64,000 bases of DNA. Origin: Vibrio ziniensis (lineage in GTDB: Bacteria > Pseudomonadota > Gammaproteobacteria > Enterobacterales > Vibrionaceae). Positions 1-64,000 of this stretch are shown one piece after another (position 1 is the first letter of the stretch; the number at the start of each line of letters is the position of its first letter). Both the position numbers and the translations under genes were made by a program. The stretch is from assembly GCF_011064285.1 (NCBI RefSeq), contig NZ_CP049332.1, positions 1,240,001 to 1,304,000 on the forward strand, in the 5' to 3' direction. Under the pieces are notes generated by a model that saw only the letters and a list, made by a program, of their open reading frames with translations, was not told the origin of the DNA and searched no databases.

Positions 1-1448
1 ATATTGGCTAGCAAAGCAATATTCGCGATCCAACCTAAACGACGATACCAAAGCGCCATAAACAACAATGTACTCGCCAAGCCTAAGGCCAGCGCTGCAA
101 ATCCATTCTCAATGTTTTCAGCACCTAAACTTGGGCCAATAGTACGCTCCTCGACAATAGTGACGGGTGCGGTCATTGAACCAGCTCGAAGTAACAAAGC
201 CAATTGCTGAGCTTGTTGATGTGTACCAACTCCGGTGATCCGAAAACTCTCAGGCAATACAGACTGGATGGTTGCGACGCTAATAACTTCATTATTCTGA
301 GTCAACGTCCCATCAGGCATACGACCATACTCACTAAATACGGTCGCCATCGGTTTGCCGATGTGAGTTTTGGAAAACGTGGTCATCTGCTTTCCACCCT
401 CACTATCTAAGGTAATGTTGACCTCTGCTTGTCCCAGTTCTCCGGCACTGGCTCTCGCATCAAGAATATGCGTTCCTGTCAAAACAGGAGTTTTTGCAAC
501 AATGACACTTTCCCCCTGCGCGTTATTGATGAACTGTCTATTGGCACCACGAGTTGGAAGCACTTCGTAAAATGCGAGCGTTGCTGTCGAACCAATAACG
601 TCTTTCGCCACCGCAGGATCTTGTACTCCCGGCAATTCAATTCGAATACGATTTTCACCTTCTCTCTGAACTAATGCCTCGGTCACTCCTAGTTCTTCAA
701 TACGGCTTCTCATAATCTGTAGATTTTGCTGGACGGTTCTCGTTCGCAAGTCGCTTTTATCTTTTTCATTGAGCTGAAGTTTTAACTTTTGCCCATCACG
801 AATTATTTGCCATTGTGGCAATTGACTCGCTACAAACGTTCTTACCTCCGTTCTTGCCTCATTAGGTAAAGTGAGTTGCAGCTGTTCTTCGTTGATAGAG
901 CTTAGTTGTAACCCTCTAATCCCCTGAGTTCGTGCAAATTCTCTTAGCGCGTTAGCCGCAGCTTCGGCTTGCAATTTATATACAGGTGTTGCATCAACGT
1001 CCAAAAGAAACTGAACACCACCACGCAAATCCAACCCGAGTTTTATTGGCGAAAACCCGAGGTTAAGCATCCAATCCGGCGCGGCTGGGCTTAATGAAAG
1101 TGTCAGTTTTTCAGGATACTGAGCATGTTTAGCGAGAATATCTTTAGCCTTCGCTTGCAGATTCGAGTCAGCCAAAACGACTTGGGTAGTTTGTTGGTTC
1201 GAGTTGATTTTCTTTATTAACACATCCTCTTGAGTGAGAACGTGGTTGATCTCCACTGAGTCAAGATTTAACCCAGCAGAGGATGGTATTTGAATAGCAG
1301 CATCTTCACCATACCAAGTGGGAATAGCGCTTAATGCCATGATGATAATAGTGGTGATTAATACTACATATTTCCATTTGGCGTTGCGATTGGGCAGCGC
1401 TGATGTGCGTCGCTTAGTGGACGCGTTAAAAATAGAATGATTAAACAT
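1..1448 (-). CDS. secD: Protein translocase subunit SecD (SecD2 type), C-terminus outside window
   Basis: SecD works with SecF in the inner membrane, using the ion gradient to help pull secreted proteins out of SecYEG. The minus-strand reading frame begins at an ATG at 1448 and stays open to the window edge (about 482 codons), so the C-terminus lies outside. Seen: one N-terminal membrane segment near residues 28-42, a long periplasmic P1 region, the SecD signature LGLDLRGGVQFLLDVD, a second conserved block (MRSRIEELGVTEALVQREGENRIRIELPGVQ, split here as MRSRIEELGVTEALV then ENRIRIELPGVQ) and the start of the transmembrane bundle (GFAALALGLASTLLFMALWY). It lies just downstream of a VemP-like gene on the same strand, the arrangement of secDF2 in Vibrio alginolyticus, so I read it as the second, regulated copy. 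secF is expected beyond the edge. The ribosome-binding region is weak and can pair with the sequence just after the upstream stop codon. Confidence 0.93.
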   Translation of the reverse strand, partial: MFNHSIFNASTKRRTSALPNRNAKWKYVVLITTIIIMALSAIPTWYGEDAAIQIPSSAGLNLDSVEINHVLTQEDVLIKKINSNQQTTQVVLADSNLQAKAKDILAKHAQYPEKLTLSLSPAAPDWMLNLGFSPIKLGLDLRGGVQFLLDVDATPVYKLQAEAAANALREFARTQGIRGLQLSSINEEQLQLTLPNEARTEVRTFVASQLPQWQIIRDGQKLKLQLNEKDKSDLRTRTVQQNLQIMRSRIEELGVTEALVQREGENRIRIELPGVQDPAVAKDVIGSTATLAFYEVLPTRGANRQFINNAQGESVIVAKTPVLTGTHILDARASAGELGQAEVNITLDSEGGKQMTTFSKTHIGKPMATVFSEYGRMPDGTLTQNNEVISVATIQSVLPESFRITGVGTHQQAQQLALLLRAGSMTAPVTIVEERTIGPSLGAENIENGFAALALGLASTLLFMALWYRRLGWIANIALLAN

Positions 1449-1454
1449 ATTTGC

Positions 1455-1571
1455 TCTTTGTCTTATTGAGCTTACGGCATAGCCGAACAGCAGGTAGCCC
1501 AACACCACCTAAACATGAGGTGATTGGATACCCAATAAAGTGTTATTTGCTTAAAAGCGTGGAGACAAAAA
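1455..1571 (-). promoter_or_regulatory. Possible stem masking the secD ribosome-binding site
   Basis: On the minus-strand mRNA, UUUUUGUCU (plus positions 1563-1571) starts two bases after the stop codon of the VemP-like gene and can pair with AGACAAAGA (1455-1463), which covers the purine-rich stretch just before the secD ATG. A smaller CACCU/AGGUG hairpin sits between the two arms. A ribosome stalled at the end of the upstream gene would cover the first arm and free the secD start, as described for vemP-secDF2 in V. alginolyticus. The pairing is seen in the sequence; its function is inference. Confidence 0.55.
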
Positions 1572-1573
1572 CA

Positions 1574-2056
1574 TCAAATATGATGGATAAAGCGGTACTG
1601 TAAGTTTGACTCTTTCCAGCCGTTTAGACGACCTCGCCCAGAATTGAATAGAGTCCAAGGATAACGTGGTAATGCAACAGCATATCCAAGACAAAGTTCA
1701 GGCACATTGGGCAATAAGATTTCTGCCGCGAGCAGATATTCGGGATGATCATCTTCAAAAGACAATCCCGACATACTGATGCAGCGCTGATTGACGGTAG
1801 GTGCATACCATAAGCCATCATTCAATGACCTATCATGCTGAGCTGTGTTAGTACTTTTTGCAGAATCAGAAGTATGAAAACTAAGATGTTCATCTTGTTG
1901 GATGTTAGAGTAACTCCCTGCATTAATCTGCGCAAAAGCCTTCCAGGTTGAATTCTCAGCAACACCAGAATAAACAGACACTAATACACTGACGAATAGT
2001 AATATCGTCAGTGTGCGCATGAGAGAAAATAAACTCGTTTTCATACTTAATATCAT
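1574..2056 (-). CDS. vemP: VemP-like Sec-export-monitoring arrest peptide
   Basis: A 160-residue secreted protein (156 if the ATG at 2044, MKTSLFSLM, is used; that start gives the more usual signal peptide). It has a positively charged N-terminus, a hydrophobic core (TLTILLFVSVLVSVYSG) and no recognised enzyme domain. VemP of Vibrio alginolyticus is a 159-residue exported protein encoded directly upstream of secDF2; it stalls its own ribosome until it is engaged by the export machinery and so sets SecDF2 level. Size, signal peptide, position 125 bases before secD and a basic, aromatic C-terminal tail (GRGRLNGWKESN followed by LQYRFIHHI) all fit. I did not align it with VemP, so which residues make up the arrest motif is not established. 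The name rests mainly on context. Confidence 0.75.
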   Translation of the reverse strand: MILSMKTSLFSLMRTLTILLFVSVLVSVYSGVAENSTWKAFAQINAGSYSNIQQDEHLSFHTSDSAKSTNTAQHDRSLNDGLWYAPTVNQRCISMSGLSFEDDHPEYLLAAEILLPNVPELCLGYAVALPRYPWTLFNSGRGRLNGWKESNLQYRFIHHI

Positions 2057-2109
2057 TGGGGCAAATGCATCTTTTTCAATCTATTGAGTGCAAATGCCCT
2101 CTGTGAGCC

Positions 2110-2949
2110 TTAACGCTTAACCGGCATTTCGTCAGTCCACTTGATGTTAAGATCACGCTGTGGGAACGGTATGCTCAAGCCTGCCTCTTCAATTCTTGAT
2201 TTGATCTGCTTTTGGATTGCCCAATAAGTATCCCAGTACTGGTCTGTTGGAGCCCAAGCTCGCAATTGCAGGTTAACAGAGCTATCTGCAAGCATATGGA
2301 CAATCACTTTTGGTTCAGGATCTTTAAGAATCGCCTCTTGCTCTGACGCCAATTTATTCAGAACTTCCAAGCCTACTTCAACCGAGTCTTTGTAAGAAAT
2401 ACCAATGGTAATATCCATACGGCGTTTGTTATTACGGCTAAAGTTCCTAATCGTAGAGCCCCAAACCACACTGTTTGGACTGGAGATGTACAAACCGTCA
2501 GCGGTTTCAAAAACCGAAGTAAACAAACCAATATCGGTTACTTTGCCTGAGTAACTACTAAACTCAACAAATTCACCTTTCTTAATCGGTTTAAGAAATA
2601 GGATCATAATCCCAGCGGCGATGTTGCTTAACGTGTCTTTAAGCGCCAAACCAATCGCTAAGCCTGCTGCACCCAACAAGGCAACCAAGCTGGCAGTGTT
2701 GACACCAAATAAGTCAAGGATAATAACCAGAGCGACGAGATAAACCGCGTAATAGGCGACTTGGGAAAGTAGGCGAGAAACAATTTCATCGCCGCCACTT
2801 AACTTTTCAGCGGCCTTGTGAACACCACGTCTTACGATCTTAGAAACGATTGATGCGACGATAAAAACGACGATCGTGAGCAAGCTGTTTTGCGTCAGCT
2901 GAATAATCAGGTCTTGATGTAATTCGTAAAGATTAACTAAAGTTTCCAT
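2110..2949 (-). CDS. mscS: Small-conductance mechanosensitive channel, MscS family
   Basis: An inner-membrane channel that opens under membrane tension and releases solutes during hypo-osmotic shock. At 279 residues it is close to E. coli MscS (286). Membrane segments are visible around residues 20-40, 63-83 and 88-115. The third is the pore helix, rich in Gly and Ala (ALLGAAGLAIGLALKDTLSN), followed by the MscS beta domain (FLKPIKKGEFVEFSSYSGKV) and the C-terminal alpha/beta cage. The gene stands alone on the minus strand, 46 bases after the antiporter gene and possibly co-transcribed with it. Other MscS-like paralogues are common in vibrios, so orthology to E. coli mscS itself is not proven. 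Confidence 0.93.
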   Translation of the reverse strand: METLVNLYELHQDLIIQLTQNSLLTIVVFIVASIVSKIVRRGVHKAAEKLSGGDEIVSRLLSQVAYYAVYLVALVIILDLFGVNTASLVALLGAAGLAIGLALKDTLSNIAAGIMILFLKPIKKGEFVEFSSYSGKVTDIGLFTSVFETADGLYISSPNSVVWGSTIRNFSRNNKRRMDITIGISYKDSVEVGLEVLNKLASEQEAILKDPEPKVIVHMLADSSVNLQLRAWAPTDQYWDTYWAIQKQIKSRIEEAGLSIPFPQRDLNIKWTDEMPVKR

Positions 2950-2995
2950 GGTTCTTCCGTTTTGAATGACAAGTCTTTATTTAAATGAATCCCGT

Positions 2996-3964
2996 TCATA
3001 GCGCGTTATAGATGAGATAAGCGTTGTAAGTGACATAACACAGTAGAAGTATCAAGCCTTCCGAACGATTAATGCTCTTTGTTTTTCCCCAGAACAATGC
3101 GGTAAACAACAAGATAAGAGTGGCTATCAGCATTGATGTCCAATCGCGCCAAAACACTTCTGCGCCAATGTTACTGATAGGTTCAATCGTTCCAGCAATA
3201 CCAATCACCGCTAACGAGTTAAACATATTTGAACCAACGACATTACCTACCGCTATATCGTGTTCACCTTTTCGTGCAGCAGCGATTGACGCAGCTAACT
3301 CAGGCAAAGATGTGCCTAGCGCAACAATCGTCAGACCAATGAGTAAATCACTCACACCTAATTGTGTTGCAATTTCAACCGCCCCCCAAACCAACACTCT
3401 TGAGCTGGCGATCAGCAATAGAAGTCCAAGCACTAACCAGAAAATCGCGCGCTTTAATGGCATGTTTTGCTGAGAAATTTCTTCACTAAACTCTTTGTCT
3501 AAAGAATCATTCTTACCCTTGATAGCCTGCCAAATTGACCAACAAATGAGGAATAGGAAGCCACCGAGCAATAACCAAGCTTCCATCGTGCTAATGTCGT
3601 GATTCCAAAGCATTGCTCCAACAACTAAAGTAATGATCAAAAGAATCGGTAACTCTTTACGAATAATATTCGAGTGAACAGCGATGGGAGCTATGATGGC
3701 CGTTAAACCAAGAATTAAAGTGATGTTAACGATGTTAGAACCTAGCGCATTACCTAATGCTAACGGCGAGTTACCGTCCATCGCAGCCATCATGGATACC
3801 ACCATTTCTGGCGCCGATGTGCCAAATCCAACCACCAGCATACCTACAAGTAAAGGTGGCATACCGGCATGATTTGCACTTGCCGCTGCGCCGTCAACAA
3901 ATCTGTCTGCACTCCAAACAAGTAATGCAAAACCAACAACAATAGCAAGCATCGCTAGCAACAT
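2996..3964 (-). CDS. Calcium/sodium (CaCA superfamily, YrbG-like) cation antiporter
   Basis: A 322-residue, ten-segment inner-membrane cation/Ca2+ exchanger. The two inverted alpha repeats that form the ion site are clear: GFGTSAPEMVVSMMAA with ALGNALGSNIVN in the first half, and ALGTSLPELAASIAAA with AVGNVVGSNMFN in the second. Both acidic residues in the PE motifs are kept. The usual label is Ca2+/Na+ antiporter. However, the leader upstream looks like a yybP-ykoY riboswitch, which senses Mn2+, so manganese export is a reasonable alternative or additional role. It is on the minus strand, followed by the mscS-type gene. Confidence 0.9.
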   Translation of the reverse strand: MLLAMLAIVVGFALLVWSADRFVDGAAASANHAGMPPLLVGMLVVGFGTSAPEMVVSMMAAMDGNSPLALGNALGSNIVNITLILGLTAIIAPIAVHSNIIRKELPILLIITLVVGAMLWNHDISTMEAWLLLGGFLFLICWSIWQAIKGKNDSLDKEFSEEISQQNMPLKRAIFWLVLGLLLLIASSRVLVWGAVEIATQLGVSDLLIGLTIVALGTSLPELAASIAAARKGEHDIAVGNVVGSNMFNSLAVIGIAGTIEPISNIGAEVFWRDWTSMLIATLILLFTALFWGKTKSINRSEGLILLLCYVTYNAYLIYNAL

Positions 3965-4096
3965 AGTCGAGCTCCTGAAAGTGACTGGATTTTAAAAGCA
4001 GGTAAGTTAGAGCGGAGACGCGATTCAACCATAGAAATGGATAAGCGCGGATAAAAGAAAATAGCTGTCATCGTAAGAAAATGCCCTTTCACAATT

Positions 4097-4135
4097 GGGT
4101 CGGCGAACGATTAAGCAATAATAAAGATCCGACCC
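4097..4135 (-). repeat. Hairpin in the antiporter leader
   Basis: Seven-base inverted repeat GGGTCGG (4097-4103) with CCGACCC (4129-4135) lies between the putative riboswitch aptamer and the antiporter gene. It may belong to the expression platform. No U-run follows it, so it is not a classical terminator. Confidence 0.4.
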
Positions 4136-4145
4136 GAACCTTCAT

Positions 4146-4262
4146 ATTGCTTAAGTCTTGCCAGAACCAGATAGGACGTGAATACCACAAGCGTAAGGCT
4201 TGGAGACTGTTGACATTCACTCTTCTAAATTAGAAGAAGGCTACTCCCTTAAACAGAGCTGG
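4146..4262 (-). promoter_or_regulatory. yybP-ykoY (manganese-sensing) riboswitch candidate
   Basis: Read on the minus strand this leader contains, in order, GGGAGTAGCC (4248-4239), GTCAACAGTCTCC (4214-4202) and GGCAAGAC (4162-4155). These match the conserved blocks I recall for the yybP-ykoY family: GGGGAGUAGC at the 5' end, a GUCAACA-type loop and a GCAAGAC loop. TTAAG just before the first block can pair with CTTAA just after the last, closing the element. It lies about 180 bases upstream of a CaCA-type cation antiporter, a gene class known to be controlled by this riboswitch. Motif order and context support the call; the full secondary structure was not modelled. Confidence 0.68.
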
Positions 4263-4315
4263 ATTGTACATGATGAATATGACGTGCTTCAAATATTTAT
4301 TTGATAAATAAATGA

Positions 4316-4608
4316 ACTAACACCAGCAACTTAGGCGGAAAACATTTCACTCCTAAAGTTGTTGCAAACCAGAAAGTTAATATTGGAGATACTCTGATTG
4401 AGTTTAAACACTCAGAGATTAAAAAGTTGGGCTATGACCTTACAACTTTTATTATTGTGATGAATTCAAGAGAATACTTAGACGTCTTCCCTATTAAAGA
4501 AACTGGTTATATAGACTTCGGCAAAAAAATTCTATTGACGTGCTAATCACACATTTCGCTAAAAAAACAGCGACGATTGAACGTGAGCCAAAAGAAAAAA
4601 ATAGGTAA
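4316..4608 (+). pseudogene. Remnant of a PTS EIIA (glucose/beta-glucoside family) domain, frameshifted
   Basis: An open stretch without a start codon (TGA at 4313) translates as NLGGKHFTPKVVANQ followed by KVNIGDTLIEFKHSEI and KLGYDLTTFIIVMNSREYLD. This fits the C-terminal half of an EIIA-Glc-type domain (pattern: N-L-x-G-x-x-F, V-x-x-G-D-x-L-x-E-F, G-Y-D-x-T-T). The frame ends with TAA at 4544-4546. Adding one A to the seven-A run near 4522-4528 would continue it as NSIDVLITHF to a TAA at 4606-4608. The N-terminal part with the phosphorylated His is absent. I read this as the decayed tail of a lost EIIA or EIIBCA transporter. The match is by eye. Confidence 0.6.
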
Positions 4609-4685
4609 ATATTAGGTATACGAAAACACGCAGTAGAGCGTTATATTTTCAATGGTTACAGAACTGAACAACGAATAGAAAAGCT

Positions 4686-4761
<76 letters not shown>

Positions 4762-4916
4762 CATCGAAAGGACATGTTTACTATGCCACAGCCTAAGAAA
4801 AAAAAAACCGTTTTTTTATTAAATTTCGTCTGTTTGAATAGTAAGTAAGCAATTGAAGTTTAACTGATTAAAATTAACGCACATTAACTTAACTGCCTAT
4901 GATGATTATTATAGTT

Positions 4917-6362
4917 TTACCATTTTCTTGCCAAGCGTCCGAAAATGTTGGGATGGTAATGCCAACAATGATCAAACATACTCATCAACTCAGGGTTTCC
5001 ATAGCGAGATAGAGTAATCGCATGAAAACGGTTCTTAGCGTTTTTCAATCGGTTCACCTGACCTAAAATTTCATCATTTTGCTTAGGTGCGATGAAATCT
5101 GAAATCACCACCAAATCCGCATTCTTGTAAGTTCCGTTTGTCATCAGCTCTACTGATTTCTTCAGAACTGGTTCTAAATCGGTGCCGCCATGGAACGAAT
5201 AACTTAAAAAATCACTTACTTCACGTAAACCATCCTGTTTAGTGAGCTCATAAGTGATGTGCTCAGTCGAAAACAACATAACATAACAGTCACGGTCTTC
5301 AGCCAAAGCAATCTGCATCAGAGCATAGGCTATCGCTTTTGCACATTGTTCAGGAAAACCATGCATTGAGCCAGATGCATCTACGCAGACAATAAATGGT
5401 CCTTTTTCAATATCAGCTTGTTTGTTATTTGGCTTATGCGCTCTGACTTTACGTAGCGTACGTGACTTACCTTGCATTCGGTAATTCATTAAACGCTTAT
5501 CAACTAAGTGCTTATAGAAAATTACCTCTAGCTCTGGATACGCTAGGAAAAGCGTTTCATTCGGCAGCATTTTATTGAGGTCATCGCTTTCATGAATGCC
5601 GACAATATCATCTGTCGCTTCGTCTGATTTCTCTTCGACCATTTGCGGCTCTTCCGTCGGCGCACGGTTTAAATCCGGATCATCAACGTCACTGGCCATA
5701 CGTCCTAAGGTTTCCGCGATCTCCTGCAGCGTTTGATGTTTTTTTAAAAATTCTGCATGGCGCTTCATTACCGTTAAATCACTACGGCTTAGTTTAGCCG
5801 AAGCCATATCCCACAACCTGCCAACGCTGCTTTCATCTCCGGATTCTGTAATTTTGTCCATATTACGCATGGTTTCCATACGCTGATACAGATCAGTCAG
5901 TAGCTTTTCTTTATTGGCTTCAAGCTCCATCACCTGAGCTTGCTTAATTGCATCACTTAATGACTTATACCATTGATCACAAAAGAAATGTGGGAACATA
6001 GGGTTATGAATGCCCTTGTTTTTTTCCATCAAACGGCGAGCTTGTAAATAGAATGCAGAGTGCCACTCAAGCTTTTTGATGACATCATCAATACGTTTAA
6101 AGAAAGTCTCTTCATCCCAATGAATGACTTCCTGATAGTAACCAAGCTCTTGCTGGAAACGCTCAGTTTCACACACTCGGGTAATACGTTTTTTAACGCT
6201 GCCACGCCATTTCAATAGGTGATTTTTGACCGTAGTCCTAACACCTCGGTCTTCCGCCATCATCATGACTTGTGAGCGGGCAAGGAGATCGTTAATCGCG
6301 GTATCAATAATACCGCTATCTGCAATCATGAGAGCAAGGTTTAGCCCGTCAGCACCAAGCAT
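4917..6362 (-). CDS. viaA: VWA-domain protein ViaA, partner of RavA
   Basis: ViaA is a von Willebrand factor A protein that works with the AAA+ ATPase RavA; in E. coli the pair has been linked to respiratory complexes and aminoglycoside sensitivity. I place the start at the ATG at 6362 (MLGADGL, 481 residues) rather than the GTG two codons earlier, because AGGAG sits five bases before it and overlaps the ravA stop. The long N-terminal half is helical and charged. The C-terminal VWA domain carries an intact MIDAS: DASGSMHG near residue 327, GGTD further on and DFIAP near the end. The gene starts 8 bases after ravA ends, so the two are surely co-translated. Confidence 0.93.
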   Translation of the reverse strand: MLGADGLNLALMIADSGIIDTAINDLLARSQVMMMAEDRGVRTTVKNHLLKWRGSVKKRITRVCETERFQQELGYYQEVIHWDEETFFKRIDDVIKKLEWHSAFYLQARRLMEKNKGIHNPMFPHFFCDQWYKSLSDAIKQAQVMELEANKEKLLTDLYQRMETMRNMDKITESGDESSVGRLWDMASAKLSRSDLTVMKRHAEFLKKHQTLQEIAETLGRMASDVDDPDLNRAPTEEPQMVEEKSDEATDDIVGIHESDDLNKMLPNETLFLAYPELEVIFYKHLVDKRLMNYRMQGKSRTLRKVRAHKPNNKQADIEKGPFIVCVDASGSMHGFPEQCAKAIAYALMQIALAEDRDCYVMLFSTEHITYELTKQDGLREVSDFLSYSFHGGTDLEPVLKKSVELMTNGTYKNADLVVISDFIAPKQNDEILGQVNRLKNAKNRFHAITLSRYGNPELMSMFDHCWHYHPNIFGRLARKW

Positions 6363-6370
6363 GATCACTC

Positions 6371-8035
6371 CTATTCAAAAAACTGCACAAGATTCTTATA
6401 ACGCTGAGCGCTTTTCTCGCATTCAGTTTGCGTTGCTTCCAACTGTTGCTGCAATGAGTGTAGTGTTGCTTCCATCGCTGTTGGTAAAGTTGGATCAATA
6501 AAGTTATGTGGTAACGCTCCATGGAACGTTGAACGCACTTTACGCAAATGATGCTCTGCATGTTTTAATTGCGCCATCGCCTGTTCTGTCTTCGCTAACC
6601 AGTCTTGGTAAAGCCCTTCATTCAATCCGTCTTTGGTCACTAGGGAGACCATCACTGATCGATTCGCAATATCTTTAATCACCAGATTGTTCGTTGCATC
6701 TACATCGAATTTAAGACGGCACATATTGGTATTTTGGTTTACGTAACCATAAACATCGCCTTGACCGTCTTTGATCACTCTTTCCAAATCATTCTTTGGT
6801 ACATACACCCAACGGCTATCCCCTTTTTCTGATTCAGAAACAGACATATTGCTTTGCAATAGCGCTAACTTAACAAGATCTGTTGCAGCTCCAATCTTAT
6901 AGCTCTTCGCACCTTTAATGTCGTATTGGTTAATGAGTTTCTTCTTCTTCATTAGCCCGCTAGCGGCTGTTTCTAACGACAACATCATGCCAAATTCAGA
7001 TTCCAATTCATCTTGAACTGAAGCGAGCTCTTCATGGCATAAAGAAATTTGATGCTCAACTTCCAGCTGATCGAAAGCATGACGCAAAGCGAACTCTTTC
7101 ACTACATTATGAACAACTTCACGCGATTCAGGACTATTCCATAAGCAATCTTGTAGCAACAAAATATCCAATGGGTTAATGGCATCACGACCATTAAAGA
7201 ATGCACTCGCCTTCAATAATTTAACAGCTTTCTTCCAGCGGCGGTCAGACACGTACATATCATGGAATGACAAGGAACTATCCTCTACCGCTGACTCAAG
7301 CATATTTTTTAGTTGGTAAAGTTTTTCAAACACTTCATCAGTAAGTGTAAGACTGTCTAACTGCTTCTGCCACTCGTGATATTCTTGGTCTGTAATCGCC
7401 AGACCTGCTGGAATTCTTGCTTCCTGAGGCGTACCGACTGTTAACATGGATTTAAAATTTTGCTTATTTTGAATCCGGTTAACAAACACACGAACCAACA
7501 TGCGATCATATAACGCCTCTAGACCACTATCTTCATCAGGCAGCTCATTCGAAGCTGAAATCAGCAAACGCATCGGCACTCGTTCAATGTCACTGCCATT
7601 CTTAAATGTCTTTTCATTCACGACGGTAAGTAACGTATTCAATATTGCAGGGCCCGCTTTCCAAATCTCGTCCAGAAATACAACTTGGGCAGTAGGAAGA
7701 TAGCCTTTAGTTAAGCGTACATAACGACCATTATCTTTAAGCTCTTGGATGCTTAGTGGACCAAAAACTTCTTCAGGTGTTGAAAAACGAGTCATCAAAT
7801 ATTCAAAGTAACTACTGTTATCAAAAGCTTGTATAAGCCTTTTTGCAATAAGACTCTTTGCAATACCAGGAGGACCTAAAAGGAAGACACTTTCACCTGC
7901 GAGAGCTGCAAGTAAACAGAGTTTGATTGTACTCTCTCTTTCATAAACGCCGTCAGAGAGTGCTTTGGAGAGCTTATTTATGCGCTCTGACAGCAACGCT
8001 TTTTGTCCATGAGAGGCTTGAGTTGGACTGATCAT
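6371..8035 (-). CDS. ravA: MoxR-family AAA+ ATPase RavA
   Basis: RavA is a hexameric MoxR-type AAA+ ATPase acting with ViaA; in E. coli it also binds the inducible lysine decarboxylase. I choose the ATG at 8035 ([10 protein letters not shown], 554 residues), which has AGGAG eight bases upstream; the open frame continues to a TTG at 8053. Visible motifs are Walker A GPPGIAKS, Walker [12 protein letters not shown], sensor-1 region [13 protein letters not shown] and an arginine-finger region YDRMLVRVF. The C-terminal half is the RavA-specific helical and LARA region. The protein is longer than E. coli RavA (about 498 residues). It is first gene of the ravA-viaA operon. Confidence 0.93.
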
Positions 8036-8320
8036 GCTAGCGCTCCTAAGCAATACCTAAATTCGTTCTTATATAAAAGCTTACACATTTGTTATCATTT
8101 AGTTACAACAATAATCCGAATTTGGACGAACTGTTATATCAGATCTATCTTAAGTGCAATATGATGCAATCATAGTTTGCACTTATGCGACATGGAACTC
8201 ATATTAAACACATAAAATAGCAGCGCTAAATATAATTCCGATTGAGATTCTGCAACCAAATACGATAAGGTAGACATACAACGCCGAAGTGGCTCACCTC
8301 CATCAAAATGAAAGATTTGC

Positions 8321-8836
8321 ATGAGCAAAACCATACACACATGGAAACGAATTTCTCTTGTTGAAGAAAATGTTAAGCTTCCTACCGGAAATTCAATTAC
8401 GCACACAACCATTGTGCATCCAGGTGCTGCTGTTATTCTTCCAATAACGGCAGACAATCGCATAATAATGATCAACCAGTTTCGCCCTTCTCTTAAAAAA
8501 TGGTTACTAGAGCTTCCTGCAGGCACCATTGAGAATCAGGAATCACCGCTTGTATGTGCTCAGCGAGAACTCGAAGAAGAAACTGGCTACAGCAGCGACA
8601 CATTTATTAGTTTAGGTCAGTTCACTCCGCTGGCAGGCTTCTGTGATGAAATTCAACATTTATTTATCGCAAAACAGCTATCGAAAACGTCAAGATATAG
8701 CTGTGATGATGATGAAGTGATTGATGTCATTACTCTTTCTGTAGAGGAGATAGAGCAAAAGATCATTAACGGTGAAATAACAGATTCAAAGACCATTGCT
8801 TGCCTGAGCAAAGCAAAGTTATGCAAATATTTATAA
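8321..8836 (+). CDS. Nudix hydrolase (ADP-ribose pyrophosphatase-like)
   Basis: A 171-residue cytoplasmic Nudix enzyme expected to cleave a nucleoside diphosphate linked to another group. The Nudix box is complete: G-T-I-E-N-Q-E, seven residues, then RELEEETGY. The sequence [18 protein letters not shown] ahead of it resembles the ADP-sugar pyrophosphatase group, so ADP-ribose or a similar sugar nucleotide is the likeliest substrate. It is followed 26 bases later by the threonine aldolase gene on the same strand, probably one transcript. The ribosome-binding site is weak (GAAAG). Confidence 0.88.
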
Positions 8837-8862
8837 AAATAAAATACTTATAAGGAATTAAA

Positions 8863-9867
8863 ATGGATTTTCGTTCAGATACAGTAACTAAACCAACCCT
8901 CGCCATGCGTGACGCTATGGCTCGAGCAGAAGTGGGTGACGACGTATATGGTGATGATCCAACCGTTAATGATCTTGAAACATGGGCTGCAGAAAGACAT
9001 GGATTTGAAGCTGCACTTTTTACCACTTCAGGAACTCAAGCAAATTTGCTGGCTTTGATGTCACATTGCGAACGTGGTGACGAATACCTTTGTGGTCAAC
9101 AAGCGCATAACTATATGTTTGAAGCTGGCGGTGCCGCAGTACTTGGTTCCATTCAGCCTCAGCCCATTGAAAATAATCCCGATGGCACTATCGATTTAGC
9201 TAAGTTAAAAGCTGCAATAAAACCTGACGATTTTCATTTTGCCCGTACCCGCCTTTTGAGTTTAGAAAACACCATCAACGGTAAAGTCCTACCTATTGAT
9301 TATCTAAAACAAGCAAGAGCTTTTGTTGATCAACATAATCTCAAATTACATCTGGATGGTGCGCGCGTTTACAACGCAGCTGTTGCTTTAGAGACAGATG
9401 TGAAGGACATTGCTCAGTACTTTGATTCAATGACAGTATGTCTATCTAAAGGCTTGTGTGCTCCAGTCGGCTCCTTACTTTTGGGAACCAAAGAGTACAT
9501 CGCCAAAGCCAGACGTATTCGAAAAATGCTAGGCGGAGGTATGCGCCAAGCGGGCATTTTGGCAGCAGCAGGTAAACTTGCGCTGACAGAGCAAGTTGCT
9601 CAGCTAAAAATTGATCATGACAATGCAAAACATCTCGCTTATGGGCTCAATGAACTGCCAGGCTTTTTTCTAAATCCTGATTGGGTCCAGACCAATATAG
9701 TGTTTGCAAAGTTGGATGAGACCGTTGATATCTATTCCATTGCATCGCAATTAAAGCAAGAGAATATTATTATTTCACCAGGAAACCCAATTAGATTTGT
9801 GACTCATAAAGACATCACTCGAACAGATATCGATCTACTGCTACAAAAACTAAGCGCCTTAATTTAG
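8863..9867 (+). CDS. ltaE: Low-specificity L-threonine aldolase
   Basis: A PLP-dependent fold-type I enzyme that splits L-threonine or L-allo-threonine into glycine and acetaldehyde. At 334 residues it has the family length. It begins with the family hallmark [12 protein letters not shown]. The PLP-stacking region follows ([11 protein letters not shown]), the PLP-binding Asp lies in [11 protein letters not shown], and the Schiff-base lysine is K196 in [13 protein letters not shown] good ribosome-binding site (AAGGAAT) lies before the ATG. The enzyme supplies glycine and one-carbon units. The Nudix gene precedes it in the same direction. Confidence 0.95.
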
Positions 9868-9876
9868 TTTTTTCTT

Positions 9877-9924
9877 ATCAATAATCCATTTCTGCTAGGT
9901 AAATAGTGCAATTGGATTATTGAT
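9877..9924 (+). terminator. Inverted repeat after ltaE, possible terminator
   Basis: ATCAATAATCCA (9877-9888) and TGGATTATTGAT (9913-9924) form a perfect 12-base stem with a 24-base loop just after the ltaE stop. The T-rich stretch comes eight bases later (CTTTTTCG), so it could be a terminator or an operator for the TetR gene that follows. Confidence 0.4.
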
Positions 9925-9996
9925 AGCACTCTTTTTCGTGAAAAATATTCTTAAATCTGGTAAAACATCGCCCATAGATAGTGATGAATTCTTGAT

Positions 9997-10743
9997 ATGA
10001 CTGATAAAAAACAAGGGCGTCGAAGCGCCGATGACGCTCATAAAACCCGACTACATATTCTACGAGAAGCCACCAATTTATTTTGTGAGTTAGGCTATGC
10101 GCGCGTGTCGCTAAGAAACATCAGCGAAAAAGCTGGGATATCACACAGTTTGATTCGTCATCACTTCGGCAGCAAAGAAAAAATTTGGCACCATATTAGT
10201 GATGGTATGCATCATTATATGGAACTTTACTTAAGAAAAGTTTTAGCCGAAATACCAGTCGACACAGCAGTAAATGTTAAACTCTATCAATTTGTTATGC
10301 GCATACTTGCACATGGTTTGATAGTAAAACAACCTATCCAGTTTATCGCCGATGCCGTGCGTCAAGAAGATGCACTTATTGACTATTTTATTGATACAGC
10401 AGGAGAATTGGAAAATATCGTCGAAGGATTATCTTCACAATACAATAACGAATATCCAGATGCCCCCATTAAAGTGTGGGAAATTAAGTGGCAAATGATC
10501 ATGTTTAGTCACGGAGCCGCAAGTTTAACACCATTCATGAAAGAGACATGGATCGATGAAACAAGTAGTTTAGATCAATGCTTATTAAAGCAATGGCAGC
10601 TTTTCAACGATATCATGGTACATAAACTCAACATTGCACAAGCTGATATAATGCATCCAGTGAGCGTAAAAGAACTTGTTTACGAACTTTGTTATAACTG
10701 GGAAGAAGAGTGCGCGAAAAAGTTCAACAACAAGCTTTCCTAA
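9997..10743 (+). CDS. TetR/AcrR-family transcriptional regulator
   Basis: A 248-residue one-component regulator. The N-terminal helix-turn-helix is clear at about residues 14-60 (LHILREATNLFCELGYARVSL, shortened: ATNLFCELGYARVSLRNI, then KAGISHSLIRHHFGSKEKIW). The C-terminal ligand domain is longer than in most TetR proteins and is unrelated to anything I recognise. The gene is preceded by the inverted repeat at 9877-9924 and overlaps the convergent protease gene by 20 bases at its 3' end. Its target is unknown; ltaE upstream and the protease downstream are the nearest candidates. Confidence 0.88.
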   Translation: MTDKKQGRRSADDAHKTRLHILREATNLFCELGYARVSLRNISEKAGISHSLIRHHFGSKEKIWHHISDGMHHYMELYLRKVLAEIPVDTAVNVKLYQFVMRILAHGLIVKQPIQFIADAVRQEDALIDYFIDTAGELENIVEGLSSQYNNEYPDAPIKVWEIKWQMIMFSHGAASLTPFMKETWIDETSSLDQCLLKQWQLFNDIMVHKLNIAQADIMHPVSVKELVYELCYNWEEECAKKFNNKLS

Positions 10744-11740
10744 AAAAGGTAATCAATAGCAGCCAAAACAAAGCTAAAACACTCAATAGACCACCAGTGT
10801 CAGTATTAGAAGACCCTGTATCAGTAGAACTCGGTGGATTGGCAATATACGCTTCTCTTTTAGCCTCTGTAGCAACAAACTTTTCAGCCGTTGAGCCAGC
10901 CAATACACTGTTTATCCAATCGTTATAATCGTATATTTCAGTAAATACAGAAGTAGCACTATAATTCGAATCACCACAAAAACTTGCCGGTCCATAACTG
11001 GTCACGCCAACCTGAATATATTCGCCGCCATAGTACCAAAACAAAGGACCACCAGAGTCACCTTGGCAAGTACTGGCTTCAAGGCCATTTAGTGCGTCGA
11101 TATTTCCGCTCATGCACAGTTTGGAATCTGACATGTTCTTGTATTTACAAGCACTGTTAGATACATAATACAAAGAAGCCTTCTGTAACGAATCTACGTT
11201 GTCTTCTCCTGTTTCTGTATTACCATGACCAACAGCATAAAACTCAATTTCGGAAGCTCTATACACCGAGCCAGAATCTGGTCTTACTGCATAATTAATC
11301 GAACTTATAGTTTTTAAAGCTGATTCTAGCTGCAAAATTGCAAGATCGTTGTCGAGTGTAGATCTGTTAAAACTATCGGGATAATAAATTTTTGCTACAC
11401 GCTTTTTTTCAGTAATACCATATGGAAAATCACTCTCATACTGCAAATTTGGCACAACGGTAGTGAACAAGGTATAGAGACTGGAATCCGGATTGGTGCT
11501 ATATACGCAATGTGCAGCCGTTAAAATATGCGTCGAATTTAGAATAGTCCCACCACAATAACTCCCTTTGTAATAGGTGTTATTGTATGCCAACAAATCA
11601 ACAAACAACGCAACATAAGAAGGAAATGCAGTGGTATCAGCATATGAGCCGTTCACTATAAAAGCTTGATGATCTTCATCTGCTGACGATTGGAATGTTA
11701 TACCTATGAGTATAGCCAGCAAAATAGTTTTACTGTTCAT
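10724..11740 (-). CDS. Secreted trypsin-like serine protease with GlyGly-CTERM-type tail
   Basis: A 338-residue S1 family peptidase. It has a signal peptide (residues 1-20, cleavage after QSSA), an activation-like start (FIVNGSYAD), and the full catalytic triad: His in TAAHC, Asp in LDNDLAIL and Ser in CQGDSGGP. Several cysteine pairs fit disulfides. The C-terminus is a Thr/Ser/Asp linker, then DTGG, a hydrophobic stretch (LLSVLALFWLLLITFF) and a basic end RK. This layout matches GlyGly-CTERM sorting signals cut by rhombosortase, as in the Vibrio cholerae proteases VesA-C, which leave by type II secretion. The 3' end overlaps the tetR gene by 20 bases. Confidence 0.92.
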   Translation of the reverse strand: MNSKTILLAILIGITFQSSADEDHQAFIVNGSYADTTAFPSYVALFVDLLAYNNTYYKGSYCGGTILNSTHILTAAHCVYSTNPDSSLYTLFTTVVPNLQYESDFPYGITEKKRVAKIYYPDSFNRSTLDNDLAILQLESALKTISSINYAVRPDSGSVYRASEIEFYAVGHGNTETGEDNVDSLQKASLYYVSNSACKYKNMSDSKLCMSGNIDALNGLEASTCQGDSGGPLFWYYGGEYIQVGVTSYGPASFCGDSNYSATSVFTEIYDYNDWINSVLAGSTAEKFVATEAKREAYIANPPSSTDTGSSNTDTGGLLSVLALFWLLLITFFRKACC

Positions 11741-11814
11741 TCTAATAGTCCATCAGTCGCAACTATTAGTAATTTTAGATGAGTAATCGTAACTAGGTTT
11801 GTACTTTGAATATT

Positions 11815-11847
11815 AAAAACGCCCAGCAAAAACTTACTGAGCGTTTT
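11815..11847 (-). terminator. Rho-independent terminator of the DUF3332 gene
   Basis: On the minus strand AAACGCTCAG and CTGGGCGTTT form a 10-base stem (one G-T pair) followed by TTTT. It lies 40 bases past the DUF3332 stop and separates it from the protease gene. Confidence 0.8.
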
Positions 11848-11887
11848 ACTATAGTTAGCTGTGTATGACGGTTATATCACAGTACAT

Positions 11888-12427
11888 CTAAATTTTTGAA
11901 GTGTGGATATAATTGATAAGTTCTTCATTAGAAACCGTTGTTATATATTCGTCGTTCAAGTAAAACGCTACGCTGCCTTGTCCTTTCTCACCACGTAATA
12001 CTTTATGAGAACCATCTAGATAAGAGATATCCATCTGCATAGTATTCTCATCGATTTGTTGCATAGTCGCTGATTTCACATCGCTATTATTTGAAAGTGG
12101 AACTGTAGTCACTGACGAGTCCAAACTGTCATTTACTTTCAAAATTGCATCAGCAGGTGTATCAACAACCGCTGGTGACTTACCAGATAATGGGTTTTTC
12201 CCCGTCCAGAATTCTACTGCGTTAAAAATAAATAAGTCAGCAAATGAAGCGATAGCGTAAACTGGCGATAGAAGTAGGAACATACCTTCACGACCATACC
12301 GATTATCAACAATTTCCAAGTTGAATTTGCCAACCAAACCTGTCGTTGCCATTTGGCCCATACAGCCAGTTAAAGAACTCACACCTAATGCTGCTATAAC
12401 TGCCACTGTAATTGCTTTACTTTTCAT
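11888..12427 (-). CDS. DUF3332 lipoprotein
   Basis: A 179-residue protein counted from the ATG at 12427 (MKSKAITV); the frame is open four codons further up. The N-terminus is a lipoprotein signal with lipobox LTGC near residue 21. The body matches what I remember of DUF3332 proteins: a short MATTGLVGKFNLEIVDNRYG stretch, a membrane-like patch LLLSPVYAIASFADLFIFNA with EFWTGKNP, and a C-terminal small beta domain. DUF3332 proteins occur in many marine gamma-proteobacteria and have no known role. It is monocistronic, with its own terminator. Confidence 0.8.
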   Translation of the reverse strand: MKSKAITVAVIAALGVSSLTGCMGQMATTGLVGKFNLEIVDNRYGREGMFLLLSPVYAIASFADLFIFNAVEFWTGKNPLSGKSPAVVDTPADAILKVNDSLDSSVTTVPLSNNSDVKSATMQQIDENTMQMDISYLDGSHKVLRGEKGQGSVAFYLNDEYITTVSNEELINYIHTSKI

Positions 12428-12502
12428 CAAGATCACCACTGAGTTGGATAAAAATTAAGTGTAGTCAATCATATGCACATTAGGAAATTCCTGAGGTTAA
12501 GA

Positions 12503-12530
12503 TTGACAAAATCCTTACATAACGTAATGA
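12503..12530 (+). promoter_or_regulatory. Possible sigma-70 promoter for the 62-residue gene
   Basis: TTGACA (12503-12508) is followed after 16 bases by TAATGA (12525-12530). The nearest plus-strand gene starts at 12712, giving a leader of about 175 bases. That leader holds an inverted repeat (GGTGAG at 12665-12670, CTCACC at 12687-12692) just ahead of a strong ribosome-binding site. Match judged by eye. Confidence 0.3.
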
Positions 12531-12711
12531 ATTTTATTCATATTTTCATTTTTGAGAAAAAAGGTTAAATTTTTTACAGTTCATTAATTGATATCCGTGA
12601 TACGTAAACTGGTTAATTCAAAGATCAACATAATACGACATAGCCATATGTGGTCTACAATTGTGGTGAGAAACGGTCTCATGTCACTCACCGTTATATA
12701 GGAGGTGCTAG

Positions 12712-12900
12712 ATGAACATTCGTGAAAGCATTGACGCACTAGAGCAACAAATATACATCGCTTGCTCAGAAGGAGACTACGAAACAGTTAATATGCTTGA
12801 AGCGCAGCTGGAAAGATTGCGTGGTAAAGCAGAACACCCTTTCGATGAGGATCCCTACTCCTTAGAAGGTCGACCTTTTTTCGATGACGACTGGAGTTAA
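12712..12900 (+). CDS. Small acidic protein of unknown function (62 residues)
   Basis: I do not recognise the family. It has an excellent ribosome-binding site (AGGAGGT, seven bases before the ATG) and a strong terminator right after the stop, which together argue that it is a real gene. The N-terminal two thirds is predicted helical with heptad-like spacing (IRESIDALEQQIYIA and VNMLEAQLERLRGKA), likely a short coiled coil. The C-terminal third is acidic and aromatic (DEDPYSLEGRPFFDDDW). No signal peptide or membrane segment. It is convergent with the S4-domain gene. Confidence 0.75.
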   Translation: MNIRESIDALEQQIYIACSEGDYETVNMLEAQLERLRGKAEHPFDEDPYSLEGRPFFDDDWS

Positions 12901-12903
12901 GAA

Positions 12904-12927
12904 AATGGGGAGCATAAGCTCCCCATT
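12904..12927. terminator. Shared bidirectional terminator
   Basis: AATGGGGAGC (12904-12913) and GCTCCCCATT (12918-12927) form a perfect 10-base stem with a four-base loop between two convergent genes. It is A-rich on the left and T-rich on the right, so it can serve both strands. Confidence 0.8.
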
Positions 12928-12939
12928 ATCCGATTTGTT

Positions 12940-13413
12940 TTAGAAGAATTTAATCGAACCTCTACCACCGATTTTTTCATCTGGTTTCGTTTCTTCTTCC
13001 ATCTTTTTAGGCTTAGCCTTTATCTCAGGCTTGTTTTTAGTCTTAGCCACTTCAGGTTTTGTCTTTTTCTTCTTTTCCTGCTTATTTTTAATCGCCTTTT
13101 CAGGCTGAAGCTTAACAGGTTTAGCTTTTACTTCAGCTTCTGTTGGCGGTGCATCGCATATCACCAAATAGAATTCTTGGTTAAACTCTATCAAATCACC
13201 ATCGTATAACTTTCTGCGTTTACGAGTTTCGATTTCACCGTTAACAGCAACATAGCCTTCAGTAATCGCGTATTTTGCCTCACCACCACCACTAACAGCA
13301 TCAGCAATCTTCAAAACTTTATAAAGCTCAATGGGTTGGCTATCAACCTCAACACCAACGGCCTCTATTTCGATTTCATCTTCGTCTTGGAAATCGGACC
13401 CAAATTCATTCAT
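12940..13413 (-). CDS. S4-domain RNA-binding protein with lysine-rich tail
   Basis: A 157-residue cytoplasmic protein. Residues about 20-95 form an S4 fold of the YbcJ type (IELYKVLKIADAVSGGGEAK, then EGYVAVNGEIETRKRRKLYDGD), which binds structured RNA. The rest (about residues 98-157) is a low-complexity, strongly basic tail of KKKKTKPEVAKTKNKPEIK type that E. coli YbcJ (about 70 residues) lacks. The tail probably adds non-specific RNA binding. It ends GGRGSIKFF. The gene stands alone and is convergent with the 62-residue gene. Confidence 0.85.
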   Translation of the reverse strand: MNEFGSDFQDEDEIEIEAVGVEVDSQPIELYKVLKIADAVSGGGEAKYAITEGYVAVNGEIETRKRRKLYDGDLIEFNQEFYLVICDAPPTEAEVKAKPVKLQPEKAIKNKQEKKKKTKPEVAKTKNKPEIKAKPKKMEEETKPDEKIGGRGSIKFF

Positions 13414-13528
13414 TTCACATATCCAGTAAAATTTTTTGTGCAGTTTAGCGTTTTACTCTTTGTTTATAAACCGAAACTCATTTATAAAAATAAACTAGCA
13501 TTGAACGTTTGGAAAAGGATGACTATAA

Positions 13529-14323
13529 ATGCGCACAGTCTGGGCAGCTATGCTGAGTGTATTAATATACGTGCCATGGAGTTACGGAAAAACTATATCC
13601 GTTGAAATATTAACTGATGAGTCATATCCACCTTATACCTATGCTGTAGATGGCGAAGCTGTCGGTATCTATCCAGACATAGTCCATGCCATCGATCAAA
13701 AGCTTGTAGACTTCGAAATTTCTATTCGCCCTGTACCTTGGAAACGCGGACTTAAACTGATTGAATCTGGACGCAGTTTCGCTTTGATGCCTCCCTATTT
13801 TCATCCCGAAAGCCGAGATTACATATCTCCTTATTCTCATCCGATGCTAAATGAAGAAGTTGTCGTATTTTGTGATAATGACATCATCAATCAAGCTACA
13901 CGTAAAATTTGGCCAGAGGATTTCTACGGTTTAACTATTGGAATCAATTCTGGCTTCAATATTGGTGGATCTGACTTCTGGCAAGCTTCAGATAATGGCA
14001 AATTGTCTATCTCTGAAGCAAAAGGAAATCAACTTAACCTTATTAAAATGCGTAGTCACAGAATTGACTGCTACGTAAATGACAGAATATCTATTCTTTG
14101 GGAAACAAAACGCTTACTTGATGAAGAAACTTTGTTGAAACCACTGACCTTTAGTATCGCCACCCACATAAACACCGAGTCTGGATACTTAGCTTATAGT
14201 AATGTTAATGAAGCGAATTACCCCTATAAAGAGCAATTTGTTCGGGAATTCGATTCTGCACTTATCGAGCTACAAAACTCAGGAACAATAGAAAAAATTA
14301 TTCAAAATTACATCGGAGAATAA
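13529..14323 (+). CDS. Periplasmic amino-acid-type solute-binding protein (SBP_bac_3)
   Basis: A 264-residue PBP-II fold protein. A signal peptide is seen at residues 1-20 (cleavage near WSYG-KT). The family start is clear (VEILTDESYPPYTYAVDGEAVGI, here split as VEILTDESYPPY and VGIYPDIVHAIDQKL), with the usual domain crossover and C-terminal helices. No transporter genes lie beside it. It sits next to a two-component module whose kinase carries two domains of the same fold, so it may be a sensor protein or ligand buffer rather than part of an importer. Its own ribosome-binding site (AAAAGGA) is good. The ligand is unknown. Confidence 0.88.
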   Translation: MRTVWAAMLSVLIYVPWSYGKTISVEILTDESYPPYTYAVDGEAVGIYPDIVHAIDQKLVDFEISIRPVPWKRGLKLIESGRSFALMPPYFHPESRDYISPYSHPMLNEEVVVFCDNDIINQATRKIWPEDFYGLTIGINSGFNIGGSDFWQASDNGKLSISEAKGNQLNLIKMRSHRIDCYVNDRISILWETKRLLDEETLLKPLTFSIATHINTESGYLAYSNVNEANYPYKEQFVREFDSALIELQNSGTIEKIIQNYIGE

Positions 14324-14407
14324 CCCACTACAAACCACTTAGTTTCCTACTTGGAAATACCCCTTTTCCACACCTTCTGTAAGAAAAACCCTATAGTAGT
14401 TCCATGA

Positions 14408-14433
14408 GTTAACGCTTTAAGTTAACGCTTTAA
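14408..14433 (+). repeat. 13-base tandem duplication ahead of the orphan response regulator
   Basis: GTTAACGCTTTAA occurs twice in direct succession (14408-14420 and 14421-14433), ending 20 bases before the ATG at 14454. Each unit contains GTTAAC, a palindrome. It may be a binding site or a chance duplication. Confidence 0.8.
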
Positions 14434-14453
14434 GAATAAATAGGGTATACAAC

Positions 14454-15047
14454 ATGACAGCGAATACTAGAACAGCACTAATTATTGATAGTTTCCCAAT
14501 GGTACAACAAGCAATGCAACAGATGCTTCATACAAACCATAACTTCGAGAAAGTGCTATTAGCGAGCGATGCGTTTACCGCGGCTTCAGCATTAAGACAA
14601 TATGATATCGACTTAATCATTTTAGATATTCAGTTGGCTGGTTTTGATGGTTTAGATTTCCTACGTCGCATGAGAGCGAAACAGTTCGCAGGTAAGATAC
14701 TGTTCGTATCAAGTAATGAGCACGGTATGTATTCAAACGCAGCGAAGAAAATGGGCGCGAATGGTTATGTATTAAAAACAGAAAACACTGAGATTATTCA
14801 AGACGCTATTTCAAGTGTATTACGCGGCTACAATGTCTTTAAGCATAACAGCGACAATGAGTTCTCTGCGCTGTCTAAACGTGAAACAATTGTTTACAAC
14901 TATCTTGTAAAAGGTTTCACCAACAAACGTATTTCTGAATTGCTATCAATCAGCACGAAAACGGTAAGCACTTATAAGAGCCGAATTTTGAACAAATGTA
15001 ACGTTGATTCAATCATTGAACTGGTACAACTTAAAGAATCTGCTTAA
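14454..15047 (+). CDS. LuxR-family (REC-HTH) response regulator with altered acidic pocket
   Basis: A 197-residue NarL/LuxR-type regulator. The receiver domain (about 7-120) keeps the phosphorylatable Asp (LIILDIQLAGFDG) and the Lys (VLKTEN), but the usual Asp-Asp pair near the N-terminus is Asp-Ser (LIIDSFP), so Mg2+ binding may be weakened. The C-terminal HTH (about 135-195) is intact: LSKRETIVYNYLVKGFTNKR and STKTVSTYKSRIL. It is a clear paralogue of the 202-residue regulator in the facing operon, where the pair is Asp-Asp. Its 3' end overlaps the LysR gene by four bases, tail to tail. Confidence 0.9.
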   Translation: MTANTRTALIIDSFPMVQQAMQQMLHTNHNFEKVLLASDAFTAASALRQYDIDLIILDIQLAGFDGLDFLRRMRAKQFAGKILFVSSNEHGMYSNAAKKMGANGYVLKTENTEIIQDAISSVLRGYNVFKHNSDNEFSALSKRETIVYNYLVKGFTNKRISELLSISTKTVSTYKSRILNKCNVDSIIELVQLKESA

Positions 15048-15943
15048 GAAACAGAGAACTGCTCGATTTTCTTTTTAAGAATATCCGAAAGCAACATGTG
15101 CAAGGGATTGCTTTTGTTACTTGCCTTCATCACTGATACCAATGAGTAATTATCTGCTTCCTGATAGATCTCAGGTAACACCCGAAAACAGAATCGTTCG
15201 TCCGAAACATCAAACAACTGAACAATAGAAAACCCGTCAATTTCCTCAATTGTGTTCAACATACAAATCAAATTATCGACATAAGCGTAGGTATTCAGTT
15301 CATGACCAGCCTGCACACTGATTTCCTGAAGAAAAATTTTAATATCGTGTCGCCCACGGGCTGCCATCGCGACAAACGGTAAGTCAAGGATCTGGTCATC
15401 GGTGAGATCGGCTAATCTTGCAGGCAAAATAACCCCATGCTTTAACATTTTAATCCGCTTCTGATAAATAGACTTGCTCAGCATCGGGTTAAAATAATTG
15501 ACGCCCATATCTATAGAGCCGTTGGCTATGTCTTGAGTAGTGTGGTTGTCGTACGTTAAGAGAGAGATCATTGCCTTAGGGAAGGTTGTTTTTAGTTCTA
15601 ACAACAATTGCGCACCAAACTGTATGTGCATTACTGGAATGATTGCTATCGTTATATCACCTTCATAGTTGGCACAATCGATAGTATTTTTTGCCAACGC
15701 AGTCTGAATGGTATTTAGGCCATCAATTAGAGTAGGAATGATTTCTTCAGTAAAAGACGTCGGTTCGAAACCTTGACTGTCACGAACAAACAATGGGTCG
15801 TCAAGTTGCTCGCGCAGTTTAGAAAGGTGTTTGCTGACCGCACTTTCAGTAACGCCTAATGCTCGCCCAACCAGCTTTAAATTTCTGTGTTTGTACAATA
15901 AAACAAATGTTTGCAGTAAGTTGTAATCCAGATTACTAGCCAT
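15044..15943 (-). CDS. LysR-family transcriptional regulator
   Basis: A 299-residue regulator counted from the ATG at 15943 (MASNLDYNLLQTFV). The frame is open upstream, but that part overlaps the end of the preceding gene. The N-terminal winged HTH is typical (LLQTFVLLYKHRNLKLVGRA and TESAVSKHLSKLREQL), followed by the effector domain. It starts 16 bases after the REC-TPR gene stops, so it is probably the last gene of the six-gene signalling operon. In this operon it offers a third DNA-binding output that needs no phosphorylation. Target genes are unknown. Confidence 0.88.
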   Translation of the reverse strand: MASNLDYNLLQTFVLLYKHRNLKLVGRALGVTESAVSKHLSKLREQLDDPLFVRDSQGFEPTSFTEEIIPTLIDGLNTIQTALAKNTIDCANYEGDITIAIIPVMHIQFGAQLLLELKTTFPKAMISLLTYDNHTTQDIANGSIDMGVNYFNPMLSKSIYQKRIKMLKHGVILPARLADLTDDQILDLPFVAMAARGRHDIKIFLQEISVQAGHELNTYAYVDNLICMLNTIEEIDGFSIVQLFDVSDERFCFRVLPEIYQEADNYSLVSVMKASNKSNPLHMLLSDILKKKIEQFSVS

Positions 15944-15959
15944 AATTTTGATTGTTTCC

Positions 15960-17609
15960 CTAGCATACATTGGCAAAACGGCGATTAAATGCCTGTTTCG
16001 CTGCATCACTTTTCTTCTTTGCCACCAATCTATCACTCTTATTGAGGATTGGCGAATCCATCAAAATTTTTTCACATTCAAAGATAAGTTCTCTAACCTG
16101 ATTGGATGCTAACCCTTTGGGAAACGCTTTTTCCATTGCGGACAGCATGGATAGAGCAGCATGATGGCAACCGTCTCTTTGTTGAAAATATTGAAATGCA
16201 ACGTTGGCTCCATCAACACTGTTATCTCGAATTGTCTGATTGATAGTGCTCAACATATTTTCAATCTCTTGTGTTGCGAGCATACACTCATGTTCCAACA
16301 CTCGTCTTTGCGCCAATAAAAATAGATGATTCCAGTCGGTTTGATTTTCATCCCATTTCGGTAAACGGCTAATAACCCACTGGCATAATTCTGGCTGCTG
16401 CGCAAGTAACGCTAACTTGGCACAATATAATGCGGTCGCTTTAGAGCGCTGCTCCAACTTGTAAATACTGTGTGATAAACGAGCTAGAAAGCGCTTATTA
16501 TTGCCTGCTATATATTCCAAATGAGCATGAAACAATTCATTTAGAACATGATACTCATCATCCGTTTCAGCACATTTTATTTTCTTCATTTCTTGTTTGG
16601 TCGCAGATATAACTCGCAGAACATCATCTTGTTTTGGCTGAGTACTAAGAAGCAAATTACGTATCACATTTACATGAATGTCGTTTGTTTCCCTATGAGT
16701 TCGATAAGCCGACAAGCGATAAGATGAGAATTGCTGGAACGATTTCTTATATTGGAGATGAATTTCGCTTAGATTGGCGTAACAATAAAGTCTGTCCATG
16801 CTTGTCGACTTAATCAAAGAGCGATCTATTTCCAGTAGGGCTTTACCTACCTCTCCTTTGATTAGGCACAGTTTACTCTTTAGCTCATGTACCAAAGCAC
16901 TTCTGTCTATATTCGCTTTATCCCACTCGTTATAAAGCCGATTCGCCTCGTCATAATCTTTATTTAAGATGCAGGCATTCAACAGGCCGGCCATTACCCA
17001 AGATGATTTAGAGTGTGTATATAGGTCCGCGTAAACCAACTTCCCTTGATAAAAGTAGCCGCATTGAATCAGTGTTTCGGCATACAGACGTTTGACATAG
17101 GGGGTATATTTTGAATGTGTTTTTTCTGCATCAACAAAAGTGCTTTCAATTTTCTCTATATCTGAATCTTTAGGCAATTCATACAACTCTTTCAAAGCAT
17201 GCTTACGAGCAACCGCTCTGAGAATTCGGTTTTTCACTACTGTCGCGGTATAAGGCTTAATGATGTATTCATCCGGCTCTAACTCAACAATCGCTTTTAC
17301 CGTTTCTAGCTGTTTTTCCCCAGTCAGCATAATAAATGCGCACCAAGGTGGAATAAGCCCCAAATGACATATCTCTTCGTAGATTTGTTTACCATTTAAA
17401 TCGTCACCAAAATTGTAATCGCATATGATCACATCCATCTGTTCTTCATTCAATTTCTTAAACAGTGACTTGGAATCTTTGGCAGTAAACACGCGAACTG
17501 AAGAGAACCCCATATCCCTGAGTAATCTCTTCATGTCGGTAAGAATGAGCGGAGAATCATCGGCAACCAATACTTTTGCGTTAGCGATGATTTGAGGTCC
17601 AAACTGCAT
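15960..17609 (-). CDS. Response regulator with TPR-like C-terminus (VieB-like)
   Basis: A 549-residue protein. The receiver domain at residues 10-140 is intact: acidic pair VADDSP, phospho-Asp in IICDYNFGDD, Thr in IMLTGE and Lys in YIIKPY. The remaining 400 residues are helical repeats of TPR character without an obvious enzyme domain (for example LNACILNKDYDEANRLYNEW). The layout and the neighbours (hybrid kinase and EAL regulator) match VieB of Vibrio cholerae, which modulates phosphotransfer in the VieSA system. The identity to VieB is inferred from architecture. Gaps to neighbours are 47 and 16 bases. Confidence 0.82.
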   Translation of the reverse strand: MQFGPQIIANAKVLVADDSPLILTDMKRLLRDMGFSSVRVFTAKDSKSLFKKLNEEQMDVIICDYNFGDDLNGKQIYEEICHLGLIPPWCAFIMLTGEKQLETVKAIVELEPDEYIIKPYTATVVKNRILRAVARKHALKELYELPKDSDIEKIESTFVDAEKTHSKYTPYVKRLYAETLIQCGYFYQGKLVYADLYTHSKSSWVMAGLLNACILNKDYDEANRLYNEWDKANIDRSALVHELKSKLCLIKGEVGKALLEIDRSLIKSTSMDRLYCYANLSEIHLQYKKSFQQFSSYRLSAYRTHRETNDIHVNVIRNLLLSTQPKQDDVLRVISATKQEMKKIKCAETDDEYHVLNELFHAHLEYIAGNNKRFLARLSHSIYKLEQRSKATALYCAKLALLAQQPELCQWVISRLPKWDENQTDWNHLFLLAQRRVLEHECMLATQEIENMLSTINQTIRDNSVDGANVAFQYFQQRDGCHHAALSMLSAMEKAFPKGLASNQVRELIFECEKILMDSPILNKSDRLVAKKKSDAAKQAFNRRFANVC

Positions 17610-17656
17610 ATGAGTGAAGGTAATCTCTTCTTAACGGTTGTCTATTTGAGGTAAAG

Positions 17657-19006
17657 TTATTCTTGTTTATCTTTATACAGATTTTCATCTGCACGACGAA
17701 TAACGGATTCTACTGGCTCATTTTCCATCATTTCTGCAACACCAACGGATACACCTACACTTAATGCGTATGGCGAAAATGTGGTTCCGCCCACAGACTC
17801 TTTTAGTCGATACGCAAGCCTTAAAGCGTTATCTCGTTTGCAACCCGGAAGCACCGCAAGAAACTCATCACCGCCAGAGCGAATCAAATAGTCTGTATCA
17901 CGAAACACTTCTTTCATTGCATTTGCAATTTGCTTGATGGCTTCATCGCCCACATGGTGACCATAGGTATCATTAATGGTCTTTAACTTGTTACCATCGA
18001 TAGCCAGTATGCTTGCACCCTTTTCTTTTATAGCACTTTTGAAATCATCACTTTCTAGGGCGTTGCGGTTTAGAAGACCTGTCATCTGATCTTGTACAAT
18101 GCTGCTTTCAGCTTCACTGAGTTTAATTTTATTCAGATCTAGCTCTTTGAATCGGAACAAAATGAATCCGCTCGCTATCCAAATAACAAAAAAGAAAACC
18201 AACGTCTTATAAATAATTGATAGTACTGGAATTTTGTACACATATACTGTCGAGTTGTCAGCAACATAGTCGATGTTGTACGCAAACTTACCGTCCATCG
18301 AACTTTTTCCATAAATAACTTCGTAGAAGGTCACCCCACTGATCACTTTCTTCTCAACATGTACATCAGCAACACCATCAAAGCGCGACATGAACATATC
18401 GATGTTCACATCACCGACAATAATATTCTGGAAATAGATTGGGCTTGATACGGTAATAAAGACTTCACCAGCCTCATTTTTATATGGGTCTGAAATCAAG
18501 ATTCGGTCAGACAGTCTTCTTTCCGGAGCTTCAAGCGCACAGTTGCGACGACCTAAACATTGCTCAATCTCGATATTGGCATCTTTCTTATCAACCGATG
18601 TCAACGAGCTGGTGTATGAACGGTAATACATGACATCTTGTTGAGGCAGGATAGTCGGCATCTCTTTCACTAACTGATGAAACTCATTTTCAATCGCAAT
18701 ATCGATGTTAGTGAGTTCATTGATGTCATTGAAGCGATAGAAACCGCTGTCTTGGTTTTCCAGTAGATCTTTGTTCCCTCCTTCAATGGCGTCGTACTTA
18801 CTCACTTCACTTTCAAGAATTTTGCTGGTAAAGAAGAGTATTTGGTTGTACTGCGCCATTGTTTTTGAGAATTTTTCAAACTCCAATTCGCGTGCATTAA
18901 TATGGGAATCAACGTAAAAAACCATAGATATAACGTAAAGAATTAAGCTGACCATAAAACTAGTCAGCACAATTTCCTTGATATTTTTTCTCGTTTTCAT
19001 CGGCAT
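17657..19006 (-). CDS. Membrane diguanylate cyclase with periplasmic sensor domain
   Basis: A 449-residue inner-membrane protein making c-di-GMP from two GTP. Membrane segments at about residues 10-30 and 270-288 flank a periplasmic dCache-like sensor with a Cys pair (CLGRRNC). The cytoplasmic GGDEF domain keeps the signature RSGGDEFLAVLPG, the upstream INDTYGHHVGD motif and an RxxD inhibitory site (RDTD, five residues before GGDEF), so it should be active and product-inhibited. It lies inside the signalling operon, so the module contains a cyclase and a phosphodiesterase side by side. Confidence 0.92.
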   Translation of the reverse strand: MPMKTRKNIKEIVLTSFMVSLILYVISMVFYVDSHINARELEFEKFSKTMAQYNQILFFTSKILESEVSKYDAIEGGNKDLLENQDSGFYRFNDINELTNIDIAIENEFHQLVKEMPTILPQQDVMYYRSYTSSLTSVDKKDANIEIEQCLGRRNCALEAPERRLSDRILISDPYKNEAGEVFITVSSPIYFQNIIVGDVNIDMFMSRFDGVADVHVEKKVISGVTFYEVIYGKSSMDGKFAYNIDYVADNSTVYVYKIPVLSIIYKTLVFFFVIWIASGFILFRFKELDLNKIKLSEAESSIVQDQMTGLLNRNALESDDFKSAIKEKGASILAIDGNKLKTINDTYGHHVGDEAIKQIANAMKEVFRDTDYLIRSGGDEFLAVLPGCKRDNALRLAYRLKESVGGTTFSPYALSVGVSVGVAEMMENEPVESVIRRADENLYKDKQE

Positions 19007-19022
19007 ATTTTGTGTTTTAGAG

Positions 19023-19631
19023 TTAGATAATGTTCTTGTTGATGCTCATCAGTTCAACAATCGACTTCACATTATACTTCTCAAGAATACGAGATTTGTA
19101 CGTACTGATTGTTTTTGGGCTGAGAGAGAGAATGCTTGCGATCTCTTTATTACATTTACCATCAACTAGGTATGTAAATACAACAAGTTCTTGTTTAGAC
19201 AACTGAACATCATTCGAGCCACTGTCTTTCATTAGCTTGTAAAAACTATAGCCGTTTAATATGCATTCAACCGCATCATTTAAAATATTTAAGTCTTCTG
19301 ACTTACAAACGTAACCGTCAGCGCCTAGTTTATACGCCGTTTCAGAGTACAGACGACTATCATTTGCTGAAATAAACAGAGATTTACCCGTAAATCCGTG
19401 AGATTTGATACGGCGAAGTAATTCAAAACCATCCGATTTCACTAGGTTCACATCTAGGATCAAGAAATCGATTTGTTCTTTTTGAATTAGTTTCTGTGCT
19501 TTAATTGGATCTTGTTCAACAATGATCGTTTCGAATCGTCCGCCTTTATCCAATAGTTGTTTAATTGCAGCACAAACTAGTGGGTGATCGTCGACAACAA
19601 GACAAGTTAAAGAAGTATTTGTTTGAATCAT
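19023..19631 (-). CDS. LuxR-family (REC-HTH) response regulator
   Basis: A 202-residue NarL/LuxR-type regulator with a complete receiver: acidic pair VVDDHP, phospho-Asp in LILDVNLVKSDG, Ser in FISAND and Lys in VCKSED. The C-terminal HTH is intact (LSKQELVVFTYLVDGKCNKE and SPKTISTYKSRILEKYNVKS). It is 14 bases after the REC-EAL gene and 16 before the GGDEF gene. The V. cholerae VieA protein joins REC, EAL and a LuxR-type HTH in one chain; here the EAL protein has no HTH and this separate gene follows it, so the two together may do the same job. Confidence 0.92.
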   Translation of the reverse strand: MIQTNTSLTCLVVDDHPLVCAAIKQLLDKGGRFETIIVEQDPIKAQKLIQKEQIDFLILDVNLVKSDGFELLRRIKSHGFTGKSLFISANDSRLYSETAYKLGADGYVCKSEDLNILNDAVECILNGYSFYKLMKDSGSNDVQLSKQELVVFTYLVDGKCNKEIASILSLSPKTISTYKSRILEKYNVKSIVELMSINKNII

Positions 19632-19645
19632 TACAGTTAGCCTCG

Positions 19646-20803
19646 TTAAGCCATTAATTTATATTCAATTGGTTGGGGTCTTCCGGTGAAATAACCTTGG
19701 CAAAGATCTATCCCCATACTCTGTAAATGCGTCCACGTTTCATTGTCTTCGACTCCTTCAGCCACAAGACGCATATCTAGCTGCTTCGCCATCGAAACAA
19801 CTAGTGAAAGAATCGCGCTTTTCCGTTTATCGCGATGACAAGACGTAATAAGCGCCCTGTCGATTTTCATTTCAGTAAAAGGCAAATCCGCTAGTTTAAT
19901 TAGCGAAGAATATCCCGCACCGAAATCATCAATAGCTAGCTCGACATCGTTAAGACGCAAGCGAGCGAAATTTTCAAACATGGTTGGATTGTGTTTGTAC
20001 ACTTCCATTTCCGTCATTTCGATGATCAAGTTTGCTGGTTCAAAGTTGTAGCGTTCACAATACTCCAAAACTTGGAATGCAAAGTTTGAATCATCAAAAT
20101 TGGCCAAAGCCGCATTGACCGAAATAGAACCTGTGAGCGGTCCACTACGGTAGTCTTCAAGGGCTTGTTCCAATACATAGAAGAACAAACGTACATGCCA
20201 TTGTTCTTTATCGATAATAGGTAAAAAAGCCGATGGATTGAGATACCCATATTGAGGGTGATCCCAACGAATAAGCACTTCATTTCCACTCTGTGTCTCA
20301 TTAGTAAATCGACACTGTGGCTGATAGAAGTTCACTAATCGCTTGGAATTAAATGCCACATCCAAATCTGAACGTAAGAACTCAATAACTTTGTTACTGA
20401 CCTTAGGTTTTGGATTCGCTATCGTCACTGCGTTAAGTACCGATGCTAAGTCCGTATTCGAGATAGGCTTCGTCTGTGACGAAATCACGCCTAGCCCAAG
20501 CTGACGACACATCATTTCCGCCAATGCGATAATGCTCTTATCATGGCCACTTAATAAACACAGTTTGCCTTCGTATCCCAGTTGATTAAGTGCGTTTAAA
20601 AACGTCAACCCATCTTCTTCTGGCATAGAGAGATCACAGAACACAAGGTCAAAGTCTTGCTGTTCGCAAATCTCCAACCCATTCTTGCTGCTTTGTGCAA
20701 CACGGACTTCGGTAATACCGAATGTCTGAAGTTGAATCTTCAACGTAATACACTGGATTGGGTCGTCATCCACAATCAGCACGCTATGAATTCTATGCGG
20801 CAT
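19646..20803 (-). CDS. Response regulator with EAL phosphodiesterase domain (VieA-like)
   Basis: A 385-residue protein expected to hydrolyse c-di-GMP when phosphorylated. The receiver (residues 5-125) has VDDDP, phospho-Asp in VFCDLSMPEEDG and Lys in TKPIS. The EAL domain (about 130-385) keeps its catalytic residues: Glu in EVLIRW (EVL in place of EAL), Asn in SVNAAL, EMTE, IDDFGAGYSSL, KIDR, AEGVE and CQGYFTGRP. Unlike V. cholerae VieA, the chain ends right after EAL with no DNA-binding domain. Its start overlaps the end of the kinase gene by 11 bases, so the two are translationally coupled, which points to the kinase as its partner. Confidence 0.92.
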   Translation of the reverse strand: MPHRIHSVLIVDDDPIQCITLKIQLQTFGITEVRVAQSSKNGLEICEQQDFDLVFCDLSMPEEDGLTFLNALNQLGYEGKLCLLSGHDKSIIALAEMMCRQLGLGVISSQTKPISNTDLASVLNAVTIANPKPKVSNKVIEFLRSDLDVAFNSKRLVNFYQPQCRFTNETQSGNEVLIRWDHPQYGYLNPSAFLPIIDKEQWHVRLFFYVLEQALEDYRSGPLTGSISVNAALANFDDSNFAFQVLEYCERYNFEPANLIIEMTEMEVYKHNPTMFENFARLRLNDVELAIDDFGAGYSSLIKLADLPFTEMKIDRALITSCHRDKRKSAILSLVVSMAKQLDMRLVAEGVEDNETWTHLQSMGIDLCQGYFTGRPQPIEYKLMA

Positions 20804-23800
20804 TCGTTTCTATCCACGCTTTTGTCTGGTCGATACTGATAGAGATATCCGCTATCAACTTTTCGAATAAATGTTCAATGTTCCCATCAAGATTTTGCAT
20901 GCCGTTTTCAAGGTCTAATGCACGTTGATGGACATTCGTTTCACCGACCGTACCCGCACCACCTTTTATACGGTGAGCAATCTCTTTAACTGCCTTACGG
21001 TCATCTTTGCTGTCTATCAGTAACGCCAAATCTTTTTCCATCGTATCGACATACACTTGAGACAAAATTTGCGCATCAGCAGCATCGTATTTCTCAAGCC
21101 ACATTTCGCTCTCCGGCTCTGCGCTAGAGAGATATTGGGCAAGCAGCTTATACATACGATTAATGCCATAAGGCTTGTACAACATGCTGTCGAAGCCAGA
21201 GTCCAACGCTTTCTCATTGGCTACTCGTGAATCTTCGGCAGTACAGCCAATCAGTGTTATATGGCTAAGTTCCGGTTGCATGCGCACACGATTCACCAAT
21301 TCATATCCGTCCATCACTGGCATGTGACAATCCGTGATCAGAAGGTCGTACTCCATAGGTTTTGCTTGCAGCAGTTCCAATGCGATCAATCCGTTATCGA
21401 CGATATCCATTTCGACACCGAGCTCAGCTAACTGCTGTTTAAACACCAACTGGTTAATTGGGTTGTCTTCTGCCACTAACACTTTACCGTTCAACGCAGC
21501 GCGCATATCTTCTTCATCTGATACGGTCATTTTTTCATTACCTACTACTGCATCGAATAACAAATCAGGAAAGAAAGGTGTTGAGTTAACGTATACACAA
21601 CGACCATTTCGGCTTCTGAATACATCGAGGTCTTTTTTAATGACGATGTTGTGTTGGTACGCGCATGTACTGTCGTCAAAGTTACCTTCGTCATAAATAT
21701 CGATGTTGGTAAGTGAGCAGCTGTTGTTGCTGTTACTTGTCCAGAAATTAATCCAGCTTTTGATTAAGGGATCTGTGCCGTGGTATGTCGCGCACACTAC
21801 CTTATGAGAACTCTCATACGTTCGAACCAACTCATGCGGAATAGTGAACGAGACTGTCGTACCTAGGTTAGGTTCACTGTCAATGCTGATTTTTCCGCCC
21901 ATAACAGTGATCAAGTTATGTACGATAGCTAAACCTAAGCCTGTTCCTCCAAATCGACGAGCAATCGTACTATCAGCTTGGAAGAACGGGTTAAATACAC
22001 CCTTAATGACATCTTTGCTCATACCGACGCCAGTATCGGTCACCGATACGTAAACTTGTTTTTCATCCAGCGCAATATCAACCGTGATTTTGCCTACGTC
22101 AGTAAACTTGATAGCGTTAGATAACAAGTTATTGATGATTTGGCTGAAACGTAAAGCATCAATCTTGACCACTTTTACAGGTGTTGGTTGCCAGTTGACT
22201 TCGAACTGCAGCTCTTTTTTCTGAGCTGAAGCACAGTGAACTCGCAGTAATTCACCCGCTTCACGCAACAAGTGACATTCACCGAGATCCAGTTCTAGCT
22301 GCTGTGCTTCAAGTTTTGAGAAATCCAGAATGTCATTCACTAATAGATGCAGATGGCGCGTAGAAGTAATGATGTTGTTGATCATCATCAGCGTATCTTC
22401 GTCATCAGTACGAATTTTCAGCATTTCAAGCAGGCCAGCCATACCCGCAATTGGAGTACGAAGCTCATGGCTCATACTTGCCAAGAAACGTTCACGAGCT
22501 TGCACGGCTTGCTGCGCAGTTTCGTTAGCTGCGCGCAGAGCACGTTCTTGCTCTTTTTGCTCCGACACATCGTTCACTACTGTCAATACAAACTCATCAG
22601 CACTGCTTGGCCCACTAATACGGGTTCTGAAATAGTCGATGGTCTGCAAACCAGCGCTACAAGTCTGAACGTCTACGTCACGCTGAATCGTTTCTCCAAG
22701 GTCAAGAACGCGTGAGAGCTCCTCGCCATTCTCGATTACCATATGGTCTGGACGAACTTTTTGAGCAAGGGTACAACTTTTACATTTACCGCTTTCAACA
22801 CCGCAACAGTTGCTCAATAGCAGCTTGTGGTTAGCATCGTGAATAAAAATCTGGTTCGGCAGACCATTGATAATGTTCTGTAAGAAACGCAGATCATTTT
22901 GAGTTCTTTGCGCTTCTTTCTCATTGAGGGATACCTTCAACTGAAAGTTTTTCTTCCAGAGATAGAATATGAACACAAGCAAAATGATAATGCCCGCGAG
23001 GATAGATAAACCTACCATTACGAAACTTTTGTCATAGCCATACACAATATTAAATTGCGTATAACCATTCTGCAGACGATGGACTTCTTTAGGGTTTATC
23101 GTCGATGCAACGCCATCGATCAAATCACTAATGTGACGATCATCCTCTCTAACGGTAATCGCGACATCAATTTCTTTGTAAGAGTGACGCTTAATCTGCA
23201 ACTTATCGTCATCATCATTAGCGACAAGATAATCGAGAATATCCTCTCGCACATACGCCTGACGTAGTTTGCCGTTTTTTAAATCTTCTATTAGCTGTTT
23301 TATGCTCATGTAAGTGATTGAGCTTTCGCCAAATAGACGATTCTTTATGCTTTGATAGGGGCCTGTATCGTCAAACAATACGCCTTCTTTTGCATTTCTG
23401 TTGTACGCAATCCCCTTATAACTCACGGCGAAATATTTCACGGAAGCCAGAGGATTAGACACCGCAGTCCAATCAAGATCGTGTGAATCCATAAGTACGG
23501 CTGGCACAAAATCGATAGATTTCTTCTCTAGCTGCCCTAAAGGTGTTTCACCGTCTTTTAAAGGAATGTATTGGAATCGAATAGAAGTACGCGTTTCGAT
23601 TAACTTAAGTAAGTCCGGAAGAAAACCCGCCACTTCGCCACTGGTGTCACGATAAAACAGAGGATAAGAGTCATCCCATACGGTATAACGAATCTCAGGG
23701 TTACCCGCATTCGCTGCAGCGGCACGTGCCTCATCAATTTTGTGGTACAGATTATCCGAATGAATACCTGATATTTTCGCTTCTTGGTTCAGAATCAGAT

Positions 23801-24473
23801 TGATGTTTTGTAGCAGTAACTGACTATTTTTTTGTGCGACAATGCGAATGTTCTCAGTGCCAAACCAGTCTGGAATTTCAATGCGACCAACCGTTTGAGT
23901 CGACGAGTTAACACAAGCCAACAGAGAAACATAGTTATCTAAAACCGCATCGGCTAAGCCAGAATTCACTTGATTTATAGCATCAGCAAAGCTTTGTGCT
24001 TCATAAATATTAGGCAGTCCGCGCAATACTAATTTTTTGCAATAAATAGAGTCTTTAACACACACCCATTTCATTGAATTAGGTGAGACATGCATTAAGT
24101 TCTTATTTCTATACCAAATGGCAATTGAGCTTTTATATAAAGAAGAACTATAGATATAGTTGGAATCGCTATTATCAGAAACGCCAACCGCCAAATCGAC
24201 ATCATTATTATCTATAGCTTTGTGCAAAGAAGAAATTGTCGGATAAACATCATACTCAACTTCCACATTTAATTTTTTCGCCAAACTATCCACATAGTCT
24301 GTTTCGATATCGTAAGTTGGGTCATGATATACGTGATTATCAAGCGTACGCGAAAGCAATGCCACTTTAATTTTAGTCGGCATTGTATTCGTTCTGTCAC
24401 TTGGTGCTGACAACGCGTAGGTATTAACAAACAAGCTTATTGCAGCAATAAATAATAGGAATAAACGACTCAC
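20793..24473 (-). CDS. BvgS/VieS-like hybrid sensor histidine kinase
   Basis: A 1226-residue inner-membrane phosphorelay kinase with GTG start. Order: signal peptide (1-23), two periplasmic SBP_bac_3 Venus-flytrap domains (about 34-235 and 260-470), membrane helix (483-504), PAS-like domain (about 525-640) with a Cys cluster (C556, C557, C564, C567 and C605), HisKA with His669 (SMSHELRTP), HATPase with LLSNAIKF, DTGVGM and GGTGLGLAI, a receiver with Asp1048 (LLITDCHMPVMDG), and HPT with His1167 (IAHRIKGGAG). All relay residues are present, so it is likely active. It heads a six-gene operon and its 3' end overlaps the EAL regulator gene. The flytrap domains suggest a small ligand such as an amino acid or organic acid. 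Confidence 0.93.
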   Translation of the reverse strand: MSRLFLLFIAAISLFVNTYALSAPSDRTNTMPTKIKVALLSRTLDNHVYHDPTYDIETDYVDSLAKKLNVEVEYDVYPTISSLHKAIDNNDVDLAVGVSDNSDSNYIYSSSLYKSSIAIWYRNKNLMHVSPNSMKWVCVKDSIYCKKLVLRGLPNIYEAQSFADAINQVNSGLADAVLDNYVSLLACVNSSTQTVGRIEIPDWFGTENIRIVAQKNSQLLLQNINLILNQEAKISGIHSDNLYHKIDEARAAAANAGNPEIRYTVWDDSYPLFYRDTSGEVAGFLPDLLKLIETRTSIRFQYIPLKDGETPLGQLEKKSIDFVPAVLMDSHDLDWTAVSNPLASVKYFAVSYKGIAYNRNAKEGVLFDDTGPYQSIKNRLFGESSITYMSIKQLIEDLKNGKLRQAYVREDILDYLVANDDDDKLQIKRHSYKEIDVAITVREDDRHISDLIDGVASTINPKEVHRLQNGYTQFNIVYGYDKSFVMVGLSILAGIIILLVFIFYLWKKNFQLKVSLNEKEAQRTQNDLRFLQNIINGLPNQIFIHDANHKLLLSNCCGVESGKCKSCTLAQKVRPDHMVIENGEELSRVLDLGETIQRDVDVQTCSAGLQTIDYFRTRISGPSSADEFVLTVVNDVSEQKEQERALRAANETAQQAVQARERFLASMSHELRTPIAGMAGLLEMLKIRTDDEDTLMMINNIITSTRHLHLLVNDILDFSKLEAQQLELDLGECHLLREAGELLRVHCASAQKKELQFEVNWQPTPVKVVKIDALRFSQIINNLLSNAIKFTDVGKITVDIALDEKQVYVSVTDTGVGMSKDVIKGVFNPFFQADSTIARRFGGTGLGLAIVHNLITVMGGKISIDSEPNLGTTVSFTIPHELVRTYESSHKVVCATYHGTDPLIKSWINFWTSNSNNSCSLTNIDIYDEGNFDDSTCAYQHNIVIKKDLDVFRSRNGRCVYVNSTPFFPDLLFDAVVGNEKMTVSDEEDMRAALNGKVLVAEDNPINQLVFKQQLAELGVEMDIVDNGLIALELLQAKPMEYDLLITDCHMPVMDGYELVNRVRMQPELSHITLIGCTAEDSRVANEKALDSGFDSMLYKPYGINRMYKLLAQYLSSAEPESEMWLEKYDAADAQILSQVYVDTMEKDLALLIDSKDDRKAVKEIAHRIKGGAGTVGETNVHQRALDLENGMQNLDGNIEHLFEKLIADISISIDQTKAWIETNAA

Positions 24474-24811
24474 AATTTACTCATACATATCAAAAATAGG
24501 ATGTAAGAATAAAAAATATGGGACTAATGTCAAATAGAGAGCAGAGGTAAAAATATTTTATCTTATTGAAATTTATAAATATTTCATGTTTTTGTAAGCG
24601 CAGTCTGACAATATTATCAGATGTAATCCGCCAGTTTAGGCTGTAATTTATGGCTAGTATGAGTAAATATTCTTATAGATGATTACAACAAGGTAGGAAT
24701 AATGCGTTAATTTAACCTAAGCCTCCTTTTTATTATTCCGAACAAATAACACACACTTTCATTCGGAATTTAAGCAATATCAAGGAGGCCAATATTAATC
24801 AGTTATGCAAC
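24474..24811. other. Intergenic region upstream of the kinase gene
   Basis: A 338-base AT-rich stretch holding the promoter side of the kinase operon and the 3' end of the GST gene. Seen: an inverted repeat ATTCCGAA (24735-24742) with TTCGGAAT (24762-24769), and GCCTCC near 24721 with GGAGGC near 24784. Either could end GST transcription, but no U-run follows in the right direction. No gene or RNA was recognised. Confidence 0.5.
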
Positions 24812-25423
24812 TTATTGAAAAGCTGGGCGTTGAGATAAATCCTTGAACCAACGAGCAATATTTGGATACTGACTTAACACTTCAATTTGCAGTGCTTTTT
24901 CCGCAAATCCTACAAATATGAACGCAGTGATATCAGCAATCGTTAGTGCCTCAGTCACAATGTAAGGTTTGCCCGTTAATTGCTGTTCCAATTGTGGTAA
25001 AAAGCTTTCAACACGACGCTTACTTTCAATACCCCACTCTTCTACGCAAGTCTCACGATCTTTATACACGCCAGAAATATTACGGAATGCTTGGAAACCC
25101 GCGAACAAACCTTGGAATTCAACCACGCGGTTCCACATCTCAACTTGAGCTGTTTCTAAATGTGTTTCACCGAAAAGATTTTTTCTGTTTGGTGTTGCTT
25201 CATGGAAGTAGCGGCAGATAGCAACACTTTCACAGATAGTGACACCACAATCTAGCTCAAGCATAGGAACTTTGCCGTTTACGCTTTTTTGTTTGAATTC
25301 GTCTGTTAAGTTTTCACCTTCACGAACGTTGACTTGAACGCGTTCAACATCAACACCTAACTCCTTGAGGAAAATAGAAACTCGGCGAGAACTTGGGGTT
25401 GGGGCAAATTCGTATAATTTCAT
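24812..25423 (-). CDS. Glutathione S-transferase family protein
   Basis: A 203-residue cytosolic GST. The thioredoxin-like N-terminal domain has PTPSSRRVSIFLKELGV and the glutathione gamma-glutamyl site (NGKVPMLELD then TICESVAICRYF), followed by the all-helical C-terminal domain with ADITAFIFVGFA. The substrate is unknown; such proteins usually conjugate or reduce electrophiles. A TetR regulator is divergently encoded 107 bases away with paired inverted repeats between, so local repression relieved by a xenobiotic is likely. Confidence 0.92.
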   Translation of the reverse strand: MKLYEFAPTPSSRRVSIFLKELGVDVERVQVNVREGENLTDEFKQKSVNGKVPMLELDCGVTICESVAICRYFHEATPNRKNLFGETHLETAQVEMWNRVVEFQGLFAGFQAFRNISGVYKDRETCVEEWGIESKRRVESFLPQLEQQLTGKPYIVTEALTIADITAFIFVGFAEKALQIEVLSQYPNIARWFKDLSQRPAFQ

Positions 25424-25449
25424 TGTTGTTCCTTTTATTTTGGCTTTAT

Positions 25450-25491
25450 CTAACCGAACGTTTAGGTTAGACTTTATGCGTTTTCTAAACG
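25450..25491. promoter_or_regulatory. Candidate TetR operator between gst and tetR
   Basis: CTAACC (25450-25455) and GGTTAG (25465-25470) form an inverted repeat around GAACGTTTA. A second perfect repeat, CGTTT-TCT-AAACG, lies at 25479-25491. The half-site CGTTTAG (25459-25465) recurs inverted as CTAAACG (25485-25491). Position between divergent genes fits an operator of the adjacent TetR protein. Confidence 0.5.
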
Positions 25492-25530
25492 ATCAGTCAA
25501 GAATTAATTATTGCAAATGAGACTAGCGAT

Positions 25531-26106
25531 ATGGCGAGAAAAAGTAACTTTGATAGAGATGAAAAGCTTGTTCAAGCAATGAAGCTATTCTGGCAGAAAG
25601 GCTACGGAAATACTGCGATCTCTGACCTGATCGATACACTGCAAATCAATCGTTTCAGCCTTTACAACGCTTTTGGAGACAAACAAAACCTCTACTACGA
25701 AGCTTTGGAAAAATACCTCACAAAAGTCTCTTTTCCCGCCCTATCATCACTGGAAAATGAACATGCTTCCCTTGAAGAACTTGAACAGTTTCTAAAGCAA
25801 TTTGCCGAGCTGCAAAGACTGAACAACTGTGGCTGCTTTATGCAAAACGCGCTCGTGGAGCATGCTGGCACCGATGACACCGTATTACAGAAAGGTCATT
25901 TCCTGTTTGATCATTTGATTAGCATCATTTCAAATGCCATTGCTCGTGCGCAACGCCAGAATAAGCTGCGTGCAAGTCACGACTCACATGCTTTGGCGCA
26001 ACTGATCCTCACACAAATGCAAGGCATGCGCGTGCTTGGAAAAGCTAAGCGTATTGAAGATTTGGATTCAGCTTTAACTACCTTACTTCTGTTGATTAAA
26101 AGCTAA
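25531..26106 (+). CDS. TetR/AcrR-family transcriptional regulator
   Basis: A 191-residue repressor. The N-terminal HTH is clear (LVQAMKLFWQKGYGNTAISD then LQINRFSLYNAFGDKQNLYY), followed by a helical ligand domain with a CGCF motif (NNCGCFMQNALVEH) typical of the group that includes the nemR/acuR-like regulators, where cysteines can sense electrophiles. Divergent from the GST gene, which it probably controls. Its 3' end runs into a degenerate 21-base tandem repeat. Confidence 0.9.
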   Translation: MARKSNFDRDEKLVQAMKLFWQKGYGNTAISDLIDTLQINRFSLYNAFGDKQNLYYEALEKYLTKVSFPALSSLENEHASLEELEQFLKQFAELQRLNNCGCFMQNALVEHAGTDDTVLQKGHFLFDHLISIISNAIARAQRQNKLRASHDSHALAQLILTQMQGMRVLGKAKRIEDLDSALTTLLLLIKS

Positions 26107-26190
26107 GCTTTGCTGATTAAAACCTAATCTTTGTCGGTTAAGATCTAAAACTGCTGATTAAAGTTAAATAAAAAGCGGATTAAAGCCTAT
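26091..26190 (+). repeat. Degenerate 21-base tandem repeat
   Basis: Units begin at 26091, 26112, 26133, 26153 and 26175, each starting with a variant of GCTGATTAAA and followed by a variant of RCCTAATCTTT. Lengths are 20-22 bases. The first unit covers the last codons and stop of the tetR gene, and the last ends at the stop of the convergent yejF gene. No terminator is seen between these convergent genes. Confidence 0.7.
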
Positions 26191-27819
26191 TTAGAATGAA
26201 GACAGGTTTACCAGCTCTTGAGTGTAAGGATGCGAAGGCTTGTTGAACAAAGCCTGAGTTTCACCCTGCTCTACGATTTCACCTTGTTTCATCACAATGG
26301 TGTAATGGCAAATCGATTTCACCACGTTTAAATCGTGACTAATAAACAAATAGGTTAAGCCATACTTCTCTTGCAAAGATTTAAGCAAATCCAGCACCTG
26401 AGCTTGAACTGTTCGGTCGAGCGAAGAGGTAGGCTCATCAAGCAAAATAAATTCTGGTTTTAATACCAGAGCCCTCGCAATAGCAATACGCTGTCTCTGC
26501 CCACCTGAAAACTCGTTTGGATAGCGATGGCGAGTCTCAGGGTCAAGGTCAACTTCTTTCATCACATCGCAAATCAGCTGATCTATGGTTTGTTCGTCGT
26601 GTTCAAAATGCACTCTCAAACCTTCACCAATCACTTGTGCCACCGACATACGCGGATTCAACGCAGAGAATGGATCTTGAAATACCACCTGCATACGACT
26701 TCGATAAGGCAACATGCTTTTTCTGTCTAATCCTTGTAGCTCTGCACCTTGATAGCGGATAGAACCTTGTGACTCGACCAGTTTCAGAATCGCCATACCT
26801 GTTGTGGACTTACCTGAACCACTTTCTCCAACCAAACCAATAGAATGCCCTTTTCTCAAATCGAACTTCATATTGGCTACCGCTTTTACGTGAGAAACGG
26901 TTTTTCTCAGTAAGCCACCCTTGATTGGAAACCATACTTTCAATGCATCCGTTGACAGCAAACTCGGGCTGTTTTCAGCCACACTAACGGGTAAACCACG
27001 CGGATCTGATTCGATAAGCTGTTTGGTATATGGGTGCTTGGGTGAGGAAAAGAGCGTCTTACACTCTTCAATCTCCACCAACTTACCGTGCTGCATAACC
27101 GCCACTCGGTCTGCGATACGTCTTACAATGCTCAAGTCATGAGTAATAAACAGCATTGCCATACCAAGCTCTTGCTGCAACGCCTTTAGCAAATCCAGTA
27201 TCTGTGCCTGCACCGACACATCAAGAGCTGTAGTAGGCTCATCGGCAATAAGAAGCTCAGGCTCGTTAATCAGCGCCATCGCAATCATCACTCTTTGTCG
27301 CTCGCCTCCGGAAAGCTCATGGGGATAAGCATTGATTTTCTGCTGAGGATGACGAATACCCACCTTTTCAAGCCAGCTTATCGCTAATTCTTCCGCTTTT
27401 TTCTGTCTTATTCCACGGTGAATCGCCAGTGTTTCCACCAGCTGCTTACCTATCTTATGTAACGGATTGAGAGACACCATCGGCTCTTGGAAAATCATAC
27501 CAATCCGCCCGCCACGAATACCTCGCAATTGGCGCTCAGAGCAGTTAAGCGTGTCCAAACCCGCAAACTGGATTTTGCCTTGTAGATAATGGGCTGAACC
27601 TTTAGGCAACAGTTTCAAAATTGCATTTGCAGTGACCGATTTACCTGAACCACTTTCACCCACCAGCGCCAAGGTCTCACCTTTTTTGATAGTAAATGAC
27701 ACTTGTTCGGTAACTTTCTCAATGCTGTCACTACGTCCAAATCCAACTGAGAGGTTTTCGATTTTTAGCAGGTTTTCGGCTTTCAACAGATTTTCGGCTT
27801 TTAACGAATGTTCGCTCAT
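26191..27819 (-). CDS. yejF: Peptide ABC transporter, duplicated ATP-binding protein YejF
   Basis: A 542-residue protein with two complete ABC ATPase domains in one chain, as in E. coli YejF. First domain: Walker A GESGSGKS, signature LSGGERQRV, Walker B LLIADEPT. Second domain: Walker A GESGSGKS, signature FSGGQRQRI, Walker B ILLDEPTSSLD. It energises import of oligopeptides and, in E. coli, microcin C. The N-terminus contains three tandem copies of a six-residue unit (LKAENL, LKAENL, LKIENL) before the first domain, which looks like a recent in-frame expansion. The start directly follows the yejE stop. Confidence 0.95.
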   Translation of the reverse strand: MSEHSLKAENLLKAENLLKIENLSVGFGRSDSIEKVTEQVSFTIKKGETLALVGESGSGKSVTANAILKLLPKGSAHYLQGKIQFAGLDTLNCSERQLRGIRGGRIGMIFQEPMVSLNPLHKIGKQLVETLAIHRGIRQKKAEELAISWLEKVGIRHPQQKINAYPHELSGGERQRVMIAMALINEPELLIADEPTTALDVSVQAQILDLLKALQQELGMAMLFITHDLSIVRRIADRVAVMQHGKLVEIEECKTLFSSPKHPYTKQLIESDPRGLPVSVAENSPSLLSTDALKVWFPIKGGLLRKTVSHVKAVANMKFDLRKGHSIGLVGESGSGKSTTGMAILKLVESQGSIRYQGAELQGLDRKSMLPYRSRMQVVFQDPFSALNPRMSVAQVIGEGLRVHFEHDEQTIDQLICDVMKEVDLDPETRHRYPNEFSGGQRQRIAIARALVLKPEFILLDEPTSSLDRTVQAQVLDLLKSLQEKYGLTYLFISHDLNVVKSICHYTIVMKQGEIVEQGETQALFNKPSHPYTQELVNLSSF

Positions 27820-28869
27820 CTAACCTCTCCTTTGCATATTCGGGTCAAAAGCATCACGTACCGCTTCGCCAATGAAAACTAGTAACGTCAGCATCATCGA
27901 AAGCACCACAAATGCTGATATACCTAACCATGGCGCTTGTAAGTTTGCTTTGCCCTGCGCGAGTAACTCACCGAGAGAAGGCGAACCTGCAGGCAAACCA
28001 AACCCTAAGAAATCAAGGGAAGTTAAGGTAGTCACTGAACCAGAGAGAATAAACGGCATCATGGTTAATGAAGCAACCATAGCGTTTGGTAGCATGTGGC
28101 GCAGCATAATACGAGAATCACTCACGCCCATTGCTTGTGCGGCGCGAACATAGTCAAAGTTTCTGCAACGCAAAAACTCGGCTCGCACAACACCCACCAG
28201 ACTCATCCAACTAAATAGCACCATAATACCCAGCAACCACCAGAAATTTGGTTCTACAAAACTCGATAAAATGATGAGCAGAAACAAAGTTGGCAAACCA
28301 GACCATACTTCAATAAAACGCTGCCCGATCAAATCTAACCAACCGCCATAATAGCCCTGCGTTGCTCCCACAATCACACCAATGAATGACGATACAATAG
28401 TGAGCACAAAGCCAAACAACACAGAAATACGGAAACCATAGATGATGCGAGCCAGCACATCGCGACCTTTATCGTCCGTACCCAGCCAGTTCACCGAGTC
28501 CGGAGCAGACGGCACTGAACCTTGAATATTGAAGTTGATGGTGTCGTAACTAAAGCGGATGAGTGGCCAAATGATGTAGCCTTTCTCTTCTATTAATTCC
28601 ACCACGTATGGGTCGGTGTAGTCAGCTTCAGTTTCAAACTCACCGCCAAATTTCGTCTCTGAATAAGCATTGGAAACAGGGAAAAGCCACTGGCTATCGT
28701 ATGAGATAAACAGTGGCTTATCGTTAGCGATCATTTCAGCAAACAAGCTGGCGATAAACAGCAGTGAAAATATCCATAGCGACCAGAATCCACGGCGGTT
28801 CGCTTTAAATCGCTGCCATCTCGCTACATGCAGCGGATTTACGGGTTTCTTTTTTACTAATGCTAACAC
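27820..28869 (-). CDS. yejE: Peptide ABC transporter permease YejE
   Basis: A 349-residue inner-membrane permease of the DppC/OppC group with GTG start. Membrane segments are seen near residues 30-50 and from 145 onward, and the EAA loop that contacts the ATPase is present (EFLRCRNFDYVRAAQAMGVS). The extracytoplasmic insert after the first helix (YDSQWLFPVSNAYSETKFGG) is typical of YejE. It is two bases after yejB and directly abuts yejF, so all four yej genes are one operon. Confidence 0.95.
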   Translation of the reverse strand: MLALVKKKPVNPLHVARWQRFKANRRGFWSLWIFSLLFIASLFAEMIANDKPLFISYDSQWLFPVSNAYSETKFGGEFETEADYTDPYVVELIEEKGYIIWPLIRFSYDTINFNIQGSVPSAPDSVNWLGTDDKGRDVLARIIYGFRISVLFGFVLTIVSSFIGVIVGATQGYYGGWLDLIGQRFIEVWSGLPTLFLLIILSSFVEPNFWWLLGIMVLFSWMSLVGVVRAEFLRCRNFDYVRAAQAMGVSDSRIMLRHMLPNAMVASLTMMPFILSGSVTTLTSLDFLGFGLPAGSPSLGELLAQGKANLQAPWLGISAFVVLSMMLTLLVFIGEAVRDAFDPNMQRRG

Positions 28870-28871
28870 AA

Positions 28872-29960
28872 TCAGCGCGCCTCAAAATCAATGCGCGGAT
28901 CAACCCACGTATAGGTGAGATCCGAAATAATACCGAGCAGTAACCCAAGCAGAGTCATGATATAGAGTGAGCTGAACACCACCGGATAGTCTCGTTGAAT
29001 AGTGGATTCAAAGCCCAATAAACCAATACCTTCAAGCGAGAACATCACTTCAATCAACATCGACCCAGTGAAGAAAATACTGATAAACGCACTGGGAAAG
29101 CCCGCGATGATGATCAACATGGCATTACGAAACACATGCTTATAAAGAATGCTTCCCTCGTCGAGCCCCTTTGCTCGCGCCGTTACCACATATTGCTTGT
29201 TTATCTCATCCAGAAACGAGTTTTTAGTCAGCATGCTCAATGTGGCAAATCCACCTATCACCATTGCGCAGGTTGGCAACGCCAAATGCCAGAAATAGTC
29301 GATGACCTGTTGATACCAAGTCAGACTATCGAAGTTGTCCGAAACCAGTCTGCGTAACGGGAACCAACTAAAGTAATTGCCACTAGCGAATAGTATGATA
29401 AGAATGATGGCGAACAAAAATCCAGGGATGGCATAACCCACAATCACCAGCGCGCTCGACCAAATATCAAAGCGTGAGCCGTGGTGAATCGCTTTCATTA
29501 TGCCTAAGGGGATAGAAATCAGATAAATGATTAACGTACTCCACAGCCCCAATGAAATGGAGACCGGAAGTCTGTCGACTATCAAATCAATCACGTTTCC
29601 GCCACGGAAAAGGCTCTCACCGAAGTTAAACGTGACATAGTTTTTCAGCATATCGAAGTATCGAACGTGTAGCGGCTTATCAAACCCAAACTGGCGTTTA
29701 ATCGCTTCAACTACCTCTGGATCTAATCCACGTGAACCCTTGTAGCCACCACTGCTGCCGTTGTCAGCTTTGGATAAATCGACTTCCTGACCACCGCCAG
29801 AAAAGCGCTCCATCACACCGGATGTCTGCCCTTCAAGCTGTGCAATCGCTTGTTCAACAGGACCACCCGGTGCGATTTGGATGATAAAGAAGTTTATGGT
29901 GATGATTGCCCACAGCGTTGGAATAACCAACAGCAGACGACGGAAAATATACGCAGCCAT
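28872..29960 (-). CDS. yejB: Peptide ABC transporter permease YejB
   Basis: A 362-residue inner-membrane permease of the DppB/OppB group. It begins with the family pattern ([20 protein letters not shown] then [15 protein letters not shown]). A soluble insert (about residues 40-90) is followed by five membrane segments and the EAA loop ([20 protein letters not shown]). It pairs with YejE to form the channel. It starts 8 bases after yejA. Confidence 0.95.
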
Positions 29961-29968
29961 ATACCCTC

Positions 29969-31786
29969 TTAACGACGCTTCTCAGGCAATTTTTCAGCTT
30001 TCTGTTGCGAAATCCACCACGTATCCAAACCCAAATCGTATTTCGGCATCACACTTGGGCGCTCGAATTTATCCCACATCGCAACGCGGTACAGGCTCGA
30101 ATGCCATTGTGGAATGATGTAGAAGTTCCACTGCAAGATTCGATCGAGAGCACGCCCTAAACTTAATAGCTTTTTCGGCTGCTCCTGATTTTTCGAAATC
30201 TGCAGCGTCAAATCGTCAATAACCGGATCCATCACTCCAGCAGTGTTATAGGTCGAATCAATGTAGTTTGAGTTCCATACAATCATCAGATTGGAACTAG
30301 GGAATGGGTTTGCAAAGAAGGAAGAGGAAACCATATCAAAATCACGGTCACGTAATCGCTTGATATATTGAGTGTTATCAACAGTTCTAATCTTCATGTC
30401 GATACCCATCAATTTCAGGTTCTTTTGTACAGGAATCGCAATACGTTCAGTAGTTGGGTTATAAATCAACAGTTCAAACGTCATTGGTTCGCCCGTCGCA
30501 ACATTCACCATGACTTTGTCTTTCAGCTCCCAACCAGCGTTTTTCAGCAGCGCAAAGGCGGTTCTCATTTGCGTGCGGATACGGCCGCTGCCATCTGTCA
30601 CTGGCGGTTGGTACTCTTCTGTGAATACGCGAGGTGGGATCGCTTGCTTAATTGGATTAAGAATGGCTAGCTCTTCTTCGCTAGGCAAACCTTTCGCTTC
30701 ATAATCGGTGTTTTGGAAATAACTGCGAGTACGAGAATATTGGCTGTAGAACATATTCTTGTTCATCCACTCAAAATCCATCGCATAATTCAGTGCTTCA
30801 CGGACTCGCACATCTTGGAATACTGATCTTTGAGTGTTGAAGACAAAACCTTGCGTACTCGCTGGCGCATTGTGTTCGATTTCTTCTTTCTTGATAAAGC
30901 CATTATCGAAGTTAACGCCAGTGTAAGATGTCGCCCAGAACTTCGCTTGGCTCTCCTGACGTAAATCAAACTCACCTGCCTTGAATGCTTCCAGCATCAC
31001 CGTATCATCTCGATAATAGTCGTACTGCACTTGCTTGAAGTTATTGCGCCCAACATTCACAGGCAGATCTTTTGCCCAGTAGTTGTCATCCAATTGGTAA
31101 GTCACACTCTGACCCATTTTGTAATCAGATATCTTATAGGGACCACTGCCAATCGGAGGCTCACTTAGCGGTTCAGCGAAGTTTTTATCCTTCCAAAAAT
31201 GTTCTGGCAATACGCGAGTACCTTGAGCAAAACCAAACAGTTTTTCTCGGTTAGGCTCAGACATTTCAATTCGTACTGTCAGCGGTGCAATTGCCTTAAC
31301 GGATTTGATCTCTTTGTAATAAACGCGATATTGGGGAACGCCTTCTGTCATAAACTTATTGAAGGTGAATTCAACATCCGCAGCAGTAATAGGTTTGCCA
31401 TCTTGGAAACGAGCTTTGGGGTTGATGTCTAGCTCTAGCCAAGTGTAATCATCAGAATATCGGACTTTTTCAGTGATGAGTGGATAGTAGGAGTCAATTT
31501 CGTCAGTGGGTGAATACATCAGTGAATCATAGAGCTCTCCGCTATCCATTGCCGGAACACCACGTGAAGCATAACGGTTAAAGTTATCGTACGTACCTAC
31601 CTGACCATAGGTGACTTTACCGTATTTAGGAGCATCCGGATTGACGTAATCAAAATGAGTAAAACCTTGCGGGTATTTCGCTTCCCCAAAACCAACCAAA
31701 CTGGTGGTTTCTATAACATCAGCCATGGAAATCTGGCTAAGTGTGGCTAACACAACACCTAAAGCAACTGGCTTGATATTCCCCAT
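29969..31786 (-). CDS. yejA: Periplasmic peptide-binding protein YejA
   Basis: A 605-residue SBP_bac_5 protein that delivers peptides to YejBEF. I use the ATG at 31786 ([10 protein letters not shown]), which has AAAAGGA at the right distance and gives a normal signal peptide (cleavage near SMA-DV). Family patterns are visible: [20 protein letters not shown], then [20 protein letters not shown], and [10 protein letters not shown]. First gene of yejABEF. E. coli YejA is of the same size. Confidence 0.95.
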
Positions 31787-32006
31787 TCTGCAAATCCTTT
31801 TACTGATCAAATTCCGCTATTTATAAAAACTGAATTATGGCTAAGTCGTATAGCTAGAACGCAAGGCAGCCACATTACCGGATATTATTAATAATTCAGT
31901 CACTTGGATAAGTATAGAGAAGTTTTCACAGAACGAAACCGCAAAAGTTACAGCGTTTTGCAAGAAATCACTGAAATTTGCGGTTAGGTAGATTTGCATC
32001 TCAGAG

Positions 32007-32525
32007 TTACAACATTTCCTGCGCAATCAAACGTAGCAAATAGGTTTCGCGTTCAATGCTCATCCCCTTCTTAGGGCTTTCAAGTATGGTTTTTTCATTG
32101 TGAGCAATGGCTTCATGAATGTTGATCCAACGAGGCTCCATGCCATTGCGTATTTCATAATCTTCAAATTGAGTCTTGCCCAGCTCGCGATCAATTTTGC
32201 AGGTGTAGCAGTAAGAAATCATATGCATCACATCAAAATCGTCTTTGTTCCAAGGACGAAACTCTTCGTAGATTCCATAAGGTTTGATGGAATGAATATT
32301 TTGTGCGCCTGTTTCTTCTTCCAGTTCACGCACCAAACCTGCAAGCACATTTTCCCCGTCATCTAAACCACCGCCAGGGAGCGTGTAATCGTGATATCGC
32401 TCGGTGTACAACATCAAAATGTCTTCACCATCAATGACGATCGCTCGGGTTGCTTTACGTTGGAGAACGGAATACTGGCTAAGGCGTTCCACATCTGGAT
32501 GCACAGCCGTTTGCAAATGTCTCAT
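32007..32525 (-). CDS. Nudix hydrolase
   Basis: A 172-residue enzyme counted from the ATG at 32525 (MRHLQTAVHP). A longer frame exists, but its upstream part contains the terminator at 32575-32598, so I reject it. The Nudix box is complete: GGGLDDGENVLAGLVRELEE then ETGA. Preceded by YTLPGGG, and the C-terminal half has WINIHEAI. Substrate unknown; probably a nucleotide or sugar-nucleotide. Monocistronic, followed by a gene-free gap before yejA. Confidence 0.87.
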   Translation of the reverse strand: MRHLQTAVHPDVERLSQYSVLQRKATRAIVIDGEDILMLYTERYHDYTLPGGGLDDGENVLAGLVRELEEETGAQNIHSIKPYGIYEEFRPWNKDDFDVMHMISYCYTCKIDRELGKTQFEDYEIRNGMEPRWINIHEAIAHNEKTILESPKKGMSIERETYLLRLIAQEML

Positions 32526-32574
32526 AGCGTATAAATACCTTGTTCCATCTATTTCTTGGCGCGGATGGTAGCAT

Positions 32575-32598
32575 AAAAAAAGCCCCGCTAAACGGGGC
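32575..32598 (-). terminator. Rho-independent terminator of the DHH gene
   Basis: On the minus strand GCCCCG-TTTAG-CGGGGC is followed by seven T residues: a strong terminator 148 bases past the DHH stop. The stretch between (32600-32745) holds imperfect repeats of GTTACATGGAT and CAGTTA type without a gene. Confidence 0.9.
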
Positions 32599-32745
32599 AA
32601 ATTACATGGATAACAGTTACATGGATGTTCGCTAATGAACATCCGTTACTTTTCTATCAGTTAGTTATCTTTCAGTTACGAATCTGTCACTTACCGATAC
32701 ATGGGTAAAAAGAACATCAACGAAATTGAGATTAGAGATATCTCA

Positions 32746-33678
32746 TTAGCCGTCTGCAGTAATTTTCTTAATCAGCTCTTGTTCAACTTGTGAGGCAAGA
32801 TCAACCGATATCTGACAAGTACCAGCAGCGTGATGACCGCCACCACCATACTGAAGCATCAGTTCACCCACATTGGTTTTGGAGCTGCGATCAAAAATCG
32901 ATTTACCGGTAGCGAAAACAATATTCTGTTTTTGGAATCCCCACATTTTATGAATCGAAATATTGCACTGCGGATATAACGCATAAATGATGAAACGATT
33001 ACCCGCATAGATAACCTCTTCGCCCGTTAAATCCAAAACCACCAGATTTTTATACACAGTGCCACACTTCATAACCTGCTCTTTGAACATATTTTCATGC
33101 TCGCGATAGAGCTCAATACGCTCCTTCACATCGGGCAAATCTAAAATTTGTTCAATAGTGTGATTACCGCAATAGTCGATAAGATCCATCATTAAGTTGT
33201 AGTTGGAGATTCTGAAATCACGAAAACGCCCCAACCCAGTGCGAGCGTCCATCAAAAAATTAAGTAGGTTCCAACCTGTCGAATCCAACACTTCGTCGCG
33301 CGTAAATTGAGCGGAGTCACCCTTGTCTACCGCCTCCATCATTTCCAACCAAGCTTCAGGAAACACATCTAAACCACCATAGTAATCCCATACCACTCTC
33401 GCGGCAGATGGCGCATCAGGGTCAATGATGTGATTCAGTCTAGGCTCAGTATTACGAATCGTCTCAGAGAGGTGGTGGTCAAATATCAGAAAGGCATCTG
33501 CAACATAGGGCAAGTTGGTAGTGATATCGTTTTCTGTTATGTCTATTTTTCCGTCTTGCATATCTTTGGGATGCACAAATTTAATGTCATCAATCAAGTT
33601 AAGTTTTTTGAGCAGAACCGCGCATACTAGCCCGTCAAAGTCACTTCGCGTGACAAGCCGATACTTTTTCTCCGTCAT
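32746..33678 (-). CDS. DHH-family phosphoesterase
   Basis: A 310-residue cytoplasmic metal-dependent phosphoesterase. Seen: an N-terminal Asp motif (TRSDFDGLVCAVLLK), the DHH motif in FLIFDHHLSETI, further Asp in MEAVDKGDSAQFT, and the C-terminal DHHA1-type glycine-rich motif YGGGGHHAAGTCQI. This group includes exopolyphosphatases, nano-RNases and c-di-AMP phosphodiesterases. The sequence alone does not decide which substrate is used here. Confidence 0.9.
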   Translation of the reverse strand: MTEKKYRLVTRSDFDGLVCAVLLKKLNLIDDIKFVHPKDMQDGKIDITENDITTNLPYVADAFLIFDHHLSETIRNTEPRLNHIIDPDAPSAARVVWDYYGGLDVFPEAWLEMMEAVDKGDSAQFTRDEVLDSTGWNLLNFLMDARTGLGRFRDFRISNYNLMMDLIDYCGNHTIEQILDLPDVKERIELYREHENMFKEQVMKCGTVYKNLVVLDLTGEEVIYAGNRFIIYALYPQCNISIHKMWGFQKQNIVFATGKSIFDRSSKTNVGELMLQYGGGGHHAAGTCQISVDLASQVEQELIKKITADG

Positions 33679-33992
33679 TAGCTAATCCCCTAAATTTTTA
33701 TACCAGTCATCCTTCCCCTAGTGCTTTCACCACTATTGATGCTCAACTCAAGAAAGCACTATGCCTTAATTTTAGACAGCATCATTTTTTTAACAAACTT
33801 AAGACAATGGTTTTTAAAAAAATATTCTACAATTTCCATATAGCGTAATAACTTGACGTAAATTATCAGCATCAAATCAGAAAGCTGTTGGCATGTTTTT
33901 CTCAATAACTTGAGTAAACGAAGCCTGAATAAGCGAACCAAACGTTAAGTAAAAGAATTTAAAACAAACTCAATAGCCCATGGAGATACCCA
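33679..33992. other. Gene-free interval
   Basis: A 314-base AT-rich interval between the DHH gene and the DUF333 lipoprotein gene. An open frame on the minus strand at 33759-33941 is very basic and has no ribosome-binding site, so I do not call it. Promoters for both flanking genes must lie here. No repeat or RNA recognised. Confidence 0.5.
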
Positions 33993-34253
33993 ATGAAAAA
34001 ACACAGTATCGTGATTTCAGCGTTAATAGGTAGTGCCCTACTCGTTGGCTGCTCGAACGAACCAGATGAATACGATGTGAAAGAGTATGAAGCAACCACT
34101 AGCCCAGCCTCACTCTACTGTGTACAGCAAGGTGGCACACTTACCATGTTCACAGAGAACAAAAAGCGCATAACATACTGTGTTCTTTCCGAAGACGAGA
34201 AGTATGAACAATGGGAATACTACGAAAATCGCCAAGATAAAGACAAACAGTAA
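33993..34253 (+). CDS. DUF333 lipoprotein
   Basis: An 86-residue lipoprotein. Signal sequence with lipobox LVGC (Cys20), then a short acidic linker, then the DUF333 pattern (ASLYCVQQGGTLTMFTENKK and ITYCVLSEDEKYEQWEYY). DUF333 proteins are small periplasmic lipoproteins of unknown role, found in many Enterobacteria and vibrios. The two Cys in the domain could form a disulfide. Start supported by GGAG eight bases before. Confidence 0.88.
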   Translation: MKKHSIVISALIGSALLVGCSNEPDEYDVKEYEATTSPASLYCVQQGGTLTMFTENKKRITYCVLSEDEKYEQWEYYENRQDKDKQ

Positions 34254-34320
34254 CCACCACCCTTTATCTTTTTATCGGACATTATCGATTAGTGGATTGA
34301 TATCCAAATCAGAAATAGAG

Positions 34321-34344
34321 AAAAGGCAGCCTAAGCTGCCTTTT
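34321..34344. terminator. Bidirectional terminator
   Basis: AAAAGGCAGC (34321-34330) and GCTGCCTTTT (34335-34344) form a perfect 10-base stem with a four-base loop between the convergent DUF333 and YqjG-like genes. Confidence 0.88.
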
Positions 34345-34348
34345 CGTT

Positions 34349-35320
34349 TTAGTGACTTACTGAACGAAGTAGATCATCAATATGCTTGGGTCCAATCGGT
34401 TTTATACCCGCAGGGTTTAGATCTTTAATTGAGTAATAACCCGTGGTGATATGGTCCATGTTGACCGTTTCAATCACCCCTGGTAATCGCAAAATTCGCT
34501 CCATATAAGCAGACAAATTCTTATAATCGGCAATGCGTTTAAGGTTTGTTTTGAATAAACCATGGTATGCCGCATCAAAACGGATCAGAGTAACGAAAGT
34601 TCTCACGTCTGTTTCTGTCAGTTGATTACCCACCAAGTACTGTTTACCTTCCAGACGTTGTTCTAGTTCATCCAGCATGGAGAAAACTTCTGTCACAGCT
34701 TCCAGATAAGATTCCTGCGATTGCGTGAAACCCGCTTTATAAACACCGTTGTTCAGTAGGTCATATATACGAGGATTGAGCTCATCAATTTCACTTGCGT
34801 ATTGTTTAGGGTACAGACGAACATTTGATGGCACCAAGTGTTCAAATGCAGTGTCAAACATACGTAATATGTCGGCACTTTCGTTATTCACCATCATGTT
34901 CTGTTTCATGTCCCACAAGACAGGGACAGTTGCACGCCCCGTAAACAATGAATCCGCGCGAGTATAAATCTCATGCAAATAGTTTGAGTTGAACAGCGGA
35001 TCAAAATCAGAGCCTGCGTATTGTACAAAACTCCAACCTTGGTTAGTCATCACAGGGTTCACCACAGTAACATCAATGTATTCATCAAGACCTTTTAGTT
35101 TGCGAGCCATCAGTGTTCGTGAAGCCCAAGGACAAATGAAAGCGACGTATAAACGGTAGCGACCCGCTTCCGCTTTAAAACCACCCGTACCTGTTGGACC
35201 AGCGCTGCCGTCTGGCGTAATCCAGTTACGAAAACTGGATACTTGGCGAACAAAACGTCCTTTCTCGTCAGCTTTCTGCATGGCTTTCCAATCTTTTGTC
35301 CATTTACCTTCAACTAACAT
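34349..35320 (-). CDS. yqjG: Glutathionyl-hydroquinone reductase (YqjG/ECM4 type)
   Basis: A 323-residue Xi-class GST that removes glutathione from glutathionyl-hydroquinones. The catalytic motif CPWA is present (YVAFICPWASRTLMARKLKG), and the family patterns DGSAGPTGTGGFKAEAGRY, NNESADILRMFDTAF and LTETDVRTFVTLIRFDAAY follow. Length fits the family. Cytoplasmic. Monocistronic, divergent from the siderophore-interacting protein gene. Confidence 0.93.
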   Translation of the reverse strand: MLVEGKWTKDWKAMQKADEKGRFVRQVSSFRNWITPDGSAGPTGTGGFKAEAGRYRLYVAFICPWASRTLMARKLKGLDEYIDVTVVNPVMTNQGWSFVQYAGSDFDPLFNSNYLHEIYTRADSLFTGRATVPVLWDMKQNMMVNNESADILRMFDTAFEHLVPSNVRLYPKQYASEIDELNPRIYDLLNNGVYKAGFTQSQESYLEAVTEVFSMLDELEQRLEGKQYLVGNQLTETDVRTFVTLIRFDAAYHGLFKTNLKRIADYKNLSAYMERILRLPGVIETVNMDHITTGYYSIKDLNPAGIKPIGPKHIDDLLRSVSH

Positions 35321-35682
35321 GGCAACCCCTTATCTGAATCGGCTTAAACGAGCTAATGTGCTCATTTCTAAATCTGAACTCAGTATGATTACCGTCAACA
35401 ATTTGAACAACGGTGTATTTAATGAGAAATAATCAACATTTTGTTTATAAAATAATTACTCTGAGTACATGAAATTTGCTAAACACCCGAATCCTTAAAA
35501 TTTGCTGTTAGAACAATACTTAATTTGCGCCCAAAAACTGTGCTTTTTATTTTCACAATAAACGCCACACCTGGATGTAAATTTTCGTAAACGACAACTA
35601 TTATCATTGATGGGTTGATTTTTTGGGGCTAAAGTAGCGTCGAAATCATTAATATATTGTTACAAGTACGAAAGAAGTTACT
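35321..35682. other. Divergent promoter region
   Basis: A 362-base AT-rich region between the YqjG-like gene and the siderophore-interacting protein gene. Apart from the possible Fur box at 35593-35611 I see no gene, repeat or RNA. Confidence 0.5.
35593..35611 (+). promoter_or_regulatory. Possible Fur box
   Basis: GACAACTATTATCATTGAT matches the 19-base Fur consensus at 12 of 19 positions, with the core ATTATCATT kept. It lies about 70 bases upstream of a siderophore-interacting protein gene, where Fur control is expected. Confidence 0.45.
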
Positions 35683-36471
35683 ATGCAGAAAAATCAAAAT
35701 AAAAGAAGCGCTTATCCATTAACGGTTATTAGCACCGAACAAGTTTCACCCAGCATTCAAAGAATTACATTACAAGGCGATGCGATTGCCCACTTCGGTA
35801 AACAAAGCGAAGGCGATTACATTAAACTGCTTTTCTCACCAGAAGGCTCAACTCACATCGCGGATTTAGAAGAAGGTGCAAGACCATTAATGCGCACCTA
35901 TACGATTCGTGAATTTGATGAACAGAACAACAGCATTGTGGTGGATTTCGTTCGCCACATTACTCAAGATCCGACGTCTGGTTTTGCAGCACGTTGGTCA
36001 GTAAATGCAAAAGCTGGCGATACCATTTCGATTGCTGGGCCAGGTCAAGGTCAATCCATTAATCCAAACTCAGATTGGGTGTTCCTAGCAGCAGATATGA
36101 CTTCACTGCCCGCTCTGGCAGTGACTCTTGCAAACCTAAACGAAAAGTCACGCGGTTACGCTGTTATTGAAGTAAACGAACATGAAGATGTGCAGACACT
36201 TCAAGCGCCAGAAGGTGTAAAGGTCATTTGGGCTATTGCGGAATACGGTGACAAGCTCGTTGAGCTAGTTAAGGCACAAGCTTGGCTAGACGGTCAATGT
36301 GCTGTTTGGTGTGCGTGTGAGTTTGATTCGATGAAAGCTCTACGCCAGTACTTCCGTAACGACAAAGAAATAGACAGAGATTTCATCTATATCAGCAGTT
36401 ACTGGAAAAACGGCGTCACTGAAGATGGTCATAAAGTTATTAAGCGACAAGACGCCGAAGCACAACACTGA
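35683..36471 (+). CDS. Siderophore-interacting protein (ferric-siderophore reductase, ViuB-like)
   Basis: A 262-residue flavoprotein of the SIP group, which reduces iron in imported ferric siderophores. The FAD-binding motif is clear (RPLMRTYTIREFDEQNNSIV, then GFAARWSVNAKAGDTISIAG), followed by the NAD(P)H-like domain (WVFLAADMTSLPALAVTLA) and the typical C-terminal ISSYWKNGVTEDGHK. V. cholerae ViuB is the best-known relative. No siderophore receptor lies nearby. A possible Fur box upstream fits iron control. Confidence 0.93.
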   Translation: MQKNQNKRSAYPLTVISTEQVSPSIQRITLQGDAIAHFGKQSEGDYIKLLFSPEGSTHIADLEEGARPLMRTYTIREFDEQNNSIVVDFVRHITQDPTSGFAARWSVNAKAGDTISIAGPGQGQSINPNSDWVFLAADMTSLPALAVTLANLNEKSRGYAVIEVNEHEDVQTLQAPEGVKVIWAIAEYGDKLVELVKAQAWLDGQCAVWCACEFDSMKALRQYFRNDKEIDRDFIYISSYWKNGVTEDGHKVIKRQDAEAQH

Positions 36472-36521
36472 GCGCTACTCAAATACCAATAAAGAAAACC
36501 GAAAAAGAATATAAAAATGAT

Positions 36522-36554
36522 AAAAACAGCCCGCTCACTGCAGGCTGTTTTTTT
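36522..36554 (+). terminator. Terminator of the siderophore-interacting gene
   Basis: AAAAACAGCC (36522-36531) pairs with GGCTGTTTTT (36543-36552), followed by further T residues. It sits 50 bases past the stop; A-richness on the left lets it also serve the convergent GntR gene. Confidence 0.88.
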
Positions 36555-36582
36555 GTCTGGTTAAATGTTGTCTGGAGAACTG

Positions 36583-37287
36583 TTATCTAGAGAAATGAGC
36601 CACCGCCTCAATATTGATTGCATCGTGTCGCCAGTATTCTATATCACAACAAATCGCCTCACCTTTTGCGTTTAAATTAACCCTTTCAACGACCATAGTT
36701 GGAGTGCCATCAGTGGCACGAAGTGCTTGTGCGGTTTCATTCACCAATGAGCTTGTCGATATACGGTAACGCACAGATTGGTATTGGGTCGCGTAATGCT
36801 CTTTATAGATATCCGTTAACGATTGTGACAAATCGTGTGACAAGAGATCTGGAAAAAGGTCAGGTCGAATATAGTGAGTAACAAACACCACGGGTCTTGA
36901 ATCTAGGTAGCGAACTCGGTCAACACGATAGATATCAGTGAATGGTTTTAATGCCAGCAACGAGGTTGCTTGCTTATTGGCAATCATCGCTTTCGCTGAG
37001 ATCAGTTCGGTGTTTGGAATACGGTTTTGCTCACTCGCCATCTTATTGAAGCTAAGACTTTGTGTTGGGTCATAGCGCAAAGGCGCTGGCGAAATAAACC
37101 ACCCTCGACGGTCTTCACGAAACACGCGCCCTTCTGCTTCAAGCAAAGATAACGCTTCACGCAAAGTGACTCGAGTCGTATCAAAAGATTCAGCCAGTTT
37201 TCGCTCCGAAGGTAGCTTCTGCCTCGGAGATAACATGCCAGCTTCAATTTGCTCGACGATAGCATCTTTAATTTTCACGTATTGCAC
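36583..37287 (-). CDS. GntR-family regulator with UTRA effector domain
   Basis: A 234-residue regulator. I place the start at a GTG at 37287 (residues read MQYVKIKDAIVEQIE): AAGGGA lies six bases before it and there is no ATG in the region. The N-terminal winged HTH is typical (SERKLAESFDTTRVTLREAL, then SLLEAEGRVFREDRRGWF). The C-terminal UTRA domain ends CCDIEYWRHDAINIEAVAHF. The WRHDAI end resembles the phosphonate regulators PhnR/PhnF, but no phn genes are close. It follows yjjG by 52 bases on the same strand. Effector unknown. Confidence 0.87.
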   Translation of the reverse strand: MQYVKIKDAIVEQIEAGMLSPRQKLPSERKLAESFDTTRVTLREALSLLEAEGRVFREDRRGWFISPAPLRYDPTQSLSFNKMASEQNRIPNTELISAKAMIANKQATSLLALKPFTDIYRVDRVRYLDSRPVVFVTHYIRPDLFPDLLSHDLSQSLTDIYKEHYATQYQSVRYRISTSSLVNETAQALRATDGTPTMVVERVNLNAKGEAICCDIEYWRHDAINIEAVAHFSR

Positions 37288-37339
37288 AGTATCCCTTACA
37301 CCTAAACCTATGTTTACACCCAATATCTTAGGGTGAAAG

Positions 37340-38014
37340 TTACGCTAACAAAATACTACGCAACTCATGCAAGGATTGCACTTCATAATGTGCATTAATG
37401 CCTTCTGGACGTTCATGTTGATGAACGTTCAACCAACAGGTTTCAATACCGAAATTTAAGCCACCAAGAATATCGGAATGAGGGTTATCACCTACCATCA
37501 ATACACGCTCTTTACTCGGGTTACCCATTCTTTCCATCGCATGAAGGAAAATACCTGCATCAGGTTTAGCTACACCCACTTCTTCAGAAATCACCACTTG
37601 ATCAAAGTAGTGAGTCATTCCCGTTCTTTCTAAACGAATTGCCTGAAGCTCAGTAAAGCCGTTAGTAATAATGCCAAGCTTCGCTTTGCCATTTAGTGCA
37701 TCCATCAGCTCTTTTGCACCCGGCAGCAAAGTGCAGATGTCCGCCATCGCTTCCAAGAAAGCAGTGTTTAGCTCAGCTGTAGTAGTTCCCAGCTTTTCTG
37801 CCCAACCTATAAAACGGATGTGTTTCAGTTCTTCTGCAGTGATGTTGCCGTTTTGATAATCGACCCAAAGCGGTTTATTTACTTGCTGATATTGATGAAA
37901 ATCTTGCTCAGTAAAGTTCACGCCTTTACGTTCAAACATCAATTGCATGCCTTTTAGTGCATCGAAATGGAACAAGGTCTCGTCAGCATCAAATAAAATC
38001 CAGTCGTACTTCAT
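37340..38014 (-). CDS. yjjG: Pyrimidine 5'-nucleotidase YjjG
   Basis: A 224-residue HAD-superfamily phosphatase. E. coli YjjG dephosphorylates UMP, dTMP and non-canonical pyrimidine nucleotides, which helps clean the pool. The motif I is [10 protein letters not shown], motif [11 protein letters not shown], motif III lysine in VAKPDAGIF and motif [12 protein letters not shown]; all four are intact. Start has GGAG nine bases upstream. The GntR gene downstream may share its transcript. Confidence 0.92.
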
Positions 38015-38114
38015 ATCTGTCTCCTCAAAAGCTGACCCTAGTGTAGATTGTTTTCCATAAAATGATAATCTCTAGAAACGGAAACTTGTTGTTAATTTAG
38101 AGGCAACAATAAAC

Positions 38115-39032
38115 ATGGATAATACCTTCTCAAGCATCCCTATTTTTGTTGCTGTCGTGGAGTGCGGCAGTTTTTCACTCGCAGCTGAAAAATTAGGCGT
38201 CACTAAGTCAGCAATCAGTAAACGAGTGACACAGTTAGAAGATGATCTAGGCATACGTCTGCTTAATCGAACCACAAGAAAACTCAGTCTGACTGAAGCC
38301 GGTAAACGCTATTATGACCATGCATCTCAAGCACTTGCATTAGCACAACAAGGGATGGACGCTGTCACTGAACTGCAAGGTGAGCCTCAGGGTAAGCTGA
38401 AAATCACAGCCCCGATGTCATTCGGTGTGCTCTATATCGCCCCTATCATCGCTGAGTTTCTGGCCCAGTATCCAAAGGTAACGATCGATCTGCAACTGGA
38501 AGATCAAATGGTTGATTTAATCGAAGGCGAATTTGACTTAGCAATTCGCATCGGCAATTTGCCCATTTCTAACTTAGTTGCCAAACGTTTAGTGCAGTGT
38601 AAAAGCGTATTGTGCGCATCGCCTGATTACCTCAAAAAGCATGGTTCTCCGCAAAAGCCTTCTGATCTGATTGACCACAACTGTCTGGTTTACTCCTATT
38701 TTCGAGGAGGCAGTGAATGGACGTTTGAACAGCAGCACAACGAGTTTAAAGTCATCCCCAAAGGTAACTTTATCGTCAATAACAGCGAAGCCATTCGCCG
38801 CGCTTTAATCGAAGGCTTAGGCGTTGGTCAGTTACCAACATTTCTCGTCAGCAAAGACATTTTATCAGGCAAGTTGATTTCGATAATGACCGCCTACTCG
38901 CTACCTGAACACGCTATCTATGCGGTGTTTCCTGAACGTAAACATCTTCCTCACAAAGTAAGAGCGTTCATGGAATATGTAGCAGACAAACTTGGCAGAT
39001 TGACGCCAATCTGGGACGAAGGTCTATTCTGA
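38115..39032 (+). CDS. LysR-family transcriptional regulator
   Basis: A 305-residue regulator. N-terminal HTH: IPIFVAVVECGSFSLAAEKL and VTKSAISKRVTQLEDDLGIR, then LLNRTTRKLSLTEAGKRYY. The effector domain follows the CrgA/DsdC-like pattern (LKITAPMSFGVLYIAPIIAE). Divergent from yjjG with a 100-base spacer. Targets unknown; LysR genes often control the divergent neighbour, so yjjG is a weak candidate. Confidence 0.92.
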   Translation: MDNTFSSIPIFVAVVECGSFSLAAEKLGVTKSAISKRVTQLEDDLGIRLLNRTTRKLSLTEAGKRYYDHASQALALAQQGMDAVTELQGEPQGKLKITAPMSFGVLYIAPIIAEFLAQYPKVTIDLQLEDQMVDLIEGEFDLAIRIGNLPISNLVAKRLVQCKSVLCASPDYLKKHGSPQKPSDLIDHNCLVYSYFRGGSEWTFEQQHNEFKVIPKGNFIVNNSEAIRRALIEGLGVGQLPTFLVSKDILSGKLISIMTAYSLPEHAIYAVFPERKHLPHKVRAFMEYVADKLGRLTPIWDEGLF

Positions 39033-39152
39033 GTCACAACAATAAAGCCCGAGGAATAAAAAAGGCAAAATCACTGATTTAGCACAATAAACATCCAGCA
39101 TTTACGACATATAAAACCAGTACTAACTGCTTGAGTATCAACTGGATGTGCT

Positions 39153-39386
39153 ATGAAACACTTTTTGCCTTCTTCCGTCATGCTTGTACCGTTTGTGGTG
39201 AAACATTACCCAGAGAATGACGCCCTATCTGAATCTGAACCAGAAACTGAAATCGAACAAAATTTGAGCTGTGATCTATGCAACGATCCAGTCTCTGATC
39301 CTAAACTAGACTTATCTACCGATAACCAATTGAAAGCGAATAAAGGTCGCAAGGTTAGAAAAACTCCTGCTAAACACAAGGAATAA
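39153..39386 (+). CDS. Small protein of unknown function, upstream of elbB
   Basis: A 77-residue protein I do not recognise. A hydrophobic start (FLPSSVMLVPFVV) is followed by an acidic stretch (ENDALSESEPETEIEQ), a CxxC pair (SCDLCNDP) and a basic end (KGRKVRKTPAKHK). The gene ends four bases before elbB, so the two are likely translated from one message. No ribosome-binding site stronger than GGATGTG is seen, which lowers confidence. It could be a leader peptide or a real small protein. Confidence 0.55.
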   Translation: MKHFLPSSVMLVPFVVKHYPENDALSESEPETEIEQNLSCDLCNDPVSDPKLDLSTDNQLKANKGRKVRKTPAKHKE

Positions 39387-39390
39387 GTCG

Positions 39391-40041
39391 ATGAAAAAAG
39401 TAGCCGTGATTTTAAGTGGCTGTGGAGTATTCGATGGCTCAGAAATTCATGAAGCTGTCTTAGCTCTCCATGCCATAGAGAAGCAAGGTGCGAGCTGGTA
39501 CTGTTTCGCGCCTAATATTGAACAGTTACATGTTATCAATCACCTGACTGGTGAAGAGATGACAGAAACACGAAATGTGTTGGTGGAAGCGGCTCGGCTT
39601 GTTCGTGGCAAAATTGATGATGTAGAAAAACTTAAGGCTGACGAATACGATGCCTTACTTATCCCTGGCGGTTTTGGCGCTGCAAAAAACTTAACCGACT
39701 TCGCGATTAAAGGCACAGAGTGTACTATCAACGCTCATGTGGCTTCCGCATGTCGAGCCTTTGCTCAAGCAGGCAAGCCAGCCGCTTATCTCTGTATCGC
39801 GCCAACCATTATACCGATGATTTATGAACACGGTGTTCAGGGAACGATCGGTAATGATAAAGATACCGCTGTCGCTTTTAATCACATGGGTGGTGACCAT
39901 ATTAACTGTCCTGTAGATGACTTTGTTTACGACCACGAGCACAACGTACTATCAACACCTGCCTATATGTTGGCAGAAAGCATTTCAGAAGCGGCTTCGG
40001 GTATCGAACGTTTGGTTGAAAAACTAATACAGCTGGCTTAG
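39391..40041 (+). CDS. elbB: Isoprenoid biosynthesis glyoxalase ElbB
   Basis: A 216-residue DJ-1/PfpI superfamily protein, cytoplasmic. E. coli ElbB (SCRP-27A) has glyoxalase activity and was linked to isoprenoid production. Seen: VAVILSGCGVFDGSEIHEAV, LLIPGGFGAAKNLTDFA and the nucleophile region VASACRAFAQAGKPAAYLCI, with the nucleophilic Cys expected in the ASACRA turn; the end contains LSTPAYMLAESISEAASGI. Family length fits. Good ribosome-binding site (AAGGAAT) inside the end of the preceding small gene. Confidence 0.93.
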   Translation: MKKVAVILSGCGVFDGSEIHEAVLALHAIEKQGASWYCFAPNIEQLHVINHLTGEEMTETRNVLVEAARLVRGKIDDVEKLKADEYDALLIPGGFGAAKNLTDFAIKGTECTINAHVASACRAFAQAGKPAAYLCIAPTIIPMIYEHGVQGTIGNDKDTAVAFNHMGGDHINCPVDDFVYDHEHNVLSTPAYMLAESISEAASGIERLVEKLIQLA

Positions 40042-40110
40042 TCACAGCTGCGCGACTATTAGCATTGGTATAAGCCAAATTAGCACGGGTATAAATGGCC
40101 TGACGCTTTA

Positions 40111-40158
40111 CAATGAAATCCCAAAGGTGATCGTTAGGTCACCTTTGGGATTTCATTG
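40111..40158. repeat. Perfect 20-base inverted repeat between elbB and fhs
   Basis: CAATGAAATCCCAAAGGTGA (40111-40130) and its exact reverse complement (40139-40158) enclose an eight-base loop TCGTTAGG. The stem is much longer than a normal terminator, and no T-run follows. It may end elbB transcription, protect RNA, or be a small dispersed repeat element. The rest of the gap up to 40363 shows no gene. Confidence 0.9.
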
Positions 40159-40363
40159 CTTGGGATTACTTTATCCATTACTTATTTTATCCACTGAATC
40201 GTTGAGCAAATATTATCCGCGACTTGACTCAAATCAGCATAAATTTGAAAATTACCGCAATCGAACAATCCTCTCGTAAAAAACCTTTACATCGATATAT
40301 TTCCAGATAACATGCCAACGCAAACGTTTGCCTAACTACACACAAACACCTTCTGAGGATTTT

Positions 40364-42112
40364 ATGCTATCAGACATCGACATTTGCCGTTCTACTCAAT
40401 TGACTCACATTGATGCCGTGGCTGAAAAGGCAGGATTGCTTGCTGAAGAATATGAAAGCCATGGACATTACAAAGCAAAAGTCTCGTTAAAATGCTTAGA
40501 ACGCTTGCACGAAAAACCTATTGGTAAGTTTGTGTTGGTGACTGCAATTACACCAACGCCACTTGGAGAAGGTAAAACCGTGACCACAATCGGTCTCGCG
40601 CAGGGATTAGCAAAACTAAACCAATCTGTATTTGCCTGTATTCGCCAACCCTCAATGGGGCCTATCTTTGGTGTAAAAGGTGGTGCAGCTGGTGGCGGCT
40701 ATTCTCAAGTAGCGCCGATGGAAGAGTTAAACTTGCACTTAACCGGTGACATTCACGCAGTGACCGCAGCGCATAACCTTGCCTCTGCCGCCATTGATGC
40801 CCGTATCTACCATGAGCAACGTAACGGCTACGAAGATTTTGAGCGTAGAACTCAGCTAAAAGCCTTACGTATCGATCCACATCAGGTGGTATGGAAACGT
40901 GTGGTTGACCATAACGACCGCGCATTACGTATGGTGACTGTCGGCCAGAACGAAATGGGTAAAACGATTAACGGCTATGAACGCACCGATGGATTTGATA
41001 TCTCCGCAGCATCAGAGTTAATGGCAATCCTAGCTTTGGCTTCTGACCTTAAAGATTTACGCCAACGGATTGGTAAAATCGTGGTTGCTTACAGTTTTGA
41101 TGGGCATCCAGTTACCACTGAAGATCTACAAGTGGCTGGCGCAATGACAGTTAGTATGAAAGAAGCGATTAAACCAACCCTAATGCAGACGTTGGAGGGC
41201 GTCCCTACCCTTATTCACGCGGGACCTTTTGCCAATATCGCGCATGGTAACTCATCTATTATCGCCGATGATATTGCGACACGATTAGCCAATTACACAG
41301 TCACAGAAGGTGGTTTCGGCTCAGATATGGGTTTTGAAAAAGCCTGTAACATCAAAGCGAAAGCATCAGGAAAAACACCCGATTGTGCCGTTATCGTTGC
41401 CACCCTACGTGGGCTCAAAGCTAACTCAGGTCAATTCGATCTGAAACCGGGTCAAGCAATACCAGACTCGTTGTTCTCACCCGATAAAGACGCATTATTA
41501 GAAGGTTTTGAGAACCTCAAATGGCATATCAACAACGTAAATAAATACGGCATTCCTGCAGTGGTTGCAATTAACCGTTTTCCTCAAGATACTGACGAAG
41601 AACTGCAACAACTCATCTCATTGATTGAAGCACTTCCAAACGATGTTGAGGTAGCACTTTCTGAAGGCTTTGTAAAAGGTGGAGAAGGAACGAAAGATCT
41701 CGCTAATAAAGTGATTAAGCAGTGTGAAAAGCCTTCTCTATTTATGCCTCTCTATCAAGCAGAAGATGCATTGATGACCAAAATTACCAATGTTGTCACC
41801 AAAGGTTACGGCGCAGGTTCATTCATGCTCAGCTACAAAGCACAAACACAGTTAAAACAACTGAATGAACAGGGTTTTGAAAACTTGTCTGTCTGTTTTG
41901 CCAAAACACCGCTTTCGATTACGACAAACTCTTCGATTAAAGGTGCACCGAGCGGTTTTGAGGTCATGATCCGTGAACTCAAGCTCTGTGCTGGTGCAGG
42001 CTTTGTATATGCCCTGTGTGACAATGTGATGACCATGCCCGGTTTACCAGACAAACCCGCATTTATGTCACTAGACATTGACGAACACGGCCATATTATC
42101 GGCTTGAGTTAA
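40364..42112 (+). CDS. fhs: Formate-tetrahydrofolate ligase
   Basis: A 582-residue cytoplasmic enzyme that makes 10-formyl-THF from formate, THF and ATP. The ATG at 40364 ([10 protein letters not shown]) follows TGAGGA; the frame is open 12 codons further up from a TTG, which I reject. The P-loop is [15 protein letters not shown]. Other conserved blocks: [53 protein letters not shown] and the C-terminal [18 protein letters not shown]. Some vibrios carry Fhs; it feeds formate into one-carbon metabolism. Confidence 0.96.
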
Positions 42113-42127
42113 GTTCTTTGAAACTCT

Positions 42128-42157
42128 AAAGGCAGCACTTCACTCATCGCTGCCTTT
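42128..42157 (+). terminator. Terminator of fhs
   Basis: AAAGGCAGC (42128-42136) pairs with GCTGCCTTT (42149-42157), 15 bases past the fhs stop. Confidence 0.8.
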
Positions 42158-42255
42158 CCCTTTACTGATAGATTTATTTAGTAAATGATTTGAAATTTAT
42201 CACTTCCTGTGCCGTTCTTTTCTTATACCAATTATAAAAATGGGTAAGGAAAGTC

Positions 42256-43401
42256 ATGAAACGCTCAACAATACTATTGCTACTCTTGGCGGCAATCCCT
42301 TTATCTTTTTTTTCGCTTAGTCACGCCACCAGTGAAATGAAACCTGCTCAATCGGACTCAAAAAGTATGGGGCAAACCGAAGTTGCAACACTAGCAGGCG
42401 GCTGCTTCTGGTGTACAGAATCGGATATGGAGCAACTCAACGGAGTCATTGATGTGGTGTCTGGGTATGCTGGCGGGAATGTTGATAACCCCAAATACCG
42501 AGAAGTCTCTTCAGGAAAAACCGGGCACATAGAAGTCGTTCAAGTGGCGTACGATCCCAAGAAAGTGACTTACGAACAAGTATTGGATCAGTTCTTTCGC
42601 CATATCGACCCAACCGATGACCAAGGTTCATTTGTTGACAGAGGCAACCAGTATCGTCCTGCAATTTTCTATCACAATGAAGAGCAAAAACAGATTGCGT
42701 CTAACTTTATGAACGAGATAGAGCAATCGGGCATTTTTAAGAAGCAACTAAAAACCGAACTGATCCCATTCACCAAGTTTTGGGTTGCCGAGGATTATCA
42801 CCAAGACTATTACAAAACTAACAAGCTTCGTTATAAGTACTATCGATACGCTTCTGGTCGCGACCAATATTTGGATGAGATTTTTGGTAAAGACAGAGTA
42901 GACAATCCTGTTACGTTACGAGAGATCATCGATAAAACCAAAGCGGTGAACAGTGTCAAAGTGTACACACGTCCGTCGGATAGTGAAATCAAAGCTAAAC
43001 TGACCGAATTGCAATATTACGTGACTCAAGAAGAAGGCACTGAGCGTGCGTTTCAAAATGAATACTGGGACAACAAGCAGGAAGGAATCTATGTGGATAT
43101 CGTCTCTGGTGAGCCACTGTTTTCATCAACCGATAAGTACAAATCAGGTACGGGCTGGCCAAGTTTCACAAAACCCATCAATGCCGCATACATTGTGACT
43201 CACGATGACAATAAGCTCTTTTACACCAGAACCGAGGTTCGCAGCCGTTTCGCCAACTCTCATCTCGGTCATGTGTTCGATGATGGTCCTGCACCAACAG
43301 GGTTGAGATACTGTATGAATTCAGCCGCAATGCGCTTTGTTCCGGTAGATAAAATGCAGCAAGAAGGCTACGAAGAATGGTTGAAGCTTTTCAATCAATA
43401 G
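42256..43401 (+). CDS. msrAB: Bifunctional methionine sulfoxide reductase MsrA-MsrB with export signal
   Basis: A 381-residue fusion that repairs oxidised methionine in proteins. Residues 1-25 are a signal peptide or anchor ([19 protein letters not shown]), so it acts in the periplasm. MsrA (about 43-200): catalytic Cys in GGCFWCTES, followed by GYAGG and the [11 protein letters not shown] block. MsrB (about 240-375): [26 protein letters not shown] and catalytic Cys in [12 protein letters not shown]. The zinc CxxC pairs of many MsrB proteins are absent. Neisseria PilB has a comparable MsrA-MsrB fusion. No thioredoxin-like domain is attached, so an outside reductant is needed. Convergent with the eutR-like gene. 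Confidence 0.95.
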
Positions 43402-43421
43402 ACATTTATGTTGGACGGGTT

Positions 43422-44462
43422 TCAGCGAACAAGATGCCTAACCACACTTACATTCTGATATTTGGGTGCCCGGTCTCTGGTTTGACTGGGCGTCTCAGCA
43501 AATAACAGCTTGTAATAGTGGTTAAATGTTCCTAAATGGTAGAAACCGTAATGCAAAGCTATATCGCAAATTGCCCTCTCCTCACTCATGTTTAGCAAAT
43601 CTCTTCTAACAGCGTTGAGCCTGCAATCTCGAAGAAAGCTATTCGGGCTAATGCCCAATTCCTGTTCAAAACAGTACTGCAAAGTTCTTTGACTGACACA
43701 GGCAATCGAACTCATCTCATTAATCGTTAATGGATAATTGCCCGTCTGCTCAATATGATTGTAGATACGTTTTAACGCTTGACGACGTGTGGAAAAACCT
43801 CTTGAGTGTTCAGGTGTTCCTGTAACTTGATACTGCCCTAACCTCGCGATGGCCGATTGTTCAATCAGATGAACTAATCGAGAATGAAGTTCCATTTGAT
43901 TCGGATCAGTCAATTCAAGTATTTTGCGTCCCAATATGGAGTTGCAGTTAAGGGATTGCTTAATCAGATCCACCAGTGCCCAACAGCTGTGTGCCGCATG
44001 AGAATTTTCAATTAAACAAGTGTTTTCCCACCGTTCTAGCTCCTCTGAGCCAATACCCGTTGCGAGCAACTCTCTATCAATCACAATACCAAAGATATTA
44101 AAATCGTCAGGTGTGGTTAGCTCAAAGTGTTCATGGGCAGGTCTAATCATAAGCTGATGCTTGTCAGCTGTCCTGCCATTCACTTTTGGGCGCTCCGCAT
44201 CTAATGAAAATCCAATCCAGAGGGCCTCTGGGTTCACACAACATTCTTGATGAATAGTTTGACTGGTGTATTCCTCAAAAAGGTGCAGTCTTGGCAGCCT
44301 TAACTCGTCTAAATAGCCATTAAACTGCCCTGAACCATGCTGATTATATCTTTGTTCCCAAGCACTTAGTGTCTGTGCCTGCTGATTGACATCAAAACTG
44401 TACTGTTTGCACCTCACTGGTGCGCATGAATGTTCTTCATCTCGCAATTGAACCAAATTCAT
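43422..44462 (-). CDS. eutR: AraC-family regulator, EutR-like
   Basis: A 346-residue regulator from the ATG at 44462 (MNLVQLRDEE), preceded by AAGGAAGGAG. The C-terminal AraC HTH pair is clear (LTINEMSSIACVSQRTLQYC, then FLRDCRLNAVRRDLLNMSEE and ICDIALHYGFYHLGTFNHYY). The N-terminal half has no family motif I can name. It is divergent from eutB, so by analogy with E. coli EutR it probably activates the eut genes in response to ethanolamine and adenosylcobalamin. The symbol rests on context plus overall architecture. Confidence 0.8.
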   Translation of the reverse strand: MNLVQLRDEEHSCAPVRCKQYSFDVNQQAQTLSAWEQRYNQHGSGQFNGYLDELRLPRLHLFEEYTSQTIHQECCVNPEALWIGFSLDAERPKVNGRTADKHQLMIRPAHEHFELTTPDDFNIFGIVIDRELLATGIGSEELERWENTCLIENSHAAHSCWALVDLIKQSLNCNSILGRKILELTDPNQMELHSRLVHLIEQSAIARLGQYQVTGTPEHSRGFSTRRQALKRIYNHIEQTGNYPLTINEMSSIACVSQRTLQYCFEQELGISPNSFLRDCRLNAVRRDLLNMSEERAICDIALHYGFYHLGTFNHYYKLLFAETPSQTRDRAPKYQNVSVVRHLVR

Positions 44463-44619
44463 ACTCCTTCCTTGCACCACAACCAAACAGCAGTTACTTC
44501 AAGTTCATGTTTTTAAATAAATTTTCAATTTTGCACATTTCCGTCATAGCAAAGGAACGAAACTAGCAACCTCAATAATCAACTTAAATGCAAAGTTCAC
44601 ACCCAGTTTGAGAGGTCCT

Positions 44620-46023
44620 ATGGGTCCAAACTATCGATATCAACTAGGTAGCCAAACCTACCAGTTTGCATCACTTAAAGAAGTGATGGCTAAAGCATCG
44701 CCCCTACGCTCCGGAGATCAACTGGCAGGCGTTGCTGCATCTTCTGCAGAAGAAAGGGTGGTAGCACAGATGGTACTAGCCGACTTGCCATTGAAGACCT
44801 TCCTACAAGATCTGCTAATCCCGTATGAGAAAGACGAGATCACTCGACTCATTATTGATGAACACGATGCACAAGCATTTCTGGAAATTGCTCATTTAAC
44901 CGTTGGAGATTTTCGAAACTGGCTGTTGCAGGAATCGACAACCTCTGTGGAAATTTCTCGTGTCAGTAAAGGCATCACGCCTGAAATGGCAGCGGCTGTT
45001 AGCAAAATAATGCGCAACCAAGACCTCATATTAGTTGCCAAAAAATGCCAAGTAATCACGGCATTTCGTAACACTATCGGCCTACCGGGTCGTCTTTCTA
45101 CTCGTTTGCAACCTAACCACCCTACCGATGATGTCAGCGGCATAGCGGCATCAATGTTCGACGGTTTAATGTACGGTAATGGTGATGCCGTTATTGGTAT
45201 CAACCCAGCCACAGACAGTGTTAGCCAAGCCACAAAGCTAATGAAGCTCATGGATGAAGTCATCCAACACTACGACATCCCAACCCAAAGCTGTGTGCTA
45301 ACCCATGTGACCAACACCATAGAGTGCATTGAAAAAGGCGCTCCAGTGGACTTAGTTTTCCAGTCTATAGGCGGTACAGAAGCGACCAACCAAGGTTTTG
45401 GGGTCAATATCAATGTACTTGCAGAAGCGTACGATGCAGCCCAGAGTCTGAAACGCGGCACGGTCGGTAATAACGTCATGTACTTTGAAACTGGTCAAGG
45501 CAGCGCCCTTTCTGCAAATGGTCACCACAATGTCGATCAGCAAACCTGTGAAGCACGGGCTTACGCTCTCGCTCGCAAATTTAAGCCGTTGCTCGTAAAC
45601 ACTGTGGTGGGATTTATTGGCCCTGAATACTTGTTTGATGGAAAACAGATCACCCGAGCAGGACTTGAAGATCACTTCTGCGGCAAGCTGCTGGGATTAC
45701 CTATGGGCTGTGATATTTGCTACACCAACCACGCCTACGCAGATCAAAACGACATGGACAACCTACTGACACTGCTTGGCGTAGCCGAATGCTCATTCAT
45801 CATGGGCATTCCGGGTTCTGATGACATTATGCTGAACTATCAAACCACCTCTTTCCATGATGCTTTGTATGCGCGCCAAGTGCTGGGTTTGAAACCAGCG
45901 CCAGAATTTGAAGCTTGGTTAAAACGTATGGAGATTTTCAGCCAAGATAATCAGTCTCAGTTAGCAAATAATCTTTCACCACACTTCCAAACACCACTAG
46001 GTTTAGTTAAGGAGTCACGATGA
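44620..46023 (+). CDS. eutB: Ethanolamine ammonia-lyase large subunit EutB
   Basis: The 467-residue catalytic subunit of the adenosylcobalamin-dependent enzyme that turns ethanolamine into acetaldehyde and ammonia. I use the ATG at 44620 (MGPNYRYQLG) with GAGAGG upstream. Family blocks: NTIGLPGRLSTRLQPNHPTD, SIGGTEATNQGFGVN, YFETGQGSALSANGHHNVDQ, MGCDICYTNHAYADQNDMDN and GIPGSDDIMLNYQTTSFHDA. Overlaps eutC by four bases (ATGA), so the two are translationally coupled. Confidence 0.97.
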   Translation: MGPNYRYQLGSQTYQFASLKEVMAKASPLRSGDQLAGVAASSAEERVVAQMVLADLPLKTFLQDLLIPYEKDEITRLIIDEHDAQAFLEIAHLTVGDFRNWLLQESTTSVEISRVSKGITPEMAAAVSKIMRNQDLILVAKKCQVITAFRNTIGLPGRLSTRLQPNHPTDDVSGIAASMFDGLMYGNGDAVIGINPATDSVSQATKLMKLMDEVIQHYDIPTQSCVLTHVTNTIECIEKGAPVDLVFQSIGGTEATNQGFGVNINVLAEAYDAAQSLKRGTVGNNVMYFETGQGSALSANGHHNVDQQTCEARAYALARKFKPLLVNTVVGFIGPEYLFDGKQITRAGLEDHFCGKLLGLPMGCDICYTNHAYADQNDMDNLLTLLGVAECSFIMGIPGSDDIMLNYQTTSFHDALYARQVLGLKPAPEFEAWLKRMEIFSQDNQSQLANNLSPHFQTPLGLVKESR

Positions 46024-46868
46024 GCAATGTCGTTGAACTGAATCAACTGGTTCATCAAGATCCATGGAATAAGCTCCGCCAATTCACGCAGGCTCGTATT
46101 GGTATTGGACGTGTCGGAACAAGTATCCCAACAGAAGAGTTACTGCGTTTTCAGCTCTCACACGCTCAAGCAATCGATGCAGTGCATGTGCCGCTCGACG
46201 AACAAAAGTTGGTTGCCGACCTCGCAGACAATGCTTCGTTATCTAACTACTTGCCTGCTTTCTCTTTGCATAGCCAAGCCACTGACAGGCTGACGTATCT
46301 GCAACGACCAGATTTAGGCCGTAAGCTGGATGAAATGTCCATTGATACACTCAAAAAGCACAGTGACCAAACGCCGACACCTTATGACTTAGCGATAGTA
46401 ATTGCTGATGGTCTTTCATCCTATGCCATCAACCACCACGCCGCACCATTCTTGGATGCATTGGTGTCACAGCTCGCACAGGATACCAAACACGAATGGA
46501 ATATTGCGCCTTTATGCATAGTTCACCAAGGGCGAGTCGCTGTAGGTGACGATGTTGGCGAATCTATTAATGCCAAAGAAGTATTGGTGCTGGTAGGAGA
46601 AAGACCGGGACTCAGTTCACCGGACAGCTTAGGACTCTATCTGACATGGAATCCGCACCGAGGAAAAGAAGACTCACTTAGAAACTGCATTTCAAACGTG
46701 CGCCCTGAAGGATTGCCATACCAAGCAGCGGCTCATAAGTGTTTCTATCTGTTGTCTGAATCTCGCCAACTCAAATTGACAGGCGTGGGATTGAAAGATC
46801 GCTCCGACGATTCCCTGCTTGAACAAAAATCAAACGCACAATTTTTTTCACTAACCACTTTTAAATAA
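46020..46868 (+). CDS. eutC: Ethanolamine ammonia-lyase small subunit EutC
   Basis: A 282-residue subunit that completes the cobalamin site of EutBC. Family motifs: RIGIGRVGTSIPTEELLRFQ, LSHAQAIDAVHVPLD, IVIADGLSSYAINHHAAP, and LVGERPGLSSPDSLGLYLTW followed by NCISNVRPEGLPYQAAA. Length fits. Start codon overlaps the eutB stop. Followed 38 bases later by the permease gene. Confidence 0.97.
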   Translation: MSNVVELNQLVHQDPWNKLRQFTQARIGIGRVGTSIPTEELLRFQLSHAQAIDAVHVPLDEQKLVADLADNASLSNYLPAFSLHSQATDRLTYLQRPDLGRKLDEMSIDTLKKHSDQTPTPYDLAIVIADGLSSYAINHHAAPFLDALVSQLAQDTKHEWNIAPLCIVHQGRVAVGDDVGESINAKEVLVLVGERPGLSSPDSLGLYLTWNPHRGKEDSLRNCISNVRPEGLPYQAAAHKCFYLLSESRQLKLTGVGLKDRSDDSLLEQKSNAQFFSLTTFK

Positions 46869-46906
46869 CCATTTTTTAATCACCAAGGATTTTTAGGGAT
46901 TGCTGT

Positions 46907-48301
46907 ATGGAAAACAACAAAACAGGTCTAAAACGGACTTTAGGAAAATTTCAGTTATGGGGCATCGCTGTTGGCCTCGTAATTTCTGGAGAATACTTCG
47001 GTTGGAGCTACGGATGGTCACAGGCGGGCACACTAGGCTTCCTGATCACAACCATCATCATTGCTACCATGTACACTGCGTTTATTTTTAGCTTTACTGA
47101 GCTATCCACTTCAATTCCACACGCGGGTGGACCATTTGCGTATGCTTACCGTGCTTTTGGTCCTGTAGGTGGCTATATTGCAGGTTTCGCAACTTTAGTA
47201 GAGTTTGTCTTCGCCCCACCAGCCATTGCTATGGCAATCGGTGCTTACTTGAATGTTCAGTTCCCTACTCTCGACCCTAAACTGGTCGCAGTGGTGGCTT
47301 ACATTATCTTCATGGGTCTCAATTTGGTTGGCGTTAGCATTGCGGCTACTTTTGAATTGTGTGTCACCATTCTTGCTATCGTGGAACTACTCGTATTTAT
47401 GGGTGTTGTGTCTCCTGGTTTCTCATTTGCAAACTTTGCTGCAAATGGTTGGGCTGGTAGTGATGTGTTCTCTGGTGAAGCAATGTCAGGGATCTTCGCA
47501 GCAATTCCTTTTGCTATTTGGTTCTTCCTAGCAATTGAAGGCGCTTCAATGGCAGCAGAAGAAGCGAAAGATCCGCAACGTACCATTCCAATCGCATTTG
47601 TTTCAGGTATTCTAACGCTGGTTGTTCTAGCGGTTGGCGTTATGTTCTTTGCAGGTGGCGCAGGTGACTGGCGTGAACTTTCAAACATCAACGATCCACT
47701 GCCTCAAGCAATGAAGATGATTGTCGGTGAATCCAGTGGTTGGCTACATATGCTGGTATGGCTAGGTCTGTTTGGTCTGATTGCATCTTTCCACGGCATC
47801 ATCATGGGTTACTCTCGCCAGATTTTTGCCCTATCACGCGCCGGTTTCTTACCTAAGTCACTATCTCAAGTAAACCAACGTTTCCAAACCCCACACTGGG
47901 CAATCATTTCTGGTGGTGTTGTCGGTATCGCGGCGATTTTTTCAGACAATCTGATTGTGATTGGCGGTCAGCCGCTCACAGCAAACATCGTAACGATGGC
48001 GGTATTTGGTGCGATTGTTATGTACATCATTTCAATGCTTGCACTATTCAAGCTGCGCTCAACTGAACCAACTTTAGAGCGTCCGTTCCGTGCACCGCTT
48101 TACCCATACGCACCTGCAGTTGCACTTGTGTTAGCCGTATTAGCACTGGTTGCTATGGTTTACTACAACTTCCTGCTAACGCTTATTTTTGTCGGTTTGT
48201 TTGCTCTTGGTTTCGTGTACTTCAAAGCGACACATCAACAAGATGCCGACAAAGAAGGCAACGATGTACTGTTAGTTGCTCAAGTAGGCGAATCGATGTA
48301 A
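46907..48301 (+). CDS. eat: Ethanolamine permease
   Basis: A 464-residue APC-superfamily transporter with about 12 membrane segments. The start is typical of ethanolamine permeases (LGKFQLWGIAVGLVISGEYF then GWSYGWSQAGTLGF), and HAGGPFAYAYRAFGPVGGYI and AIEGASMAAEEAKDPQRTIP are family patterns. It imports ethanolamine for EutBC. Last gene of the eutBC-eat operon, followed by a strong terminator. Confidence 0.95.
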   Translation: MENNKTGLKRTLGKFQLWGIAVGLVISGEYFGWSYGWSQAGTLGFLITTIIIATMYTAFIFSFTELSTSIPHAGGPFAYAYRAFGPVGGYIAGFATLVEFVFAPPAIAMAIGAYLNVQFPTLDPKLVAVVAYIIFMGLNLVGVSIAATFELCVTILAIVELLVFMGVVSPGFSFANFAANGWAGSDVFSGEAMSGIFAAIPFAIWFFLAIEGASMAAEEAKDPQRTIPIAFVSGILTLVVLAVGVMFFAGGAGDWRELSNINDPLPQAMKMIVGESSGWLHMLVWLGLFGLIASFHGIIMGYSRQIFALSRAGFLPKSLSQVNQRFQTPHWAIISGGVVGIAAIFSDNLIVIGGQPLTANIVTMAVFGAIVMYIISMLALFKLRSTEPTLERPFRAPLYPYAPAVALVLAVLALVAMVYYNFLLTLIFVGLFALGFVYFKATHQQDADKEGNDVLLVAQVGESM

Positions 48302-48324
48302 ATCTTTCAATAGCTGAAATGAAC

Positions 48325-48352
48325 AAAGGGCATCTCTATGGATGCCCTTTTT
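48325..48352 (+). terminator. Terminator of the eut operon
   Basis: AAAGGGCATC (48325-48334) and GATGCCCTTT (48341-48350) make a perfect 10-base stem with a six-base loop, followed by TT. Confidence 0.92.
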
Positions 48353-48383
48353 GTATTCTTACTTTGCTATTAACAGCTGCTGT

Positions 48384-49040
48384 TCAACGTAAACCGTGAA
48401 GAAATTCAGCGCGCGTTGCTGGGTTTGATTTAAAAATCCCCCCCAATGCCGTTGTTGTCGTTACGCTGGTCGCGTCCATGACACCACGAGATTTTACGCA
48501 GTAATGTGTAGCATCAATTGTAACCGCCACATCGTCTGACTCTAGTAGAGCTTGCAGAGCAACCAGAATTTGCTGCGTCATACGCTCTTGAACTTGAGGA
48601 CGCTGAGCAAAGAAGCGAACAATACGGTTGATCTTTGACAGACCAATAATTTTGCCACGCGGGATATAAGCAACCGCAGCTTTTCCATCGATAGTGACTA
48701 AGTGATGCTCACAAGTGCTGGTAACAGTGATGTCTTTCACTTTCACCATTTCACTTACTTTCATCTTGTTTTCAATCACAGTGATTTTTGGAAAATTAGC
48801 GTAATCCAGCCCAGAGAATATCTCATCCACATACATTTTCGCAATACGATGTGGCGTTTCTTCAAGACTATCATCGGTCAGATCAAGGCCAAGTAAATTG
48901 AGGATTTCACGCATGTGATTCTCAATCTTTTCTTTCTTCTCTTCACGACTCACCGTATTTGGTTGCATTGGCGTTTCCAAACCACGGCGCTCTAGCGCAT
49001 CTTTTACTAACTTTGCTGATTCGCTAAGACCTGATGACAT
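48384..49040 (-). CDS. folE: GTP cyclohydrolase I, type I
   Basis: A 218-residue homodecameric enzyme making 7,8-dihydroneopterin triphosphate from GTP, first step of folate synthesis. Family blocks: [20 protein letters not shown], the zinc-site [40 protein letters not shown] and [20 protein letters not shown]. Both zinc cysteines and the His are present. Divergent from moeA, both starting from pterin chemistry. Confidence 0.97.
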
Positions 49041-49241
49041 TCACATTCCTCTTACTTTACCCCTTTCGGATGGCTGACAAGGATACTCGGATTCTTACAT
49101 AATTACACCCCTATTTTATAGGTGGAAATATTGCCGCCTATCTGTCAAAACGCCCAATGCCGCTATCCCTAAAAAGGGCATAGGCAAATAGCTCTACTAT
49201 GTTAGAGTATCCGCAAATAAAAAAGACAACAGGAATAAAGA

Positions 49242-50477
49242 ATGGGCTGCTGTGATGCTCCGGGCTTAATGCCTCTTGAAGAAGCTTTAGAAAAAATGCT
49301 GGCAGGCATTAAACCAATCCAATCAACACTTCAACTCCCGCTCGCAGAGGCCATTGGCTTTGTACTTGCAGAAGACATTCTATCCCCTATCAACGTTCCA
49401 CCATTTGATAACTCTGCCATGGATGGATACGCGGTTAGAATAAACGAATTAGCGCAAAACCAACCTCTACCTGTTGCGGGAAAATCTTTCGCCGGTCAGC
49501 CTTTTGAAGGTGAATGGTCACCTATGACTTGCGTACGTATTATGACGGGCGCGCAAGTTCCACAAGGTTGTGATGCGGTGATCATGCAAGAACAAGCTAC
49601 CATCACCGAAGACGGCGTGGTTTTCTGCCAGACTCAGGTAAAGCCTAACTGCAATATTCGACCTGTCGGTGATGATATTCATCAAGGTGACATTGTGCTG
49701 ACTAAAGGCGCGCGCCTAACTGCTCGTGATATTCCGATGATTGCGACTTTGGGTGTCAGCCACTTAACTGTTTTTAGAAAGCCTAAAATTGCTTTTTTCT
49801 CAACTGGCGATGAGTTGAAGCCATTAGGCACGCAGCTAAAAGCTGGCGAAATCTATGACAGCAATCGCTACGGTATTAAGCCTCTAATCATTAATTTTGG
49901 CTGTGAACCTATTGATTTGGGTATCATCCCTGACTGCCCTAAAACCCTGAAAGAAACGTTTGAAAAAGCGCAAAGTCTCGCTGATGTGGTCGTTACATCT
50001 GGTGGCGTCAGCGTTGGTGAAGCGGATTTCACTAAAGATATCCTTGATGAAGTGGGTCAAATTGGTTTTTGGAAACTGGCCATCAAGCCGGGTAAGCCCT
50101 TCGCCTTTGGTTCTCTTGGCGATGCTTGGTTCTGTGGTCTTCCAGGTAACCCTGTCTCAGCAGTGTTAACCATGTATGTACTGGTTCAGCCAATGATCGC
50201 TAAGCTTGCTGGACACACCCAGTGGAAAGCGCCGGAATCAATCCCTGCGATTACTCGTACTGCGTTTAAGAAAGTACCGGGCAGAACGGATTATCAACGT
50301 GGTATTTACTCAATCGAGAACGGTCAGTTCGTTGTCGAAACTACTGGTAATCAGAGCTCTGGTGCGTTTCGTTCTATGAGTTTAGCGAACTGTTTTGTGG
50401 TGCTTGAACGCGAACGCGGCAGTATTGAAGTCGGTGAGACTGTGAGCATTCAACTGTTTAACTCAACGTTATATTAG
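49242..50477 (+). CDS. moeA: Molybdopterin molybdotransferase MoeA
   Basis: A 411-residue enzyme inserting molybdate into adenylated molybdopterin. Family blocks: FDNSAMDGYAVRINEL, VRIMTGAQVPQGCDAVIMQE, FFSTGDELKPLGTQLKAGEI, VTSGGVSVGEADFTKDILDE and FCGLPGNPVSAVLTMYVLVQ. First gene of a run of plus-strand genes with moeB eight bases later. Confidence 0.97.
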   Translation: MGCCDAPGLMPLEEALEKMLAGIKPIQSTLQLPLAEAIGFVLAEDILSPINVPPFDNSAMDGYAVRINELAQNQPLPVAGKSFAGQPFEGEWSPMTCVRIMTGAQVPQGCDAVIMQEQATITEDGVVFCQTQVKPNCNIRPVGDDIHQGDIVLTKGARLTARDIPMIATLGVSHLTVFRKPKIAFFSTGDELKPLGTQLKAGEIYDSNRYGIKPLIINFGCEPIDLGIIPDCPKTLKETFEKAQSLADVVVTSGGVSVGEADFTKDILDEVGQIGFWKLAIKPGKPFAFGSLGDAWFCGLPGNPVSAVLTMYVLVQPMIAKLAGHTQWKAPESIPAITRTAFKKVPGRTDYQRGIYSIENGQFVVETTGNQSSGAFRSMSLANCFVVLERERGSIEVGETVSIQLFNSTLY

Positions 50478-50485
50478 GTTCGAGT

Positions 50486-51238
50486 ATGGAAATCCTAAGC
50501 GATGCAGAAATGCTGCGTTACAACCGTCAGATCATTCTCAAAGCGTTTGATTTTGAAGGACAAGAAGCACTGAAGCAGTCCTCAATTTTGATATTGGGTG
50601 CAGGTGGTTTAGGGTGTGCATCGAGCCAATATCTCGCCACTGCTGGCATTGGCAAACTCACTTTGATTGATGATGACAAAGTTGAGCTTTCTAATCTGCA
50701 GCGTCAGGTACTCCACCATGACGCAGACATTGGCAAACTCAAAGTTGAATCTGCTGCTCAAGCATTGAAAGAACTGAATCCTGAACTGCATATCAACACA
50801 ATCGCAAAAAGGCTGGATGACGAAGCTCTGTTAAGCCTGATTCAAGACCATAATTTGGTTCTGGATGCCAGCGATAACGTTGATACTCGAAATCAGCTTA
50901 ATCGTTTGTGCTACCAATCTAGAACCCCGTTGGTTTCAGGTGCTGCCATTCGCATGGAAGGACAAGTAAGCGTGTTTACTTATCAGGATGAAAGCGAACC
51001 TTGTTACCAGTGTTTAAGCGCACTGTTCGGCAGCAATGCACTTTCTTGTGTAGAGGCTGGTGTGATGGCACCGGTAGTGGGCATTATTGGCGCAGTTCAG
51101 GCGATGGAAGCGATTAAAGTCATTGCACGTTTGGGTAAGCCGATTCAAGGCAAAATTCTGATGCTCGATGCCATGACCATGTCATGGCGCGAAATGAAGT
51201 TGATGAAACAGCCTCATTGCCCTACTTGCAGCAAGTAA
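50486..51238 (+). CDS. moeB: Molybdopterin-synthase adenylyltransferase MoeB
   Basis: A 250-residue E1-like enzyme that adenylates the C-terminus of MoaD. Seen: nucleotide-binding LILGAGGLGCASSQYLATAG, DDDKVELSNLQRQVLHHDAD, the conserved SCVEAGVMAPVVGIIGAVQ with the Cys expected to form a thioester-like contact, and zinc cysteines in CYQC and CPTC. Starts eight bases after moeA. Confidence 0.96.
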   Translation: MEILSDAEMLRYNRQIILKAFDFEGQEALKQSSILILGAGGLGCASSQYLATAGIGKLTLIDDDKVELSNLQRQVLHHDADIGKLKVESAAQALKELNPELHINTIAKRLDDEALLSLIQDHNLVLDASDNVDTRNQLNRLCYQSRTPLVSGAAIRMEGQVSVFTYQDESEPCYQCLSALFGSNALSCVEAGVMAPVVGIIGAVQAMEAIKVIARLGKPIQGKILMLDAMTMSWREMKLMKQPHCPTCSK

Positions 51239-51249
51239 CCTTCCTTCAG

Positions 51250-51549
51250 ATGTCTTCAGCAAAGAAACTCACCATATTGTTATTGCTGCTGACGTTAGTA
51301 CTGGTCGCTCTAGTGTCATTGCGGCCAGCGCGTACTCAAACCACTCTTCAAGTACGTCTGATTGACAACACACTCACCCAATCTCTCGATGGGCAAAGAC
51401 GTTATTTGCTCGTTGAATCAGAGGATACTGGAAAGCAGCTTATCAGTGTGTCACCGACCACAGAATGCCATGTCGGTGATGTGATCACTGTGCAGAAAGT
51501 CCTAACTGAGCAGCAAGATGTTTATTACCGATTTCTTTCTTGCCCTTAA
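51250..51549 (+). CDS. Small membrane-anchored protein of unknown function
   Basis: A 99-residue protein counted from the ATG at 51250 (MSSAKKLTIL), 11 bases after moeB. The frame is open further upstream inside moeB, which I take as chance. Residues 7-25 are a signal anchor (LTILLLLLTLVLVALVSL). The rest (30-99) is a short beta-rich domain (LQVRLIDNTLTQSLDGQRRY, then VGDVITVQKVLTEQQDVYY) facing the periplasm, with two Cys that may pair (ECHVG and FLSCP). I do not recognise the family. Confidence 0.7.
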   Translation: MSSAKKLTILLLLLTLVLVALVSLRPARTQTTLQVRLIDNTLTQSLDGQRRYLLVESEDTGKQLISVSPTTECHVGDVITVQKVLTEQQDVYYRFLSCP

Positions 51550-51602
51550 TTGGGTACTTTAAGGGACTGAGTTTTACGTGAGCACAACTAAGGATTTGTT
51601 GA

Positions 51603-52448
51603 ATGTCACCACTAGTTACACCTGAATGGCTTGCCGAGCATTTGGATGATCCTCGTTTAGTTATCCTAGACAGCAGCCTTGAATTTCAGATCCCATCTGA
51701 GTCTGAAAAAGATTGGGTTAATAAAATCCCCAATGCCCGTCGATTCGATTACGACAAAGACTTCTGTGATATCAACTCTCCACTACCGCACATGATGCCA
51801 AACGAAGAGCGCTTTAATCATTTAGCCCAAGAACTAGGAATCAACAACGATTCAATCATCATTGTTTATGACAACAGTGGTACTTTTGCCTCTCCTAGAG
51901 CTTGGTGGATGTTTAGAGCTTTTGGTCATTCACAGGTCTATATACTCAATGGTGGATTAACCGAATGGAAAGCACAAGGTTACAACGTCACTCAAGAATA
52001 TCTTGCTAATCTAGAGAAAGGTGACTTTAACGGCACGTTGCAAACGAATTATTTCGTTGATGCCGAATACGTAAAAGCGAAAATTGAAGATGAAACCAGC
52101 TTAACGGTAGATGCTCGTTCACGTGCTCGCTTCCTTTCTCAAGTTGCAGAGCCTCGCCCTGGATTGCGCAGCGGGCATATTCCAAATTCTTGTTGCCTGC
52201 CATTTGCTGAATTAATGGATGGGCATAAGCTCAAAACCGCCAATGAACTTGCTGCTATTTTAAAATCAACGCTGATCAAAGATGCAGACGAATACCTATT
52301 CAGCTGTGGCTCAGGTGTTACTGCATGCATTGTACTATTAGCAGCATTGGTTTGCGGTTATGAAAACCTCTCTGTTTATGATGGTTCATGGACAGAATGG
52401 GGAGCTTCATCTGAGTTACCGATTGCAACGGCAAATAACGCTGGTTAA
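51603..52448 (+). CDS. sseA: 3-mercaptopyruvate sulfurtransferase (rhodanese family)
   Basis: A 281-residue two-domain rhodanese. The N-terminal domain is inactive in family proteins; it has LVTPEWLAEHLDDPRLVILD and YDNSGTFASPRAWWMFRAFG. The C-terminal domain carries the active loop with catalytic Cys in CGSGVTAC. The CGSGVT signature marks mercaptopyruvate rather than thiosulfate sulfurtransferase. It follows moeAB closely, so it could supply sulfur for cofactor synthesis, but this is inference. Confidence 0.92.
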   Translation: MSPLVTPEWLAEHLDDPRLVILDSSLEFQIPSESEKDWVNKIPNARRFDYDKDFCDINSPLPHMMPNEERFNHLAQELGINNDSIIIVYDNSGTFASPRAWWMFRAFGHSQVYILNGGLTEWKAQGYNVTQEYLANLEKGDFNGTLQTNYFVDAEYVKAKIEDETSLTVDARSRARFLSQVAEPRPGLRSGHIPNSCCLPFAELMDGHKLKTANELAAILKSTLIKDADEYLFSCGSGVTACIVLLAALVCGYENLSVYDGSWTEWGASSELPIATANNAG

Positions 52449-52568
52449 TTGTTTACTCTAGCTGTAGTTGAAGCTCAGTTAAAAGATTAAACATCGGCAG
52501 CAATTGATATACACTGCGCCCGATTGTGATTTAAGAAACCACTAGGTTAGTTATTTAAAGGTAATGAA

Positions 52569-52820
52569 ATGAACCCAATTATTGCTCTGCTAAAAGAGAA
52601 CAATGTAGACAACGACAAAATCCAAGAGCTATTCCAAGCATTGACTCAAAACCCGTTTGCAGCGATGGCGATTGTCGGTCAACTCGGTTTACCTCAAGAG
52701 CAGCTTCAACTTTTGATGGGGCAAGTGATGCAAAATCCTGCACTTATTAAAGAAGCTGTTGAAGAACTCGGTTTGGATTTTTCGAAAGTAGAAGAAGCGA
52801 AAGCCAAACTACAACAATAG
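52569..52820 (+). CDS. DUF2999-like small protein
   Basis: An 83-residue protein, mostly helical with Leu/Gln-rich segments (FAAMAIVGQLGLPQEQLQLL and LLMGQVMQNPALIKEAVEEL). The pattern resembles the small DUF2999 family found in vibrios; function unknown. No signal peptide. Weak ribosome-binding site (AAAGGTAA). Followed by two hairpins, the second a terminator. Confidence 0.75.
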   Translation: MNPIIALLKENNVDNDKIQELFQALTQNPFAAMAIVGQLGLPQEQLQLLMGQVMQNPALIKEAVEELGLDFSKVEEAKAKLQQ

Positions 52821-52856
52821 GCTTTGTTTAGAAGCTTAATCTTTAGAACACTAGTC

Positions 52857-52916
52857 TGAGAAAAGTCGATGACTTTTCTCATTGAAAAAGAAGGCTGTCA
52901 TTATGACGGCCTTCTT
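52857..52916 (+). terminator. Double hairpin ending the moe/sseA/DUF2999 run
   Basis: TGAGAAAAGTC (52857-52867) and GACTTTTCTCA (52871-52881) make a perfect 11-base stem with a three-base loop. A second stem, AAGAAGGC (52888-52895) with GCCTTCTT (52909-52916), extended by TGTCA/TGACG, is followed by GTTTT. Two hairpins in series make a strong end for the plus-strand genes, and the second can also serve the convergent TRAP gene. Confidence 0.88.
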
Positions 52917-52963
52917 GTTTTCTACTCGTTTAAACCTGAGCATTTAAACCTAGGCCTTTAAAC

Positions 52964-54850
52964 CTAAGAGAGCATTCTGTTCTGCTGTCGGTAATTCAGC
53001 AGACAAACCACAATAATGACCACAAGCGCCAGTAAACGGTTTAAATCAGACAGGAACAGCACACCTAACGCCATACAGAGCAAAACAGCGCGCTGCCATA
53101 ATAACAATGGCACAAATAAACGCCCTTCAATACCGCCTGCAAATGCCACAAACAAGCTGATGGTAGAAATGATGCCAATGGTGAAATGCAGATGTTCACC
53201 TTCTACCCAGATCAGTCCGGAAAACGCCATCATGGCTGGAATTAAGAAGAAGCCTTGCGCCAATTTAAAAGCCTGAACCGCGGATCGCATTGGCGAAGCG
53301 TTGGCAATTCCCGCTCCTGCAAATGCCGCAAGTGCAATTGGTGGGGTTACGTTCGATGTTTGGGATAACCAGAATACGATCATATGAGCAGAGAGAAGCG
53401 TGACACCGAAGTCCATCAATGCAGGAACAGCCATAATTGACAGTACGATATAGGCTGCGGTAACAGGAAGTCCCATACCCAAAATGACAGCAGCTAGAGC
53501 GATAAGCGCTAACGCTGACCATAAATAGCCACCAGACATAGCGATAAGGAACTGGGTAAATTGAAGACCTATACCTGTTTGCCCTACTACTCCCACAACA
53601 ATACCGGCAGTTGCACAGGCAACTGATATTGGTAGCGCCAATAGTGCCCCTTCTTTTAACCCTTCCAAGAACAGTTTCAAACTAATTCGGCTGTGTTTAC
53701 GGGTCATCGCAGCAAGCAGAATGGCGGCACAACCAACCACCCCTACCAATACCGGTGAATAACTCATCATCAGTAACACTGTGATAAGAATCAGTGGAAC
53801 CAGATAGTGCCAACCATTTTGCAAAACCGTGACGATTTTTTCTGTTTGGGTCATGCCTTGTAGATCCAGCTTACACGCCATGAGGTGGACATAAAGCAAG
53901 GTACACGCAAAATACAGAATGGCAGGTGCAATAGAAACAATTAAGATTTCGCTATAAGGAATACCAGTAAACTGAGCCATGACAAATGCGCCTGCGCCCA
54001 TTACTGGTGGCATGATCTGCCCGCCTGTTGAGGCCGCGGCTTCAATCCCCGCAGCTTGCTCAGCCTTGTATCCTAACTTTTTCATCATCGGGATAGTTAA
54101 AGCGCCGGTGGTTACTGTGTTCGCAATCGCAGAGCCGGAAATAGAACCCAGTGCAGCAGAAGCGATGACACTCGCCTTCGCCGGACCTCCTCGATATTTA
54201 CCCGCGACTGAAAACGCCATGTCGATAAAGAACTGTCCTGCTCCCGTGACTTGCAAAAAAGCCCCAAACAGTACAAACATAAATACCACACCAGCGGCAA
54301 TCGCTAGCGGAGCGCCGTATACACCGTTCGTTGAGTAAATATGGAAACGAATAATCTCTTCAACGCTAAAGCCTTTGCTGGCAATGTTGTCTGGTAGCAC
54401 ATTACCAAACATAGCGTAGAGCAAAAATAGCGCAGCTATCAGCACCATTACTAAGCCAACAGTTCTACGTGTTGCTTCCAATAGCAGAAGTATGAGAACC
54501 ACACCCGCAGCCTGATCAGCCGACTGCAAGCCATCAAGCAAAAAGCTGATGTCGTCGTAATCAAATAAAGCTATTTGTGTCGATGCCCAGCATGTCAATC
54601 CAACGCAGACGATATCAATGATTCGCCCAAGCAGATAAATAGGAAACGGTTTACGATCGCTAAATAGTGGGTAAGCCAAGAACACCAGCGCTAATACCCA
54701 GCTAACGTGAATGGGTCTAAAAACAGGGGCGGCTAGGTTTGCCACAATCCCCTGCCAAATCTGAAAAACAGAAAGAGCGATAGCCGCAATCGCGGCTATC
54801 GTAACAATGACATTGGTAATTTTTTGGTTACTAGGATGAACCTTACTCAT
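52964..54850 (-). CDS. TRAP transporter permease, fused small and large subunits (TAXI type)
   Basis: A 628-residue inner-membrane protein joining DctQ-like (about residues 1-120) and DctM-like (about 120-610) parts, as usual in TAXI TRAP systems. Start at the ATG at 54850 after GGAGTAAG; the preceding GTG is not used. Family patterns: GSISGSAIANTVTTGALTIP, TGGQIMPPVMGAGAFVMAQF, GMGLPVTAAYIVLSIMAVPA and SQTSNVTPPIALAAFAGAGI. With the binding protein upstream it imports an organic anion, often a dicarboxylate or glutamate-like, driven by the ion gradient. Substrate unknown. Confidence 0.93.
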   Translation of the reverse strand: MSKVHPSNQKITNVIVTIAAIAAIALSVFQIWQGIVANLAAPVFRPIHVSWVLALVFLAYPLFSDRKPFPIYLLGRIIDIVCVGLTCWASTQIALFDYDDISFLLDGLQSADQAAGVVLILLLLEATRRTVGLVMVLIAALFLLYAMFGNVLPDNIASKGFSVEEIIRFHIYSTNGVYGAPLAIAAGVVFMFVLFGAFLQVTGAGQFFIDMAFSVAGKYRGGPAKASVIASAALGSISGSAIANTVTTGALTIPMMKKLGYKAEQAAGIEAAASTGGQIMPPVMGAGAFVMAQFTGIPYSEILIVSIAPAILYFACTLLYVHLMACKLDLQGMTQTEKIVTVLQNGWHYLVPLILITVLLMMSYSPVLVGVVGCAAILLAAMTRKHSRISLKLFLEGLKEGALLALPISVACATAGIVVGVVGQTGIGLQFTQFLIAMSGGYLWSALALIALAAVILGMGLPVTAAYIVLSIMAVPALMDFGVTLLSAHMIVFWLSQTSNVTPPIALAAFAGAGIANASPMRSAVQAFKLAQGFFLIPAMMAFSGLIWVEGEHLHFTIGIISTISLFVAFAGGIEGRLFVPLLLWQRAVLLCMALGVLFLSDLNRLLALVVIIVVCLLNYRQQNRMLS

Positions 54851-54940
54851 CACTTACTCCATGTAACATTACTTATCGTCCATTTGGTTTGCAGGAAGCC
54901 CAACCGTTCAGAGTCAAGACTTCCCACCAAACATTACAAC

Positions 54941-55870
54941 TTACTTCATTTGTTCTTTACGATACTTCTCAGCACCAGGGTGAAGCGATATGCCTTGGAG
55001 CTTGGCCATATTCTCAATCGTAGTGTATTTAGTTACATCAATCACTTGGCGGATTTTGTCCATATTTTCAAAAGCCACTTTAGTCATGTTGTAAGCCATT
55101 TCTTCACTCATATTGTTGTTCACAACCAGTACGTTCCATACTGCTGGCGCTTTAAACGCCGGAACTTTGTTGTAGGCGTCTGCTGGCACATCAATCTGAA
55201 TGTATGATGGATAATCTTTGGTGATTTTCGCCAACTCATCTTCGCTGAAGCTAATGATTCGAATATCACGAGTTAACGCAAGCTCAGTGATCGCACCAAC
55301 ACCAACGCTGCCTACCACTACGCCTGCGTCAATTTGGTTGTTTGCAAGTGCACTGGTCGTTGCCGTGTAGTTTAGTGATTGCGCTGTGATGTCATCTTCA
55401 GTGATACCCAGAGTATTGAGGATGTTTACCGCACTAACACGCGTGCCAGAACCCGGAGCACCAAGTGAAATGCGTTTGCCTTTTAAGTCAGCAATAGATT
55501 TGATATCGGATTTCGCAGGAACGATGAATTGCACCACGTTTGGATAAAGAGAAAACAGTACCGATACATCAAGTTTTTTCGGAAACGGTTTAACACCATT
55601 TGCAGCCTGAAGTACTACGTTGCCTTGTGCAATACCCACCAACTGCTTGTCCGTTGATACCTTAATCGTGTTTTCTACCGATGCTGCTGTCACTTCAGCA
55701 CGCATATTGAAGTCTGGTAGATTTTCGCTCCAGATTTTAGCCAGCATACCGCCTAACGGATAATAAGTACCACTCTGACTTCCCGTACCAATCGTGTAGT
55801 TTTCAGCCATCGCTGGCAGAGAAAAAGCCATCGTTACCGCTAATAAACCAGTCCTTAGTTTTTGATACAT
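54941..55870 (-). CDS. TAXI-family TRAP transporter solute-binding protein
   Basis: A 309-residue periplasmic protein. Signal peptide at 1-22 (cleavage after AMA). Family start YTIGTGSQSGTYYPLGGMLA; then GIAQGNVVLQAANG, LKGKRISLGAPGSGTRVSAV and AGVVVGSVGVGAITELAL. It binds the substrate and passes it to the fused permease 90 bases downstream. Known TAXI proteins bind glutamate or alpha-ketoglutarate-like acids; which ligand applies here cannot be told. Confidence 0.93.
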   Translation of the reverse strand: MYQKLRTGLLAVTMAFSLPAMAENYTIGTGSQSGTYYPLGGMLAKIWSENLPDFNMRAEVTAASVENTIKVSTDKQLVGIAQGNVVLQAANGVKPFPKKLDVSVLFSLYPNVVQFIVPAKSDIKSIADLKGKRISLGAPGSGTRVSAVNILNTLGITEDDITAQSLNYTATTSALANNQIDAGVVVGSVGVGAITELALTRDIRIISFSEDELAKITKDYPSYIQIDVPADAYNKVPAFKAPAVWNVLVVNNNMSEEMAYNMTKVAFENMDKIRQVIDVTKYTTIENMAKLQGISLHPGAEKYRKEQMK

Positions 55871-56087
55871 AAGTGCTCCTTCAACATGTCATTCTAGAGT
55901 TATAAATTTAATGTTTCACTATTGTTATGAAATGGATAATGAGAAATAGCAATACGGCTTTCGGTGAAATGAGAGTTTGATGTACAAATCTTGCACTGTT
56001 TAAAAAGTAGTCGTGACATTCACCTCACTCTAGAAATGTGGCGATTAATCACCCGGCTTAGAGATTTGTGTGTGCATCAAATAGAAC

Positions 56088-56109
56088 AAAGGAGGCCAAC
56101 GCCTCCTTA
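56088..56109 (-). terminator. Terminator of the SorC-family gene
   Basis: AAGGAGGC and GCCTCCTT form an eight-base stem around a four-base loop; on the minus strand it is followed by TTTGTT. It lies 46 bases past the regulator's stop. Confidence 0.82.
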
Positions 56110-56154
56110 TCTGATGTGAGCAAAATGTGGTGTGAACAGGCTTCGTTAATCTTT

Positions 56155-57162
56155 CTATAAATTTTGTGAAGGCGTAATACCACTCATTTGCTCGTCAAGG
56201 TTCAAAACGGTCAACGCATTACTTACGCTAGTTGCAATCACATCAATAGCGCCGGTCCGTAGAGCCCCTAATAATGCCAAAGGCTTACTGTTTTCGGCGG
56301 CTATCGCAACCACTTCGGAAACCAAGCGGAATTCATCGATACTCAAACCAATGACGCGATCGTTCATCACTGTATTGGCAATTTCACCCTGAACATTGAA
56401 GAAGTCATGTCCGGCAAAATCCCCCACTACGCCTTGCTGCAAACGAGATTGCACTACCTCTTCAGCGGTAAACCAACCCAGATCGACCATATAGCTGTTC
56501 TCGCTCATATCACCGATCCCAATCAGCGCCATATCTGCTTTACGTGCTAAATCAAGAGTCTGTTTAACCGTTGCGTTTTGCATGAACGCCAACTTTTGAT
56601 CTCGGTTCTCTGCATACGCGGGTGCGTACAAGGTTTCCGATGAACCTCCGTATTTTTTTGCCAACTGACGACAGATATGGTCAGCGTTGAACATGCCACC
56701 ACGAGGGTGGATACCGCCGATACCACAGACAAACTTACAATCGCGCGGTGTTATAACGCCCACATGATGGGCAACAGCAGAAACGTTACGTCCTTGTCCT
56801 ACGCTAACCACCATGCCGTTTTTCAGAGTGTTGGTTAAGTAATGAGAGACTAATCCAGCCACTTGCTGACGCTGCTGCTCTTCATTGGGTTGATCTAAGG
56901 CGATAAGTGCTCTCTTGACGCCAAAACGCTCAATTAAACGTTGCTCTATCTTAGCGCTGAACACCGGATGATATTTCACTGTGATTTCAACAATCCCTTC
57001 ATCCCTTGCTTGTTTAAGCAAACGGCCGACTTTGGCGCGAGAAAGTGCAAACTTCTTAGAAATCTCCTCTTGAGTCGCTCCATCTTGGTAGTAAGCGACC
57101 GAAACTTCGGTTAATAAATCAGTATTTTCTAAAGAGATTTCTGGGGTTGGATTATTCATCAT
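56155..57162 (-). CDS. SorC/DeoR-type sugar-binding transcriptional regulator
   Basis: A 335-residue regulator. The N-terminal HTH is typical of SorC proteins (VAYYQDGATQEEISKKFALS, then RAKVGRLLKQARDEGIVEI). The C-terminal sugar-phosphate domain follows (VSVGQGRNVSAVAHHV, CGIGGIHPRGGMFNADHICR, and ALIGIGDMSENSYMVDLGWF). Members bind sugar phosphates. Divergent from transaldolase and transketolase, which it likely controls, with TGAGCA-type repeats between. Confidence 0.92.
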   Translation of the reverse strand: MMNNPTPEISLENTDLLTEVSVAYYQDGATQEEISKKFALSRAKVGRLLKQARDEGIVEITVKYHPVFSAKIEQRLIERFGVKRALIALDQPNEEQQRQQVAGLVSHYLTNTLKNGMVVSVGQGRNVSAVAHHVGVITPRDCKFVCGIGGIHPRGGMFNADHICRQLAKKYGGSSETLYAPAYAENRDQKLAFMQNATVKQTLDLARKADMALIGIGDMSENSYMVDLGWFTAEEVVQSRLQQGVVGDFAGHDFFNVQGEIANTVMNDRVIGLSIDEFRLVSEVVAIAAENSKPLALLGALRTGAIDVIATSVSNALTVLNLDEQMSGITPSQNL

Positions 57163-57693
57163 CGACTCTTTTCAGTGAAATTATGCTCATCATAATCGAG
57201 AGTGAGCATCTGCTCATTGACTTAGCATATGTTACACCCACTCCTACATGCAACATTTGCTCATTATAATTACATATTCTCACGACAAATTTGAGAGATT
57301 CAGCAAACTTGCTACATACTACAAGGCATACGCAATCGTTTCTTCCTTTAAAGCCAATGAACACAAGTAAATTAATGTTGATTTAGGTCACTAGAAACAA
57401 GAAATCACAATTGACATTCACAACAGATAATATAAATATGAGCACATCATTTACTCATTACTCGAGCATATGTTCACTACAAATGTTCGGGCAGTGAAAA
57501 ACATTATGTTTATGTGAATTGAACAGCGTTGTTGAACTTATATGTAGCGCTAAAGTAGCTACAATGTTTTCTTAACCTGTTTGCAATGCCAAGCCACAGT
57601 CTTGCTATGTAACCTTCTTTTACTCGGTGAAAGCATATTAAATGGTAGGCAAAGCCCAACGAGAAACGAGAAACGAGAAATAGGACGATCGAA
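57163..57693. promoter_or_regulatory. Divergent regulatory region with TGAGCA repeats
   Basis: A 531-base gene-free region. TGAGCA-TC-TGCTCA (57203-57216) is a perfect inverted repeat with two-base centre; TGCTCA also lies at 57184-57189 and TTGCTCAT near 57258. Toward talB, TGAGCAC (57439-57445) is followed by ACTCA and by GAGCATATGTTC (57464-57475), a nearly perfect palindrome. The spread of one half-site on both sides fits an operator set for the SorC-family protein, allowing looping. Function not tested. Confidence 0.6.
57660..57680 (+). repeat. Triple 7-base tandem repeat before talB
   Basis: CGAGAAA occurs three times in succession (57660-57666, 57667-57673, 57674-57680), ending 13 bases before the talB ATG. 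It places purine-rich sequence beside the ribosome-binding site and could change length by slippage. Confidence 0.9.
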
Positions 57694-58644
57694 ATGAGCA
57701 ATAAATTAGAGCAACTTCGTAAACTGACTACCGTTGTAGCAGACACCGGTGAAATTGAAGCAATCAAAAAATACCAACCAGAAGACGCAACAACTAACCC
57801 TTCTCTAATTCTTAAAGCTGCTCAAATTGCAGAGTACGCACCACTTATCGATCAAGCGATCAAGTACGCGAAAACTCAAAGCAACGACAAAGCGCAACAA
57901 GTTCAAGATACTTGTGACATGCTTGCAGTTAACATCGGTAAAGAAATCCTAAAAACGATTCCAGGTCGTATCTCAACTGAAGTTGACGCTCGTCTTTCTT
58001 ACGATACTGAAGGCAGCATTGCTAAAGCTCGTCAACTTATCAAGATGTACAACGACGCTGGCATCTCTAACGATCGCATCCTTATTAAACTGGCTTCTAC
58101 TTGGGAAGGCATCCGTGCTGCTGAAGTGCTAGAAAAAGAAGGCATCAACTGTAACCTAACTCTTCTTTTCTCATTTGCTCAAGCTCGCGCATGTGCAGAA
58201 GCAGGCGTGTTCCTAATTTCTCCATTCGTTGGTCGTATTATGGACTGGTACAAAGCAAAAGAAGGTCGTGATTTCGCAGCACAAGAAGACCCAGGCGTTC
58301 TATCTGTTTCTACCATTTACAACTACTACAAAGAACACGGCTACAAAACTGTGGTTATGGGCGCAAGCTTCCGCAACATCGGCGAAATCCTTGAGCTAGC
58401 AGGCTGTGACCGTCTAACTATCGCTCCTTCACTTCTTGCTGAACTAGAAGCAGCAGAAGGCGAAGTTGTAGCGAAACTTGTTGACTCTAACGGCAACAAA
58501 GCGCGTCCAACAGCGATGACTCACGCTGAATTCCTATGGGATCACAACCAAGATGCAATGGCTGTAGAAAAACTGGCAGAAGGTATTCGCAACTTCGCTA
58601 TCGACCAAGGTAAACTTGAAGCGATGATCGAAGCTAAGCTTTAA
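57694..58644 (+). CDS. talB: Transaldolase
   Basis: A 316-residue enzyme of the non-oxidative pentose phosphate pathway. The Schiff-base lysine is K132 in [12 protein letters not shown]. Other blocks: [50 protein letters not shown] and [13 protein letters not shown]. Codon use is strongly biased to highly expressed codons. Precedes transketolase, with a terminator-like hairpin between. Confidence 0.97.
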
Positions 58645-58655
58645 TCCAAAATTTC

Positions 58656-58685
58656 AGAAGCGAGTGTTAACTCGCTTCTCTTTTT
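58656..58685 (+). terminator. Terminator between talB and tkt
   Basis: AGAAGCGAG (58656-58664) and CTCGCTTCT (58671-58679) form a perfect nine-base stem followed by CTTTTT. If active, it would limit read-through from talB into tkt. Confidence 0.9.
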
Positions 58686-58754
58686 ATACTTGTTTCAAAT
58701 TGAGCTGAGTTCGCTCTGCTCGCAGTAATACTAAAACTTAACTGAGTAACGACT

Positions 58755-60749
58755 ATGAATCGCAAACAATTGGCTAATGCAATCCGTGCTCTAAGCATGG
58801 ATGGTGTTCAAAAAGCTAACTCTGGCCACCCGGGTGCACCTATGGGTATGGCGGATATCGCTGAAGTACTTTGGCGTTCACACCTAAACCATAACCCACA
58901 AAACCCTAACTGGGTTGACCGCGACCGTTTTATTCTTTCTAACGGTCATGGCTCGATGCTGATTTACTCACTGCTGCACCTGACTGGTTACGAGCTATCA
59001 ATGGAAGATTTGAAGAACTTCCGTCAGCTTCACTCAAAAACCCCAGGTCACCCAGAGTACGGTTATGCACCAGGTGTTGAAACCACGACTGGTCCACTAG
59101 GTCAAGGTATCACTAACGCTGTGGGTATGGCGCTGGCTGAGAAAGCGCTTGCTGCTCAGTTCAACAAAGAAGGCCACGACATCGTTGACCACTTCACCTA
59201 CGCGTTCATGGGTGACGGCTGTATGATGGAAGGTATCTCGCACGAGGCATGTTCTCTAGCAGGTACACTAGGTCTGGGCAAACTGATTGCATTCTGGGAT
59301 GACAACGGTATCTCTATCGATGGTCACGTAGAAGGTTGGTTTGCTGACGATACGCCAAAACGTTTTGAAGCGTACGGCTGGCATGTTATCCCAGCGGTTG
59401 ATGGTCACGATTCAGAAGCAATTAACGCAGCAATCATCGCGGCGAAAGCGGAAACAGGTCGTCCAACTCTAATCTGTACTAAAACTATCATCGGTTTTGG
59501 TTCGCCAAACAAAGCGGGCTCACACGACTGTCACGGTGCTCCACTAGGCGCTGATGAAATCAAAGCTGCACGTGAATTCCTAGGTTGGGAATACGCACCG
59601 TTTGAAATCCCAGCAGATATTTACGCGCAGTGGGATGCAAAAGAAGCGGGCGCAGCGAAAGAAGCAGCATGGGATCAAAAATTCGCAGCGTATGCAGCGG
59701 CATACCCAGAGCTAGCAGCAGAATTCAAACGTCGTGTGAACGGCGAACTTCCAGCTGAGTGGGAAGAAAAAGCAAACGCGGTTATCGCTGAGCTTCAAGC
59801 AAACCCAGCGAACATCGCATCACGTAAAGCATCGCAAAACGCACTCGAAGCGTTTGGTAAAATGCTCCCTGAATTCATGGGCGGCTCGGCGGACCTTGCA
59901 CCTTCAAACCTAACTATGTGGTCTGGCTCTAAGTCAATCACGCCAGAAGATGCATCAGGCAACTACATCCATTACGGTGTTCGTGAATTCGGTATGACGG
60001 CTATCATGAACGGTATCGCGCTACACGGTGGTTTCGTTCCTTACGGCGCAACCTTCCTGATGTTCATGGAATACGCACGTAACGCACTGCGTATGGCGGC
60101 ACTGATGAAAGTGCAAAACATCCAAGTGTACACGCACGACTCTATCGGTCTTGGCGAAGATGGTCCAACTCACCAACCGGTTGAGCAAACCGCTTCTCTA
60201 CGCCTGACTCCAAACATGAGCACATGGCGTCCATGTGACCAGGTTGAATCAGCAGTAGCTTGGAAACTGGCTATCGAGCGTAAAGACGCGCCAACAGCGC
60301 TTATCTTCTCTCGTCAAAATCTAGCACAGCAACCACGTTCAGCAGAGCAAGTGGCTGACATCGCTAAGGGTGGTTACATCCTGAAAGATTGTGCAGGCAA
60401 ACCTGAGCTAATCCTGATTGCAACAGGCTCTGAAGTTGATTTGGCTGTGAAAGCAGCTGAACAACTTACTGCTGATGGTAAACAAGTACGCGTTGTTTCA
60501 ATGCCATCAACCGATGCATTCGACAAACAAGACGCCGCTTACCGCAGTGCAGTTCTGCCAGCAGACGTAACAGCACGTATCGCTATCGAAGCAGGTATCG
60601 CGGATTACTGGTACAAGTACGTTGGTCTAAACGGCAAAATCATCGGTATGACAACATTCGGTGAATCTGCACCAGCAGATCAACTGTTCAAGATGTTCGG
60701 CTTCACGGTTGAAAACGTCGTTGAGAAAGCAAACGAGCTATTGGCTTAA
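58755..60749 (+). CDS. tktB: Transketolase
   Basis: A 664-residue thiamine-diphosphate enzyme of the pentose phosphate pathway. ThDP/Mg motif: [18 protein letters not shown] with NGISID. Other blocks: [58 protein letters not shown] and [20 protein letters not shown]. Length fits E. coli TktA/B. Codon use matches a highly expressed gene. Whether this is the tktA or tktB type is not decided; the pairing with talB resembles talA-tktB of E. coli. Confidence 0.96.
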
Positions 60750-60767
60750 TATTGCATTTCTAATACT

Positions 60768-60799
60768 AAAAATCCCCTCTCTAAAGCGGGGATTTTTTT
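60768..60799 (+). terminator. Terminator of the transketolase gene
   Basis: AAAAATCCCC (60768-60777) and GGGGATTTTT (60788-60797) form a 10-base stem with further T residues: a strong terminator. Confidence 0.93.
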
Positions 60800-60855
60800 G
60801 CTCTAACGTGCTAAAACTAAGGTTAGTAATTTTTCACTTAGTACTTAACTGCCTT

Positions 60856-62418
60856 TTATTTCTCTTCGAAACGAGCTGCAAGGGTAATAAAGTTATCAAC
60901 CTGCTCTTTCATTTCACGGCTATGCTCACTCACCATATTCGTTGCTGCAACATTTTGCGTAGCGGCAGAAGCGATGGAGTGAATGTGGTGGTTAACCTCT
61001 TGAGTCAATCCACGCTGAGCTTCCGCTGATTTTGCCATATCACCGACTAAGGTTTGCATATCAGAAAGCATACGCTCTACTTCATAGAGTCGATTTCCCG
61101 TTTCTTCAGCAACTAACCCACACGCTTGTGTTTGTGTTTGGCTTTCTTGAATTTCCTGCTGCCACGATTCAATGGTTACTAACATCGTCGACAGGCTGCT
61201 CTGGATCTGGTGGGTCGCGTTTTGTGTTCTACCCGATAATGCGCGAACTTCGTCAGCGACGACTGAGAAACCTCGACCTTGCTCTCCCGCTCTCGCCGCT
61301 TCGATAGCAGCATTTAGCGCAAGCAAATTAGTTTGAGATGCGATTCCGTCGATTTCTTCCATCAACTTACTCACAATATGGGCTTGCTCATTCAATTGAT
61401 GAGTTGTACCTGTTGCTCGCTCAGCTTGTTCAGCTAGCGCCGCGAGATCACTGTGCGTTTGTTGAATGGTTTGCTTCGTTTTCAAACATTGATTCTGTGC
61501 TTGATCTAATAAAGCATACGCTTCATTAGTACTGCTAGACACGGCATCCGCTGCGGATTCCACTGAATCCGTTGCTTTCATAACGCTCTGAATATCAATA
61601 TTTTGCTGTTCAAGGGCTTGATTAACTTCAACACACGTCTGATTTAGTTGCTCAGAAGTTGTGTAAAGTGGTCTCGCTGAATCGACCATCCGCCCTAGTA
61701 CAGTGCGAATACGTGCTGAGTACATGCGTAGATGATAATCCGCATACGAGAATTCACTATTACCTGAATATATTAGGCGGCTAATACTGTCGTATTTGTG
61801 TTTAAGCTTATTGATCTGACGAGGCGTATCAACTAACTCATTCCTGAAAAATAAACCAAGAGCAGCAACGGGCAATAAGCCAGAAATTAGCTGTACTGCA
61901 CTAGTTGCAGAAGCAAAATAAGCTAATGACGGCGCTGACAATGAACCCGCTAAGATTGCATAACGAACTGAAGAAGGAAGGTTGAATGAAAAGCTCTTGC
62001 TGCCTTTTTCAATTTTACACAATGCTTGATAGGCTTTACTTGCGGTTTCAACACGTGCACGTTTTGGTTGAACGCGTACTGATTGATAACCCGCCAGCTT
62101 TCCATTTTCATAGATAGGCGTTACATAAGCATCAACCCAATAGTGACCGTTGGTCTTGGTACGATTCTTAACAATTCCACGCCAAGGGTGACCTTTTTTT
62201 AGATGGCTCCACATATCTGCAAACGCCGCTTTAGGCATGTCAGGGTGGCGAACAATATTATGGTTCTGCCCCAATAACTCACTTTCTGCAAACCCTGCAA
62301 TTCGACAGAAGGTTTCATTACAGTAAGTAATTACGCCCTTTAGATCTGTGGTAGAAACTAGCTGATCTGTCTTTCCGACTGGAACCTCCAGATCTGAGGC
62401 AACTTGATGAACTGACAT
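60856..62418 (-). CDS. aer: Aer-like chemoreceptor with PAS domain
   Basis: A 520-residue energy-taxis receptor. The N-terminal PAS (about 15-120) fits Aer: [60 protein letters not shown]. In Aer, this domain holds FAD and senses redox state. A membrane hairpin (about 148-188) has no periplasmic domain. The C-terminal signalling hairpin ([20 protein letters not shown] then [20 protein letters not shown]) ends without a methylation pentapeptide I can see. Vibrios have several Aer paralogues, so the exact one is not fixed. Confidence 0.92.
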
Positions 62419-62554
62419 ACTTCTCTATTTCTTATAAGTTATAATTCGCGTGAAAATTTACACAAAGGTTACTAATGTTTCAAAATTATTATCGCAATTT
62501 GATCGATAAGTGAGAGAGCTATCAATTTCCTTGGTAACGCTGCGGGTATTAAAC

Positions 62555-62582
62555 AACTATCCCAGCCAAAACTGGGATAGTT
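62555..62582 (-). terminator. Terminator of the OmpA-like gene
   Basis: AACTATCCCAG (62555-62565) and CTGGGATAGTT (62572-62582) form a perfect 11-base stem with a six-base loop, followed on the minus strand by GTTT. It is 41 bases past the stop. Confidence 0.82.
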
Positions 62583-62623
62583 AAATGAACATTGCATGAT
62601 AAATATGTCGGATCTTCAATCAA

Positions 62624-63238
62624 CTAATCGTTTAAAACGATAAGCAATAGTTCTACCCTACGGTTGCATGCCCGCCCTGCTGTAGTGCGGTTTGAACAAG
62701 CCGGAATGTACTCACCATAACCGCGTGTATAGATAGAACCTTCAGACACATTATTTTTAACTAACGTATTTTTGACCATATCTGCACGCCTTACCGATAA
62801 GGAATCATTAAACATAGACTGACCTACAGTGTCTGTGTGCCCATCAATCACCACGTCAATACCTCGTTGTTGCGATAGAAAGCCACTCATCACCGATAAC
62901 CAGTAGTAAGACGCTTGAGAAAGCTGCGCAGATCCTGTTTCGAACTGAATAGAATCCTTTAGACGCACCATAACATGGCTACCTGGTAGCACCTCGTAAT
63001 CGATGCGGTTATGTAACAAAAATTGTTGTAGAGCTTGATAACTACTCGTACGAACTTGTCCCAAGGGACCGCGCACACCAGAATTAGCGTTAGATGGTGG
63101 TACTGACCAATCTGGGTTACGAACTTCTGTCTCGCCTTTTGGTGCAGCATCTAATAATTTGTTGCTGTTCATGCGATCGTTTTGCATGGAGCTACAACCA
63201 ACCAAAAACAGCACTAGAGGGAAAACTAAAAATTTCAT
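62624..63238 (-). CDS. OmpA-family lipoprotein
   Basis: A 204-residue outer-membrane lipoprotein. Lipobox LVGC (Cys15), Asn/Ser linker, and a C-terminal OmpA peptidoglycan-binding domain (VVIDGHTDTVGQSMFNDSLS, RRADMVKNTLVKNN, YTRGYGEYIPACSNRTTAGR, NRRVEL). The Asp and Arg of the DHTD and NRRVE motifs that bind meso-diaminopimelate are kept. Two Cys may pair. It likely anchors the outer membrane to the wall. Confidence 0.92.
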   Translation of the reverse strand: MKFLVFPLVLFLVGCSSMQNDRMNSNKLLDAAPKGETEVRNPDWSVPPSNANSGVRGPLGQVRTSSYQALQQFLLHNRIDYEVLPGSHVMVRLKDSIQFETGSAQLSQASYYWLSVMSGFLSQQRGIDVVIDGHTDTVGQSMFNDSLSVRRADMVKNTLVKNNVSEGSIYTRGYGEYIPACSNRTTAGRACNRRVELLLIVLND

Positions 63239-63390
63239 CGATTACATGACCCTTATATCTATCTACTTACTTTTATCGGCCCGAACGCTAAAACTTTATA
63301 GAAAATTGCTAACAAATTACTTATCCGTAGTTTGCCTCACATCGTTATGCCGTTAGAATCTAACTTAGTTAATTTGAAGGTGAATCTCCT

Positions 63391-64000
63391 ATGAAAAAAT
63401 TGCTCACTGGTTTCATAAATCTGTTTACATTGGTGTTTATTCTCGCTGGCTGTAGTGACAATTCAACACCTGTTGAAGGTGAACAATATCAATTATTGCC
63501 AGCTAACCTTTCTACCTATCGCTTAGCACCAGTCACTGAAATTTTTTCTCTCACTTGTGGCCATTGCCGAAAAATGGAAAGCATTATTCCCGAACTGGAA
63601 AATCTGACGAGTGAGCATTTTGGTAAACTGCACGTAACGTTTAATGAAGGTGCAAAAATCGGTGCCATGATTTACTACACAGCAGTAATGCAATTAGGTA
63701 ACATTCCCGATGCAGCAATGATGGAAGAACTATTTGCAGCGGTGCAAATGGGCGAAGGTTCAACACTAACGGATCGCCAAGCTGCGATTGAAAAAGCGTT
63801 TACAGACAGAAATCTAGCTACTCCTTATCATTTAACTCAAGAGCAACAAAGCAAAGTTCTTGGCATGATTCAAACAGCTAATAAAGTTTCCCAGGATGGC
63901 GAAATAAAAGCGGTTCCGACTTTTGTTGTGAAAGGCAAATATCAAGTCATCACCAGTGGTCACAAAGATGTGGAAGGCATCGCCAAAACCATCAGCTACT
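63391..64000 (+). CDS. DsbA-like thiol:disulfide interchange lipoprotein, C-terminus outside window
   Basis: The first 203 codons of a thioredoxin-fold oxidoreductase. A lipoprotein signal is followed by lipobox LAGC. The active site is CGHC in FSLTCGHCRKM, which is unlike the CPHC of E. coli DsbA. The helical insert and the cis-proline stretch IKAVPTFVVKGKYQV are visible. The chain runs off the right edge (only a few codons should be missing). A membrane-anchored DsbA homologue is the best reading; whether it oxidises or isomerises is unknown. Good ribosome-binding site (AAGGTGA). Confidence 0.9.
   Translation, partial: MKKLLTGFINLFTLVFILAGCSDNSTPVEGEQYQLLPANLSTYRLAPVTEIFSLTCGHCRKMESIIPELENLTSEHFGKLHVTFNEGAKIGAMIYYTAVMQLGNIPDAAMMEELFAAVQMGEGSTLTDRQAAIEKAFTDRNLATPYHLTQEQQSKVLGMIQTANKVSQDGEIKAVPTFVVKGKYQVITSGHKDVEGIAKTISY

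Follow-up and report, generated by a model that had tools for sequence, protein, structure and literature searches.

The window (the whole 64,000-nucleotide stretch of Vibrio ziniensis DNA analysed here) very probably carries the first part of a vemP-secD2-secF2 operon in which SecD2F2 synthesis is controlled by translation arrest. Homology, operon structure, arrest motif, and the start-masking stem with its opening were computed, while we infer the arrest itself, its export-dependent release, and the stall codon. The VemP family and its regulatory scheme are already known, and the original prediction of an arrest peptide gene in front of a masked secD start was right about the unit. According to published work, SecD2F2 is H+-driven and induced on failure of the Na+-driven SecD1F1 (PMC11470409, PMC7897499).

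The unit is located at the left edge of the window on the minus strand (Table 1). The stop codon of the vemP homologue and the secD2 ATG are separated by 125 nt on the same strand, and the secD2 copy, cut at the left edge, is matched by SecD-type Pfam domains and NCBIfam SecD models. A secreted-type protein without an enzyme domain had been predicted before secD, and indeed the open reading frame (ORF) directly preceding secD2-secF2 has no Pfam or NCBIfam family match up to E 1; secF2, expected past the left window edge, was found there after secD2 (G000 C2:1238778-1239320). The host genome contains one SecD and one SecF on each of two contigs, and the window set, on C2, is its second SecDF set. 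The Rfam scan of the whole window matched tRNA alone, and the promoter scan of 1300-2400 gave one promoter-like site, which is chance level. As a candidate leader terminator, one terminator-like site was tried and rejected: it lies inside the ORF (1736-1722), and the scan of 1300-2400 found 1 such site against 1.2 expected.

Table 1. Features of the predicted vemP-secD2 unit, in window coordinates.
Feature	Position	Strand	Remarks
vemP homologue ORF	1574-2056	(-)	160 aa from ATG 2056; stop TGA 1574-1576
vemP homologue, alternative start	ATG 2044	(-)	156 aa; start used in the close relatives L010 and L011
N-terminal hydrophobic, signal-like stretch (residues 5-34)	1955..2044	(-)	translation inspected by eye
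Arg91	1784..1786	(-)	invariant in 19/19 VemPs; aligned with the QRW arginine of L137
Putative arrest-motif core, R143 to Y154 (RLNGWKESNLQY)	1595..1630	(-)	fits consensus RxxxWKxxNxxY
Tail RFIHHI, residues 155-160 (= V. alginolyticus 151-156)	1577..1594	(-)	stop at the place of F157
5' arm of masking stem (UUUUUGUCU)	1563..1571	(-)	+3..+11 after the vemP stop
3' arm of masking stem (AGACAAAGA)	1455..1463	(-)	-15..-7 before the secD2 AUG
secD2	1..1448	(-)	runs off left window edge; ATG start 1448-1446; Pfam/NCBIfam

By its sequence, the ORF is identified as a VemP homologue. Searched with a profile built from 19 relatives, the PDB yields the VemP nascent chain of 5nwy (E 1.8e-5), and the V. alginolyticus-type VemP of our collection (L137) is almost letter-identical to that chain (E 3.3e-87). 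The relationship is distant and depends on intermediate sequences, since PDB searches with the window protein alone (up to E 1) and with the window-clade profile (up to E 10) returned no match. Directly compared with L137, the window protein gave a BLASTP E of 1e-4 (a single comparison) at about 22% identity over 151 aligned residues, and hhalign of the window-clade and V. alginolyticus-type alignments covered residues 121-154 (probability 70.7, E 3.8e-5), so that both methods yielded the alignment in the C-terminal 40 residues with which the original prediction had associated VemP identity. The consensus arrest motif and the 5nwy match of the 19-sequence profile together bear out that identity. 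Invariant in the 19-member family alignment are R91, P105, Y107, L109, R143, G146, W147, K148, N151, and Y154, and the QRW arginine of L137, with which Arg91 aligns, is taken to be Arg85 of V. alginolyticus; the VemP release module comprises this arginine, a short hydrophobic segment, and (Hphi)xP elements. A RAPP-like C-terminal sequence, a motif defined here as abstracts describe it, is absent from the window protein. An unrelated exported protein standing before secD2 by chance, with an incidental pairing, would agree with the single-sequence searches that gave no family or PDB match, but it was already disfavoured and is very improbable in view of the same gene order and motif in many genomes and of the covarying pairing described below.

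A search with the window protein alone detected relatives in 72 of the 227 genomes that represent the genus, and the 19-row profile gave matches in 275 of 329 genomes of the family; named close relatives come from Vibrio rhizosphaerae and Vibrio sp. MEBiC08052, and one source files a relative under Shewanella. The vemP operon has been described as specific to Vibrio species (PMC11470409). In an order-wide sample of 375 genomes, 55 contained the motif, 29 of them in other families, and secD was downstream in all six of these 29 that were opened. VemP-type ORFs were also observed before secD in Pseudoalteromonas and Motilimonas (L197, L198, L199, L202, L206, L207, L210, L215, and L216), and two orphan VemP-like ORFs (L047 and L143) had no secD, dedA, or rodA close downstream. 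A published set of VemP-like proteins from 339 genomes has the same consensus as the window protein, and the same paper reports some genomes with two vemP-secD/F copies (PMC10987492).

That consensus, RxxxWKxxNxxY (PMC10987492), fits the window protein from R143 to Y154. The original prediction was mistaken in seeing no obvious fixed arrest motif; the differences lie in the last six residues and the stop position. Two observations count against the proposed scheme. The V. alginolyticus arrest sequence HRIxGWKETNAMYVxLNxx (PMC7897499) specifies 15 positions, and only 7 of them are identical in the window protein. The equivalent of V. alginolyticus N154, the side chain of which blocks the peptidyl-transferase centre (PMC5449182), is His.

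The predicted stem between the bases after the vemP stop and the secD2 ribosome-binding region is an exact 9-bp pairing, as originally claimed, and its 3' arm overlaps a weak purine-rich ribosome-binding stretch (1454-1459). Masking was scored as the partition-function mean pairing between the 11-nt ribosome-binding region and the 22 nt that directly follow the stop, and dinucleotide shuffles of the leader middle served as the control. Mean pairing probability was 0.76 in the window and 0.87, 0.86, and 0.92 in the close relatives L010, L011, and L012, far above the shuffle means of 0.04-0.11; the observed value was reached in none of 40 shuffles for each of the four, and in a rerun with 100 shuffles once for the window and never for the other three. 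As a control, 24 further pairs of neighbouring genes from the window were scored; two gave p<=0.05 and none reached 0.6, and L137 as the positive control gave 0.57 (0/40 shuffles). The stem is conserved at the window's own locus and in all three close relatives examined, with lengths from 9 to 10 and 11 bp; by eye, the arms of L010 and L012 differ by two double-compensatory changes (G-C to A-U and U-A to C-G) and one single-sided change.

The wider set of leaders is more mixed. Masking near the stop at p<=0.05 was found in 17 of 50 other vemP-secD leaders, L137 included, and many leaders of this set had no masking inside the first 22 nt after the stop. Four vemP-secD leaders with a window-type tail (L082, L083, L084, and L086) showed weak masking, one of four at p<=0.05 with 40 shuffles and none of the three retested with 100. 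These counts come from rows that are not independent, many being close relatives, and from start codons assigned by rule, some of them probably wrong (TTG starts in L075 and L079, a 32-nt leader in L088). Leaders of at least 200 nt were left out, so that 89 of 113 rows were scored (58/76 secD, 24/24 dedA, 7/7 rodA, 0/4 of the second dedA class, and 0/2 unclassified).

To mimic a ribosome at the stop, the nucleotides that it would cover were removed and the folding was recomputed; the unpaired probability of the ribosome-binding region then rose from 0.19 to 0.58 in the window, from 0.09 to 0.72 in L010, and from 0.08 to 0.72 in L011, and L012 opened little (0.03 to 0.24); the originally proposed scheme, in which a stall opens the stem, thus holds in silico for the window. 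In that scheme the VemP chain would enter export via Sec and, as homology suggests, its C-terminal module RLNGWKESNLQYRFIHHI would jam the ribosome exit tunnel when export is slow. The stalled ribosome would cover the first nucleotides after the stop, the 5' arm could then no longer pair with the 3' arm, and the freed secD2 start would allow SecD2F2 to be made, until resumed export pulls the chain, frees the ribosome, closes the stem, and turns secD2 off. Plain translational coupling, in which any terminating ribosome opens the stem without a regulated arrest, would suit a stem beginning 3 nt past the stop. We regard it as improbable, because the motif matches the published arrest consensus and the C-terminal protein is kept while its codons change, with 9 synonymous and 0 non-synonymous differences from L010 in the last 20 codons.

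Arrest-controlled synthesis being the preferred reading, the codon at which the ribosome would stall is a separate question. In the V. alginolyticus arrest complex, Gln156 is in the P site with Phe157 incoming at the A site (PMC5449182), which is a property of V. alginolyticus VemP, both positions being omitted from the published consensus. Counted from the invariant tyrosine, position 156 of the window protein is Ile (Ile160) and position 157 is the stop codon. The clade alignment has 12 rows, some of them not independent, and 11 have the same end at the 156 equivalent; the ORF of one window-clade member, P0006, extends 7 residues past it (QQA then SLSLSRR). Across the 113 motif ORFs collected (114 rows minus L004, which occupies the same place as L009), 30 stop at 157; all 30 have RFI tails, making up 30 of the 42 RF tails and none of the 71 non-RF tails. 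The stop at 157 is thus associated with the RFI(H/Q)xx tail type, and vemP-secD loci outside that type run 7 to 12 residues beyond the tyrosine. In the dedA class described below, the stop codons are TAG (9), TGA (8), and TAA (5), and as their identity varies, it is the stop position and not the codon that is kept.

The simplest reading of this pattern is that the RFI tail may represent a second kind of peptidyl-transferase-proximal module, one that stalls at termination. For the window clade we lean slightly towards a stall at termination, with the Ile160 codon occupying the P site and the stop codon the A site, whereas the V. alginolyticus stall lies at least one codon before the end of the ORF. 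An ordinary elongation arrest at least one codon before the end (P site at 154 or 155, A site holding a sense codon), with drift accounting for the short tail, seems unlikely, though it draws on the pre-termination stall known in V. alginolyticus and on the extra residues of a few same-tail relatives (P0006, L075, L088, and P0031-P0033); it requires the W/K contacts to lie closer to the peptidyl-transferase centre, and it leaves unexplained both the restriction of the stop at 157 to RFI tails and the exact end of 22 of 24 dedA-linked peptides at the 156 equivalent. A Q156-to-stop mutant of V. alginolyticus VemP stalls less (PMC5449182), and its stop is one codon before the stop position of the window clade; the portions of that paper available to us make no mention of a V. 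alginolyticus stop in place of 157.

Compared with V. alginolyticus VemP, the window protein shares the place before secD2F2, the Arg85-type residue, and the RxxxWKxxNxxY core (PMC5449182, PMC7793623, PMC11470409), as well as a start-masking stem opened, here in silico, by a stalled ribosome; its N-terminus looks signal-like by eye. It differs in the tail, where RFIHHI replaces VALNSQ, in the stop that replaces F157, and in a stem arm beginning 3 nt after the stop. Arrest at a stop codon is known from TnaC and the hCMV uORF peptide, and if the termination reading is right the window stall would resemble theirs; unlike them, it is proposed without a ligand and with a VemP-type tunnel motif, and no sequence similarity is claimed. 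Structurally, VemP has been compared with both peptides (PMC5449182).

The more novel part of the analysis, and its strongest new lead, is the dedA class, seen only outside the window, where ORFs of about 95-233 codons with a VemP-type C-terminal motif precede genes other than sec. At 24 distinct loci such ORFs, small and membrane-protein-like, lie directly before dedA (class members L039-L043, L045, L057-L064, L066-L076, L078-L081, L085, L088, and L103-L106), the downstream protein carrying the VTT domain of DedA proteins (PF09335, E 1.4e-19). The dedA-leader profile fetched 30 loci, 29 of them with a motif ORF as defined by our script, and the next gene in these 29 was dedA in 24, secD in 4, and the contig end in 1. 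In 22 of the 24 the peptide ends in RFIHSR or a close variant, immediately followed by the stop; the dedA set had been found with a profile of five RFIHSR-tailed members and is therefore biased toward that tail. In 15 of 24 leaders, a stem arising right behind the stop masked the dedA start at p<=0.05; pairing averaged 0.57, compared with 0.19 in shuffles. Two loci tie the dedA class to the secDF class, with motif ORF, dedA, and secD in one apparent operon: L201 (Ferrimonas senticii) and L219 (G257), the latter continuing with a 318-aa ORF. Named carriers include Vibrio mediterranei, V. thalassae, V. barjaei, Enterovibrio norvegicus, and E. baiacu, all with a RodA-like gene after dedA. A second kind of dedA gene is preceded in four cases (L146, L148, L150, and L153) by an ORF with a VemP-like body, with other ORFs between, either a small one or, in L153, a 368-aa ORF that we take to resemble an ion antiporter. 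In G009, a genome that has a V. alginolyticus-type VemP, a diverged motif ORF (L138:960-1445, + strand) ending in RIGVRKESNLIYRFIHAR and a stop precedes dedA, and on the opposite strand of L138, L091, and L101 further ORFs were seen whose diverged C-terminal motifs have TH(G/S)R or AHSR tails.

Motif ORFs ending in RLGGWKEANxQYR-type motifs also lie directly before an extra FtsW/RodA-like gene at seven distinct loci (class members L092-L098 and L145). The start was masked in one of seven distinct leaders, and the stem part of the scheme is thus not supported for this class. Three FtsW/RodA proteins were found in all seven other genomes examined and two in the window's own; the third gene is at the motif-ORF locus in G088, G195, G300, G275, and G231 and about 10 kb from it in G257, and no motif ORF was found in front of the third SEDS gene of G009. 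The genome of the window, where the motif occurs once, has no dedA of the L039 type; with only its three other DedA-domain proteins and two FtsW/RodA proteins, it lacks the extra operon. Among open-licence papers we found no report of DedA with arrest peptides, translation arrest, or VemP, and none linking arrest peptides to RodA. The VemP-like survey sought upstream ORFs for sec/yidC genes, and motif ORFs of dedA or FtsW/RodA are not mentioned in the parts of it available to us (PMC10987492).

Our results raise the possibility, put forward tentatively and at somewhat less than even confidence, that back-up envelope genes (secD2F2, dedA, and an extra FtsW/RodA-type gene) are guarded by a wider family of tunnel-jamming leaders with VemP as one branch, and that the sub-type in the window, with its RFI(H/Q)xx tail, stalls at the stop, the arrest acting on the release factor instead of an aminoacyl-tRNA. 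DedA proteins have been implicated in undecaprenyl-phosphate translocation and are suspected of proton-motive-force-dependent transport (PMC9876793). Given these roles and the published induction of SecD2F2, it is plausible that conditional, extra-copy envelope genes under one type of sensor are the common theme. The shift of the stall to the stop codon would be new, if confirmed, and one tunnel motif would then block peptide-bond formation in some bacteria of the family and the release of the peptide in a different lineage, a natural comparison not easily set up by design. Should the leaders of dedA and the SEDS genes stall as well, sensing through nascent chains would not be confined to protein export and would extend to a proposed lipid-carrier flippase family (DedA; PMC9876793) and to cell-wall synthesis, and a short C-terminal motif could be used to find such genes in genomes.
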